Positions 1 through 64,000 of a stretch of DNA of 64,000 nt are shown piece after piece. Within the stretch, counting starts at the first letter, position 1. Each line of letters begins with the position of its first letter. Both the position numbers and the translations under genes were made by a program. The notes beneath the pieces are model-generated. The model saw nothing but the letters and a program-made list of their open reading frames with translations, was not told where the DNA came from and did not search any database. This DNA is from Irpex lacteus (taxonomy: Eukaryota; Basidiomycota; Agaricomycetes; Polyporales; Irpicaceae), in assembly GCA_001986395.2 (NCBI GenBank), contig MQVO02000007.1:1178001-1242000 (forward strand), read 5' to 3'.

Positions 1-1879
1 GAAGAACGACCTCTGTGCGCTATTCGAGAGGTGTGTTCGCATTCCATTGAGGGCGATCGTGGCAGATATTCATGGCTTGTAGGTTTTGGAGGAAACAGGA
101 TATGATCTGGCCGGTCAAATAGATCCTGAAAACGTGGTCGAACTCTCTATTAGAGACCAGTCCTTGTCGTTGTTTATTGTACCCAACGTTCCAGAAGATT
201 TTTGTTTCGAGACTCGCACGCGAAAGGAAATAAGCGTATGTACTTTTTTCCATATTCGTGTCGTCGTATTCACACGAGTTGCTGCCAGAAAATCTCGTGG
301 TTCAAGCTTACCGACCTACCTACTTGGAAGCGTAATAAGACTGTACCGGGGAAGTTCTATTTGATAACACCGTTCATTGGGTACGTCCCCTTCTTCGTCT
401 AAGCATATTCTCTCCTTAAAAATAATATGTAGTCCTTTGAAGAACTTTTTACGAACTCACAAACCTCGGAACCTTCGTCGTCCCAATGAGAAACAACAAC
501 CTACGGACGTTGACGATGAGGGCCAGCAGGACCTAGAAGCACAGGACCCCGTCGCTATTGCACATGAATCAAGCTCCCAGTCGTCCCAAGAGAATGGCGA
601 TCCACACACTCCATCTCCCCTCTATAGCGAAGCCATCATCAATAAGGCAGAGCAGAGCATCAGTCACGAGATGCAGAAGACGCTTAACATGGACAATGTG
701 GACCCCCATTTTGCCAAACTCTTGAGTTCGCTATCATTGTCTGTCTCCAAGCCTTCCGTCGACAGTGTCGCCGACCTTACGATTCAAGGCGATCCTGGTA
801 TCGTTCAGGCTGTTTCAACCGTCTCTCCCACTAAAGCGACAGTGCTCAACACGCGGTCCCCTTCTCACGCAAGTACCGCCAGACAATCTAGGCCCACCCG
901 CACTCCTTCTGCCGCTCCCCGTACTCCTCCTTCCGCCTCCTCCACATCGCTCCGAACGCCCTCGCGTCTCGGGCGTACACATTCGCCCCGCGTTCCTGTG
1001 CCACCCACTTCGGAACAGCATCTAACCTCTCCAAGTACGAATGGCAGCGCGACGGAGACTTTACCTTCTCCCACGACCCGTCGCGTAGCTGCACCGGTGG
1101 ACATTTCCCCTTATCTCACACGGGCGGCGACTGCAGCCCCTCCTGTCCCGAAGCAGCTGAAGTATATTTCAATGTTGGAGAACGTCGTCAAGGAGTCGGA
1201 ACGGATGACTCCCAGGATTGAGCGTCAAGTCCTCGTTCAGAACGACCGCCTCCCATTGCCAGGTGGCCAGCCTATGTTTGCTCCATCTCATCCACCCCCT
1301 GGCGCTCCGTATGGTCTCCCCGCCGAGCCGTCTGTGATATACTCTTCTCCTCAGCGCCCAACAGGAAATTTCCCTCCCCCATCCCTCCCCTCATATCCTC
1401 AACTATCGTCGGCACCCTCTGATGACGCGTTCGTTGTTCGTCCACGAACAACCAGTGCTTTCCATCCTGTCCCCTCAATGTCATCCCGACCCAGTCTTAC
1501 GGACGATCAGTTACGTCTGGTGATGTCAGCAACAGGACCCCGTCCCCCTCCTATGCCTCCCGTAGGGCCGTACCATCTCTCTCCTAGACGTGCTGGGCCA
1601 CCCCCGCCTGGACCGCCTCCATTCATTGTGCAAGCCCCTCCGCCCGCTGGTCGCGCACCTCAGCCGAATCTGCGCTTAATACCTCCCAACCAGCTTCCCT
1701 TGGCCCCGTACGGCGAGGCACCTCCCTTGTCAGCACCCGCTCTATCGCCCACTTTCAATCGGATCCCCCGCGCCAATCCTACGAACAACGCTCAATTGCT
1801 TTCTATCCTCAACACGCCCAGTCTCCCTCGCGCCACCTCTAGCACATCGCAGCCCGTCCTCACCAACCTCGGACTTTAA
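1..1879 (+). CDS. DCP2: mRNA decapping enzyme subunit 2, 5' truncated by the window edge
   Basis: This is the catalytic subunit that removes the m7G cap from mRNA in cytoplasmic 5'-3' decay. The gene enters from the left edge. Exons are 1-30, 83-235, 289-380 and 433-1879. The first three exons carry the second half of the Nudix domain: the REVLEETGYD Nudix box helix is split by the first intron, and it is followed by SLSLFIVP, EISWFKLTDLP and the PGKFYLITPFIG end of the domain. The remaining ~440 residues are proline- and serine-rich and look disordered, as in other fungal Dcp2 proteins. Short leucine-rich helices are visible in the tail (HFAKLLSSL near 709-735 and AQLLSILN near 1790-1815); they resemble Edc3-binding motifs. 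The regulatory N-terminal domain lies outside the window. The family call is firm; binding by the tail motifs is inferred. Confidence 0.93.
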
Positions 1880-2683
1880 TAGTATTCATCATCATCCGTC
1901 ATTTATTACACTATATTGGCATCACACTGTAGCATGACTTCAACTTGGTCTCCTCGGCAGAATTCCCTGGTTCGGGCCTCTTACCCAGTCTTACCCTTGA
2001 ATCGCTTTCCTTGTTCTTGATCTTCTTGTATCTTCCCTACTTTCCTCCTCATTTCGTCTCGCCATACATCCCGCCTCATTGTTCCGTGCGGGATTATGCA
2101 ACAGTGCCTCCATACACTTGCTCGACGCCGTCTACTTTACTCTTTATCGCTTCCGTTGTCTTTCCTTCTTCCTTTCTCATGACTCATGCGATGGCCTCCG
2201 TCATCGTTAAATGTGCGTCTCGCGTCCCAGATCACTCTCTACTTCCCTTGGTTTCTGTTATCACATTCTCCTACACACTACCGTCGTCACGACTATCGCA
2301 GTTCCACCTGCTGTAGTCGATCTCCCTCTGTTTCGTCCCCTCCTCACACTCGCTTACATCGTACTTCTGTCCACACACAATACACAAACCCAAAGTGTAA
2401 TTAGTTCTGTAGCCTACCACTGACAATCCGATGTCGTTTGTGACACCATCACTCAAGAACAAACACAGTACTGGATCAATGTGATCAGTCAGATCCACAG
2501 CCAACAGTTGAATGAAACCTTCATCTCATTCGTCAGATCCTAAGTGCAACGAGGAAGAGAACTGATCCTTCGATGCTTTATAGGCATCACATTAAAAATC
2601 GTATGTATTCGTATTTGAGATCAACCAAACATGACCAACATAAGAGAGTTATTACTGGCAGGCGAAAAGTCACGGTGCAATTC
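1880..2683. other. Convergent intergenic region between DCP2 and the FAD oxidase
   Basis: About 800 bases between two convergent genes. It is pyrimidine-rich on the plus strand near 1980-2380 and should hold both 3' untranslated regions. I see no convincing gene, RNA or repeat. Confidence 0.5.
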
Positions 2684-4796
2684 CTAAACCCGGCAGTTCA
2701 GACTTGCGTCCCATTCCTCCGAGCCTACGCCTTCAGCAACAATGAAGAGATCATTGGGGTCGTATTTCTTCTTGATGGAAAGTAATTTGTCGTAGTGCGA
2801 TCCGAAGAACGTTTCCTTGGGGTCGGCATAATAGAGCGAGGCCTATATAGGAGCAATAGATGAGACCTTTTATCATACTTAGGTACCGCAAACGCATGGA
2901 ACAAACTTACTTCGTTGAAGTAGGAGCCAGAGTCGGGGGCCAGAGCCTCGAGTGCACGAGTGTACTCCTTGACCTTCTCCTTAGCCGCAAGGATTTCTTC
3001 GACAGGCGCACCATCCTCCCATAGTTGACCGGTAACAGCGTGCACAAGTGCTTTGCGCCATGCTGGGTTGATACCGGCAGAATCGGGGTCGACTTTAGAG
3101 ACAGCACCACCTGCAACCATGCTGAATGAAGTACGTGCAACGGGCAATGAGTACGATGCTCGGTTTCCGCTCTTCCGAATAACAACTCACATGTAGGAAA
3201 TTTCGGGGCCCTGTGCCAAGAGTGTGTCCGCTATCTTCACATGATCTGTTTCGAAGAGGGTCCTGGGCAGGAGCCGGGAAGTAACCTCGATGTTGATACC
3301 TGTCTCGGATGAGCTAGGGCGTATAACCGTCCTCTCGAAGTCTTTGAACAGCTGAGGCGCGGACGTTTTGGCATTGACCACAGTAAGAGTGTCGCCACCC
3401 TCAGAGGATGAGTTGGCTGCAAGACTCCGTGCGAAATCAAAGAAGGGGTTGATTGTCGCGTTCGCGTCAGCCCAGGAGGCATAGTTTAGGAGAATAAGAG
3501 TAAGCCCCTGCTGGGGTGCCGGTGGACCCACGGACACGGAGGGATATCCTGCCCATCCGGCGTCAGCCAAGGACGGGGTTTGACGGACAAATTCAGTGAA
3601 AAGTGTCTTGAGTAGCGGACTGGTGGTGTTGGTGTTGGTCGTGTTGACGGTAGCAGTGAACTGGGCGAACACGAGAGGGTTGGCAGGATGCGTCTGGTAT
3701 GAGACAGAAGTCACGATGCCGTAGGTACTGCCTCCCCCTCCGCGCAAAGCCCAGAAGAGATCACTGTTCTGGTACGCGTTTGCAGTAAGGTGTTCTCCCG
3801 TAGACGTGACGACAGTGAATTGAACAGCATTGTCTGCACCTATATGTTATATATTGGTATGAAACACCGTCAGTAAAAGTTTATCGGGCTGGAAAGACAC
3901 GCGAAATACTAACCGAGACCAAACGTAGGGGCCAAAACGCTGTGACCTCCACCCCCGATCCATCCTCCGGCGGAGCCTACGGAGCCTTTGGAAGTGACCC
4001 CGCCTACTATGTCACGGCCTTGAGCATAAACGGCGTCGTACGCTTCATGCCATTGCACTCCAGCACCGAGGGTGATAACTTAAGTAGTCCGTCAGCAGAC
4101 TGAAGTCACGGGTCGAATATTCCGAAGGACTTACTATCCTGCAGAGACGAGTTGGAAGATGCCGGAGCTCCAGTGGGGGTGAACGTGTCGTGGTAGCTTA
4201 TATTCTTCATATTATGCGTCCAGATCATGAACGCCCCGCGAGCAGTGCTACGCCCAAGATAGTCGTGGCTAAGAGTGTAGAGTGAGACATAGTACTAGTT
4301 CGCGTAGAGTTGTCACTCACCCTGTGTTCTTGACTACAACACGAAGGTTATGTTCAACAGCAAACGCGACTGCCGCTTGAATATCCTCCGGGGTACGAAC
4401 GTCCGCGCCTAGTATCGGTACGTTACCTTGGCCACAAGGAATACCGAGGGTGTTATTCATAGGACACTCTTCAATGGTGCCGTTGGGGAAGATGAAGGCC
4501 TCCCAGTTCCTCTCCTGCATCTGGCCCGGATGGTCAGTGCTGAACGTCGGGTCGGTCCATCCTTGCTGAACCGCTGTGCAATTTCCTGAGGGAGCACCAG
4601 GTGGGTAACATACAGCGGCGAGAGGAGTGGGAGTGATGAAAGGCTGAGACAAGTTGGCCTGAAGTGCCGCGAACTCGTCGTAGGGTGGCCAGCAGCTATC
4701 AGTTGACAGGCAGCGGCAGCTACTGTTCTGTGCGCGTACGAGCAACACTCCGAGCTCAGCGAGAGCTAAGAGCGCAAAGAACTTCAGTTGAGCCAT
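2684..4796 (-). CDS. Secreted FAD-binding oxidoreductase with BBE domain
   Basis: This is a flavoprotein oxidase of the FAD_binding_4/BBE (berberine-bridge, 6-hydroxy-D-nicotine oxidase-like) family. Exons on the minus strand are 4796-4321, 4268-4135, 4078-3914, 3839-3191, 3121-2911 and 2842-2684, giving 597 residues in one frame. The start codon opens a clear signal peptide (MAQLKFFALLALAELGVLL) that ends near VRAQ, so the protein is probably secreted or vacuolar. The mature N-terminus is cysteine-rich and has several NxT/S glycosylation sites. The FAD domain contains GHDYLGRS, where the histidine is the usual covalent FAD attachment residue, and GGWIGGGGHS. The C-terminal BBE motif reads YDPNDLFIVAEGVGSEEWD. 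Related enzymes include fungal isoamyl-alcohol-oxidase-like proteins; the substrate cannot be told from sequence. It is divergent from the PRPP synthetase gene. Confidence 0.9.
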
Positions 4797-5423
4797 TGTT
4801 GAGAGACTCGAGGGTGTCTGAACGATCTGAGTAGAAGTAATTCCTTGAGTTTTTATATCCTTTCAAAGGCTGTGACTTACAAAGAACTTTCCATGGTTTG
4901 TGTAGCAGCGCAGTCATCGTATCGCCCAACTTCAATCCAGGTCGACTTGGAAACCTTGCACATCCTCGGTCAGCGGGCTAGTCACTCCGGCGCCATTTGC
5001 AGCAACATGACGGCTTTAGCAGCTGCAGTTGACAGTGCGCAGCCGATATTGTATACAAGAAGTGCACGCAAGCTTTCCGCAGCCATCCGGCAAATGATGT
5101 TTACGAGGCTATGAGAGCTACGCAAGCACAGGGCTGGCGGTGGTTTAGCGACAACCCTGTAGACCTGCCAAATTTGGACGTTCGGCCGTATTACTTTGAT
5201 AAGCAGGATTAGACAAGGATTAGATAATCAAAACGGTGTTCCATTTTCCCAATCAAGCGCCCGATGTCGGCTGTGGCGCAAACGCGGGGAGCTGATTGGC
5301 GAGTGTCAAAGAAAATATCCTCAGCCTTGCTCCTACGCTGTCCCGCGGCGACCTCCCTTTCCTCTTCTCCCTTCCGTTCTTTTCTCTATCTTTATTTCTT
5401 TTATTTCATGGACTATCTGCAAC
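4797..5423. promoter_or_regulatory. Divergent promoter region, FAD oxidase / PRPP synthetase
   Basis: About 630 bases between two divergent starts. A long pyrimidine tract (about 5350-5410) lies directly upstream of the PRPP synthetase start and resembles the CT-rich core promoters common in fungi. I recognise no other specific site. Confidence 0.45.
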
Positions 5424-6825
5424 ATGTTTACTGGTAACGGAATCAAAATCTTCACTGGTGAGTCTCTCAGCGACGTTCTGCATTGCATCGATAAATACTT
5501 ACTGATGAACGTGCGTGGTGTGGTCTTTAGGGACGAGCCACCCAGAACTCGCTGAAATCGTCGCTCGTCGGTGCGTCATGTCCCTCACACGATAGACTCT
5601 TCGACGCGCAAACTTACATGGTCTCTCGTCTTCTGCAGTCTTGGAATCCCTGTCGGCCGTGCCGAAGTGCTCAAGAGCGGGATAGGCGAGAGTCATGTAC
5701 GCATCATAGAATCCGTACGGGAAGACGACGTCTACATCATCAACACTGGCTGTGGCGAAGTAAACACTTCGCTCATCGAGCTCTGCATCATGGTGCACGC
5801 CTGCAAAATTGCGAGTGCAAAGCGCATAACGGCGGTGGTGCCCCTCTTTCCCTACGCCCGCCAGGACAAGAAGGACAAGAGTCGTGCACCGATCACGGCG
5901 AAGCTAGTGGCCAACATGTTGCAGAAGTCGGGGTGTGACCATGTTATTGTGAGTTTGTTCTCCTTGGTTGTCGGAGGCTTCGGTGGCTAAGTACACGCAC
6001 GTTCGTCCTGTGCCTTCCTTTTCTGTAGACGATGGACCTACACGCATCCCAAATACAAGGATTCTTTGACGTCCCTGTAGACAAGTGAGCATTATCATTA
6101 ATGCGCAAGCGTAATGCACACAATACTCACGCAACGTTGCCCTGCCCATAGCGTAAGTTCATGCCATTTCATATGTTTGCCGCGTTCACCAAATTCACCA
6201 ACTCTTTTGCATGTGATTTCACGTAAAGTTGTACGCGGAGCCGTCTGCCATTCAGTACATCACCAACAACTTCCCGTTGGAAAACGTTGTGATTGTGTCG
6301 CCCGACGCAGGAGGTGCGAAACGGTGCGTACTCTTGACATCATCACTTCGGTGGTTTATAGCTCTTCCGAATGCATACTGACGCCGATCGTTTCCCAGAG
6401 CAACATCGATAGCGGACCGCCTCGGTGTCGATTTTGCTCTCTTCCACAAGGAGCGTAAGAAGGCCAACGAAGTCTCGCGGATGGTGCTCGTAGGTCATGT
6501 CAAGGACAAGGTCGCTATCCTCGTAGATGACATGGCCGATACCTGTGGCACGCTCTGTCTTGCGGCGAAGCACCTGTCGGAAGCGGGAGCGTCAAGAGTG
6601 TTCGGACTTGTCACGCACGGCATCCTCAGCGGCAACGCGCTCAAGACTGTATCGGAGAGCGTTCTGGAGAAGCTTGTTGTCACGAACACGTTGCCACAAG
6701 ACGAGAACGTTGCAAAATGCCCGAAAATCGAGGTTATCGATATCGGGAACGTGTTGGCGGAGGTCATAAGACGAAGTCACAACGGCGAGAGCATATCGAA
6801 GCTCTTCCACGAAGTGCCATTTTAA
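5424..6825 (+). CDS. PRS: Ribose-phosphate pyrophosphokinase (PRPP synthetase), with a one-base exon
   Basis: The enzyme transfers pyrophosphate from ATP to ribose 5-phosphate to make PRPP for purine, pyrimidine, histidine, tryptophan and NAD synthesis in the cytosol. Exons are 5424-5457, 5531-5570, 5639-5948, 6029-6084, 6152-6152, 6229-6323 and 6399-6825: 963 bases, 320 residues, the usual length. Visible motifs are [10 protein letters not shown], the ATP-loop [14 protein letters not shown], the catalytic-flap context [24 protein letters not shown] and the PRPP-binding loop [10 protein letters not shown]. Between exons ending DVPVD-AA and starting TTG-TAC (LYAEP), exactly one base is needed to restore the invariant VDNLYAEP. 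A lone C at 6152 has a perfect acceptor (CATAG) before it and donor (GTAAGT) after it. Without it the exon total is not divisible by three. Family assignment is certain; the microexon is deduced. Confidence 0.95.
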
Positions 6826-7479
6826 TAGGGGTCGACAAGCTTCGAGGGCTGATATATGATACCTGAGGCGTACACATAGACAGGAATAACCAAACGAACT
6901 CATTTGCGAGGCCCAGAACGGCGTGTATTGGATAAACAAACTTGTACGACATACTTAACTACTCTTCCACATCTATTGCTAGACTTCAAAATGTAAAATG
7001 GCCTCGGGCCCCGTACTCGCGCACGAGATCGGTTCAACACTTTTGCACTGAGCGTCACGCACCACAGCTTCTTCGCAGTCAGCAAGGGTTTGCTTCTAGG
7101 GTCCAGGCCTTCGGCGTAGAAATAAGCTATGAACCCCGCGTTTGCTCGCGTTAGCGTTCACTATGCGATGGATCTCCGTGCATGCTGTGTACACCAGGCG
7201 TAGATCCGGATGTAGGATGGAGATTGCGCGACTGGGCTAATGAGGCTGATCGACCAGTCGAAGACGGCAGTCGTAAGCAAACGTACTCAAACTCGCGACA
7301 GCAGTGCGGAAGCTATTTTATCGTGTTAGAAGTTGGCATGGAAGGATCGACCAGGGTGTTCTGCGAAATAGTGTCCGATACCAAGCCGGATCAGCGAATA
7401 AGGCTGATCTGCGTGTATGGATATACAACTTCCTTCGAGACCTACGATTACAAGACGATTTCCTTACCATCCATAAGAG
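6826..7479. other. Convergent intergenic region
   Basis: About 650 bases between the 3' ends of the PRPP synthetase gene and the flavin-binding protein gene. Short open frames here have no coding character. I see no RNA gene or repeat. Confidence 0.45.
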
Positions 7480-8480
7480 TTACTGCACGAGGTTCTTTAT
7501 GTACCGAGGAGGCTCTGCAATCCGGTTATACGGCCCAGCTTCGACAGCTTCCCATCCCTCCTTCCTTTTGACAACTCCTGTCCAGTACTTCCCGATCACA
7601 TCCTCGTTCTCTACGTCCTTCTTCTCGTCCTTCGGGCCACCAGCACGCACTTTGGCACTGGCCAGTTCGATCGGCACGGTGACGACCCGAGTGGACCTGA
7701 CATCCGCCTCAGATGGCGGCCGCGCATCTGCCCATCGGTCACCAGACGTTGAGCGGAAGGGGTGGTTGGTCACTGCTGTCAATGCGGCGATCTTTCGCTC
7801 GTGCTCAGAGTCTGGGATCAGACGAGCCTGTTGTATAGATTATAGAGAGCAGCATCGATATCGTATCATAGATGCAGAGGAGCGAAATTAGATTGGGTAC
7901 GGGAGCGGGAAGAATGGAACGTACATGACCATAGACTACGACGCTCCGATAATTCATTCTACGTGCGGGTTAGTAAATAGTCCCCACACAGCCTTGGCGT
8001 TCGGTTGGAGCGGAACACTGACGAGTTATGGAAGGGTGTCAACGCGAGGACTAGTCCATCGACGTGAGTGACGGTGATGCACGCTTTAGCACCCTCCTCT
8101 GATAACGCCTTGCTGCGAAACGAGAACGATCAATGTCATGAAACAAAATTAACTTGTTGAAAGTCATGGGTGACGACATAGCGAGTCGACGTCGGCGCGG
8201 TGGTTTCAGATAAATGAACTTACAGCAGCCTGGAGGCTAGGTGACCGTGTAGGAAGATCTCGTCCCCGATCCTAGCGTACGCCATGGGGATTACGGTTGG
8301 CCATTCGTCCTCGTCGATTGGATCGTCGTAGTTTCTCGGGGTTGAGAACGAGACGTGGGCTACTAGACCGGTGTCCAAGATGCCGTAGACGGTTTCCTCG
8401 TCGTAACGTGCACGATCCTTGAGGCGTTGGACTGCATTAGGAGCTTTCGAGGTCGATGGTGCGAAGGTGTGGTCAGACAT
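7480..8480 (-). CDS. FMN-binding split-barrel (pyridoxamine 5'-phosphate oxidase-related) protein
   Basis: A 244-residue protein of the flavin-nucleotide-binding, Pyridox_ox_2-like family. Exons are 8480-8224, 8112-8017, 7958-7925 and 7827-7480. Recognisable family elements are the N-terminal RARYDEETVYGILD helix, HVSFST, VIPMAYARIGDEIFLHGH, SRLLKAL, the strand CITVTHVDGLVLA, the NYRSVVVYG strand and a C-terminal YWTGVV segment. The fold binds FMN; the substrate is unknown, and some relatives are annotated as heme- or F420/flavin-handling enzymes. The second intron needs the weak donor GTTCCG to keep frame; the adjoining GTGTTC donor two bases upstream would shift it. Divergent from the kinase gene. 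Confidence 0.85.
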
Positions 8481-9900
8481 TGTGCAGCCAGTAAATAGGC
8501 TACTCGATAGACTCAGTTGGTGGCTACTTTGTATATTATCTACTTCATCTGAAAGACGCACAATGGTATTGACTCTGTCGTGACTCTGTACGGAGACGGT
8601 CAACCGTAACGGAATCGCCAGTGTAAATTAGACGCCTTCGTATGGAACCAATCGCATGGGCCAGATACACGCGCGCTGGACAGAAAGGGTTGAGGAGGGT
8701 GAACTGATTGCCACGAGATGCTACAGATCATAGTGTGTACATTCAGCGCTTGATTCTGTGAGGCTTCTGTCCATCACTCACGTCGTCGAAACTTCGGGCG
8801 AAGCATAGTTAGCGTGCCGCGTGATGGATTTTACAGGACTTATCGAGAGCGATGTTCGTATGACCAATGCATGACGAATCTCTGCATTTCCTGGGAAATC
8901 AAAAGCTTGGCAGACAGGAGAGTGGTAGGAGGCGGCCCTCTGGAGCAGAGTGGGATAGGTGAGGAGATTAGCTGCTATTAGGTGAGCTGCTTGTGGTGAG
9001 AAGGTTGATGGGAGGGAGTGGAAGGGAGAAGCTCCGTTGGCGTCGCATCTGGCTGTCACGAGGAGCGAGATCAAGAGGCGGTTAGTGCCGGTCGGCTGCG
9101 AGAGATCTCACTTTTGGCTGCAGGCTCACCGTGGCCCGTGGGCGATGCTCCCACACGCAGAAGACTCACAGGCGCTCAGGCTGGGAAACTCGACATGTCA
9201 ATCAACATGTCCGTTTGGGCATCTGATGCGCACACTGCGACCATCGATGCGTGGATGTCGACGAGATGAGCTCTGGACGACGCGGGCGGCGATGTCAAAG
9301 GGGATATGAGGCGGGGCTGGGACAACGAGGCTGCCAATTGCGATATCAAGAAGGTAGAAGCGATGTGTCCATGGTGGCACTGTGGGACAACGAGGACGGT
9401 GCAAGATGGGAAGAAAAAGATGTCATTCAGTCTGGATCGGAACCAGAGACACCATGCCTTTTGCAGACAATGCCAGCGTTTTCCTGCTGAGAATAATAAA
9501 CGTGCAGGCAGCAGAAGTCTGGAATATTGAGATTATATTGAGTGGAATATTTGCATAGTATTTGCATCCATTGGGTTCTGGCGCCTAGGTCGGTCGATCG
9601 GGGCAGCGCTGTGTCGAGTGGAAGACCAAAGGAAGGTTGCCGCTCTGCTCGCTCGTTCGCCTACCACCGCTGCAAAGGCCTCTTCCCTCACCTTTCTTGT
9701 CGCTGCTTCTCCTTCCCTCCCTCCTTCCTCCATCCTCCATCTACCACCCTGTCTGGCCACCGTCGGCCCCCGTTGCTCGCTCGCACCCCCCTAGTCTTCC
9801 ACCTCACGAACATCTCATTAACTCGCCAGTGTATGCTCTTGTAAAGCTGTCGCTTCTAATACCTCAACCACCTCTGGGCGATGCGACGCAGAACCGTATC
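8481..9900. promoter_or_regulatory. Long divergent upstream region, flavin-binding protein / kinase
   Basis: About 1.4 kb separates the two starts. Bases 9640-9800 are strongly pyrimidine-rich and probably form the kinase 5' leader or core promoter. A frame of 98 codons on the minus strand (8778-9074) looks like neither a known protein nor typical coding sequence of the neighbours. The phrase GGGACAACGAGG occurs twice near 9317 and 9390. I see no tRNA or mobile element. Confidence 0.4.
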
Positions 9901-12900
9901 ATGCAAGCAACCCATGGCCCCATCCCACATCAGAACGGCTATGCCAACTACGTCCAGAACGGACACCATCCCCCGCCGCAAAACAACCTGCAAAACGGCC
10001 ACCCTCAGAATCACCACCAGCAGGCCCCATCCCATCGCAACGCCCCGCAGCCGCAACAGCAGCACAAGGAGCCCGTCGCCGTCCTCGGCATACCCTCCGT
10101 TACCGTCCAAGATGGCGAGCTCGTTGTTGGTGACGCCCAGAGCAGTAAGTAGATTGCCTTTCCATCTTTAGCACACCTTATCAACAATTGTCACACATAG
10201 GTTCTACCCGAACCTACACTCCTCTCAAGGTCGTCGGTGATGGATCGTTCGGTACCGTCTGGTTGTGTGATTGGCATGGGACGCTACCGCCCAATACACC
10301 TCTATCAGCCATGCAGTGCGGCGCGGGGGCACGACCAGAGTATGCGGGGAAGCGACTCGTGGCCGTGAAGAGAATGAAGAGGAGATGGGAGGGAGGCTGG
10401 GACGAGTGTAAGAGGCTCAAGGAATTGGAGGTGCGTCCGCTAGCCTATGGCCTCTCCAATGTACATGCTAACCAGGGGCTCTCACGATGCAGTCTCTCCG
10501 TGCAATACCATATCACCCTAATATTATTCCCCTGTACGACTTTTTCCTCTTACCCGATACGAAGGAGCTCTACTTTGTATTCGAGTCCATGGAGGGCAAT
10601 CTCTATCAACTCATCAAGACCCGCAAAGGCAAGCCCCTCGCAGGTGGCCTGGTATCCTCCATCTTCTCTCAAGTTGTTCAAGGCTTACATCACATCCACT
10701 CTTCCGGGTACTTCCATCGGGACATGAAACCAGAGAATCTTCTAGTCACCACGACAGGCTTGTATGACTACAGAAGCGTAGCGCGCGACGCACCGCCGGA
10801 TGCCCCTACTGAGCGTGACGTAGTGGTGATCGTCAAGCTGGCCGATTTTGGGTTGGCCAGGGAGACGAACAGCAGCCCTCCTTATACTGAGTATGTATCG
10901 ACACGTTGGTACCGTGCGCCAGAAGTTCTGCTCAAGAGTCGAAATTACTCGAACCCGGTGGACATGTGGGCATTGGGAACGATCATGGCTGAACTAGTCA
11001 ATTTGCGACCGTTGTTTCCCGGTCAGAGCGAGTTCGATCAGGTGGCGAGGATATGCGAGGTGCTGGGTGACCCCGTGGAGGATTATGGATTGGATAGCCG
11101 GGGAAAGCCTGTGGGTGGTGGGAAGTGGGCTCAAGGCGTACGCATGGCAAGAAACGCTGGTTTTGCCTTCCAGCCGGTGAGTTGACATCTTCCAATCTGG
11201 ATGTATGCGTGGCTAACCTGGCCGTAGATGCGTCCTCGGAACATCTACGATATGTTTGATCGCAACGTGCCGCTCAAGCTCATTGACTGCATTGTTGATC
11301 TGCTCAAGTACGATCCTGAGATTCGTCTTACCAGTCTCGACTGCGTTCAACATCCGTACTTGCTCGAGACTGCTCCCGTAACAACCCCCCAGGGCCTCCC
11401 ACGCTTCCCGCTGCGCGCAATCCTGCAGCCGAAGCTTCCAGGGCGCAGGCTCGAAACGGTGGTGTCAGTCATGGCGTCAACGGTTCAAACACCTCCCTCC
11501 CTTCCATTGCTCCACGGACCATTCCGCCCTCACATTCTCATCCGGATGGCATACCGAGGTTGCGCCCTCCCACCGTTCACATACCTCCGCCAGCGCTCCC
11601 GGAAGTCACCTCGTCGCACCGCTCGTCGTTCTACGACTCTGGCTTTGCCTCTGTCCACTCTCGTACGCGTAGTGTTTCGACGTCGCAAACTTCGGAGTAC
11701 TCAAGCGACCTCTATTCTCCTCGTTCCTCAGATGTCGCACAACACGAAGCTCAACGGGCACTGTTTGGTCGTTATCCTGAGGATCGTGTTCAAGGATGGG
11801 CTCAGCAACAGGCGAGGCTTCATCAGCAGGGCTGGGAGCCCATGGATGTATCACCGCAGGTGGAGATTCCCAGTCAAACAGCGTATGTCACTGCCCAGCA
11901 TCATCCCATGGATATCCAGCAGTCCCCGATGGCGCAAGAGTATCCCGCAAGACCTCCCATCGAGCAAGAGCCTCCGCAGGATACAGCAGCACCCAATGGT
12001 CCGCCCCAGAGCAACAAGTTCCCGAAGCTGTTCGGCAAGAAGCACTCGAAGTGGGGCCTGGGTATGTTCGGTCACGGAGACAAGCACCAGAACTCGTTGC
12101 CGCCGGTGCAGGAGAACGGCGTCGCGAACCACGTTCAGTCGCTCAAACGGAGGGACTCCGGGAGCACAGACAGTCGGTCCATGTCCGAGTTGGATGTCTC
12201 CCGCTCGCAACAGCAGATCCAGCACATCGAAGATCCCAAGCAGCGCAAGAAGGAGCAGGAGCGTGTGGCCAAGGAGATTCAGAGAGAGGCGGAGAGGCAG
12301 CGCCGTGCACGTGTGGAGAAGATGCAGCGAGAACAGGCCAGACAGGTCATGAAGAATCGTGGTCGGCTCGCACAGGTGAACCCGCAGCAAGAAATCGAGT
12401 GGCTATCTGGACCGCAGATTGCTGCTCTTCCTATCGACAAAGGCAAGCAGCCAGCGGCTACGGGTCCGATTCGGCAGGCGCAGAGTCATGGGGCAAGTTC
12501 GATGACGGTCAGCGCTGCTGGTGGAAGCTTCAAGGGTGCATCCGCATCGCCTGTAGTGCCTAGTCCCAAGGAGTCGAGTTTCTCGCGGGCGAACGAGTGG
12601 CATAGGGAGAATGGAAGACTGGCCAAGGCGAGACGGAGAGACTTTGACGACGATCACTCGATGTCATCTGACAGGCATACAGGACGTGCGTCGGTCATCT
12701 CATTCGCGACTATCGATAGCGATCCGGGACCCGCGAGTCGTGTTAGCCATGGCAGTCACTATCCCATGGGACGCATGCAGTCCATGCACTCGCTTCGTTC
12801 CAACGGAGACGGGTTCACGACGTCGGCGGGACGGTCGTCGGCCTCACTGTCAATGGAGCAACAGCTGGTCAACGACTTCCACCTTCGTGCATCGGTCGAC

Positions 12901-13424
12901 TCGGCATCGATATCAGACGGTGGTTCTCCGCAGCCATTGCCAATGCACATGCTCTCGCTGTCGTCACCGAAGCCCTGGCAGCGCTCACGCTCAGACATGT
13001 CCAGCTCGACCACAGTTGACAATAGCAGAGCAGAAGAGCAACTTTCTTCACCTAGCTTAGCCTCGCCGCAGCCAAGGCTCCATTATCAGTTAGGTCCCTC
13101 AAGTCCCTACGACACTACCACGACGGGTGGTATATATGCTCCACCTAGTCCGGGACTAGCACCAAAGTCGGCAATTAATCCGATGTTCAAAGTCGTAAGT
13201 ACTCGTTAGCGTGTTAGTGGGTTACAAGAGCTCATCCGATCTTGCAGTCGCCGTATCAAAGCACCTCAGAAAGACCTTCGATAAGTCTCTCGTCGACATC
13301 TCTGCCTCCGTTCTCGCAACTCGAAGCTGTGGCGGACGGCGAGTACCCTCCACTGTCGCCGATGTCTTTCACTATACCAGAAGAAGAGATACCAGGAGAA
13401 GAATCCGATGCCCTCTTCCAATGA
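9901..13424 (+). CDS. RCK/MAK-family (Ime2/Crk1-like) protein kinase
   Basis: A CMGC-group serine/threonine kinase of about 1100 residues. Exons are 9901-10144, 10201-10430, 10493-11176, 11228-13194 and 13248-13424. After a Q/N/P-rich leader the kinase domain shows the glycine loop VVGDGSFGTV, lysine in VAVKRMKRR, HRDMKPENLL, DFGLARE, a TEY activation loop inside PPYTEYVSTRWYRAPEVLL, and RPLFPGQSE. The long tail is charged and serine-rich with a helical segment (KEQERVAKEIQREAERQRR). Fungal relatives (Ime2, Crk1, Mak-type) act in meiosis, morphogenesis and nutrient response. A one-base gap in frame occurs just after the kinase domain: frame changes at the C run 11385-11390, and adding one C gives a continuous 3303-base reading frame. 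A short intron near 11390-11460 is the alternative. Confidence 0.88.
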
Positions 13425-14806
13425 CCCCCACCATCGCATCGCCCCTTCAATCGCAAGCATTATACATCCCGCTCACCACGAGAACCGGATGCACACACTC
13501 ATTCGCAATTTTTATATCCTCTACCTCATCATATTTATGCTTTAGCTTTCGATTCTATTTGGTCCGCGATGGTTCGGCCAGCCTTTACCTGCTTCATCTC
13601 ACGGGGACATCAGCATCTCTCCATCCACTATCCTCACCCATTCGCATCCTCCAATCCTACTTTATATATTGTGGGAGGAGTATAACCTGCTCGCTCCGCG
13701 TTTATTATGCTGTGCCCTTGGGTGCTGTCGTCTTCTACCTGCCTGCATTGTCGCATATGTTTGTCGCAATTGCCATCTTTGCATCCCCCCTCGTCGTGTG
13801 CATGCACATCGCTCACTTGAACCCTCCCTACGTACTTCCTCGGTGGACTTCTCTCCCCGCCTCCCTAGCATCTCATATCACACACGGCCCCGGCCAGCTA
13901 TTTCGTTTTCCATCCCACGTACCATATTGCTCACACTATTCTGTTTTCCCGCGTCTTCGTTGCCATTCTTCGCCCCCACCTCACACGTCAATACTAGTCC
14001 CGCTCTTCTCTATTTCATGTTTCTTTCCATCATTCTTCTCTCTCTCCATCTCCATTCTGTTCCCATTTTCACAGCGTTGGACCGGGAAAGCAACAACACG
14101 TCTTGACACTTTGGCAATCTTATTCCTAGAGTATTATGTACTTGTACTCACTCACATTTACCATCCTTTCCCACCGCCGTGTATAGAAAGGAAATTTGTA
14201 AACTGGATTATGTCGTTCGGGTGTGCTCTCGTCAGGTTTACATACGTATACGTACGGTAGGTTGGTTCTTGCTACTGTTGGATAAGCCTGGCTTAGTCTA
14301 CCAACATTCACGGGCAGACAGGTGCGTGCGTGCAGATGTCATGGGGATAAGACGTATCTCACAGACTGCTGTACGGAATAGGTGTTTGAACTAACGGATA
14401 AATGGGCATACGAAAAGACCCTGGTTATGAAAAGTCTACTTTACACTCGGGGCAGCTGATCTCAATTGCCGAGGACACTAGTGCTGCTCACATTGCTAGG
14501 TTACGAGGATCTTCCCTGTATGGTACGGGCACGAAAGCTTCGCCGTAGAGCATTGGACTCTCGGCTTGGGAAGATGGTCAATAGGCTTTGCTGCGTGATC
14601 GCACAGACAAGGAATAAATCAGTAGCTTTTGACGTTGGGCACTGATCGGCGAGTCCGTGGTAGCAAGCTGTCGCAGATAAGAGCCGTAACGAAAACACCG
14701 TTTCAGTCTTTAACAGGGTTGAAATGCCTAACCCTTCGGGCACGTTCTTCGTATTTCACCACGAAATGAGATCGGTTGCAAAGGGGAGTAATATGGGGTA
14801 CAAAGA
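13425..14806. other. Convergent intergenic region, kinase / NDUFS6
   Basis: Nearly 1.4 kb of mostly pyrimidine-rich sequence, presumably the kinase 3' untranslated region followed by NDUFS6 downstream sequence. The long open frame across 13211-14260 is a by-product of low-complexity C/T sequence. No other feature is supported. Confidence 0.45.
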
Positions 14807-15449
14807 TCAGTGCTCGTGACCATGGTGGGGAGCCTGCTCGTAACGAATACCACTGTACGGGCTTTAGTATACGCATCGATGTGCAGACGATGAGAGACAT
14901 ACCAGTATCTACAATAAACCGCCAGCCATTCTCATATGTAAGTTTAAACCTATAGAGTAGGGATGTGTCAAACACATACCCGCATGGTTGTGGACCTGGC
15001 TTGTCCTGGATGGAAAGTTAGTACATGTTTCTCGCTCTTGTGTCTGAAGATGGACGTACTAGGTTGATAAATATCTTCGGGTGACCAAGAGGACCTGCAC
15101 CTACATATGACAATATAGGCCAATGCCCTTTGCGAAAGAACCTCTGTTACATACCTCCGTCACATACAGCCTTCCGGCCGTTGACCACTCTTATAGGCTC
15201 ATTGGCAATCATTTCCATGGCGCTCAAAGGGTTAGGCTGGAGCTCCATTGCGGTTTGCTCAAAGCGAGGACCGGAGCGACCTTGAGGTCGAGGAGCTTGG
15301 TTGGTTGACCATGTCGATGCGTAATTGGGAGCTTGAGGAACAACGGTGGCAGGTGAAGATGCGGCGGGTGCAGATGGCACTGACGACGAGGACGAAGCAA
15401 AGCGGGCAAGAGGGCGAGCTGCCCGAGCAAGGACTTGTCTGCTGAGCAT
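14807..15449 (-). CDS. NDUFS6: NADH:ubiquinone oxidoreductase Fe-S protein 6 (complex I 13-kDa subunit), with a six-base exon
   Basis: This is a matrix-arm subunit of mitochondrial complex I that binds zinc and is needed for late assembly. Exons are 15449-15155, 15100-15060, 15005-14980, 14908-14903 and 14852-14807: 414 bases, 137 residues. The N-terminus (MLSRQVLARAARPLARF) is a typical mitochondrial presequence. The conserved zinc site is VCDGG, GPLGHPKIFINLDKPG and CGYCGIRYEQ, with one His and three Cys ligands, then a His-rich end. Reading the last motif needs a six-base exon ATACTG, bounded by TTGTAG upstream and GTATGT downstream; it finishes Gly, encodes Tyr and starts the last zinc-ligand Cys. 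Joining the flanking exons without it gives CGGIRYEQ and loses a ligand. It shares a promoter region with HSP104. Confidence 0.92.
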
Positions 15450-15834
15450 CGTTTGCGGCGGTGAAGTTGGCGGACTCGGCTTAGGCGGGATCGTATGGAC
15501 GACGTCGGGCGCACGAGCGCTCATAATCACGTGGTCGTGACAGCTCTGCGTGACTGTGACCGTCCTCGGGCGTCCTTCCGAAAGGGGCATAGAAGTCGGA
15601 GGAACATCCGAGAAATTGGCCCCACTGTCGAGAATGTCATAGAGCCTCGCCCGACGAGACGAGAACATTACGGACAACATGACCAGGAAATGATATAAGG
15701 ACTGCCCGGTTACACCCTGCGTCCTCACAGTCAGATACCCCAAGCAACGACTATAAAGCTTTCGTCTCACACTCCCCCTTTACTCAACACACACTACTTC
15801 TACTACTTCACGACTATTATTCCCCTAATTCATA
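15450..15834. promoter_or_regulatory. Divergent NDUFS6/HSP104 promoter with heat-shock-like element
   Basis: A 385-base region between two starts. At 15602-15614 the sequence reads GAA-2-TCC-2-GAA, one mismatch from a three-unit heat shock element, with another in-phase GAA at 15592-15594. AGGGG/CCCCT stress-response-like pentamers lie at 15583-15587, 15775-15779 and 15822-15826. A TATAAA box at 15752-15757 is about 80 bases upstream of the HSP104 start. These match known HSF/STRE logic; function is inferred. Confidence 0.5.
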
Positions 15835-18800
15835 ATGGCCGCGAACTTTGAATTCACCGACAAGACCCAAACAACCATCGCGAACTCCGTCCAGCTCGCG
15901 AAGGATTACGCTAACTCACAAGGTAGGCCATTTCGTATAGCTCAATCTGTATACCCTTACTCACACTGCCCCTTTCTCCAGTACACCCCGCACACATTGC
16001 TTTCGTGCTGCTGAATGAAGCTGGACCAGAGGGTAATGGCGCGGGCGGCTCATTATTCGCCTCTGTCGTACAGAGAGCCGGTGGTGATCCTGTAAGTTGT
16101 ATCATACATTCTACTGCTGTAGCATCGTAGCTAACCCCTATTTCTAGGCCTTGTTCAAACGAGCTTTGCAGAAGATCATCGTCCGTCTTCCTGCTCAGCA
16201 GCCAGCTCCTGAAGAAGTATCCTTCAGTCCCTCCGCTATCAAGGTCCTCAAAGAGGCACAGTCAATACAGAAGACGATGCACGATTCATACATCGCGCAG
16301 GACCATCTGCTATTGGCTCTCTTAAAGGACTCTTCGATCTCTCCCATCTTGAAGGAGGTAGGCTTGACGGAGGCCGCCCTCAAGACACAGATCGATGCTG
16401 CCCGTGGTAATCGACGTGTCGAGACCAAGAACGCAGAAGAAGGCTTCGACGCGTTGAACAAGTACGCAACGGACCTCACTGCGTTAGCCACCGAGGGCAA
16501 GATCGATCCTGTCATCGGCCGAGACAACGAAATTCGTCGGGTCGTTCGTATTCTTTGCCGAAGGTAAGTTCTACTCTACATTTGTACCTCTGGCGTCGGT
16601 ATACTGATTGACTTCTCATAGAACGAAGAACAACCCAGTGCTCATTGGTGAACCTGGTGTCGGTAAGACAGCCATCGCGGAGGGCCTAGCACAACGAATT
16701 GTCAACCGCGACGTTCCCGCATCCCTCATCGGCCGACTCTACTCCCTCGATATGGGTGCTCTCATGGCTGGTGCATCTCATCGTGGCGAGTACGAGGAAC
16801 GTATCAAGTCTGTCCTCGACGAAGTCGAAAAAGCCGCGGATCAAGGCACCGGTATCATCCTATTCATCGACGAGTTACACCTTATCATGCAGTCAGGAGG
16901 TGGTATGGACGCCGCAAACTTGTTTAAACCTCTCCTGGCTCGTGGTAAGCTTCGTTGTATCGGCGCTACGACCCTCGCAGAATACCGCAAGTACATCGAA
17001 AAGGACGCTGCCTTCGAACGTCGATTCGCTCAAGTGATCGTCAACGAGCCCACCGTCACCGACACCATCAGCATCCTTCGTGGTATTCGTGAGAAGTATG
17101 AGGTACACCACGGTGTTCGTATCATGGACGGCGCTCTCATCCAAGCCGCAACATTGGCTCATCGTTACCTGACATCAAGACGTCTTCCGGATTCTGCCAT
17201 TGACCTGGTTGATGAAGCCTGCGCGAGGTATGTATATTTACAACCTGAGAATTTCTGGCCGTAAACTGATTACATCGTTCACAGTGTTCGTGTTACTCGC
17301 GAAACCGCTCCCGAAGCTATCGACAAGCTCCAGCGTCGCAAGCTCGAACTCGAGGTCGAAATCCATGCTCTCGAGCGCGAGAAGGATGAAGCTTCGAAAG
17401 AACGGCTCAAGATCGCTCGCAAGGCCATCGCAGACGTCGACGACCAGCTTCAGCCTCTCGTGGCAGCCTATGAGGCTGAGAAGCATCGTGGTGACGAAGT
17501 CAACAACGTCCGTAGGAGAATCGATGAACTCAAGGCGAAGGCCGACGACGCTGAACGTCGGTACGATCTCGCAACCGCGTCCGATCTCCGTTACTACGCC
17601 ATCCCCGAGTTGCAAAACCGCTTGGCTCAGCTCGAAGCACAGAAGACCGAGGAACAAGCGGAGACTGGCAAAGATGCTGTCACGCCCGAGCAGATCGCAG
17701 AGATTGTAGCTCGGTGGACTGGCATCCCTGTCACGAAGTTGATGAGCACGGAGAAGGAGAAGCTGTTGCGGATGGAGAAGATTTTGGCGGAGAGCGTTGT
17801 CGGTCAACCAGAGGCTGTTAAGGCAGTTGCGAACGCGATTCGTCTTAGCCGCTCTGGCCTTCGTAACGCTTCGAGGCCAATCGCAAGCTTCCTGCTCGCC
17901 GGTCCTTCGGGTACTGGTAAGACCCTCATGACGAAGACTGTAAGTTCTCTTATACGGCTTCTTTACTGTAGATCATGATTACTGACTATTGCTTGACAGC
18001 TCGCTACTCTACTCTTCGACTCGCCAGACGCCATGATTCGTATTGATGGATCCGAGTACTCCGAGAAGCACTCAATCTCTCGACTCATTGGTTCTCCCCC
18101 GGGTTACGTTGGTCACGATGAGGGAGGCCAGCTTACGGAGTACATTCGTCGCAAGCCATACTCCATCGTCCTTATCGACGAAATCGAGAAAGCCGCCCGA
18201 GAATTCGTGCAGCTGTTCCTGCAAGTCCTCGACGATGGCCGTCTTACCGATGGCCAAGGCCGTGTTGTCGACTTCAAGAATACGGTCATCGTCATGACCA
18301 GTAATCTCGGTGCTGCCTTCTTGAACGACATGGGCGAAGGACCTGTCAAGCCCGCTACCAAGAACCTCGTCATGGGTGCCATTCAAGGCCACTTCCCTCC
18401 CGAGTTCATCAATCGTATCGACGAGATCGTCATCTTCGTGAGTATTCTTCTACTTCATTGGATAGTGGAACTATTTACTGACTATATTTCTACAGCGTAC
18501 TTTGTCTCGCAGGAATGTGCTCAAGATCGTCGATCTTCGTCTTGCCGAAGTACAAGAACGTCTCGAAGACAGGAAGATGAAGGTCGTACTCGACGAAGAA
18601 GCCAAGCAATACTTGGTTTCCATCGGCTACTCGCCTCAGTATGGTGCTCGTCCACTCAACAGAGCAATCCAGACTGAGTTGCTCAACCCGTTGAGCGTGA
18701 TGATACTGTCCGAGCAAGTCCTTCCTGGAGAAACAATCCAAGTCCGCTTCGACGGTCCTCATAACCGCCTGGCTATTCTGCCCAATCACGAGGGTAACCA

Positions 18801-18867
18801 GTCGGAGATGATGGATGTTGACTGGAACGACGTCGAGGACGAGATTGATATCGAGGAAATGGACTAA
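15835..18867 (+). CDS. HSP104: Hsp104/ClpB-type protein disaggregase
   Basis: A hexameric AAA+ unfoldase that extracts proteins from aggregates together with Hsp70/Hsp40. Exons are 15835-15922, 15982-16091, 16148-16563, 16622-17227, 17285-17939, 18000-18437 and 18496-18867, giving 894 residues, the normal length. In order: N-terminal Clp repeat domain; first AAA with Walker A GEPGVGKT and Walker B LFIDELH; the coiled-coil middle domain (about residues 405-525); second AAA with [16 protein letters not shown] and the [13 protein letters not shown] pore-loop region; and a C-terminal domain ending in an acidic tail ([12 protein letters not shown]) like the cytosolic Hsp104 tail. No mitochondrial presequence is present, so the cytosolic/nuclear form is favoured over mitochondrial Hsp78. 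Heat-shock-like promoter sites lie upstream. Confidence 0.97.
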
Positions 18868-19183
18868 GCATCGGGCTTCAAGTAGGTAGACAAAAAAGGA
18901 CTCTGGATCGCAACATAAATGTATTTGTAGACATGTAGCAGTCACATCATCCAAATGTAACAGTAGGGCAATTGTAATTCGTTTCTCATATGCATCATGC
19001 GCAGGGCGATGAGTGCAGCTATAGTAATTTCCGAAAGAGTAGAAATATCCGTTTCCGCCAGTTTTAGCCTCAGCGGATGTTGCAGGCTTGGTCTCGACAA
19101 GTTGTTCGTCGTGTCGGTTGATTGGTTGATTGTCCATACATACTGTACATATACACGAGATGTCGATGGCCGATTATTTAAAA

Positions 19184-21177
19184 CTAGCTATTCTGAGAAA
19201 AGGCTTCCTCCTTAACCACAGTGTTCTGAGAGCTGGGGAATGGTCCCTGCGTTGGGTTGCTGAGGCGGGGTATAGTCGACTTAAGTTTGTACTGCGAGCC
19301 CATCGAAAGACATTCAATTTGCGAACCCTTCTATGGCGATATTTGACATACCTGATGTCCTTTCTTGACTATTGCCAACCCTAGATGCGTAAGATGGTCC
19401 TTGAAGTGCGCACTTGCCAGAATAGCGAAGCAGCCAACAATCTGAGGATCGTCTAAGCCCCACTTGCCTGACTGGATATACTCTACGTCTTCTGGCCATA
19501 GGCGACCCAGTTGTTCTTCGCTTAATTCTTGAAAATTAATGCAGTATAGACACCCATGCACATGGCAAATCCAGGGACCGTTTCGTGGCATTTTAGGAGG
19601 TATCGAGAGCTCGGGTGGTATACGGGCGGCAAATCCTGGACTGGGCGAATTAGAACGCGAGCAGAGCGAGTCACTATCCGAGTCCGCTGAAGAAGTTCCA
19701 TCGGTGGTAAAGTCAGAGTCGTAACGGTTCTCGTAGGTCTCGTCGGGAGGAGGGTGGGTTGTCTGTCCGGTGGTTGAGTGTACTTGTGAGGGTTGCCCAC
19801 GCCGCCGTGAGGCAGTCTAAAAAAGTGGGTTTTCTCCTGCAACGGAAGCAGGAAAGGATAGAAACTAACGTACCATCAGAGGCACCTTCTTCTTATTCTT
19901 CGGTGGCGGCCGACGTGATGTCGTTTGGTCAACGTCCATATCATCCTCCGACTCTGAAGTGTCCATATCTCCAGAGGCATTGAGGTCTCCATGAAAGGTT
20001 CCCCATCGGGAATTCTCTAGCTTTGCTTTGTGGCGGTACTTCGCAGCTTCAGCTCGGAATCGACCCCACTCCGTTGGATCGAAAACCTTCTTAAACTTCG
20101 TCTCCCTCTGCTGCTTGACCAGCCAGTCAACGTGAGTGGCGAACAGACTGAGGACCTCTGCCCTGGATATATGTCGCTCTTTCTTCTGTTTGTGCGGTGG
20201 CAAATAGGGTGCTTCGATACCGCTTTCGTCTGATGGCTCAGAATCAGCTGGCGGTGCGATATGGTGCCCATCCTTGTTCACCAGATGCGCAATGTATTGC
20301 GCGACGAACCATTCCGGAGTGCGATCTGCTAACGAGGTGTGGGTTCCAGTGATATTACGGCACACAGCGACAATCGTCCGGAGATCATGGAGAAGTCGGT
20401 AGCGTGAGAGATATAGGTGTGATCTTGTGTATGTTTCGCAGTCCATCCCAAGGACCTTGTACGTTCGATCACTAAGTTCGTGGTCAAACGGTTAATGGTG
20501 AATTCTGCAAATGGCCAATCACGTACTGGTTCGCGGTCCGAATAACGAGGGCTCCAGGAGCTAATTCCGCTTAGAAATAAAAATCGTAGGTGACTGGTAA
20601 ATGTTTCTGTAACGTAGAGCATCTTACAGTTCATATACACCGCGGGGCCTTGCTTGGTGGCCTGAATAACGACTTGTATGTATGCTCTCCTGTTGTGTAA
20701 CTTTCCATCTTTGTCGAACACACTGCCTAGAGTTAGTGTAGACTCCTTGGTAGCCGACCCGTGTTTCTTCCTGCGGATATTATAGTCACGCCTCCTCAGC
20801 GCCTTCGTGAGCAGATCGCGCCCCTCTTCACTCAGCCATGCCAATGTCTTGATGAAAAGTAAGCCCCTCAAGCGTACAGGTTTTCCCGTGCCAGCATTCT
20901 CATCAAATTCAGGCTGACACCATTCGGAGAAAGTAAGCCTATACGAGCACAAGCGTCATTCTTCAGATCACGGTTCCCTCGTTTGAATGGTCTTAACAAG
21001 CTTCAGATGATCTCACCCAGTAGGTTCGCCGTTATGCTCCAGCAGGACGTTCTTGAGTTCAACTGGTTTCTGGGGAGTTGTTTTACATTCTGGTGACAAG
21101 ATCATAGAATCAAGAAAGGGTCCAAACGGCGTTGACAGAAGATCGCATATGGTTGGGCCTCTGTTCTCCCCTGCCAT
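19184..21177 (-). CDS. Conserved-looking protein of unknown function, 546 residues
   Basis: I do not recognise this family. Exons are 21177-21017, 20938-20628, 20569-20527, 20471-19874, 19816-19352 and 19246-19184; all phases agree. The N-terminal half looks globular (FSEWCQPEF, LFIKTLAWLSEEGRDLL, RRAYIQVVIQATKQG), with a central helical part (YLSRYRLLHDLRTIVAVC) and a basic patch PPPKNKKKVPLM that could be a nuclear signal after an acidic stretch SESEDDMDVD. The C-terminal third has WICHVHGCLYCINF, whose C/H/C/C spacing might bind metal, then LGRLWPEDVEYIQSGKWGLDDP. No signal peptide or membrane segment is visible. The gene converges on HSP104, with 316 bases between them. Function is unknown; the gene model is well supported by splice signals. 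Confidence 0.78.
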
Positions 21178-21343
21178 CGTCGCCAGTGAGAACGTCTGGT
21201 CAGTGCTATGGCACTGGCAGAGAGTAGCGGGCGCTAGAATTTTCACGTGGCACTTCTCGGCGCCTATCCATCAACATAGGTGTCAGTGATCCCAGAATGG
21301 CAGCTTCCACTTACATGTCTCCTACCGCCACCGTTTCTGCGCC

Positions 21344-23485
21344 ATGCTCAGGTTCATGGTTCAGAACGACGACAACCCCAGTATCTCTATCCCAGTTGGC
21401 ATAACAGTTGGCCTCATTGCATCCTTCATTCAATCTCTCGGTCTTACAATCCAGCGCAAGAGCCATGTTCTCAATCAGAAGTTACCGGAGAGTGAGCGGA
21501 AAGTAGAACATCGTCGACCGTGAGTGGTAGCAGTCTAGATGAACATCTACGCTGTACTGACATTGGTTGCACAAGCTTATGGCTTCTTGGATTTGGTATG
21601 TTGTTGGTCGAAGCTTCCGTTGTTTCCGCGGGTTGTTAACCTCGTGCACACGGTCATCCAGGAATCTTCATTTCCTCCAACCTCTTCGGCTCAATCTTCC
21701 AGATTGCTTCACTTCCCGTCGTAATTCTTGCGCCTCTCGGTGCTGTTTCTCTGCTCTGGAATGCCTTCTTTGCAAGACTCATATTGGGAGATGTGTTTTC
21801 ACCATGGATGGTGATCAGTACACTGTGCATCGCTGGCGGCGCAGTCCTCATAGCAGAGTTCGGGATAGTCCCTGAGCCCACGCACTCATTGGAGGACCTC
21901 CTTGCACTATTCAGCCGACCTGCCTTCATCGTATACTTCTCTTTGCTCGGCGTCTTTACCTTAGTCGCCCTCGCAATCGTAAGTCGCCTCATGAACATCT
22001 CAGTATCTTCTAATGCATTAATGTCCAGACACACGCAGTCGAATACTCTTCGTCACGACGAATCGCATTGCCTGCCGACACGCCTCCCCTATCACCCCTC
22101 CTACAACCTAATGCCGATCCCACTATCTTAACAAACGCAGCTGTGCCACCTGCTGTCGAGGATACCGAACGAACAAGCGAGAGAACACCGCTCATAGACA
22201 ACAAGATCTCCCGCCCCGCTTCGTTGGCTTCTTTCACAACATATATATCAGCCTCGAAGACACCCCTATTCCTTGCAATGTCTTATGCCTCGTTCTCCGG
22301 CATTATATCCGGCATGTGCCTCCTATTGGCCAAGAGCGGTGTTGAACTCCTAGTTCTGACATTTGCGGGCAAGAATCAGTTCTTCATGTGGCAATCATGG
22401 GCGCTAGTCCTTGGGTTGGTCGTGTGCGCATTACTTCAGCTATGGTACATGCATAAGAGTTTGGTATTAGCCGATCCGACCATGGTGTGCCCACGTACGT
22501 CTACTCACTATCCCCACAAGTTTATCGCGAAGCTGATCATCACATTGCAGTCGCTTTCTGCTTCTATAACCTCTCATCCATCATAAACGGATTGGTTTAC
22601 TTCGACCAGTTCGGTTACCTCAGCACACTACATCTTCTCCTCGTGATACTTGGCATCGTCGTATTGCTTACCGGTGTTTGGATAGTATCATTTCCTCCTG
22701 GTGGTCAGCAAGGCGGTATTGATGTCGGAACATGGGGTGAAGAGGACGAATGCGATGAAGCCCACGACGAACACGACGAGACATTAAGTCGTTACGAAGA
22801 TGAGCCGCTGCCTATGGATTCTTCGCATGTCGTACAGGATGAGGCGATAGGAATGGGACGGATGTCATCGCAAGAATCCTCTCGGCGGCCAATTTCTGTC
22901 GATACACGGCCTTCTGAAAGAGGAACCGAGGATGATACAGCATCATCACCAACAAGTCGTGCGGCCCATCTCCGTCGACAAACCGAACCCGCAGTTCTAT
23001 CGCCACATCGCCAGGCCGACGATCTGCCTGAGACACCGACGTCGCCGGCGGGAACCACTGCTCGACGACGCCCAATGCCGCCTCACCACAGCACCCTCGG
23101 CCACCATCTCACTTCTCCTCGACAGTCTTTCCCATCCCATCCGCTTTCGCCTGGTGCGCCAAGTGGATTCTCAATAGGTCTCTCGCCAGTCAGTCCTGGA
23201 TTCGCGTTGATCCCTCGAGAAAGAGGCAGGCGAAGGAGAGTAACGAGCGTAGAGGGTGATCCACATGTCCTGGACCACGGAACACTAAGAAGAGTGTTCA
23301 GTGATATTGGCAATGCGCACGAAGATTCGAATGAAGGAAGAGGTGAAGGAGGCGAACAAGTCGCGTCGCCGAGGACTGAACGCGATATTGAAGCTTCGGG
23401 CTTGCATGTGGGCGGAGACAATTCGAGACAGAGATGGAGATGGCTATCCGGTTTGTTTACTCGCAAGCCACAGACGGATTCTTGA
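21344..23485 (+). CDS. NIPA-type magnesium transporter
   Basis: A polytopic membrane protein of the NIPA (Mg_trans_NIPA, DUF803) family, which moves Mg2+ and related divalent cations at the plasma membrane or endosomes. Exons are 21344-21519, 21576-21595, 21662-21978, 22029-22494 and 22551-23485, giving 637 residues. Conserved segments are GITVGLIASFIQSLGLTIQRK, RRPLWLLGFGIFI, FGSIFQIASLPVVILAPLGA, LIAEFG, YASFSGIISGMCLLLAK, LADPTMVCPLAFCFYNLSSI and GIVVLLTGVW. Hydrophobic stretches suggest about nine membrane spans. The 300-residue C-terminal tail is hydrophilic and rich in S, P and R, as in other fungal homologues. The second exon is only 20 bases. An in-frame ATG four codons further on (21356) is an equally possible start. 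Confidence 0.9.
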
Positions 23486-25151
23486 AATCATACGCACCAT
23501 CTTTCCTCTTCATACGTATACCCACGACCATCGTATAGCATGGTATAATCCTGCGCACATTGGAACCACTTATGTATCGACACGGACGGAATATAAGGCT
23601 CGTTATCTACGTACTACGAAGGTTTTGCTAGCCTCGTGCGCATGTCTGATCGAACAAGTCTGTGATCTGATTTGCTGGAGATCCCACCGGGCGGACTGTT
23701 GAGGCGTGAAAAGTGAGATTATAAGATAAGTAGACGTGAAGATGTCATGACGACGGGGCTAACGCTGAACTTTCTGACCGCCCTCTTCCACGAACTTGTT
23801 CATGATCAGCTTCCTTCAGCATCTTATCATCTTCTACTGCATCGTACATACCCAATGAAGTATCGAAGAGAAAAGGCAACAAGGAGCGTTATAGCACACG
23901 CATTGCTTTGTGGCTCTAGCTCAGGGAAAGCCCTCGGTTCACAAGAAACCCGATCATGGCGGTGAGTAGCGGTGCGGCGTCGACTGAACGCCCAGATTCG
24001 AGCCACAAGTTCGGAGCGGACTCAATATTGCCATGATCCGCGCAACTGAGCATCATGTCAACTGTCAAACCTGCCACGTTCTACCGAGAACCTTGCCATA
24101 AAACTGAAGACGCCCAGGAACGGAGCGGTGGCCACAATCACCGGTGCACCATGCGCTCTGGGGCAAACGGAAGATCAGCTGCTGGACAAGGAACAAGGTA
24201 GAGTACGATTTGGTGTGCGCAGAACCATGATAGAGTAGCAGGGAGCCTGGGAAAGATTGGCATATGAATGTGCTCTGATTGTAGTAGCATTGGCCAGCTT
24301 AACATGGGCTGTAACCCACAAAGGTTCTCCAGGGGCTGTCTGTGGAGAGTTGAGCGCAACCCTGACTATAGATATTCGCACGTCTGAACCATGAAGGGTA
24401 CCTGCTACACTACGAGATACTTATAGCAGTCTTATAGCACGACATGCACGAGAACTCTCGTTAGGAAGATGTTGCTGCTTTGAAGATTCGTACTAGCGTC
24501 GTTCCCATGCCCAAGCACTTTCTCACAACTACATATAGATGCAGCAGTGCTTCAGATGGTAGCTGAATTGTAGTGGCCACTAGAAGGTGTGACATGTGTC
24601 ACACTCACTTCCTAATGGGGGGCCGCACGAGATCGTCGATCTTGATCATATCCAAAGTAAGATCGCGTTTGTGACGTTTCGTCTCCCGAATTTTGCGTCC
24701 GCCCTTAGACAAAGTGCAGAATTAGCAACTTCGCCAGCTCATCGAAGGTGGCGCACATTTTCTGGGCATGCAGATGGGCATTACAGCAGAGAATTCGGAG
24801 GTTATCTCAAAAGCTCCGACCGTTTTCGTGAGGGCAAACACCGAGAAAGGTTGAGTTTTGATGCGAAGGTGTGGGAAGGGTTCGAGATTCGGACATGAGA
24901 TTCATGTTACGCGACTGCTAACCCAATTGCGCCGGACGACCCTCGAAAACGTTCTGGCGTGAAACTCGCCCTTGTTGTGCCAGCGAGCAGCCACACTGGT
25001 CCTCCTCGCCACCCCTCGCTCCTTTTCCTAGCCCCACCAGGGCAGCTCACCCTCATTTTCTGCGTTCCTCTTTCCTTTGCGCTCCCCCTCCTTCCGCCTC
25101 GCTGCTCTCATATAATCACAGTGTTGCCTGTTTCTTTCTGCTGCCGTGGTC
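23486..25151. other. Long intergenic region between the NIPA transporter and DENN genes
   Basis: About 1.7 kb. The first part should be the transporter 3' untranslated region, and 24950-25150 is a CT-rich promoter or leader of the DENN gene. Short open frames (for example 24596-24898) lack family motifs. I see no inverted repeats, tRNA or other element I can defend. Confidence 0.4.
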
Positions 25152-28100
25152 ATGGTCGGGTCTCGCTCTAGACCCTCAGTTACAACGTCCCCAGTCCCGG
25201 CGGCCTCCTCAGCACCCTCCACAACTTCACCAATCTCGGATAAAATGAAGTCTCATTGGTCTACGGAAGAGGAAGCCGACACCGCCAGCCCACTGGCCAA
25301 CATCGGGCGTCGAGTGACGAAGACGTCGGCGTCGGCGTACTCGAGCATACGGTCGGTTAGCGGGAGCACGTTCAATAGTAGGAACGACGCCGGTCACGGT
25401 CACGCACGGGCGGTTGCGGCCAGCGTTAGGAACCAGCAGCGACCGATTACTGCACCAGACCCCATCATCACCATTTCCGTGCCTACCACCCACAATCCAG
25501 ACACCTCTGCAACATCCGACTCACATTCTGGCTTGGCAGACGACCACGACGAGCTCGACTACGTGACCGTCGAGCACCCCGCATACTCCGAGTCTAACCA
25601 GGTTGTACCTCGCGACAAGGCCTCGAGAGTCCTGGGAATCAAGCACAGACGGAGTATGGAGCCCATCCCCGCCTCAAACCGCACGTCGGTCGCGTCGGTG
25701 CGCTCAGCTCCTGCCCCAGACTCCACTCCTGCATCGCACTCGGGACCCACTCTTCCACTCGCGTCTCTCTATGTTGTGTCTGGTCTCCCAAAGAGCCCAC
25801 ATACATGGACTTTGGCAGACCCAGACTCTGTACTTGGCCTGCACCACACGGAGGGTGCGGTCAGCAGGTGGTGGAGGCCAGAGGTACTGGGAAGCACCGT
25901 CAGTCCTGGTGCAGGAGGCGGAAAGAAGAAGCGCAAGGGGAAGACGGAGGACACAGGCACGATGTTCAGCACCTCCGGTCACTTAAGCAAGCAAGAGGTC
26001 GGTAAGATGCTTTCGAAGGCGTTAAAGGTATGTACGCGTAGAATGAGCCATTTTCAGCCGTTTACTCAATTTACTTCCATCGTTCAGTTGTCTTTCACGC
26101 GAGAAGTGGAGATCATCGCGTCGACGCTACAACCTGCATCGACGGTCCACAACTTCACCTTTAATCTGCCTGCCCCGTCCACACCTCTTGCGCCTACCGC
26201 CTCTACCGATCTTTTGCGCGCGTCGGTCCTGAGCACAACTAATTCGGATCCGCGCTCGTCGGTAGTCACTTTTCCATACCCCTACGCGGATGATCCGTTC
26301 TCCAGGCACGCTCGTCCTTCTTCTGCGTTCCTTGGTCCTCCGTCTTCGTTCCTCTCTCCTCATGGTCATGGTTCACACTCAGCTGGTGTCAATACCACAC
26401 CCTCCATAAAGTCGCCTCTTGGAGGTGCAGGCAACACCGTCACGTATCATGGTGTTTGCCTTACGGTATGGTCTCACGCCGATGCAGAACGTACGGCGGC
26501 TATTCGCCGGACGCTCGAGGCAAGCCGTGCCAGGAAGGAGAGTGGCAACAGTTTGGTCGGTAGGCGCAAGAGCAGTCGTGCGAGCGTCTCTTCTGGTGAT
26601 CCCGCTGTTCAGGCAAGACGGAAGGGTAAATCGAAAGGGCCGTGGAATGCTGGCACTGATGCAGAGACAGACATGGAAGGCGCCGAAACAGACGGCGATC
26701 TGGACGGAGGCGTAAGTGAGAGCGACTTTGAGGTCGCGAGCACAGTAAACGGCCACGGCCCAGGAGAGAGTACTCTTTTCCTGCCAGGAGATACAGTATT
26801 CTGGCTTCCATATGCTCTCAGTGAGTAATTTCAAGTTACTCGTCCACTAAAACCGAGGGTATTGATTTCAGTATCCTCATAACAGCTCTTGTCTCCCGCT
26901 TCCCTATCTACGACCTGATGCGCGATTACCTGACATTGTCATGGGCACGCTTCTCCAAGGACGTGCAATCTCACACGTTGCAGATCAGCAAGATACTTTC
27001 ACATCCTGCTCCCCGTCCCGGGGAAACGGTGCGCTTAGACGCCTCTTCTGCCCCGCATCATGGTGGACACGCGTCGGAAACAAGCTTGGAGGTCGTGTCC
27101 CGCTTCCCAGGTGGCCTGGATTTCCGTGATGGTTTGGTCGATGTCAACTTCACCATGTGGCCTTTGTTCAAATGCTTGAATATCGACAATATTCTCACCA
27201 TTTGCGAGGTTAGTTCTTCTCCAAATTGTGAACCAAGTTATGAGCTTATAAGCGTATTTCAAGATTGCGTTGTCACCTACCGGCCGTATTTTGTTCTTTT
27301 CGAGACACCCTGCGATGCTTAGCATTGCAGTTTTGACTATCAAGTACTTGGTTGAATTACGTGGGTGGAATGGTATTGCGCTATCTGCGGTTCATTCTCG
27401 CGACGCCAAGATCTACATCGACGATCCTGGTCCGTGGATTATGGGTTTGGCTACTGAGGCGCGATACTCTGTCCGCGTGCCTCCTGAAGTCTGCCTCGTC
27501 GACTTGTAAGTCTCATGTGCTGTGCTACACGTGCTTGGTAAACTCACGTTTCCATGGATCGACAGGGACATCAACTACTTAAATTGCGCTGCACCTCCTT
27601 CCGGGAGTGTGTCCATGAAAGCACAGAGAGACAAGTATCGCCAGCGGATCCTCGCGGCCTTTGAACCACACTACCACCCTGACCACTGCGTGCCCAGTGA
27701 GTTCAAGGAAGCGTTCCCGGCAGGTCGGTTCCGCCCCGTATGCAAGATCCAGGCCAAGAGAGGTGCTGCATCGACAGCGGTCGCCGACATGATCAAGCAG
27801 CCAGAGTGGTGGCATTCGACAAAGATCATCCAGGCATTTGACAGCGTGCTGCAGGACAAGGTTCGCACCGTTCTATCCAAGAGTGATCTTCCATGTCATT
27901 CTGACTATGTCTCTATTTCTAGATGAAGAAGCCTTCTCTGCTCAAGCGTATCAGCTCCTTCGGTACTGTGCGGCCTGTTCCATCGCTGAGCCCCGCGGAG
28001 CAGCACATCCAACACTCCATTCGCAAGCGTGCGATGGCGTTTGTGGACGCTCGTGACGATCTCGAGACCAAGATCGGCCGTCTCTCCCGTCGTCTCAACT

Positions 28101-29451
28101 TCTTGATGACCGAATCCGACCTCTGGAGGGATAAATTTGTCACTTTCGAGCAGTACGCTGAGAAGTTGAGCGTCGAGGCCAATGATCTTCGCGCGAAGAT
28201 CAATAGGGAACAGAAGGAGAGCAAGAGACTGTCTAGTATGATCACGATGACGACAGTAGAGAAAGCCAAACTTCAGAACCGTACGTAATGCGATAGAGAT
28301 CTCTTCTATCTCATCCTAACTCCTTATTCTCCGTGCAGAATTGGTGGAAACCGAAAGCGCTCACAAGGACGCTCTTATGGAGTTGGAAAAGATGAAGGAT
28401 ACCATGGAACGGATGGAGCAGGAGCGAGCAGAGATGATCGCTGAAGTTGAGGCTCAGATCGAAAGAGCTCTCGCATCCATGGCCGTTGACATGGACGACT
28501 CTGACTACGGCAACTCGCGACCAAGCAGCCGTCTTTCCTCTCGTTCGGCCCCCAGTACATTACGTCGCAGCGGGTCTCGCGCCCGTCCGTTGCGTTCGTT
28601 CAGCACCGAATCGACGCTCACCGACTTGTACGCGGCTGGTCTCAACAGAGACGAAGGCAATGCTAAGACTCATCGTACCACTACGGTGGAGGAAGTCGAG
28701 GAACCGACCGAGGAGGCTGATTCGGCAAAGAGGAGGAAGCGGTTCTCCGCTACTCAGCTCGATGCTCCGCAGGATGGGATGAACGCGGTCGACGAGGGCA
28801 TTAGCCAGAAGAGCGATACTATCGCTCAGAAGGTTTTAGATATTCAACGCAAGGTACACTATTCGGTCTCATCCCACGATTTCATTCGCTAATATGTCAT
28901 GCTAGCTTGAGTCTTTGGCTGCTGCCGACACCGTCCGCCGTTCGGTAGAGAGCCGCGGCGGTAGCGATAGTGAATTCTCCGAGTCCACACGTCGAAGCAA
29001 CAGGCATCGCCGTCGTGGGAGCAAGCCCTCGAATAACAACAAACACGACAGAATACGTAGTGCAGCCGGCTCTGGTCGTGATTCGCCTCTGAGGATAAAG
29101 GATACCTCTCGTCTAGAGAAACGCCAGGAAGTTCCTAGCAGCCCAATTATTGTGGAGCACAAGGAGTCCAACCCCGAACCTGCTGAGGATGATAAGAAGC
29201 AGTTACCCACCCTCCGCAAAATACCCTCCGACGTCTCAATATCCGCTCTCCGCCCTGTTTCTCCTTCAGCCAGCAACACCCCCGTTACACCATCTCTGAC
29301 CACAGGTGCCAGTATCGCCACAGACGATGAGGAGACCGATTTTCAAAGCGCCTACTCCACTAGTCCCGCGCCAGCTACGGCAACTTTGAGAACAACTACG
29401 CAGCAAGGCCCGAGAGCAGCGACAGCGAGCAGGGGACCCCGACCACTATAG
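25152..29451 (+). CDS. DENN-domain protein (probable Rab guanine-nucleotide exchange factor)
   Basis: About 1295 residues from exons 25152-26027, 26088-26820, 26886-27208, 27264-27506 (the last base may be 27505), 27566-27860, 27923-28280, 28339-28853 and 28906-29451. A serine-rich N-terminus leads into a split uDENN region (LYVVSGLPKSPHTWTL) and the cDENN core: PYALTLVSRFPIYDLMRDYLTLSWAR, TMWPLFKCLNIDNILTI, RILFFSRHPAMLSIAVLTIKYLV and GWNGIALSAVHSRD, then a dDENN-like LRWW/CLVDLDINYL part. Next comes a coiled coil (about 28040-28470) and a charged low-complexity tail. DENN proteins activate Rab GTPases in membrane traffic. Near 29361-29373 a more protein-like frame begins one base out of phase and runs to a stop at 29574-29576, so the true tail may be longer. 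Confidence 0.85.
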
Positions 29452-29828
29452 CAAAGGAATATCTGGATGATTTCGGTACATCTAATAGAGAAAGAGCCTC
29501 CAGTACCGCCACTGCAAAAGGCCCTACTAGTCCCACTAGAGTCCGCGGCGATACTCTTTCGCGTCGTGGTCAGTAGGTTGGATATTTATCTTGTCATTAT
29601 ATGGATCTTCCCCGGTTATTGGATCCACCCATTCTTTCGTGTGCTTTGTAGATCCGTTCCCCCGTTATACTCGTTTCGTTAATTCTCGTATTACCCTCAC
29701 TTATACTATCGCTCGATTGTTCATACACTTCTATCAATGACTATTCAATTTCGTACATCTAGCGGAATACACAACATAGATATCCTATCAATACATGTTC
29801 CTGTTCAGTCCGTTCTCATCGATACAAC

Positions 29829-32800
29829 CTACGAGTCTATACGGCGGCGAGCATTGAATGCTTTGACAACAGAAGCAACCTGTCCGAAGAACCAAGTCTG
29901 CGAGGACTTGTTGGGGATGTATACAAAACGATCGTGTTCCTTTCCTCCTTTGTGCGCGAAACGAATGCCGGTGTCCTCGATGGTGACGCCCTGCACGTGA
30001 GAGAAAGGTATCTGCCATTCCACTCTGAGTCGGTTTGACCAGAACGATATGACTCGATTTGTGGTCAATAGCACGACGTTGTCTCCCCCGGGAAGATCTA
30101 ACCAGCGATAATTTAGCAAAAAAAAATCAGCAGAATAAACTGAGCGAGACGTACTGAGATGTGCGACGTATAATTCTTTGCGGTACGCGCCTTTGTCGAG
30201 ATCACGCATCCAATACTGCCCCAATGCTCCACGCTCCGAATATGGCTGCAATAAATCAATCAGAGGAGTTTAAGAAAAAGAAACGACTGTGCTAATTACC
30301 ACCAACACGCCATCTGCTGGCACAAGACGAGGCTGGTAGAATATTAGTTTATGACTGACTCGGAACACAGAGCCACTCACCAGGCGCACACGTTCTCGCG
30401 CTGGATTATCGAACACAGTTGTCGTGTTACGGATACCTAGTAACCGATAAGTAAGACTCTATATGATGGCGGGTTTAGTTTACACACCTTCGCCAACGTT
30501 CGATGCAAGGTCGAAGACACCGATGACAGGTTTAGTAACCGCACTGCTTTCATTCGATCAAACTGTGCATTGAACAACTGACGTAGACCACGCTTACCCA
30601 ACAAGCCCTTTCCCAATGCCCTTGAAGAACCCTCTGGCACCATCGGATTCGGCCCCTTCAATTGGCTTCATCTATGAATGTCGTGTAAATATGTGCCTTT
30701 CGCCTAGATATGACATCGATAAACGTACGACAACACCTTCGACGCCACTAGCAAGGCTGTTAGCAAATGCGTCCATTCCAGCAGTTACTCCGTATCTGTC
30801 CAATGATCAGTGACCAGTGATCAGTTAATTCAGTTATATAGCACTCACATCGCGTGCCGAGGGCGGTTTCGTCTCTGAGTTAGTCTACGTTGCATCTGAT
30901 AGTCAGAGTCGAAAGTTGCAGCCGACAGTCCTGACAGAGGTTCCACATCAAGTTATCATCGTAAAGAAGGTTGGGACTCTACCTTTTCCAACGCTGCTAG
31001 TAAACTTCGTGAAACTATCGGATACACCAAACACAGTTTTCTTGACGAAACTTGCAGCACCCTGGTCAAATATCAGGGATATGTCTGATGGGTAACCCAC
31101 GTCTTTCCGTACCTTCGCGATTCCAATCCCTAGTTCTTGGTTCCCATGCATGACAGCGCCATTAAAGGGCTCATAGAAGATGTCTGCTACTCCAGAGCTG
31201 ACGTTGGTGAACAGGCCTACAGGATTACCGATGAAGTCCGCGGATCCAAGTATACGATACAGCTGACGTAGGACTTCTTGGCTGTAGTGATAGGTGATCC
31301 TGCCTTGCAAATCCGGGAGGGTAAGACGCATGTCTTTGATGGCCAGTGCATTCATTTCGAGAGGCGCCTCATTGATGTTACCCACTGCCATCGTGATGGC
31401 GTTCACCACGACGGCGAAGGGATTGCGGATGCTAAGCCTGGAACGCTAACGTTAGTGGATAGTTTTAATATCAATTTTTGGATTTCATACTGTTCTTCGC
31501 TGCTAACCCGCTCCGTTCGCATAAAGGAAAGAGATAATCTGATGGGCTGTAACTCAAGTACTTCGAAGTAGAGATCTCCTGCGTCCGTAGTTCCATCGGG
31601 CTCTGGTATTTCGTCCGGCTGTTGAATAAGAACGCTGTCACGACTGTTAATATTCAACCACGTAAATGAACCTGGCAAGTTCGTACTCCTCTACAGTTGC
31701 ATCCCACGGAGCCCCTTTGAGTTTTGTGAGGTCAAACAAGGCGAACAAAAAGTCTTCGTCGGCTTGGACGGTCAGCGCTTGCAAGAGAATAGAGCAGTAT
31801 TTGATGAAGGTAACGCCATGCGCTATGGACAGACGGGTGAGTAAAGATGGCATGCGATTGCTATGCTATGGTCCAGACCTTCGTCCTTCAGCCAGATGAG
31901 GGAGCCTTGCACCGTTGGAAGAGAGGCTGCAGTACTGGAATCCTTGGATACCGGTGTCGGCTGTAGTACTACAGGGAACAGAGCATCGTGCAGCTGATTG
32001 TCAACTTGCAGGGTCCCGATAGCTATGTTGACGGACTGTGCCACCGGACTGGCCGTATACTCGAAGTTAAGGCGGCTAGCAGTCAGATACACCACTTCAA
32101 CTGCCTTGTGATTCAGCAGCGACAGACCCAAACCTTCGAAGTCGATATGGAAAGCGAACGTGAATGAACTCTCCTCTTGGATAGCCTCGAATGCTTCTTG
32201 GCTTCCTGAGCCCTCCGACTGCGCAATCGAGGTGGCTGTATTCCGCCGAGTGGGCTTATACAAGCTGAACTGGGGATTGTAATTGGTAATCCGAAGGACT
32301 TGTTGATGAGACTCTGCGCGGACATCCAATGAAACAATTCGTGGCCCTTGACCGCCCTTCTCAACCGTATTAGTGTAAAGCGTGAGATACGAGCTAACCG
32401 CCGATAACTTACTGAGAACTTGAAAGGAATCAGGTCACCAATCTCCATAATGTCAACAGCTCTCCGGGCACCGCTCATGTTCAATATCAGCTTCTTCTCC
32501 CTGGAGGCAGGGTAGTCCCAGGCGTAATTGATAGTAGACTTTTGGCCTACTTCGTACGTAGGAACGGTCCTATTGACGGCCGGTCCATCCGGATGCTCTG
32601 CGTCCTATTGATACAGTCAGGATGTATCCCAAGGGCATGAGCAACTAAGACTAACGCTTTGATATATCGTGAAGGGGTAGTCGCTATCATTCTCAATCAC
32701 GAACGGGTAGCTCTCCGCATCAGATATCACGATGAAGATGGTAGAGCCGCCAAGCTTCACATCGGCGCGTAGTAGCTGGGTACGATTGCTTGTAGGGTTT

Positions 32801-35800
32801 TTGAGCCGGAAATGAACGGTCCCGATGTCTTCTACATTCAAGGGCGGCGACCTGCAGGACTGGTAAGCTCTGCATCGTACGGGTACGGATATGATCATAC
32901 CATTGTGCATTAGAGTCAGTGAACGCTAGTGTCAGCATCTTGGCGTCACCCATGCGTAAGAAATGAAGCGGGGTGCGCTCGCCAGGTTGCAGTGTTGCAC
33001 GCCCTCGTGGAACACTTGCATGTTCACGGAAAATGATGGCCTCGCTGGAGTTGTTCCGGAGGATAAACCGTGGCGACAGAGTAATGACCTTGGTAAGCTT
33101 GTACTTTCCTGAGCCTTCACTCCAAGACAGGCCTATGTGAATCTCCTCGTTATTGTGGCTTTGCGAAGGTATCAACAGACGACTCTCAGCGGCCGGTGCT
33201 TCGAATCCAACTCTCTATTAAGACGGTTAACATGGCTCATGGTGTCCAAAAGAGAACACACCTCCGACCACGTTGAGTCTCCAATTTTGAAGCTGAAGTC
33301 TCGGCCCTGGGGATTTGGGTGTGAAAGCACTAAAGTGTATGTTAGACAAATGTTTGGATGACTAGAGAGTAGCGACGCACTGAATGGCTGCGGAAGTATC
33401 GTTGTTTCTGGTATTTCATTGATTAAAATTTGAAGTCGAGTATACAACGAAGACGTTACCTGGTCGTGTGTCACCTGCCACATCCTGCGCAGTTCCGATA
33501 CGATTGGCGCGCCATGGCCGTACGGAGAACGGTAGGCCCGTCTTGTTGATGATAAGGTAAGGGCAGTAGATTTGCACCTTAAAGCAGCCACCGGAGTTGG
33601 GATAACGGCTGTGAGAAGGATGAGAACGATAGCATTCGACATGGACAGGCCACTGACATGTAATTGAGCCTTAGATCAAGCTTTCTGTCCTTGCTATCCC
33701 TGAGTGTCAATCGGTTCTCGATGTCAAAGTCAGCGGTGCCGTCGGTGTTGATGATCGCAAAATCGCTTGGCTTGAACACTGCTATATTTGAGTATTAGGA
33801 CACCATGTAGGGAAAATATACGCACCAGTGTCTTGCACATTTACATTGAGAAGGACCATATGACTCAGTTCCACTGAGTGCACGGGCATGACACCACCCT
33901 TGCGAAGATAGCTCCTCCAATTCTGATCTGCATCTTTATCGTATATCCGGTACTCGATGTTGAATGGGAGCAGATTCTCAAGCTCGATAGGTGCTCGCAG
34001 CTTGAGATTAAGCTTCGGATATTTCCTACGAAATGTCAGCGGATTTGGATACTAGTGTCTATAGCTGAACTTACTTGGCATTGAGATCAGTGCTGTCGGA
34101 CTCGGTGAACGCTTGGAAGCGGAACGCAGCTTCTCTTGAATCGGCGTGAGGACACTTTATCGTCACCTCTCGGTGTGTAACAAGATCTTCCCATCGTATG
34201 GCTTGGGACCACTTGTAACCAAAGCCCTCTACAGCAGAGGCTGTCAGTGTGTGGTTTGATATCGAACATCGTCTTATGCGCTCACGATCTGGTTGTATCT
34301 TGATACGATTTTGCCCAAAGCCCTCGATTGGCAGGGCATAATCCTGCCCAGGAGCTGAGAAAGTGTAAGATAAGGTAGTAACTCCAAGATGGTCCACAGC
34401 ACATACCTATCTTCTCCGGTGTCCCTACAGGCTGTCCGGTCTCATCCACCATCACTAGTTCTACAGGGTACAGAGTCTGGTTTTCGACTTTGTACGTAGA
34501 ACGGAGTGTGACGACCTTGACATTGTCTTGGACAACAACCTCGCACAATACTCGGTGAGCATATTTTCCCGTACGCGGTCGCAGCGAAAATGTGTATTCG
34601 CCCTCCTTGTCAACTGGAATGCTCCTGACCTGCTCCCACTGCTTCCCAATGAACTGTAGGCCAATACTATTGTGACCTGTGGAAGATACGTGCTGTGGAT
34701 GTTTGAGTAACCAGCGTAAGCCACAAATTCAGATTACTCACTTCTCGCATGGTTTTCCAGTCATCGAATCGCCAATCCAATGACTTGTTGTGGGAGAGCT
34801 CACTCATAGTGGAATCCACAGCGTTCGAACTACCGTCGAGGTCGGACCATATGCGCATAGGCAAACCTGTGCGATTCCGGATACGGTATGGGGCGTAGCT
34901 CCCTCTCGCCTTTCCCAGTACCTGCTCAGCCTCCTTCCCTAAAACATTATATGTAGCAAGAGCCAATTCGACGAACGTGGTCGTGATGTTCAAATCCAAC
35001 CGTTCCTTCGAAGACAGGGTACCAAGAAGACCCCCAGAAGGCTTATCTCTCGAAATCTACCAAGAATTAGCTGACTCACGCTCAACTAGTCCAAGAAAAA
35101 CACTACTCACAGACATTGTGAACGTCCAAGGGTCGATGACTATATGCCGGTAATATTGTCAATGAATGTGCGACTGGTAATAAGTTGAGGGCTCACATGG
35201 CTCCCAATGCGAGTTGGTAAGGTTCCAATAGCTTAGATGAACCGCCATTGTTGTTGTTGCTTGTAACTACGCTCTTGTTAGATGGGGCAAGTAGGTACTG
35301 TGTATTGTCTTACCTCTCCAGACCAATCCTTAGCACCAAGTATGAATGGTTTCACTCTGAGGTGCAACATCGGTTGTTCATGCAGATCTCCGATGAGTAC
35401 CAATCGGAAACCATCGCAAGAGCATTTGAACTTGGGGACGGAGGCAAAGTCAATATCATCAGACCCGAAGGCAATCGAGTACATACCTCCTCTTTGGTGA
35501 CGATGACATTTGCATTGCCTATGGTCTGTACTCGAGATCCAGAACGCTTCGTCATCCTGCGAGAGGTCTGTGGTCGTTGCATCCGCGTCGGTGTCGTTAC
35601 ACGATCTACAGCTGTTGCTTCGTTTGTAGAGTTATCAGCAGATGTGTTGTACAGCTCAATTGCCTTGGAGGCGATGGTGGTTATCAGGTTTATGTCTCGA
35701 TACGAGGCTCTGAATACCACCGGTTGTGAATTGAGCTCGATACTTGTCCTTTGATGTGCATCCGAGCTCCGCCTGTCCAACGAGAATGTGAAATCGATGT

Positions 35801-38800
35801 CGTCTAGGAAGCGTACAGTTTCCGCGTCTTTCCCCATGCGAGTTAGAGACATGCCGAGTCGTTCGACACTCAATGCAAGTGTTTCCTGTCACTTGGTTAG
35901 TCTTGTTTGCAAATTCCAGATGGCAGCGCCCTACCTGATACGATAGAGATATCGTCTTTATGGCAAGACGGATCGCTCGGGAGTCAAGACTTGTGTCATC
36001 TTCCAGAATGCTCACAGAGAGGTCGTGGAGATCAAGGCGGACGTTGAATTTGGAGGTAGATGTCGAGACAGTACTGTCTTCCGTATTCGCTTCGGGGTGG
36101 TCTTGGTCACTTTCGTCTCCTTGGTCAAAGGCACTGGTAAAGAATTCGAGCAAGCCTATCACCGGTTCGACGGCAAATATCACTTGTGGAGAATCAACAG
36201 TCAAGACGACCATAGAGGACGGGTCGGTGCCTCCAGAGGCGGAGTAAAGTATCATGACTTGATTACGCGTATGCTGAGCGGCTGGGATGATCTCGCGGAA
36301 CTTCGAGTTGCCTGGGCGAGTATTGCTCATAGTGAAGGATTTGAGGATCAGTTCCGCTTCGGTGGCGCCATCCGAAAGAGTCTTAGCCCGCAGAGTACTT
36401 GAGTTGAGCGCGAATCTGGTGATTCCATGATCCTTGAGGGTGTCCTCTGTTGTCGCAAAGCGGTCATAGAGGTGCAGTTTCACAGTCTCCAGAGTGATGA
36501 CAGCGTCAAGAGTACTCCACACACTCTTACCATCGCCACTCTTGTCTGTGGTCAATTCTGGTTGTAGGTCGACGATGCCTGAGGGAGACTGAATAGCTTT
36601 CCGCTCTGGCGTATCTCTGCTCTGCGGTGAGGTTGGGCCAGTCTCTTGAGGTGAAGAGGTCACGCGTGCGAGAGACTGGAGCAGTTGCATCAATAGGCGG
36701 TACTGTACTTCCGTCAGATGAAGCTTGATGTCAGAGATGCTGACGGAAACCTGTTATATCGTTAATAATGCTACTATTCAAATTGGTCAGGGGGATGACA
36801 CCAACCTGGGTGTCTGGGCGTTCAGTATCTTGAGAACGGTCAATGTCCGAGACTTGGGCGATGTCAGCGGAAGCATCGATATCATCAATCATCTTGAGTA
36901 CTGCATCCTCTCCATTGTGCGCGATAGTTGAAGACAACCGTATACCACGTAGAGCGGCTTTTGTCTTGTTAACAGGTCCCTCGTATGAGTTGTCCGCGCT
37001 GAACTCTCCAAGTCGCAGGGTCAATGCATCGCGAGATTGTTCTGGATCGGAAGGGAACACGACGATAGGGGACTGGATGGAGACTTCGTATTTCATGCGA
37101 TCAATTTCGGAGACGCTTTGCGCAGCTGCTTCGGTGGCTGCGTCATAGAGGCCTTTGAGCTTGGCCAGTTGCGTCAAGAAAACGAACAACTCTTGCAAAG
37201 GTCCTTCGAGATAATGAACCCGAACGCTGCCGGCCGCTAAATATACTGAACTCTTGATACCTGCGTATGTCTGCTTGTCCTCGGGGTTGAAAGTTTGGTA
37301 CCGGAAAGTGACTAAGTTCTCCCCCTCGATGGACAAAAGTTGCTTGAACTTGGGTTCCGCGACTACCAACGCCGAATCGTCTGTAATGGATAAACTGCCT
37401 AGCCGCCCTTCTACTCGCAAAGTATTGGCATAGAGGAAGACGGTGACGTCAGCCGTAGGCAACGACAGTGTCGCGATCTGTGTATCTCCATTAAACAGAT
37501 TGGCTAAGGGAGACTTGTCAGAGATCAGAATGAATTGATACTGTGTTGTCGTTACCTCGCACACCAGCGAATTGCAATGCAACATTGATCTTGCTTTCAT
37601 CTGCAGATTCAGCAGTTGCGTCTCCCGCGGGAATATCCTCCGGCGTAGGTGGAGTCGTAGGAGGGGTTTGGTCCCCTTGAGGTACGAACGTCGTCATGAT
37701 AAAGTCGTACAGCCCTATCAGTGGCTCTGGGGCAGCATTCATGACGACAGCGGCGATCTTGATATCCACATTCTGGTTTATCCCGTTATATACGGTGAAG
37801 AATACAGGGGATTCGAGTTGAGCGCGGCGATAGCGAACTGCTAGCAGAGCCTCCGAAGACTCGGCGGATGATGAAGTCAGCAGATGGATGGGCTCGCGTT
37901 CATTGCGGATGATGTCCATGTTCATAGATCTATATCGACTGTGAGTTGCTATGCGTGTTTCTAAGTCGGAGACATACCGTAAATCGACGTCGACCGTCAT
38001 AGTATACTTGGCGAGGGCAAACAGCAGCGAGAAGTCCGAGAACGAAACGTTGCCCAATTCTCGATCTTGGCTATCAGAGGACTTGTACAAAGTAGCACGC
38101 AGGGTGTCAACTCGGAAACTGAACTCTACAGTATGCTGCTTAATCTCAGGGGACTTAATGCATGGTTAGACATGCGTGAGTAGGATGCCGGCAGGAGAAC
38201 TCACCTCGGTCTCATCTCCTTGAGGAGCCTCGAAAAAGACCTCAGCCTCGGAATCCGAAGGAGGCGAGAGTACATCATCTCGCTTAGTCGTATGGTCCTC
38301 ATCGTCAACACTGTACTCTTCCTCGGTTGTGCCAAAGTAACCTGGAGGTAGGCGGAAGACATTGGATTTGGCCTTCGAAGAGAGGGACGGGCGGAGGCCT
38401 TCCTTATCATCGGAGCCAAATTGGGGGATTGCCACATCGACCAGCCTCATGATAGACTTGTACTTCGTGTCCGAGAAGTTGAGCTGCAAAGTAGGAAGTT
38501 GCCCGGATATTTTGAAACGCGCGAGATTGTACGCAGTAGGCACGATAGAATTTTGCACCAGGAAGTCTATATTGACTCGTTCAATCAAATGCAGGTCATC
38601 ATGCTCATTAGAAACGAGCGCAGCGCGGAGCGAGTCGAGATCATCGCCGATGAGCAGCTAGCATTGCTGTTAGCCTTGGGAACCAAGCATGATACAATGA
38701 GACTCGCCTGAGTCGATTTGAGCTTCACTGTCAGTTTGTCGTACATCAAAGACTCCAGCCTTCTATAATCCTCTTCCGAGTATTGCTGCTTCCGCTTGGC

Positions 38801-41484
38801 ATTGATTTCCTGTACCGCCTTCTTGTTGGCCAACTCGCTCTCGATAGAGATGTGACCGGCATCGAGGATTAAGTGCTTGCATGCATGAGATGTGATGCTG
38901 TGCTTTTGTCAGTCACTGACGCACGCCCAGTAAAGACGTAACACACCTCTCCGGTACAATGATTATAGGTGCCGCGAGTTCTATGTGTACGTCGATGGTC
39001 TTGTGCGTCTGCAATGCGTATTCCAAGCCAGCTCTAGTCTGGCTACGAATACCTTCAAGGGTCTGACCGGCTGCGTCCTAAAGCGTGCTTGTTTTAACTT
39101 TGACATCGCATACAATGGAGGTGAACGTACGAGTAAAGCCTCGACCGACTCCAACTGACTGGCCGGGGGCTTGAAGAACTTGTAGATCGCTTCGACATAC
39201 CCTCGATGATACACTATCTCCATATTTCGCATCTTGACCGTTAAAGCACTGTCGGCACTGTCGTCGAGAGGATTGTTTTCGAACTGCAAAAAGAAGAACG
39301 GATCTGCATCTTCCGAGATGTCGAAAGATTGCTTCTGACCCGCCACAGCACCATTCTTCTCGTCTTGAACGTAGATGATACGAGGGTACAGTGTATTTGT
39401 AGTCGTGCCATCATGAACTGCGAAGCTTGTCAATGATAGTGAAGTCTCGAAATTATCCGTTCGTTGAAGGAAGGTTGTCTGGAACCTATCCAGGACTATA
39501 GAAATTATTTCTGTGTTTCTGCCATGAGGGTCCGTCTTCAGAGCGAAAGAACCGCGTTCGAGCGTCGCAACCACCTTCACCTTCAAAGCATCTCTAGGAG
39601 CTTCAAAGGAGGCAGCAAGAGCAGATTTCTCGTCGTAGTCGAGGACTTCGTACAGCTCCTTCCTCTGCTCATCCGTCAGGTCTCCAGAGAACGCCGGATC
39701 GCTAAGCCCTGTTTGAGAATTACTTGGCCCTCCCGACGAGCCCCACAGCCAACTTGACCAGCTGCCCCTATTCTGCGTCTGTTGCTCCTTCTTCTTCTCA
39801 TCCTCAAGTTTCTTTCGGGCCGCGATATCCTTCTTGAGCTGAGAGCGCGCAATGGAACGGTAGAACCGGAGATCCTCGTACGACAGCTTCTTCTCCAGTG
39901 AATCAAGCAGTCCCTGATCTTGAGGAGAGAGAGGACCAAGCTGTTTGCTCATAAATAGCTCGACATATCTCTTGCGATCATCTCGTCGCTCAGCAAAGTA
40001 AGCCCACGTCCATCGTCTGTGTCTATCACGAACTTCCTCCAGTATGGCGGCGCGAGCAAACTTCCATAAGGCCTTTGGTTTATCTGCTTCGAATTGCTCG
40101 ATAGCGGGCCTATACTTGTGATACTGGTGCTGCCGAATGTAGAAATGATACATGTCGACCAGCGAGATGGCGTCCCGATACTGGTTGTCATCGAGAAGAA
40201 CACCGATCTCGTCGAAGAGAAGTTGAATGTCGAACTTCGGCGTGTCCTTGTCTGATTTTTGGTTCATCTTAACCTGTTACCAAAGTAAGTTGTGATTTAT
40301 CGATGTACGAGCCGGTACCTACCCTCCCTTGTCCGGAAACGGGCTTCAAAACAAATTGGTGATCTGGGAGCTGCTTGCCATGGGCAATCTTGACGGGATG
40401 GTGAGTGTGATATTTTTAGCACCTGAGTATTCAACCTACCAGCTCGGTAAACTTCTCAACGAACTCTTGATGAGGAAGACCCGCTAGACTTGTAGCGTCC
40501 GTGTCGAAATACACCGCCAGAGACTCCAGTTGCGCCAGCTTGACAAACCAATTCAGCTTCGTTTTCGGTGCAGCTCCCGATTGTTTCACACACCTTGTGA
40601 ATAACGCGCGCCGTGCTGTCAATGAACGCTGGAAGCCATTGGTCGTTCACGGAAGCGGCTGTGAACCCAGCGAGCGTAATACCGGCGGCAAAGGGGTGCT
40701 GTGGACCAATGAGGATATGGAGTGTTGGGATAAACTCGAAACCTTACCCCAGGGACGCTGAGTTTGTCCTCGTATCGAATGTGAATATTCTTCACGGTTA
40801 TCTGCAAATTGTTAATAATCTTGGTCATAAGCGACGAAATGAGGCCCTGCTGCTGGGGAGTATCTGTCTTAAGTGATTAGTGCCATATATCTGCATTGCA
40901 TGCAATCACGCACTTTGTCCTTGCTCCGCCTGCCCTTGTAAATGTAGCAGCTCGGCATTTTGAAGTCGCTCCGCCTTCGCCGCTTGCATACGTCGCTCCT
41001 CTTCTTCAGCATCATAGGTACTTTCCGAAGACGGGACGACCAAAAGGTACACATCTTCTATCAGCACTTCCACGGGCTGATTTCCAAGGTTCATCCAGTG
41101 AAGAGACAGGGAGAATTTGCCGAGGTGACCTGTATCATAATATAGCAAAGTCTTAGATCATGTTTGAGCCGCATACCTTCAATTACATCTACTGGCAACC
41201 TGAACTTGTCCAACGCGCCTTTCTTCAGGCGTAGGTTGCGCAGAGTCAATTGGCCTTGCGCGCGCGAACTATGAGTCACGACATTGATACTAGATAATAG
41301 CTGACACACCTTGGCCAATACCATAGTTCACCTGATTGAGATCCAGATTCTCGACATACGGGGCCAAGACACGATTGAACAGCTATTTATGAGTAGTAAT
41401 CTCATAAGACGCGACCCGCTGCGCAAAAGATAGCAAACCACGTACGACGTTCAAGACCTCTTTACCCGGATCTAGCCACCACAT
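29829..41484 (-). CDS. VPS13: Vacuolar protein sorting-associated protein 13 (bridge-like lipid transfer protein)
   Basis: A full-length VPS13, a rod-shaped protein that carries bulk phospholipid between membranes at ER contact sites. The minus-strand gene covers about 11.7 kb and has many small introns. I fixed the ends and checked several exons but not every junction. The start MWWLDPGKEVLNV-LFNRVLAPYVENLD begins the chorein domain, whose first exon is 41484-41446. The next exons read GQLTLRNLRLKKGALDKF and HLGKFSLSLHWMNLGNQPVEVLIEDVYLL. A long exon (about 40267-39070) contains RRWTWAYFAERRDDRKRYVE. The middle holds the VAB/SHR-binding region (about 34900-32100). The end carries GKGLVG, AVTKPVIGVFDLASNV, TTTVFDNPARERVRLPR, GALGQYWMRDLDKG and a PH-like LTTNRVISFWSNRLRVEWQI, with the stop at 29831-29829. 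The upstream region carries an inserted repeat element. Confidence 0.93.
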
Positions 41485-41697
41485 CTTGGCCTTCGCGAGG
41501 AAAGCTTGGGGGATGGACGGAGATTCCTTTCACTGTGTAGTGAGTGTCGAGTTACGCTGGGAGGAACGGTCGCTGAATTATCGAGATCATTTCTCCGGTA
41601 CGTCATCTTGAAACGAACGGTGGATCTGGTCCGGCAGCTCGGCGAGGTCCATCTCTCCGTCCGGCACTCGTCCGGGCGTGCCTGTACTGTGGCAGTA

Positions 41698-42271
41698 AGG
41701 TAGGCGTCACTAGGAACAAGCACCCTTATGTAAGCAGCGCCCGCCCTCCCGACTCCCGCCCCTAACAGCGCCGACACCGAACATGATATCGTCTGTTTGA
41801 TCAATAGGAAATGTTGTTAGAAGTATGTAGCATCGTTCTTATTGAGCAGAATAATTAATTATGGCATATAGAGTGACTGGTAGGCGAAAAATCTCCCCGA
41901 ATACAAAACGTCTCCTTTTCTGATTCTGAGTCGTTTGGCGAGGTCTTTCAAAATTCGCCCTGCGATTTTGGCCGGGCGCTTGTGGCGTAGGGTTACTATA
42001 TGTGGTAATCAATCAATCAATCTATCCAGGATCTGATGGAGCGCTAGAATAAGTGCCCCATGGGTACACTCAGCACCAGTCCTTGTACGGCAGCACAAAC
42101 GCTGACATACTTCTCGCACTGAATGTGTCGCATAGATACCATAGTCAACCAAAATACGCCTCATAGAGTGATAAAAAGTATGTGTTCAAAACTTCGACTC
42201 TCCGATTTGGCCGGCGTCTATTCAAGCGCCTCTGCTTACATAAGGGTGGTTGTTCCTAGTGACGCCTACCT
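41698..42271. mobile_element. MITE-like element with 40-bp terminal inverted repeats
   Basis: Two arms, 41698-41737 and 42232-42271, are inverted copies of each other over 40 bases with one mismatch. Each begins AGGTAGGCGTCACTAGGAAC reading inward. The 574-base unit is flanked by TA on both sides (41696-41697 and 42272-42273), fitting a TA target-site duplication as made by Tc1/mariner-type transposases. No transposase frame is present, so it would be non-autonomous. It lies about 215 bases upstream of the VPS13 start codon, between VPS13 and its short paralogue. The inverted repeat is seen directly; mobility is inferred. Confidence 0.72.
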
Positions 42272-42798
42272 TAATCTAGTGAACACCGACTCTCAACGTT
42301 CTCAACGGAGTCTTCTCATGATAATTCGTGAAACTACTAGCCGGTGAATTACATCGATCACATTTGGATGTATCACAGCTCTCGGCATAACCAAGTAGCA
42401 AAATTTCTCATGCAGCATTTGAGATTCGACTGAGCTGACAAGTAGATACTTGAACTTTACAAACGTCATTTCTCGAATTATTGAGTAATTGGTGCTCTAA
42501 GATGCACGCAAGCGTGGTACATCGAAGCACAATGGCGGATCCACAGCTTCAAGCCTCCGGCTGGACAGTACTTCGCAGTACGATTCAAAGGTTACCTGGC
42601 CTCCGCCAAGAATCACATACTATAACTAACTGTCAATATACACCTCTGATTATATAACGCGCATAGCTCACCGGCTTTCAGCCATAGCTGTCCTTTGCAT
42701 TTCCGATGGTCAAGGGCCAGGGAGCTCATTAATAGTTCTCCGATGATAGAAATTCCGTCGATTGTGGAACGTTCGGCATGGTTGAAAGCCTACAGTAA

Positions 42799-45277
42799 CT
42801 AGCGGGGAGCTGGGGTGGAGGGTACAATGCGCGCTCTGACCGAAGCGGACAACTGCAGTACAAACGTCGACACTTCCGTTGTAGTGGCTTGCGATTCGTC
42901 TTGCACGCGTAACGAGAACAGCGTACGTAGTGTCTGCCCTGCAACAGATGCCCAGCGAAAGAACGAGCTTGAGCGCATGAGCCAATCTAGCAAACATTTG
43001 AACGACTCGGATTGTGTGTCTGGGAGTTTAAAGAACTCGCAAAGTGCGTCCAAGTAGCTACGCCGGTAAACCATCTCCAGATCGTGCGTGTGAACGGTTA
43101 CCACACTTTCCGCCTGAGAATCCCTAGGGTCCGATTCGACCTTCAGGACGAAAAACGGTTCCTTATCGACGGTAAGTTGCATACTCGACACAGTTGTTTG
43201 AGGCTCGGAGGCGTGGTGTGAGTTGCCATCTTTCACATAGATGACTAGAGGATCAGATGTGTTCGAATCCGATCCATCGCGTACCACGACGCTCGCAAGT
43301 GTTACGATAGTTTCTCGACTATTCGGCCGTTGTCTGAAAGTGACGTGGAACTTGTCCAGGGTGATCGAGACGATGTCGGTGTTCCTCCCAAGCGGATCCG
43401 TCTTGAGTACCAGCGACCCGCACGCCAGTTTCACAGCAACTCTTGTGTTCACTGGGCTACCCCCTGATGCACATGACCAGATATGGCCTGATTGTTGCGC
43501 GACTGTGGGGTTCAGTATTGATTTCGATTCCGAATTTGATTGCGATTTCGCGATGAGGCGGTAGAGCCGAAGGTCATCGTACGATAGTTTATCCTCGAGA
43601 GCCTCCAGTACCGGGACATCCTGAGTGTGCGTTATAAAAATGAATGGCCCTTGCCCAAGTAGAGTGATCGTCCTACCTTCGGATCGAGGATGCCAGCCTC
43701 GTTCCTCGCCCATACGTCAATGTAGCGCTTGCGTTCGTCACGGCGCTCGGCGAACCAGGTCCAGGTCCATCTACGCTGGCGATCCCGAACTTTGCTCATG
43801 ATCGCACCCGTCGCCAGCCTCCACAGAGCCGCAGGTCCGATCTTCCCAGCGTTGTCTGCAGCAAGATACTGAGACATATATCGGCGAAATCTCCTTCGCC
43901 GTAAATAGCAGTGATACATATCGACGAACGATATGATGCTGCGGTACTGGCTGTCATTGAAGGAGATGAATATGTCATCAACGACCAGTTGAATGTCGAA
44001 AAGCGGAGATTCTCCATGTGATCCTTTATTTAGTCGAATCTGACAATTGACTATCAGGACACTCGTAATTGATATCGCTCAGACCTGCACACTTACCTTG
44101 CCTTGGCTGTTGACCGGTTTCAGGATATACTGACGTCCAGGAGTGTCATGGTGTATAATCTATGTCGGGAAGATTCGAGCGATATCGGATGCGAGTGCAT
44201 AAAACTTACGTACGCATTCTACGCTCTCCCTGACAAATTCGTTGTGTGAGAGATGCCCTAGACTCGTAGTGTTCGTGTCTAGATACAGAGCCAAGGACTC
44301 CAATTGTACCAACTGCATACTATTAGCCAAAACAGCACCTCCGAGCGCACTGTGCACGATCACTTGCCTTGTGAGTCTCTTCGGGCACATCCTTGATGTC
44401 ATCAAAAGACCGGTATCCTTCGACCGATGTCGATGTGAACTCTGCTAAAGTTATACCCACAGCAAACAGTTCCTAGAATGGAATCGTTATCAGCATCCTC
44501 GAGAAAATGGTCAGTCTACTCCCACACCTTCGGTACGCTCATCCTGTCTTCGTATCGCAAATGAACGTTCCTCACAGACACCTTGAGGCTACCAACAACA
44601 CTCGCAATGAGAGTATGAAGGGACTCATGCTGGAGTGGAGTAGCTGAAATGCGGAGTGAATATCGGACTGTGATACAATCAATGTGCTTCCATACCTGCA
44701 CTTTGAAACTTGGCTTCAAACTGCCAGCATAGAAGATCTGCAAGTCTCAGTCGCTCTAGTTTCGTAAAGCGTGCCCGTTCGCGTTGTTTAGCGGTATCAA
44801 TATTGAGGTCGGATGACGGAGCGACTAATAGATGGACATCTTCTATCTCGACCTGTATGGGCTCATTACCGAGATTCTGCCAGTTGACAATTAATGTGAA
44901 TTTTCCAACATGTCCTGCAGCGTGTTAGAAGAGGAGCAAAAATAGATGGGAATGTGTACCAACCGTGTACGAATTGCACCGGCAAGAGAAATCTCTCCAG
45001 TGGACCTTTATTCAGACGAAGGTTACGAAGAGTTAGATGTCCTGTATAGAAGCATTAACGATGCCTTCTATTTTTGAAAGCGTGATCTATGGCACCCTTT
45101 TCTATACCATTCTTCACATCCTCCAAGTCCAAAGTCTCTACGTACGGACCTAGAACATGGTTCACAACCTGCACAGTAGTGTGGTCAGAACTGATTCGCT
45201 TAGACGGAGCAGCCCTATCATGGAATACTTACAGTACCCAGGATCCTCTTCAGATTCCCCGGGTCCAGCCACCACAT
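42799..45277 (-). CDS. Short VPS13 paralogue (chorein N-terminal region only), 660 residues
   Basis: An intact gene matching only the first ~650 residues of VPS13. Exons are 45277-45233, 45168-45096, 45041-44964, 44914-44696, 44643-44528, 44472-44368, 44312-44214, 44159-44097, 44039-43677 and 43620-42799, all in phase, with no internal stops. The start MWWLDPGNLKR and segments NHVLGPYVETLDLEDVKNGI, GHLTLRNLRLNKG, LKVSVRNVHLRYEDRMSVP, DRQRRWTWTWFAERRDERKRY and LEDKLSYDDLRLYRLIAKSQ mirror VPS13. Intron positions are mostly shared with VPS13, so it arose by DNA duplication, not retroposition. The protein ends (SVRARIVPSTPAPR) within a segment that continues in full-length VPS13. One intron (44367-44313) starts with GC. 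It may act as a short lipid-binding chorein protein or a competitor of VPS13; it may also be decaying. Confidence 0.85.
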
Positions 45278-46076
45278 CCAGGCTGCCACACGGGTCCGCT
45301 AGGAGCTTCACCCCTACAAGAGAGATGACAATGGCCAGCGACAAGCACTCCCAGATCGAAATTACTATCTGGCTGCCTGAGATCAACTCGGCTTACATAA
45401 CAAAACCGGCGGCGGTTATGCCCGGGGCACGTCCGCCGGGAGCCCGTTACTCAATTGGAAGGTAAACGCGATGAACCACTTACCACCAGGGTCCAGTACT
45501 GCAACCACTGTATTCTGGCCACAGTGCCATGACCCGGCATTCTCTACCGTACAGTGTAGCCATTCCCTTCATAAACTTCGATTCACGCAATGTTTCGGTC
45601 ATAGCTGAACGTCCTTGCGATTATGTTTAGGACCAAGGCAATAGCGGGCGTGGTCGAGTCCCACCCTCGATATTCGAGGCTCTATTTCACATCCAGATCA
45701 TGTTGTGAGATATGGTCAGACGACAGCACGTCCTCCCCACTTCGCATGGCTGCGACCCCGCACGGCTTTATCTTAATCGCTCTACAAGGTCACACGGCAG
45801 GCCCCTTACGCGCATATGTGTCGGGGCCCATGCAGTAGCTTATTTCGCGCGTTCTAGAGTTGAAATGAACCTCAAATAAATCCTGTCGCTCTATGTCGTA
45901 CATCCGAGTCCCTGCCGCCCTCTCCCGGTTCCTGCCGTGAAGCTGGCAACGAGGTCGGGGTTCTTATATCTGCATTCTGTCTTCTTTACCTTTACAGGCT
46001 GTCCTATATCTATCCTGACGCTCATCGCACTTCTTTAGCCTTTCCCCCTCCTACCGTGCTTGTTCCCGCCCTCACT
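45278..46076. promoter_or_regulatory. Divergent region between the VPS13 paralogue and the 151-residue gene
   Basis: About 800 bases. The part next to 46077 is pyrimidine-rich and probably forms the leader of the plus-strand gene. I see no other supported feature. Confidence 0.4.
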
Positions 46077-46846
46077 ATGCTCTCCGTTCAGCCTCAGCCT
46101 CAGCCAGTTCCCGTACCCTCTCAACTCCCTCACCACATTGAACAGCACCGATCACCAAAGACCGTGCAACTTAACGAGGTATGTAATGTCCCGTCATGGC
46201 CCATGGTGAGATAGCCTGACACGTCTGCACCCAGTTAGGAACTCTACAGGATGCGCTGGAACCCTTCGCCCAGTCAGTACCTCTCTACTGCACTGCGTGA
46301 CACCTGTCTCACAACCCTCTCCTGCAGGCTGATTAGCAGGTCGGGGCGCTCTGTGCGGCTACATTGCACTATACCCACCACCATCTTGTCGTGTGACACC
46401 TGTATATTGCCTCATGTCCCATCTTATGGCCTACAGCTGATGCATATTGTCTTCCAGTTGTCGATGCCCAGGATCTCCAAGACCTACGAACGCGCTCACT
46501 GGTCTTTGTGCATGATCTGGTCGAGGCGCTTCGTGCTCAAGGGGTGCGTTATTTAAGCCTCATGTGTCCCTCGTGATCCATCCGATTCTCACCCTCAATT
46601 CGGTAGATACCTACGTCGTACCGCCTTCAACCATCCAGCTGCCCGTTATGCGTCGTTTGCGCTTTACCTTCAGACCTCGATGCCAATAAGGTGAAGGCAT
46701 CAGCGCTAGCGGCCGTCGAAAATGCCCACCTTTCTTTAAGGTATGAGTTCATCTCGCTTAACATGAACCCTCGGATCTCACGCCATGACAGGAAAAAAGC
46801 CCTTCTCGCTGACTTGGAGGACGGCCTGGCACTCGTCATCACATAG
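46077..46846 (+). CDS. Small helical protein of unknown function, 151 residues
   Basis: I do not recognise the family. The model has six exons: 46077-46178, 46235-46276, 46340-46390, 46472-46543, 46607-46740 and 46792-46846. All phases close and the total is 456 bases. The product begins with a P/Q-rich leader (QPQPQPVPVPSQLP), then helices LGTLQDALEPFAQSVGALC and DLQDLRTRSLVFVHDLVEAL, a short Cys-containing stretch, and a strong final helix ASALAAVENAHLSLRKKALL ending DLEDGLALVIT. No signal peptide or membrane span is visible. The size and helices would suit a subunit of a larger complex, which is speculation. Exon borders 3-5 are the least certain. Confidence 0.6.
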
Positions 46847-47484
46847 ATATATCCTGCCATCCTGCGCATTTTGTTTTCTTCCATTGTCTCGCTCTCGCAT
46901 CTTCACGTCTGCATCATATATTCTTTGGGCGGCTTGCTACCTGGGCCTCTCTGATTTGGGCTCTCATCTGTATCTATGGACTTGGAAACTCTTGCTTTTT
47001 TCAATATTTTGTACGTATATAACACTTCAATCTCACGATGACTGTTCTTTGTAAAGTCATCCACTGGCATGTCCCACATGCAAGAAGGGTCCCAGCGCGG
47101 CGTTCACGGCACTGATGGGGTTGTTCGGTAACGATCAAATCTTGACATTATCATGAGCTTGGTGCGCTCAAGGAAGAGCGAAATAGGCTGTATTTCTTTT
47201 CGTACACATAACTCAGTGACTGAGATACAGAGGCTTTGGAAGTTGTTGAGTAATGCGCCGACTGTGGTTGGAACGTTGAGTATGTTACGGAGGGCAGCTT
47301 AGGCTAAGTTAGCCTTCGGAGATGGAGGTCATCGTGATTATAGGTCCACGTGGGTACACTCCGTGAAGCGCCCGGGCATGGCCGAGCAGCAAAAGACGCG
47401 CCTGGTCCGAGACTGCTGATTTTTGCCAGAGCATCCACTTCGACTCTCCCGCTGGCTCTCTCTGTCACCACGTAACTCTCCCCC
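46847..47484. other. Intergenic region upstream of the elongase
   Basis: About 640 bases holding the 3' end of the small gene and the elongase promoter. A minus-strand open frame crossing into the elongase is its shadow. Nothing else supported. Confidence 0.4.
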
Positions 47485-48738
47485 ATGGCCCCCCTCGCGG
47501 ATTTTATCCTTGCTTACGTCCCTCTGCCAAAGGTTCCTTCGTATTACACGAAGTATGTCATCGGTAAAACACCTCTGTCGACGCCCACGGAGGTGTGGTC
47601 GACGCTCGCTGCCTACCTCGTCATCATCTTCGGCACGCAAGCATTCATGAAATCCCGTCCTGCCTATAAACTGCAAATACCCTTCCAGATACACAACGTC
47701 TTCCTCAGCGCTGGCAGTTTACTGCTACTTTCCCTGATCGCTGAGGAAGTCGTTCCGCTCATATGGAAGAATGGCCTCTTCTGGGGCATGTGCAACGAAG
47801 GGATGTGGACAAACGTACGTGTCTAGCTGTGTCATGCATTGGGCGCACTCTGACCTTGCCATGAACGCGTGTCATATAGCGTCTGGAGTTCTACTACATG
47901 ATCAACTACAGCTTCAAGTATATTGAACTGATCGACACTGTATTCCTAGCTCTCAAGAAGAAGCCACTCGGTACGCTTTCTTGCGACGCGTTGCTGTATT
48001 GCTAGTATTGACTATAGTGACGCATAGCTTTCTTGCACGTGTTCCACCACTCTGCTACGGCTTTACTCTGCTATACTCAGTTGAACGGCCAGACTAGCAT
48101 CGTAAGTTGACTTCGTATCCCCCCGGACAGTTACTCAACTCTTGTATAGCAATGGATCCCCATAACCATCAACCTTGGTGTACATGTTTTGATGTGTATG
48201 TGTCTTTTCATATCCCCAATCGACCGAGTATTCAAGAACAACCCCAGACTATTATTACTACGCAACCGCCGGTGGCGCTAAAATATGGGTAAGCCCAGTT
48301 TCATCTCTGAGTGTATTCTCCCTGGTACTGACCCTTCTTTCAGTGGAAGAAATACCTCACGACCATGCAAATTGTACAATTCGTCATCGATCTTGTCGCT
48401 GTCTATTTCGGAAGTAAGTGTCACCGGGCGCCCTCTGATGCTAGACGTATCTAATCTGGCATCGTATATAAGCCTACAGCCACTACGCCGCTCATTATTG
48501 GCCTTGGCTCCCCCATTACGGCAACTGCGCTGGAACAGAGTCTGCTGCATTGTTCGGCTGTCTGCTACTGTCAAGCTACCTGCTCCTGTTCATCGACTTC
48601 TACATTCGCACGTACAAGAAGCCAGTCAAGGGTAAGGCTGTTGCAAACGGCAAGGCAAACGGTGTCGCGTAAGTAATGTTGCATTCCACAAGCCATTCGT
48701 TGATTCTGATATGATTAATCAGGCACAAATCCGACTAG
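47485..48738 (+). CDS. Fatty acid elongase, ELO/GNS1-SUR4 family
   Basis: An ER membrane 3-ketoacyl-CoA synthase that extends fatty acids for sphingolipid and membrane lipid synthesis. Eight exons, 47485-47814, 47880-47970, 48028-48101, 48150-48195, 48248-48288, 48344-48413, 48473-48668 and 48723-48738, give 287 residues, normal for the family. Signatures are SFKYIELIDTVFLALKKKP, the catalytic histidine box HVFHH, LNLGVHVLMYYYYA-like TINLGVHVLMYYYYYATAGG, and several hydrophobic spans. The C-terminus is lysine-rich (KKPVKGKAV), which may serve ER retention. It is of the same general type as yeast Elo2/Elo3; chain-length preference cannot be judged from sequence alone. The last exon is only 16 bases. 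Confidence 0.94.
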
Positions 48739-49521
48739 AGCATCGATTATTGGGGTTAAGGAGAGAAGTAACGAAGAGTAGTCACGGTCGATCATTTTGT
48801 CGCTCTGGACATGCTAAGATACCCAACGTAACATCATTTACTGTTTAATACCTTTCTTGCATCGGTGCGCCACGCAATTATGGGGCGTGACGGTTTCTTT
48901 TCTTTTTGTAGATGGTTCCTTTTGACTTCAGGGCGTTGCATTGCGTAGCATCATACTGTTCTGAGCCATCGTGTTGCATTGGCTTTTATTTTTGTCGTCG
49001 CGTACCAACACTACACAAAATCATATTAGACTGGGCACTCTGAATAATACCGCAAATAACTTATTAGATGTCTACTATCACCACATCACAGGCTACGGCT
49101 GTAAGATCTCGATGACAAATGTATCGCCGTCGCCTGAACGCTGCAAGCAATGAATGCATCTTCTGGATGCAAGAATGCCGAGGAAGAAACTCGAATGTGT
49201 TCCTTGGTGGCGTCGCTGCACACGAGGCAGCAGGAGTAGACGCGGTTGTAAAGGGTCCGTTCATTCACTCCTTACAGACTTCCTTCTCTCAGCGCGCATG
49301 CCAACGGCTCTCTTACGAATGCAGTCTGTCCTCAGTCGCTGCTAATCCGTACTGACAGTGCTTCAACATCTCTGGGCGGAAGATATACGCGTTTCAATCT
49401 GTCTCTCGCTCATCTGCATCCATAACACCTCAATCGCTTCCGCGGCGAAGGACTCGGACAAGGACCCTGTGCTTTCCATCGAAGATCTACGTCTAGTCCT
49501 GAGGCACATACTTTCACACCC
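48739..49521. other. Intergenic region upstream of the RasGAP
   Basis: About 780 bases: elongase 3' region and RasGAP promoter. Open frames near 49119-49355 look non-coding. I see no repeat or RNA gene. Confidence 0.4.
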
Positions 49522-52500
49522 ATGTCCTCCGTTACATCCACGGCTGGCAGCAGCCGACTCGCACTGGCAGGCCCTTCTACTTCTACCACTGACGCTTTGC
49601 ACGAATACTTCGTATCGGTGGAGATACATACCTCCAAATCCACGGCAGCGGTTCGTAAGGTGCCTCACTCTGCTGTCCACCTCTGCTGTAACGCGTGTCA
49701 TTAACGTAGACAACTTCTTCTGTGCGATTTTAGCCGCAACTGGGCCCGAAACGGAACGTGAAGTCCTCCGAGAAACGTGATTCGCTGAAGCCCTCTACGA
49801 GCTTTAACGACTTGAACGCCAGGAAAATCAAAGGTGCCTATCCTTGTTTTGCATCCGAGCGCGTTCCTCACATGTCGCCTTTCCTACAGAGAAGGCCAGC
49901 TGGCTTAGTCTTTCTCGTAGCTCTGGAAATACTGAGCAATGGAGACATGCAACCTGCAAGTTAGTGGAGGAGGAAGATCGTTGCGTTCTGAAGATCTACT
50001 TGGAGGTACGTCACATGGCGGGATGTTGCATTACTCCTGGTAACGTTTATTCCGCGACATAGGAAACGATTCTCTATCAAACTGTACACATAAATCAGCT
50101 ACACCATACGGATATACGGCCGATTCACCGATCACTGTTTGACCGTAAAGATTGCCTCGGCATCTTTTGCACACCGTAAGTGGTTTTGATCTTAATATGG
50201 AAGGGAAATTATTCATGTATCTACCGTCAGAGAAGCTACTTTCAGCTTCAATCCGACGTCAGAGCCGCTATATCTAGCTTTCCCGGACACCGACCTTCTA
50301 AATATATGGATCGCCCTGTTACGTTCTTATGCGTCGCCTGAAGTCTATGGTCGCTGGATATATGCGGAAGAAGGTGGCCTCTATCGCATGTGGAGACAGA
50401 TCGAAATGACCTGCATACAAGGACGTAACCTTGGTACCTTACGACTACCCGAAGAGCTCGGAGAGTCCGAGGGCAAACAAGAAGACCCGGTGGATATCGA
50501 TGTATATTGTCAGATCATCGTAAACGGGCACATTTCTGGACGAACTACTATCAAGAAGGGTCTGGGATCACCGGATTGGCAAGAAAAATTCAAGTTCTTG
50601 GATCTTCCGCCCTTTGGAACGCTCGAAATACTCGTTCTAAAGGATAAGAAGCTGACGAAACCGGTTGCCATTGGTAGTGTCGTCATCGCCCTCATGAATT
50701 TTCGTAGGCGTGAATATGTGGAGGGTTGGTTTCCGGTGCTCAGTACACAGCATCATGCTGGCATCGTCGTTGGCGAGCTTCGCTTGCGGATAAGAGTCGA
50801 CGAGTACGTCATAGTTCTGATCATCATATTCGGATTTGAACATTGACGACAGGTCACAGAGAGATAATATTGCCAAAATCTCTGTATTCTGAAATGCTAC
50901 AAGTGAGGGCGATTCGTTTGAGGGTCGTTCGCATTTACTGAAATATATAGCAGGCGATGAAGGCCATCAATTATTTGGACTGGATAGAAGAGCTCGATTC
51001 AAGGTTCAAGGTTCGCCAAATTGTACAAGAACATTTTGTTTCAATCGCCCATTCGCAAAACGCTCTGGCGGATAATATAAAGAAGCTTATCGACCGCGAG
51101 GTGAATGGTAGCCCCCAATGTATGTCCTTGTCACGTATTGTAGAACTGTGCGTTGACTGTCTAATTATAGCTCACACAACATTGTTGTAAGTTGTATCGA
51201 TTTTACAATTCAATGCCGGATCCTCGTTGACCTAAGCATAGCCGAGGCAACTCTAATCTTACCAAAACAATGGAGGCATATATGTCAACGTACGGTGGAC
51301 CATTCATTGAAGCAAGTGTGGGAAGCGTTCTGCGTCGTATCTGTGCCGAGAGAGTCACAATCGAGACAGACTCTAATAGGACTCGAAAAAACGGGAAAAC
51401 GATAGAGAAGAACGTGGAGCTGCTAGCCTACTGGTGCCAAGAACTCTGGAAGTCTATATATGATGCTCGCAGACAGTGTCCTGAGTAAGCGCTGCGTACT
51501 TTTGACTGCGCTGGCATAACTGATGATAAGTTCAGGGAGATGCGAGAGATATTCATATTCATCAGGTCGCTCATCGAAACACGATATCAAGAATATGCAG
51601 AACTTCCGTGGCAGGGCGTATCGGCCTTTCTTTTCTTGAGGTTCTTCGTGCCACGGATTATGTATCCCCATTTGCATGGTCTCTGGCCAGGTACGTACCA
51701 TGAATACAGCCTGTGATCATGCGCTGAGCTGCATGTAGGCATGCCTGATGAGCAGGTAGGACGCACCTTAACACAGATCGCCAAAGTTGTTCAGTCACTG
51801 GCGAACTTGAACGTGGTAATGCATATCTACTTATGCGTTTGATGTGCCACTGAACGCAACCCATTCTTGTAGACTGTGGCCGAACCCGACAATATGCGCG
51901 CAGTACAGGACTTCCTTGCCTCTAGCTCTCCTAAAATGCTCAAATATTTGGATGCTATATCTTCGAAGAATCCCGATCCTGCTGATGCCCCGCGCCCCTT
52001 ATCCTCTGCATCCCAACGCCATGCTAGAAAGCAGCTCATTAGCGTCGTGAAACATAGAGGCCGTTCGGCTCCAACGCTAAACAGAGAAGCTATCCCGGTA
52101 CTTCCTCAAATGATCGACCTCCCTAAACACCTTGCTGTTGTCACATCCATCGTTGTGCGTCACACCCGGAGAACACTTCCAACAAGAACAGGTGCCCCCG
52201 CGGATCGATTCTTCGACGAGTTCTGCCAGAAATGTCTCGAAGTGGAGGAACAGGCACTAATACGTGTCAGCCAACTGGCTAGTCATGGTAAAGCGAGGCG
52301 AAAACTTTCTTCTACAGCTGATTTAACATTCCTATCCTCACCTCCGGAATCCCCCGTTTCACCCAGAGCCGCACATCAACGAGAGCGCAAAATATCGGTA
52401 CATAACGAGACGAGAAAACTGAGGAAGTTGCAACGTCCATCATCTGCACCTGGAGATGCGGGCTCGAGACCGCCAGCATCTCCTTTGCAAATGTCGCAGC

Positions 52501-52805
52501 CTCCTAGCCCCACACTGCAATCAGCAACGACCCGAGCACAGTCTCATGAACTGCCTCGCCGCGACACTAAGCTGTTGGAACCCCACAGCTTGGCCGGCCT
52601 TGACGTCCCGGGGCCACATGCCACTCGCCCACCTTTGGTGCATCATCCTCGTTCCACGTCCACTGATTCCGGGTTTTCACGCAACGATCAGCAACCTTCT
52701 GGGGCACCTATCACATCTCTTACTTCAGATATACTCCCAGGAGAGTCAGAAGAGGAAGCTAATCGTAGGAAGAAAGGTCTATTACGCGGGTTCCTGCGCA
52801 AATAG
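49522..52805 (+). CDS. Ras GTPase-activating protein with PH-like, C2 and RasGAP domains
   Basis: A negative regulator that speeds GTP hydrolysis by Ras-type GTPases at membranes. Twelve exons: 49522-49650, 49734-49833, 49890-50005, 50063-50175, 50231-50803, 50860-50902, 50954-51119, 51171-51186, 51242-51484, 51536-51690, 51739-51815 and 51873-52805, 887 residues. A PH-like segment (SWLSLSRSSG... CVLKIYLEE) is followed by C2 (MTCIQGRNLG, DPVDIDVYCQIIVNG, SPDWQEKFKF). The RasGAP domain follows, with the arginine finger in TLFRGNSNLTK, then TYGGPFIEASVGSVLRRI and the FLFLRFFVPRIMYP signature. The Ser/Pro-rich tail ends in a basic segment (RRKKGLLRGFLRK) that could contact membranes. The domain order resembles SynGAP/Bud2-type GAPs. 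Exon 8 has only 16 bases and the next intron splits the codon before the finger arginine. Confidence 0.92.
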
Positions 52806-52998
52806 CCATAATATCGTAGCATTCAAGCTCTAACTAGCCTCAGTCACCTTAACTTATTGGATAAGTTTGCTGTTTCCGTCTCGTGCAGGGGTATCATATT
52901 ATTATGAGTACTAATCCATTCCAACGTCAGTATGATTTACAAACAGTCCATATATACGATCGTAGAAGCACAATACATGTTCTGTGACACGGTCCCAA

Positions 52999-55900
52999 TT
53001 ACGTAGCAGCATCTGTACCGATCGGCTTCTGTATCAGCCTTTGTAGCTCGGCAGCGACGTTCTCTGATGTACTCCTGACAGTGATTCGACACAGCTACAA
53101 AGACAGAAGTCAGCGGGAAGAATATGGTGATCAGGTAATGAAGATACCTTGGCGTCCTTATTAGGCTCCAGTCGCATCAAGCAGCCAACTTTGCCGTCCT
53201 CGGCCATGTGCAAGATACCTGCTGCGACGATATTACTCGGGTTCGGGTCTATACCATCCAGGACATTGAGGGAAAATCCCGAGACGACCTGACGCTGCTT
53301 CTCCGTGTCAACATTACCAGCACTTGTCAGGGGGATGGTAAAGATCGACTGTGATTCTCTAGGAGGTCCACCGATGAGCTTCCATCGTTCGAAGAATTCC
53401 GCTTGACCGAGCTGGACGTGCTCCAGGAACTTCGTGATGACGATAGGTAACCGGACAGCGATGCTTTGATGTGCACCCGCTAGGAAAGAGAGGCTGAGTA
53501 TTGGTGGCTTGGTGAATACTTTCTTGCACTCGACGTTAACGAGCTGCTGAGTCTGCGTGCGTGGAGCGATGATGCTCGGCGCGATTTTCGCGAAGGAGAC
53601 GGTTAAGGCCTCAGGCTCTTCGGTGTGTAGTGTGGCAGTGAAGGAGGTCAACGGCGCCGAGATCTTGTTGCCAATGTACACGGCGACCTGCCCAATGTGG
53701 CCGTGGAACCTCGACTTGATACCAACCTGAAGTTGGACATCTTCGTACAGTACGCCCTCTGAAGTGTACGTGAGCTTCTCAAACCAGCGCTCCACGTTGT
53801 GGTTGACTGTTAACCGCGGTATGCCCTTTTCTGCGAGAACTTGAGCTGGCGCGGATTGCATTTCAGAGAAGCTGTTCTTCGCTTGTAATGCAGTCGGTGA
53901 CGAACTGAGGTCGAGACCCATAAGAGATTGTGTGATATCATTAGTTCCATTTGTCCCATTCGTTGTAGCCGCGCCATTGCCATGCACGTCTCCAAGTGCG
54001 GGTTTCGTCGTTCTACGCGTAGCTTGGCGATCGAGGTTGACACTCCCGCCATGAACCCAGGTTCTACGGTCCCCAGCGTCCGTGAGTTTACGGGAGAGCC
54101 TCGTTTGTAGCGCGCTTTCACGAGCGGGGAAAGGGGGTATCTCCTCGCAGACATTTTGTAACGTCTCATCCTCGACAGGGCGGGTCGCCAGAGCATAAAA
54201 CTCGCACGCGCGTTGTTGCAAATCGACATCTAGTACATGTCGGTAGCGCTCGAAGACGTTGATTAGTTGGTCTTTGATTTCGGGGAAAACGTTGACCCAT
54301 TTAATGTAAGTTGAGAGGAGAAGTGCGCGTGTTGGAGCCATGCAAAACTGGGATTTCGAGTGGAGTACCTGGAATTGCTCAATCGGGCTGTACCCAGGGT
54401 CGTTTGCAATGAGATGGCCGTACTCTCCGAGAACATAGCCTGGGACATCGTCAGTCGTCGTATATTTTGAGATAAAAGCTTTCTTACCTCCAACTTTAAC
54501 CAGGCTCTCGTGTGAGGAAGGTGATTTCAGGTATTCAAATACTACACGCGCCGCGTACGCTTGTAAGTCCTCGGTGTTCGTTACAATCTGGACCACGCGA
54601 TACCAAACCTCATCGCCGACATGATCACCCGCGGCACTTATGAGCGCCAGGATCGTGTCGACATACCATTTGTACGTAGCAGCGTACTTCTCCGTAAGTA
54701 TGGCGATCTTCAGGACCATCTCTTCCCGCAGTCCGTAGTCTGCTACCTTGAGGTATCGAAGTAGCTCCCCAACGATGACCTCCGAATTGTCTACATCGCA
54801 CATACTGTATAGCAAGTCCAGAGCACGTCGCCGCACTGAGATATCCTTGTCTCGCAGAGAGAGAATGATGGTCCCTTGATGCCGCTTCACAGCTTCAAGG
54901 TGGTCTGCCCGAGCGGCAAGGTGAGCCATGGTGTCTAAACCCAGGTAACGAACATTAGTCTCCTTCGAACTGATGAATCGCGCGAGTAAGACGGTAGCTG
55001 TCGAGACCAGAGGTGAGTTCGGGTCCAGATGTATTGCTAGGCCAATTGCTTCGAAGAGAACGGCATGCTGGGCGTTGTTATGTTGGACGTTTCGGGTAGG
55101 TTCCGCAGAGTTGTTCATAATTGCTTGCAACACCTCAAAGAGAATATTTCGCAAGGTAGGATCGTCTGATGAAGAAGTCAGTTACAGGTAACAGTGAACT
55201 CGACACAGAGTGCTAACCTGTAGGAGGATAATATTGCAATAGACGGAGCAATTTCACCTGCAGCCAGGGGGAGGGGACTTTGTAATACGCATACGTAGCT
55301 GAATACTCGTGTTCAATCACAAGCTACCTCTCAAATTTAGCTCGAGCACAGATCAGGTATATTGGGATACGCACCCTGTTTAGACGGTCGACAGCTTTTT
55401 GGTAGCACACGGCGTATGCTTCGAGATGATCTTGGGCAAGGGCCATTACTAGACTGGTGACACAAATCACAACGCCCTGTGTATCTTCAGTATCTTTATA
55501 TCGTGCCTGGTCTAAAAACATACCAAGTCTGTATCATCCATTATAGAGACTATTCGCAGGGCCCATTCTGCAGCGGGAATGACTTCTGGGTGTTTTCGAT
55601 AGAGCCGTAGTAATGTTAATGCCGCTTTCTTCCTGACGAAGCTCTCGGATGTCCTGAGGTTATGTGAGATTGGTTCTGGCAACTTATGGGTTCTACTAAC
55701 GGGGATATGAGCAAACGATGTACGTCTTCAGCAAGTGCTTCAGCCATCTCTTGACCACCAACATTGGCAATGGCGTGCAAGGCAAGACAATTGTAGATTT
55801 CGTTGTTCTCGTTTAGATCCTTCCTTATGGAGTTCACGACCAACCGCAGGAAGTCTGAATTCTCGTGCATAAGGAGCGTTACCGCTAGATATCCCTGCGA

Positions 55901-56355
55901 AGTGTCAGTATGGTGCTTGTGGAAGGGTAATGTGGCGCTCACGATTTGTTTCTCGCTATACTTCATACTTGATATAAGGTTGACGGCTTCCATGTGTCCA
56001 ACGTCGACTTTGTATCCCAGGATGTAGGTAAAGATGACTTTAGCTACGTACCTGGTACACCATCGCGAGTTAATATATGGCGTAGTGACAAGGGCACATG
56101 TCCTTACTTCTTCTTCTGGTAGCCATCCAAGTTGCCATCTAAGGTACTTTGTAAATACTGTATTCCAATGCAATATTGACGTACACACCTTTAAACCTCT
56201 TTCGAATGTTCGCCATCTCCTTGTTTATCCTCTTCTCCTCTAGTTCACGAACACGCGCCCCTCGGATGTCCGCAATGAACTGCACATACTTAGCCCCATA
56301 CAAAGCCACCTATAATGTTACATACCTGGGTCAGCCCTCGCATACTTGTGGCCAT
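52999..56355 (-). CDS. AP-2 complex subunit alpha (alpha-adaptin)
   Basis: The large subunit of the clathrin adaptor AP-2, which links PIP2-rich plasma membrane, cargo and clathrin in endocytosis. The start at 56355 gives MATSMRGLTQ, then FIADIRGARVRELEEKRINKEMANIRKRFK, DGNLDGYQKKKYVAKVIFTYILGY and VDVGHMEAVNLISS, typical of alpha-adaptin. The HEAT-like trunk continues (KKAALTLLRLYRKHPEVIP, NVRYLGLDTMAHLA, DISVRRRALDLLYSMCD), with the largest exon at about 55165-53145. After a hinge come the ear domain and the end LCRITVRSTSENVAAELQRLIQKP, with the stop at 53001-52999. Introns interrupt the 5' third. The exons in 55200-56350 were read by motif rather than each measured. Confidence 0.94.
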
Positions 56356-57024
56356 CTTGGACGTAGTAGTATGTGCTTAGCAGCACCTAGCCGACGCTGT
56401 AAATTTGAAGTAGTTCTGTGGGAATTGGACGCGAACAGAGGAGTAGGGTATACGAAGGCGGTATGCCGTACAAACGAGGGAGATTGCTACCTCCGAGGAA
56501 GGGGAAGATGTTTCGCGGCAGAGGCTGAGAGGGTCGTGCTCAGCAGTGAGCTCGATATTGCAGCATGACAAGTTGTGCTTGACAGCATACACGTGGTTCC
56601 GGATCAGCAATCAAGAGGACCGGCATGAGGAGTCCGAGTCCGCCCAACGCTTTTGATTGAAAAGTTGGATCCAAGGCTCGACGAGTGAAGTGAGCTATGT
56701 CAGATTTGCCTCTTGCTGTGTTCCCTGAACGGGACAGCCCCGTATCTTGTTGTAGCAAGGTGAAGGGAGGCCACCGATCGGTAGTATCACCGAAAAAGGA
56801 TGATGGCAGCTTTGTGGCGTTGCACGGGCAGTCGGGTACAATTTACACGAACTCGTGAAGGCGTAGTTGAGGTCCCGAAGTCCAAACGGTTATGATAGTT
56901 AGAGAACGGCGAATTGTTATATGAGACACGTGAAAAATGAAGATTTGAGTTATTATACAAGTGCTACTGGGTTGCATTATGGTATGTGATTACACTTCCG
57001 ACATAAAGATATCATGACCGCTGT
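56356..57024. other. Region between AP-2 alpha start and helicase end
   Basis: About 670 bases on the upstream side of AP-2 alpha and downstream of the helicase, both minus-strand genes. Open frames here are shadows. No distinct site recognised. Confidence 0.4.
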
Positions 57025-60000
57025 CTACTGCCTTGACAGACGGCTAGGAGTGCCAGGACGAGAAAGGAAAGCCATTCCACCCGTCCTTGGAGTAGAGTAG
57101 CCGGAACGAGTGCCTGCACTATAGAGCTGCCTTGCCGCTGTGAAAGGCGACCCCATAGGTGTACCAGGTCGAGAAGTCCGGCGAGACTGGTTCGCAATGC
57201 GGAAGTGGCTGTAATCGTTGAGCAAACAAACAACTTGATGGGTAATGTCGTCCAGCTCCTTGATCTCCGCGTGAGTAAGCGGCTCGTCCGACATATCTTC
57301 GTCTTCGTCTTCCGATTCATCTTCCTTGAAGCCATCCCGTCTCGGCGCTCTTCCTTGCTTTCGCATCCGAGTAATGCCATGGAAGACTCGGAGCATGCAC
57401 GCCTCCATGAGGTTTTTGAGTCTGTCGAGATCATCGAGGACTGTGAGGTCACCGATAACAGGAAGCCAGTCGTCGCATTCTAAACCTCTCCGAGTGACTT
57501 CAGTGCGGTATGCGCCGAAGAGGATATACGTAAGGGCATCGAGACGTGTCGTGTTCATCAAGAAGATCTGGGCATTCGCATTGCCCGTCGACAGGTTTTG
57601 TCGCTTCTCTGAGAACGCTATCAGCTGCCTCTCTGCAGGGGTATTGAATTCCGTCTCAGGGCCGACGCGCTTTCGGTTATTGACACTAGAAGGATGGATG
57701 AAGACAATCTAGAGTTACCAAACGGTGAGCATGATAGACACCACAGAGTATGCTGATGTACCTTGTCTCGTGCAGTACGGTAAACTCGTTCACTTGTTCT
57801 GATGGCATACTTGGGTTGTAGTCCAATAGCAAGCAGAGCCGCTAGAAGAGGCAATGAATCCCGGTTTGAGTCTAGCGCTGCGGGAACAGTGGGCGGCGCA
57901 CGGGATCTACCCCACCGCGGCTCTCGACTCGAACGAGCTACAGAACCACCGGCCGACACATCTATAACGCCAACGTCGTACAGGGATTGCAGGATATGTC
58001 CCTTGATCTTCTGTATCATCAGGAGTGTGGGTTTTGACAAGAAATTGTCAATACAGAAGCGATTCGCCTCGTTATATCGGCCGTCTGACTGCATGGCCCA
58101 CCACTCGTTGTAGGCACGGAGGATAGTAAGAGCATCCGAGCGGTAATCTTCCGAGCAGAACGAGTTCTTGCGGCGAGCCGCCTCTTCCTTGGCGTGCATA
58201 GGAGACAGGAATGGATCGCGATTAGTGAGGATGGCTGACAGCGTCAGCGCCTGATCCAGGCAACGGAAGAAACTGCCAAAGAGCACGAGCTTGCCCATCT
58301 GCGCGTCCAGAGGTAGCTGAAGGAGTACACGGCCAAGCGACGTGAGGTTCTTCTTCTGGTCCAGAGCACCTACCATCATCAGCGATTCGATAGCTACTTC
58401 GACACGTTCTGGCGCCGGAGGCTCGATGGTCTCTGAGAGAACTTCCTCAACCGTCATGCCCGGGAAGTTGAGGGCTTTGACGTGCATGACGACATTGCTG
58501 AGATCGGCGCGGTTCATCTCGACTGTCTGATGCGGACGAAGCGAGTCTGCGCGATTTTGGCTTAGTAGTCCATAGTATTCACCCGGACGATGTCTCCCAG
58601 CACGGCCGGCCCGCTGATTGAGGTTGGAAGAGCCCACCCAGGCAGAGACGAGGGAAGATATACGACGTTCGGGATCGTACTGAAGCTCCTTAACCTTCGC
58701 AGAATCGACGACGTACACCACATCAGGAATGGTGACGGAAGTTTCAGCGATATTAGTGGCGAGGATAATACGGCGTTGCCCAGGAGGTGGAGGGTTGAAG
58801 ATAGCCTGTTGTTCCGCAAGAGGGACACTGGAATGGAGGGTGTGGATGCTGTACGTGTCGCTATTATAGTTGATTCCAAGCCAGTTTCGAGTATCCTGCA
58901 AGCACTTCTGAACACCCGAGATCTCGTCCCAGCCAGGAAGGAATACTAAGATGTGCCCATCGTCAGAGTTCTGGAGTGCATGGGTGATGGCAAGGGCGAC
59001 CAAGGGGTAGGGTATGTCGATATCGTCGTGCGAAGCTGGTAACTGCCTCTGGGACATGGAAGCGGGAAGGCCTGGAATGGATGCGATGCTAGGCCCCAGC
59101 TCCTGAAGCAGATACTTCTGAACTAGGTCATCCTGGAAGATCCATCTTGAACGGGGATCAATTGACTGTGCGAATTTTGGCAGGTACTCGTCGAGGAAGT
59201 GTTTCTGAACAGGGAAGGAACGACCTGGAATATCGATGACGCTGGCAGGAACTCCATTCTTGTCTGGGAAGTACTCTTGGAAGAGCTTGGGGTCGATCGT
59301 AGCACTCATCAGGACAACTTTAATCGGCTTTCCTCTAGCCTTTCGGTCGGCCAGCAAACGCTTCAGCACTACCAATAGCAAGTCTGTGTCAATATCTCTT
59401 TCGTGCACCTCGTCGACGACGATGTGTGTGATGTCGTCCATGCTCCTCCCGGACTCCTCCAGGGCAGACTGCATCCGCTTAAGGAAGATACCCGTCGTGC
59501 AGAAGGTGACGCTGCCGTTGTCCTGCGGCAACTTTGTCTCGAACCTGACCTGGTACCCAATTGTACCGCCCAAGTTCTCCCCTCGCTCCGCGGCAACACG
59601 GGTGGCCACGCTGATGGCGGCTATACGACGAGGCTGCGTACAGATGATATTGCACTTAGCACCTTCGCCGCGGTCTATCCATTCGTCAAGGATCAGCTGA
59701 GGTATCTGAGTCGTCTTGCCGGAACCAGTGGCTGCCATACAGATCGTGACTTCATTGTCACGGATGTGTGACAAGATATCAGCAGCGCGGGTGTAGACAG
59801 GTAGCCCGGCTCGCGTACGACGCATCTTATCCATGCCTGGGTCTGCCAAGTATTTCGCTCGTTGCTCCTTGAGACGAGCGGACTTCTGTGCCAGGTGCTC
59901 GTCTGATACATGACGACGGCCAGGAGGTACGTATTTTCCACCTTGCGCGGGGTTGCCAACTTGGTCAGGGGCATCCGACCTCTCCCTCGGTCTGTTCGAA

Positions 60001-61226
60001 TACAGAGCACTGCTCCTAATGTCTTGTACGAGGTCGCTGATCTGGTCAGCGATGCTGTCGTCGACTTCCAGCGCGACAGGACGGGCTAAGCCCAAATCCC
60101 TTCCAGACTTCTCGTCCTCGACGAAATGCCTCCACAATTCCGGATCACAACTCTCCAGATATTGTGTAACATCGAGATAGCAGCTGTTGAATGCGGCTTT
60201 CTTGCTAGTTGCTGTGCCGATTCCGATGTTCTTCCCACCGACGATCATCTGTGCTTCCCAGACAGTCGCTCCTCCCCTCGACCGGGTATTGTACTGGACA
60301 TCAGGTTTCCCGAAGCCGAATTTCCGACAGTAGTAGTCCATGAACGAGCGAGCACGCTCAAAGTTGACCTCACTTCCGTCAGAGAGCGAGACTGCGGTAG
60401 CTGCGGTAGGAGGCTCTTCTTTCTTCTTCTTGGGAGCGAACAACTGTGCAAAGAGTAAGTATCGGTAGAACATACATACATAAATACATACAAGTTCCCG
60501 CGTGTCCAGCTGATATAATGCGTTTAACGCAGCAAGCTTTTCAGCATCTTTCGGGCAACAGCGTCACCGTGCGCCACAATCGGCTCGGGCATATCCTCGT
60601 TCGGTTGAAGAGTGACAGTTACCCTGGAACTATCATCAATCATCTTCTTGATTGACTGACTGAGATCAAACATACCTAAAGATAATACTGGACGGTGTCG
60701 TTGGCGAACGGTATTGCGTGCATTCGTATACCACTCCAGTGCCGTAGCGACTCAGGTGATAGTTTGACAGAGGCGACTTTGCATTATCTTCAAAGTCTTG
60801 TCGTAATGGCTTGGTCTTGATAGTTCCCATGATGTAGTTGAGATCATGGCGAGGTTCAGGAAGGAGAGGAATATGGGATTGACCACGGGACTTGCCAGAT
60901 CCTCGTCCAGCACCGCCAGATCGACCTGCGAGTGGACTACCGCGGATAGGTTTGAATGATGTCCCGTGGCGCCCTCGTCCAGCATCTCTAAATCTGGAGG
61001 ACGATGAAGAGCCTGCTTGTGCTGCTTCGACTTTGGGGGCCTTAGCCGGCCGCTGAAATCTACCGCCTTCAGGCTGAGTGTGTGGGGCGCGATATGCCAT
61101 GTTGGATTGAAGGGACAAGGACGGTTGGTTATCGTGGGTTGTAGCTTGATGGGCGTACGGTCGTTTGAGAGTAGCGGAACCGGACGATGATGAGGGGAAT
61201 GGGGAATGATTGGGGTCAACTTGCAT
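57025..61226 (-). CDS. DExH-box RNA helicase (DHX9/DHX29/DHX36-like), with a one-base frame break near the N-terminus
   Basis: An ATP-dependent RNA helicase of about 1350 residues. Exons are 61226-60676, 60623-60492, 60443-57762 and 57708-57025. The N-terminus is low-complexity with RG/GR-rich stretches (GRSGGAGRGSGKSRG), then dsRNA-binding-like segments (DAEKLAALNALYQLD and KKAAFNSCYLDVTQYL). Helicase motifs are visible: I ATGSGKTTQ, Ia TQPRRIAA, II DEVHERD, III SATID, V TNIAETSVTIPD and VI QRAGRAGRH, then HA2 and OB-fold regions. The acidic stretch EDESEDEDEDMSDE is in the final exon. Exon 2 is one base short: ARK and DAEKL lie in different frames at about 60545-60555. Candidate start codons are 61226 or 61100. 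Confidence 0.88.
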
Positions 61227-61861
61227 GAGGCGGAGGTTCCTGTTCCTCAAGAGTATACGACCAAGCATACAGTGGCTACGAAATGAAGACTTGAGCGTAA
61301 GAAAGTAGTGCATGTGTGGCGATAAAAACAAAGCTGACTTGATATTTCAGTCACTGGCACTCCAAGTCCTCTTACGACACGCTGAGGGTAGCTTCGGAGA
61401 TTATTGATTTCTGCGAGACACAAATAAATGTGTCCACAAGAAGAGAGAAAAAGAGATGCGATGTGTGGGACTAAGTTCCCCGTTAGATGATGATGAGCAC
61501 TAGCCAAGTCGTCACTCATATAGACGCGCTGTTTCTTGCTTTCGAAAAGTATTGCGTCAAGCGCCTGACCTGGTAATGCCAAATTTGAATGAACACACCG
61601 CCGGGAAGAAGAGACTACATAGGTTGTTGAGCAACTTCAAAAGGCTAGAAGGGCACTAGTTATGACTGAGATATGGATCCTGCGCTGGGTCGTATGGAGT
61701 GACTCAAGTACTCATCCTTAAGCTTGAGCGAGTGCTCACACCAAAATTAGCTTGCAATTACAAGCTTAAATAACCAACAGCCTCCACTGTCCTAGTATCG
61801 CTATATCACTAGGTCAATATTGAGTAAGCTGGGATTGTAGATCTAATTACAATATCGTAGG
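61227..61861. other. Intergenic region between helicase start and HSCB end
   Basis: About 635 bases: helicase promoter/leader and HSCB 3' region. A short imperfect palindrome (AGCTTG-6-CAAGCT) sits near 61749-61766 and could form a small hairpin. Nothing else supported. Confidence 0.4.
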
Positions 61862-62768
61862 TTAATGATCATTGGCAGCATTCGGCCACGCCTCAGCAGC
61901 GGCATCTATGCCCTGCATGTACTTCAATCTGATAGCCTCTTTCTTGACAGCTTCCCAGTTTCCACCTTCGACGTATGTTGAGATATTATCTATTACTGAC
62001 TTAATATTGTCTGTGCGATAGATCCGTGAGTTTGGCCTTCCTGAGGACAGAAATTACATCTCATACCAGCATTCTCTGCCCGAATCTCGTCTACAGCCTC
62101 CTGATCCTCGGCCTCCTCAAGAGCCTCTCTAAGTTCCAGTATCTCCATGATAAGCTCCTTGTCCTGTACGTTATCCGACTCGCCAATTTCAAGGCCTTCT
62201 TGTTGTAGCAAGTACTCGGCGCGTGTGTACGGGTTTAATAGCGTCTTGTACGCTTTATTGACTCTGCTGGACATCTCTGCGGCCAGATCATGCGCTTCCT
62301 ATATAGAAATGAATGTCATTAATAGGGTTTGCACACTATTTGTATAATTTCTGAGGTACTAACAGGCCCTTTACTCGACCACTTGTCGGGATGTATTACG
62401 CGTTGTATCTGCCGAAAGTTCCGCTTGAGCAAGTCGTCGTCGATGTCAAACCGCACATCCTCCGGTATTTGTAGAATTTCGTAGAAAGAGGTCTCCTGCG
62501 GTAATGGCTGTATTGTGAAGCAGCTTGGACATGCAGGCAGGTTTGTGGGAAGAGGTGCGCTACAGGACGGACATGCTTTGGCTGAAGGCTTCGCGTCGCT
62601 GCTTTCGTACCGCTTGAAAACAAGAGTTGGGTTTGGACATCGGCGTATTGTTGGCAGAGCCCTCAGCACCAGAGAGCGACTGTGCGGTACTCTTGTGGCA
62701 GCTGTCTGCCTCAGAAGGGCAGTCGTGCATGCTCTGCGAGCAGTCGTCGTGACGGTCAAGCGAAACAT
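61862..62768 (-). CDS. JAC1: Mitochondrial Fe-S cluster co-chaperone HSCB/Jac1
   Basis: A J-domain protein that delivers the ISCU scaffold to the mitochondrial Hsp70 for Fe-S cluster transfer. Exons are 62768-62364, 62298-62067 and 62010-61862: 261 residues. The N-terminus (MFRLTVTTTARRACTTALL) is a likely mitochondrial presequence. It is followed by a tetracysteine motif CPSC-(n)-CPSC like that of animal HSCB, which is absent from budding-yeast Jac1 as far as I know. The J domain has FYEILQIPEDVRFDI, HPDKW and AAEMSSRVNKAYKTL. The C-terminal three-helix domain holds the LLQQEGLEI, ILELREALEEAED and WEAVKKEAIRLKYMQGI segments that contact ISCU. The 56-base second intron keeps frame; a nearer acceptor would make a 26-base intron, which I rejected. 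Confidence 0.93.
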
Positions 62769-62878
62769 CGTACAACGTGTGACGTCAGTCACATTGATCC
62801 GCCTTCTCTAAATACTTACCGCTGACATCTGCTAACAGCTAACCCTAGCGTAGGAGTAACCCCACCCTCAACCAAGCC
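62769..62878. promoter_or_regulatory. Compact divergent promoter, HSCB / DysF protein
   Basis: Only 110 bases separate the two start codons. A palindromic TGACGTCA, a CRE/ATF-type site, lies near 62778-62788 on either strand. Both genes must share this space or have promoters inside the neighbour. Confidence 0.5.
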
Positions 62879-63975
62879 ATGACCAGCTCTCCCCCTGGCC
62901 TCATCACTGACTCTCCAGGACTGTTGTCTTCATCTTATTCTGCATCGGAGGCTGGTCCTTCTGCACAAGCTCCCCCTCCAGAATGTCTAAAACATGACCA
63001 CATCTCACAAGAGGACCAGGCACGCCTCCCTCCTTTCAAGCCACACAGATTTGGGTTCTTTCGCGGAAGACGTCCTCAGCGGGACTCGGGTCAAAGGAAG
63101 GAGGACCACAAGCACTCTTTTGAGTCTGACAATACACAGGGAGAGGAACGGCTGTCGAATGATATCGAAGTGTCAGACACACCGTTCGTGCGCCTCGATA
63201 GTGGAGCACTATACCGTGAAGGCCTTGAGGAGGACTATGACAAGGATGTCTACAGATGGGCAGTGGTCTATGAGAACCAGAGAGGGTAAGTACTTTTTCT
63301 TGTCCCAGTGCTTCGCTCAACCGTATCTGTCACAGGGCCATGTTCTTCTCTACTCCCTACTACTCACGTCTATCATTACTACCTACCGACCCCCCAGCAT
63401 TCACCCTACCATCAGCCACCAAACAAACCCGTCGACACCATCCTACTGTCTCGCTCTCTTCGTACCCTCTTCCCGACGGAGACTGGCATTGGGTATCACG
63501 GACGTGGATGGTGGACATGCGTGGTGACGGGCACACGCAGTATGACGGGTTTGAATACAACTGGTTCTTTCGAACCAAGCACTGGAGTCCTCTGGTCGGA
63601 TTCATGAGTGCAGGAGGATGGGTAAGGAGAAGGCGCTGGGTACGCTTAATGGTGCGTCCTGCGATAGGTCGACCTCACACCGGCACGGCCAGTGGGACAG
63701 CTACACCTGCTCTGCGCGGTATTTCCGAAGAGCTGCTGAGGTTACGACACACTGAAGCTGGGGCGACCCGGCCTCCTTCGATCATGCCCTCGGTCGATAG
63801 CGGCAAGGAGGAGCAGGAAGAAGAGGCCCATGTCTGGACTGGAGATGCTGAAGGAGACTGGGAGCGATGTCACCGTGCTCTCATTCACTTAGATCGTGAT
63901 GGTCGTAGGCTAGAGGTTGGGAACGATGGCTACGCGCCCCAGCTCCTCCGAAGGACGGTGTCACCAGAAAACTGA
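62879..63975 (+). CDS. DysF (dysferlin/peroxin)-domain protein
   Basis: A 348-residue protein from exons 62879-63285 and 63336-63975. The N-terminal ~115 residues are low-complexity. The DysF-like domain begins at DKDVYRWAVVYENQRG and continues with YSRLSLLPTDPPAF, GDWHWVSRTWMVDM, YDGFEYNWFFRTKHWSP and GGWVRRRRWVRLM, the paired W/R-rich halves typical of the fold. In fungi such domains occur in peroxisomal Pex23/Pex24/Pex30-type proteins and in Spo73, which shapes the prospore membrane. No transmembrane segment is obvious, so it resembles the soluble Spo73-type members more than the membrane peroxins. The family call is firm; the cellular role is inferred. Confidence 0.85.
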
Positions 63976-64000
63976 ACGTCACTGCCCCTCCGCAGAAGCA

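What the first reader, a model, noticed from the sequence alone, without database searches (positions are those of the whole stretch)
6085..6228. A single-nucleotide exon in the PRPP synthetase gene
The exon ending at 6084 stops two bases into a codon (AA), and the next recognisable exon starts at 6229 with TTG (Leu of LYAEP). One base is missing for the invariant Asn of VDNLYAEP. The 144 bases between are twice the usual intron length here. In the middle sits CATAG-C-GTAAGT: an acceptor, a lone C at 6152, and a consensus donor. This makes introns of 67 and 76 bases, and AA+C+TTG gives Asn-Leu exactly. The CDS is divisible by three only with it. One-base exons have been reported very rarely (a plant APC11 case is known to me).
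Basis: partly seen in the sequence, partly recalled or inferred. Interest (0 to 1): 0.88.

Follow-up and report, generated by a model that had tools for sequence, protein, structure and literature searches.

The report
One-base exon in a fungal gene
In the wood-rotting fungus Irpex lacteus, a gene for a basic nucleotide-making enzyme appears to contain an exon of a single DNA letter, and public gene models in many mushrooms break at the same spot, so the oddity is probably old and widely missed.

Summary
Exon 4 of a PRPP synthetase gene ends at 6084, two bases into an Asn codon; the next exon starts at 6229. Among the GT and AG sites of the region, the only in-frame two-intron solution is 67 nt + C(6152) + 76 nt. 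The nine stop-free single-intron solutions all delete VDN and use poor donors. The result reads VDNLYAEP, as in solved PRPS1 structures. The public Irpex lacteus protein equals this model minus VDN.

The break is not private. Among the relatives listed by two capped searches, 85 of 91 genome-annotated proteins do not read VDN here and deviate in several ways; 71 of 72 transcript-like ones read VDN, one VDS. The 120 listed paralogue-type proteins all read DN. In four species two annotations are identical except at this point. Six read N-V-S or N-V-G, as expected if a GTNRGN donor follows the one-base exon.

Best reading: a real one-nucleotide exon, probably conserved across much of the Agaricomycetes, spliced by successive intron definition. 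The kind is known (plant APC11 and VPS55, Fusarium CYP621A); this is a new member with unusually broad inferred conservation. I saw no RNA reads and no DNA of other fungi.

The parts
5424..5457 (+). PRPP synthetase exon 1 (ATG)
5531..5570 (+). exon 2
5639..5948 (+). exon 3
6029..6084 (+). exon 4, ends two bases into the Asn147 codon (AA)
6085..6151 (+). intron upstream of the one-base exon, 67 nt, GTGAGC...CATAG, branch-like CTCAC at 6126-6130
   Evidence: donor at 32nd and acceptor at 37.5th percentile of 456 self-trained introns; branch-like motif
6152..6152 (+). one-nucleotide exon C, third base of Asn147
   Evidence: only in-frame two-intron GT-AG solution among the sites enumerated
6153..6228 (+). 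intron downstream of the one-base exon, 76 nt, GTAAGT...TAAAG
   Evidence: donor at 66th percentile in pre-mRNA context, 92nd after removal of the upstream intron; acceptor weak, 8th percentile
6229..6323 (+). exon 6, begins TTG (LYAEP)
6399..6825 (+). exon 7, ends TAA
6077..6084 (+). decoy donor GTAGAC inside exon 4; the public I. lacteus protein P0001 implies it was used (152 nt intron, VDN lost)
   Evidence: score -3.82; reference donors range from -1.26 to 5.76, partly because training discarded donors below -1; P0001 = model minus VDN

Best explanation
The gene (ribose-phosphate diphosphokinase, PRPP synthetase) contains a constitutive one-nucleotide exon, C at 6152, between two ordinary short U2-type introns. 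Shown from sequence: it is the only GT-AG arrangement found that keeps the frame and the conserved VDNLYAEP. Inferred: the arrangement is shared by most Agaricomycetes, because listed genome annotations there break at this codon while transcript-like sequences are intact. Inferred mechanism: fungal splicing by intron definition treats the two introns one after the other. The upstream intron (strict CTCAC branch-like site, CATAG acceptor) most likely goes first. That joins AA to C and places AAC directly before GTAAGT, which improves the second donor. The second intron is then removed to give AAC|TTG. Skipping the C gives a frameshift and an early stop. The order is my weakest step; either order works on paper.
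For: Frame and protein. No acceptable single-intron alternative: nine stop-free in-frame ones (donors GT or GC from 6030 to 6130, AG ends 6150-6299), all without VDN, donors scoring -2.56 to -3.82. The public I. lacteus protein is the model minus VDN and comes from a contig of a different length (1,585,557; 1,613,832 here), so another record broke at the same place. Relatives: of 91 genome-annotated proteins, 6 read VDN, 28 have N to K, 22 K plus W/Y/C, 16 VDN deleted, 7 K plus other insert, 6 N-V-[S/G] insert, 2 N plus other insert, 4 other. Of the internal indel events in these 91, 57 lie at residues 143-147 and 1 at 179; the 72 transcript-like proteins have indels only at their ends. Paired annotations in four species are identical in all 315 flanking residues and differ only here. 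Paralogue control: 120 of 120 listed proteins intact. The closest transcript-like protein P0002 (305 residues identical to each of the two 317 aa Irpex proteins) reads VDN. The second donor rises from 66th to 92nd percentile once the upstream intron is gone.
Against: No RNA read of I. lacteus was seen. The TAAAG acceptor is weak (8th percentile). Intron 2 has no strict CTNAY branch motif, only TTCAY forms. DNA of other fungi was not seen, so conservation is inferred from how annotations fail. 'Transcript-like' is my label from source tags, contig length and the intact ORF, not a stated source type; two of the 72 lie on longer contigs. Six genome-annotated proteins read VDN and were not explained. 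Nine annotated inserts (7 K plus other, 2 N plus other) and four other forms were not accounted for one by one. The reference splice set is self-trained, has a built-in score floor, and did not itself recover this gene.
Confidence: 0.94

Rival explanations
1. A single intron with one non-canonical end (GT-AA or TG-AG) adds a G instead of C, so the residue is Lys (VDKLYAEP).
For: 28 of 91 public genome annotations read VDK at the normal position without an insert, as this would give.
Against: 0 of 72 transcript-like relatives read K. In two species the same gene is annotated both as VDK and as VDK plus an insert, flanks identical (Dichomitus squalens, Pleurotus ostreatus). PRPS1 structures and 120 of 120 listed paralogue-type proteins have N. 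VDK is what results if a gene model is forced over a one-base gap using the donor or acceptor G (inference).
Confidence: 0.02
2. A one-base sequencing or assembly error hides an ordinary single 144 nt intron.
For: A single missing base would produce the same frame break; 31 of 456 self-trained introns are at least 140 nt.
Against: The public I. lacteus record, on a contig of different length, and I. rosettiformis (P0001, P0004) show the same break, and 85 of 91 listed annotations fail here. The TAG-C-GTAAGT block in the middle would then be a coincidence (0.69% for its class).
Confidence: 0.01
3. A spliceosomal twin intron (stwintron): the whole 144 nt is one complex intron removed in two steps.
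For: Two adjacent introns with an AG and a GT one base apart resemble nested introns; stwintrons are described in fungi (listing and abstract starts).
Against: Removing all 144 nt leaves the frame broken; one base must be kept.
Confidence: 0.01
4. The one-base exon is real but optional: regulated skipping tunes PRPP synthetase by producing a frameshifted RNA subject to decay. (Compatible with the best explanation.)
For: Skipping gives an early stop; the second acceptor is weak.
Against: No skipped form was seen among the 72 transcript-like proteins, but a list of near-full-length proteins would hardly show one.
Confidence: 0.1

Closest known systems
Arabidopsis APC11 single-nucleotide exon (PMC4674806; passages and Discussion seen)
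   Same: Constitutive one-base exon between two introns, mis-annotated in GenBank; authors suggest intron definition combined with successive removal
   Different: Plant gene, base A; tested with constructs in protoplasts; here base C, a metabolic enzyme, fungus, no RNA test
Plant VPS55 1-nt microexon (PMC8831610; passages seen)
   Same: One-base exon with a GTRAGT donor behind it, conserved in diverse land plants and missing from reference annotations
   Different: Forms with and without the exon exist in several plants; no alternative form seen here
Fusarium CYP621A one-nucleotide exon (PMC12940212; parts 1 and 2 of 3 of the text seen)
   Same: Fungal nuclear gene, 139 nt apparent intron, restores a conserved motif, gene models wrong at the site
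   Different: Ascomycete, base G, one P450 subfamily in one genus, with read support; here a PRPP synthetase gene with signs across many Agaricomycete genera
Mitochondrial one-base exons: placozoan cox1 (PMC5436844) and Ophiostoma rnl (PMC12308204), passages seen
   Same: One base between two introns
   Different: Organelle genes; in Ophiostoma the neighbours are group II introns, not spliceosomal ones
Small exons of Phanerochaete chrysosporium P450 genes (PMC1184071; passages seen)
   Same: Microexons in a white-rot basidiomycete
   Different: Shortest reported exon 6 bp
Stwintrons (PMC9024468 and others; listing and abstract starts only)
   Same: Two successive splicing reactions at one site in fungi
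   Different: They leave no exonic base; here one base is kept
Recursive splicing at ratchet points (recalled; mentioned in the PMC4674806 Discussion)
   Same: AG and GT nearly touching, introns removed one after another
   Different: Ratchet points leave zero bases (recalled); described for large introns

Membership tests
Single-nucleotide exon | One base flanked by AG acceptor and GT donor | tested here: met
   CATAG-C-GTAAGT at 6147-6158
Single-nucleotide exon | Base needed for frame and conserved protein; no better GT-AG model | tested here: met
Single-nucleotide exon | Two flanking introns of normal size with usable signals | tested here: met
   67 and 76 nt; site percentiles 32, 37.5, 66 and 8; the last is weak
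Single-nucleotide exon | Mature RNA contains the base | tested here: inconclusive
   Indirect: 71 of 72 transcript-like relatives read VDN, 1 reads VDS; no I. lacteus RNA seen
Single-nucleotide exon | Structure conserved in the DNA of related species | tested here: inconclusive
   Inferred from 85 of 91 listed annotations failing here and 6 N-V-[S/G] read-throughs; no DNA of other fungi was seen
Stwintron | Both introns removed with no exonic base left | tested here: not met
   Frame breaks without 6152
PRPP synthetase (ribose-phosphate diphosphokinase) | Full-length family match above curated cut-off | tested here: met
   TIGR01251 364 bits, cut-off 113; NF002320 384.6, cut-off 297; the other ten models matched stay below their cut-offs; PRPS1 structure 4lzn E 1.4e-133

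The most novel reading that the evidence does not exclude
A one-nucleotide exon has been kept in a core nucleotide-metabolism gene since an early ancestor of the mushroom-forming fungi, through polypore, agaric, bolete and russuloid lines, and most public genome annotations of these fungi misread the enzyme there. Reliable one-base splicing would then be an ordinary ability of the fungal spliceosome rather than a curiosity, and other such exons would be findable by the same signature (annotations that scatter at one codon while transcripts agree).
Probability: 0.8. Interest if true: 0.8.

Novelty: new member of a known kind. Interest (0 to 1): 0.72.

Why it matters
It adds a basidiomycete, housekeeping-gene case to a very short list of one-base exons, and suggests that such an exon can persist across a whole fungal class. 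It offers a natural test of how a spliceosome handles an acceptor and a donor one base apart. It also points to a correctable error in dozens of public protein records of a core enzyme, and to a simple way of finding further cases.

Tried and rejected
Intron training without homologues failed four times before a usable set was reached: candidate ranking drifted to long false introns, a first dynamic-programming gene finder merged nearly everything into one gene, and a stricter one found only 26 introns. One search gave 456, 267 and 177 introns at three penalties; I used the 456 set for percentiles. None of the three gene sets kept a gene over the PRPP synthetase locus. Training discarded donors below -1, so a donor such as GTAGAC (-3.82) falls below the whole set partly by construction (reference range -1.26 to 5.76). 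The percentiles are a rough guide.

Intron 1 and intron 2 are not detectably duplicates of each other: their local score was reached by 714 of 1000 shuffles. An exact genomic copy of the spliced junction (retrocopy) was looked for and not found. A second AG-C-GT (AAG-C-GTAATG, 6107-6116) was rejected because the upstream intron would be 25 nt.

Basidiomycetes outside the Agaricomycetes were not sampled: each protein search lists only the 120 best hits, so the third search went to the paralogue control. The viral and the bacterial/archaeal contig collections were not scanned, as they should not hold fungal genes.

Literature: the searches gave no title or abstract start that describes a one-base exon in PRPP synthetase or in a basidiomycete nuclear gene. 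Of one search's eight papers I looked at 'microexon' passages in three (PMC1184071, PMC3990503, PMC12308204); the other five were seen as listing only. PMC8208691 mentions the term only in its reference list. The library holds open-access papers only.

Full report
What is there. The window lies in a 44.3 Mb genome of 317 contigs. The gene at 5424-6825 (+) encodes a 320 aa ribose-phosphate diphosphokinase (PRPP synthetase): NCBIfam TIGR01251 at 364 bits against a cut-off of 113, and 'Ribose-phosphate pyrophosphokinase 1' structures at E about 1e-133 (that these are the human enzyme is recalled). The closest public protein is from Irpex lacteus, and it equals my model with the three residues VDN taken out; I take the organism to be I. 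lacteus or a very close relative.

The one-base exon. Exon 4 ends at 6084 with GACAA; the next exon begins at 6229 with TTG. The 144 bases between consist of a 67 nt intron, C at 6152 and a 76 nt intron, both GT-AG. With the C the coding sequence is 963 nt and the protein reads FFDVPVDNLYAEP; without it the frame breaks and a stop follows 20 residues after the Asn codon. Enumerating pairs of GT-AG introns of at least 40 nt (GT at 6061-6235, AG ends at 6080-6239) gives exactly one in-frame, stop-free solution, this one. Enumerating single introns (GT or GC donors at 6030-6130, AG ends at 6150-6299, at least 40 nt) gives nine that stay in frame without a stop through exon 6; all nine lose VDN, and their donors (GCATCC, GTCCCT, GTAGAC) score -2.56 to -3.82. 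The PRPS1 structures have FFDIPVDNLYAEP, and a second PRPP synthetase gene of this genome on contig 313 has GTGGACAACCTC in an uninterrupted reading frame.

Chance. In 20,000 dinucleotide shuffles of the 144 bases, YAG-Y-GTRNGY with at least 45 nt on both sides appears in 0.69%, the laxer YAG-Y-GT in 9.2%. The string CATAGCGTAAGT occurs 7 times in the genome against 8 for the reversed control, so the string alone proves nothing; it is its place that counts.

Splice signals. Against a self-trained set of 456 introns from 262 kb (penalty -4.5), the two donors fall at the 32nd (GTGAGC) and 66th (GTAAGT) percentile, and the two acceptors at the 37.5th (CATAG) and 8th (TAAAG). With the upstream intron removed, the second donor's exon side changes from AGC to AAC and its rank rises to the 92nd percentile. 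The upstream intron has a strict CTCAC branch-like motif whose A lies 22 nt before the intron's last base; the downstream one has only TTCAY forms. The reference set is unvalidated, was trained with a donor floor of -1, and kept no gene over this locus, so these are rough ranks.

Relatives. Two protein searches, each listing its 120 best hits, gave 163 distinct proteins. I split them by source label into 91 genome-annotated (NCBI, some also UniRef, nr or other tags; the I. lacteus record is one of them) and 72 transcript-like (only lgn or jgi labels; 70 of 72 on contigs of at most 1.9 kb, median 1138 bp, against a genomic span of 1402 bp from start to stop here). Of the 72, 71 read VDN and one VDS. 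Of the 91, 6 read VDN; the rest are 28 VDK, 22 VDK plus W, Y or C, 16 with VDN deleted, 7 VDK plus another insert, 6 VDN plus V[S/G]..., 2 VDN plus another insert, 4 other. In an alignment of all, 57 internal indel events of the 91 lie at residues 143-147 and one at 179; the transcript-like proteins have indels only at their ends. In Dichomitus squalens, Abortiporus biennis, Pleurotus ostreatus and Moniliophthora roreri two public annotations are identical in all 315 flanking residues and differ only here. So the failure belongs to the locus, not to the sequence quality of one genome.

The way they fail is informative (inference). VDK is what a forced single intron gives when the G of GT or AG is used as the missing base. 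K followed by W, Y or C is AAG TGG, TAY or TGY, as when exon 4 runs four bases into a GTR donor, which restores the frame. N-V-S and N-V-G are AAY GTN followed by AGY/TCN or GGN, as when the upstream intron is modelled correctly and the one-base exon runs on into its own donor. Deletion of VDN is what the GTAGAC decoy gives here. The seven other K inserts, the two other N inserts and the four 'other' forms were not worked out one by one. The six VDN records may be correct models, intron losses or transcript-derived; I could not tell.

Control. The paralogue's 120 best listed relatives (80 genome-annotated, 40 transcript-like) all read FFDxP[V/C]DNL (three of them CDN). The motif as such is not hard to annotate.

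Mechanism. An exon of one base cannot be defined across itself. Fungal introns are short and recognised as units (recalled), so successive intron definition is the natural model, close to the one suggested for APC11 (PMC4674806 Discussion). I favour upstream intron first, because it has the clear branch-like site and because its removal improves the second donor; the potato invertase 9 nt exon is reported there with the opposite order, so this is open. Skipping yields a frameshift and presumably decay.

Known or new. One-base exons are established for plant APC11 (PMC4674806) and VPS55 (PMC8831610) and for Fusarium CYP621A (PMC12940212, which calls itself the first in a fungal gene); mitochondrial cases are described for placozoan cox1 (PMC5436844) and for Ophiostoma rnl between group II introns (PMC12308204). 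For basidiomycetes, P450 microexons down to 6 bp are reported in Phanerochaete chrysosporium (PMC1184071). This is a new member of the kind. New in it are the host gene, the phylum as far as I could find, and the breadth of the inferred conservation. Seven literature searches showed no title or abstract start on it in the held library.

Limits. No RNA of this species and no DNA of other fungi was seen. Protein rows are representatives of 90% clusters and the best 120 of nearly 8,000 scored per search, so correctly annotated genome proteins may lie in clusters represented by other members or further down. Order-level names of the fungi are recalled.

Noticed in passing
L003 844-2189 (contig C313; gene on the minus strand of the locus): The second PRPP synthetase gene of this genome; the public I. 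lacteus protein for it (P0167, 320 aa) lacks or changes residues around GGAKRVTAIADKLGVEFALIHRQRI compared with my hand-joined model of 329 aa, so it too looks misannotated, at other junctions.
   Followed up: partly
6107-6116: A second AG-C-GT block (AAG-C-GTAATG) lies inside the upstream intron, too close to the donor to be used.
   Followed up: yes
G000 C35, C58, C66, C135, C188, C296 (L028-L032, L034): Six further copies of CATAGCGTAAGT in the genome; whether any sits between exons was not examined.
   Followed up: no
P0056: One transcript-like relative reads VDSLYAEP; Ser as AGC or AGT would still fit a one-base C or T exon after AG.
   Followed up: no
4317-4862 (-): An open frame with a signal-peptide-like start and the look of an FAD-linked oxidoreductase (impression only, no search made) lies next to the gene on the other strand.
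   Followed up: no
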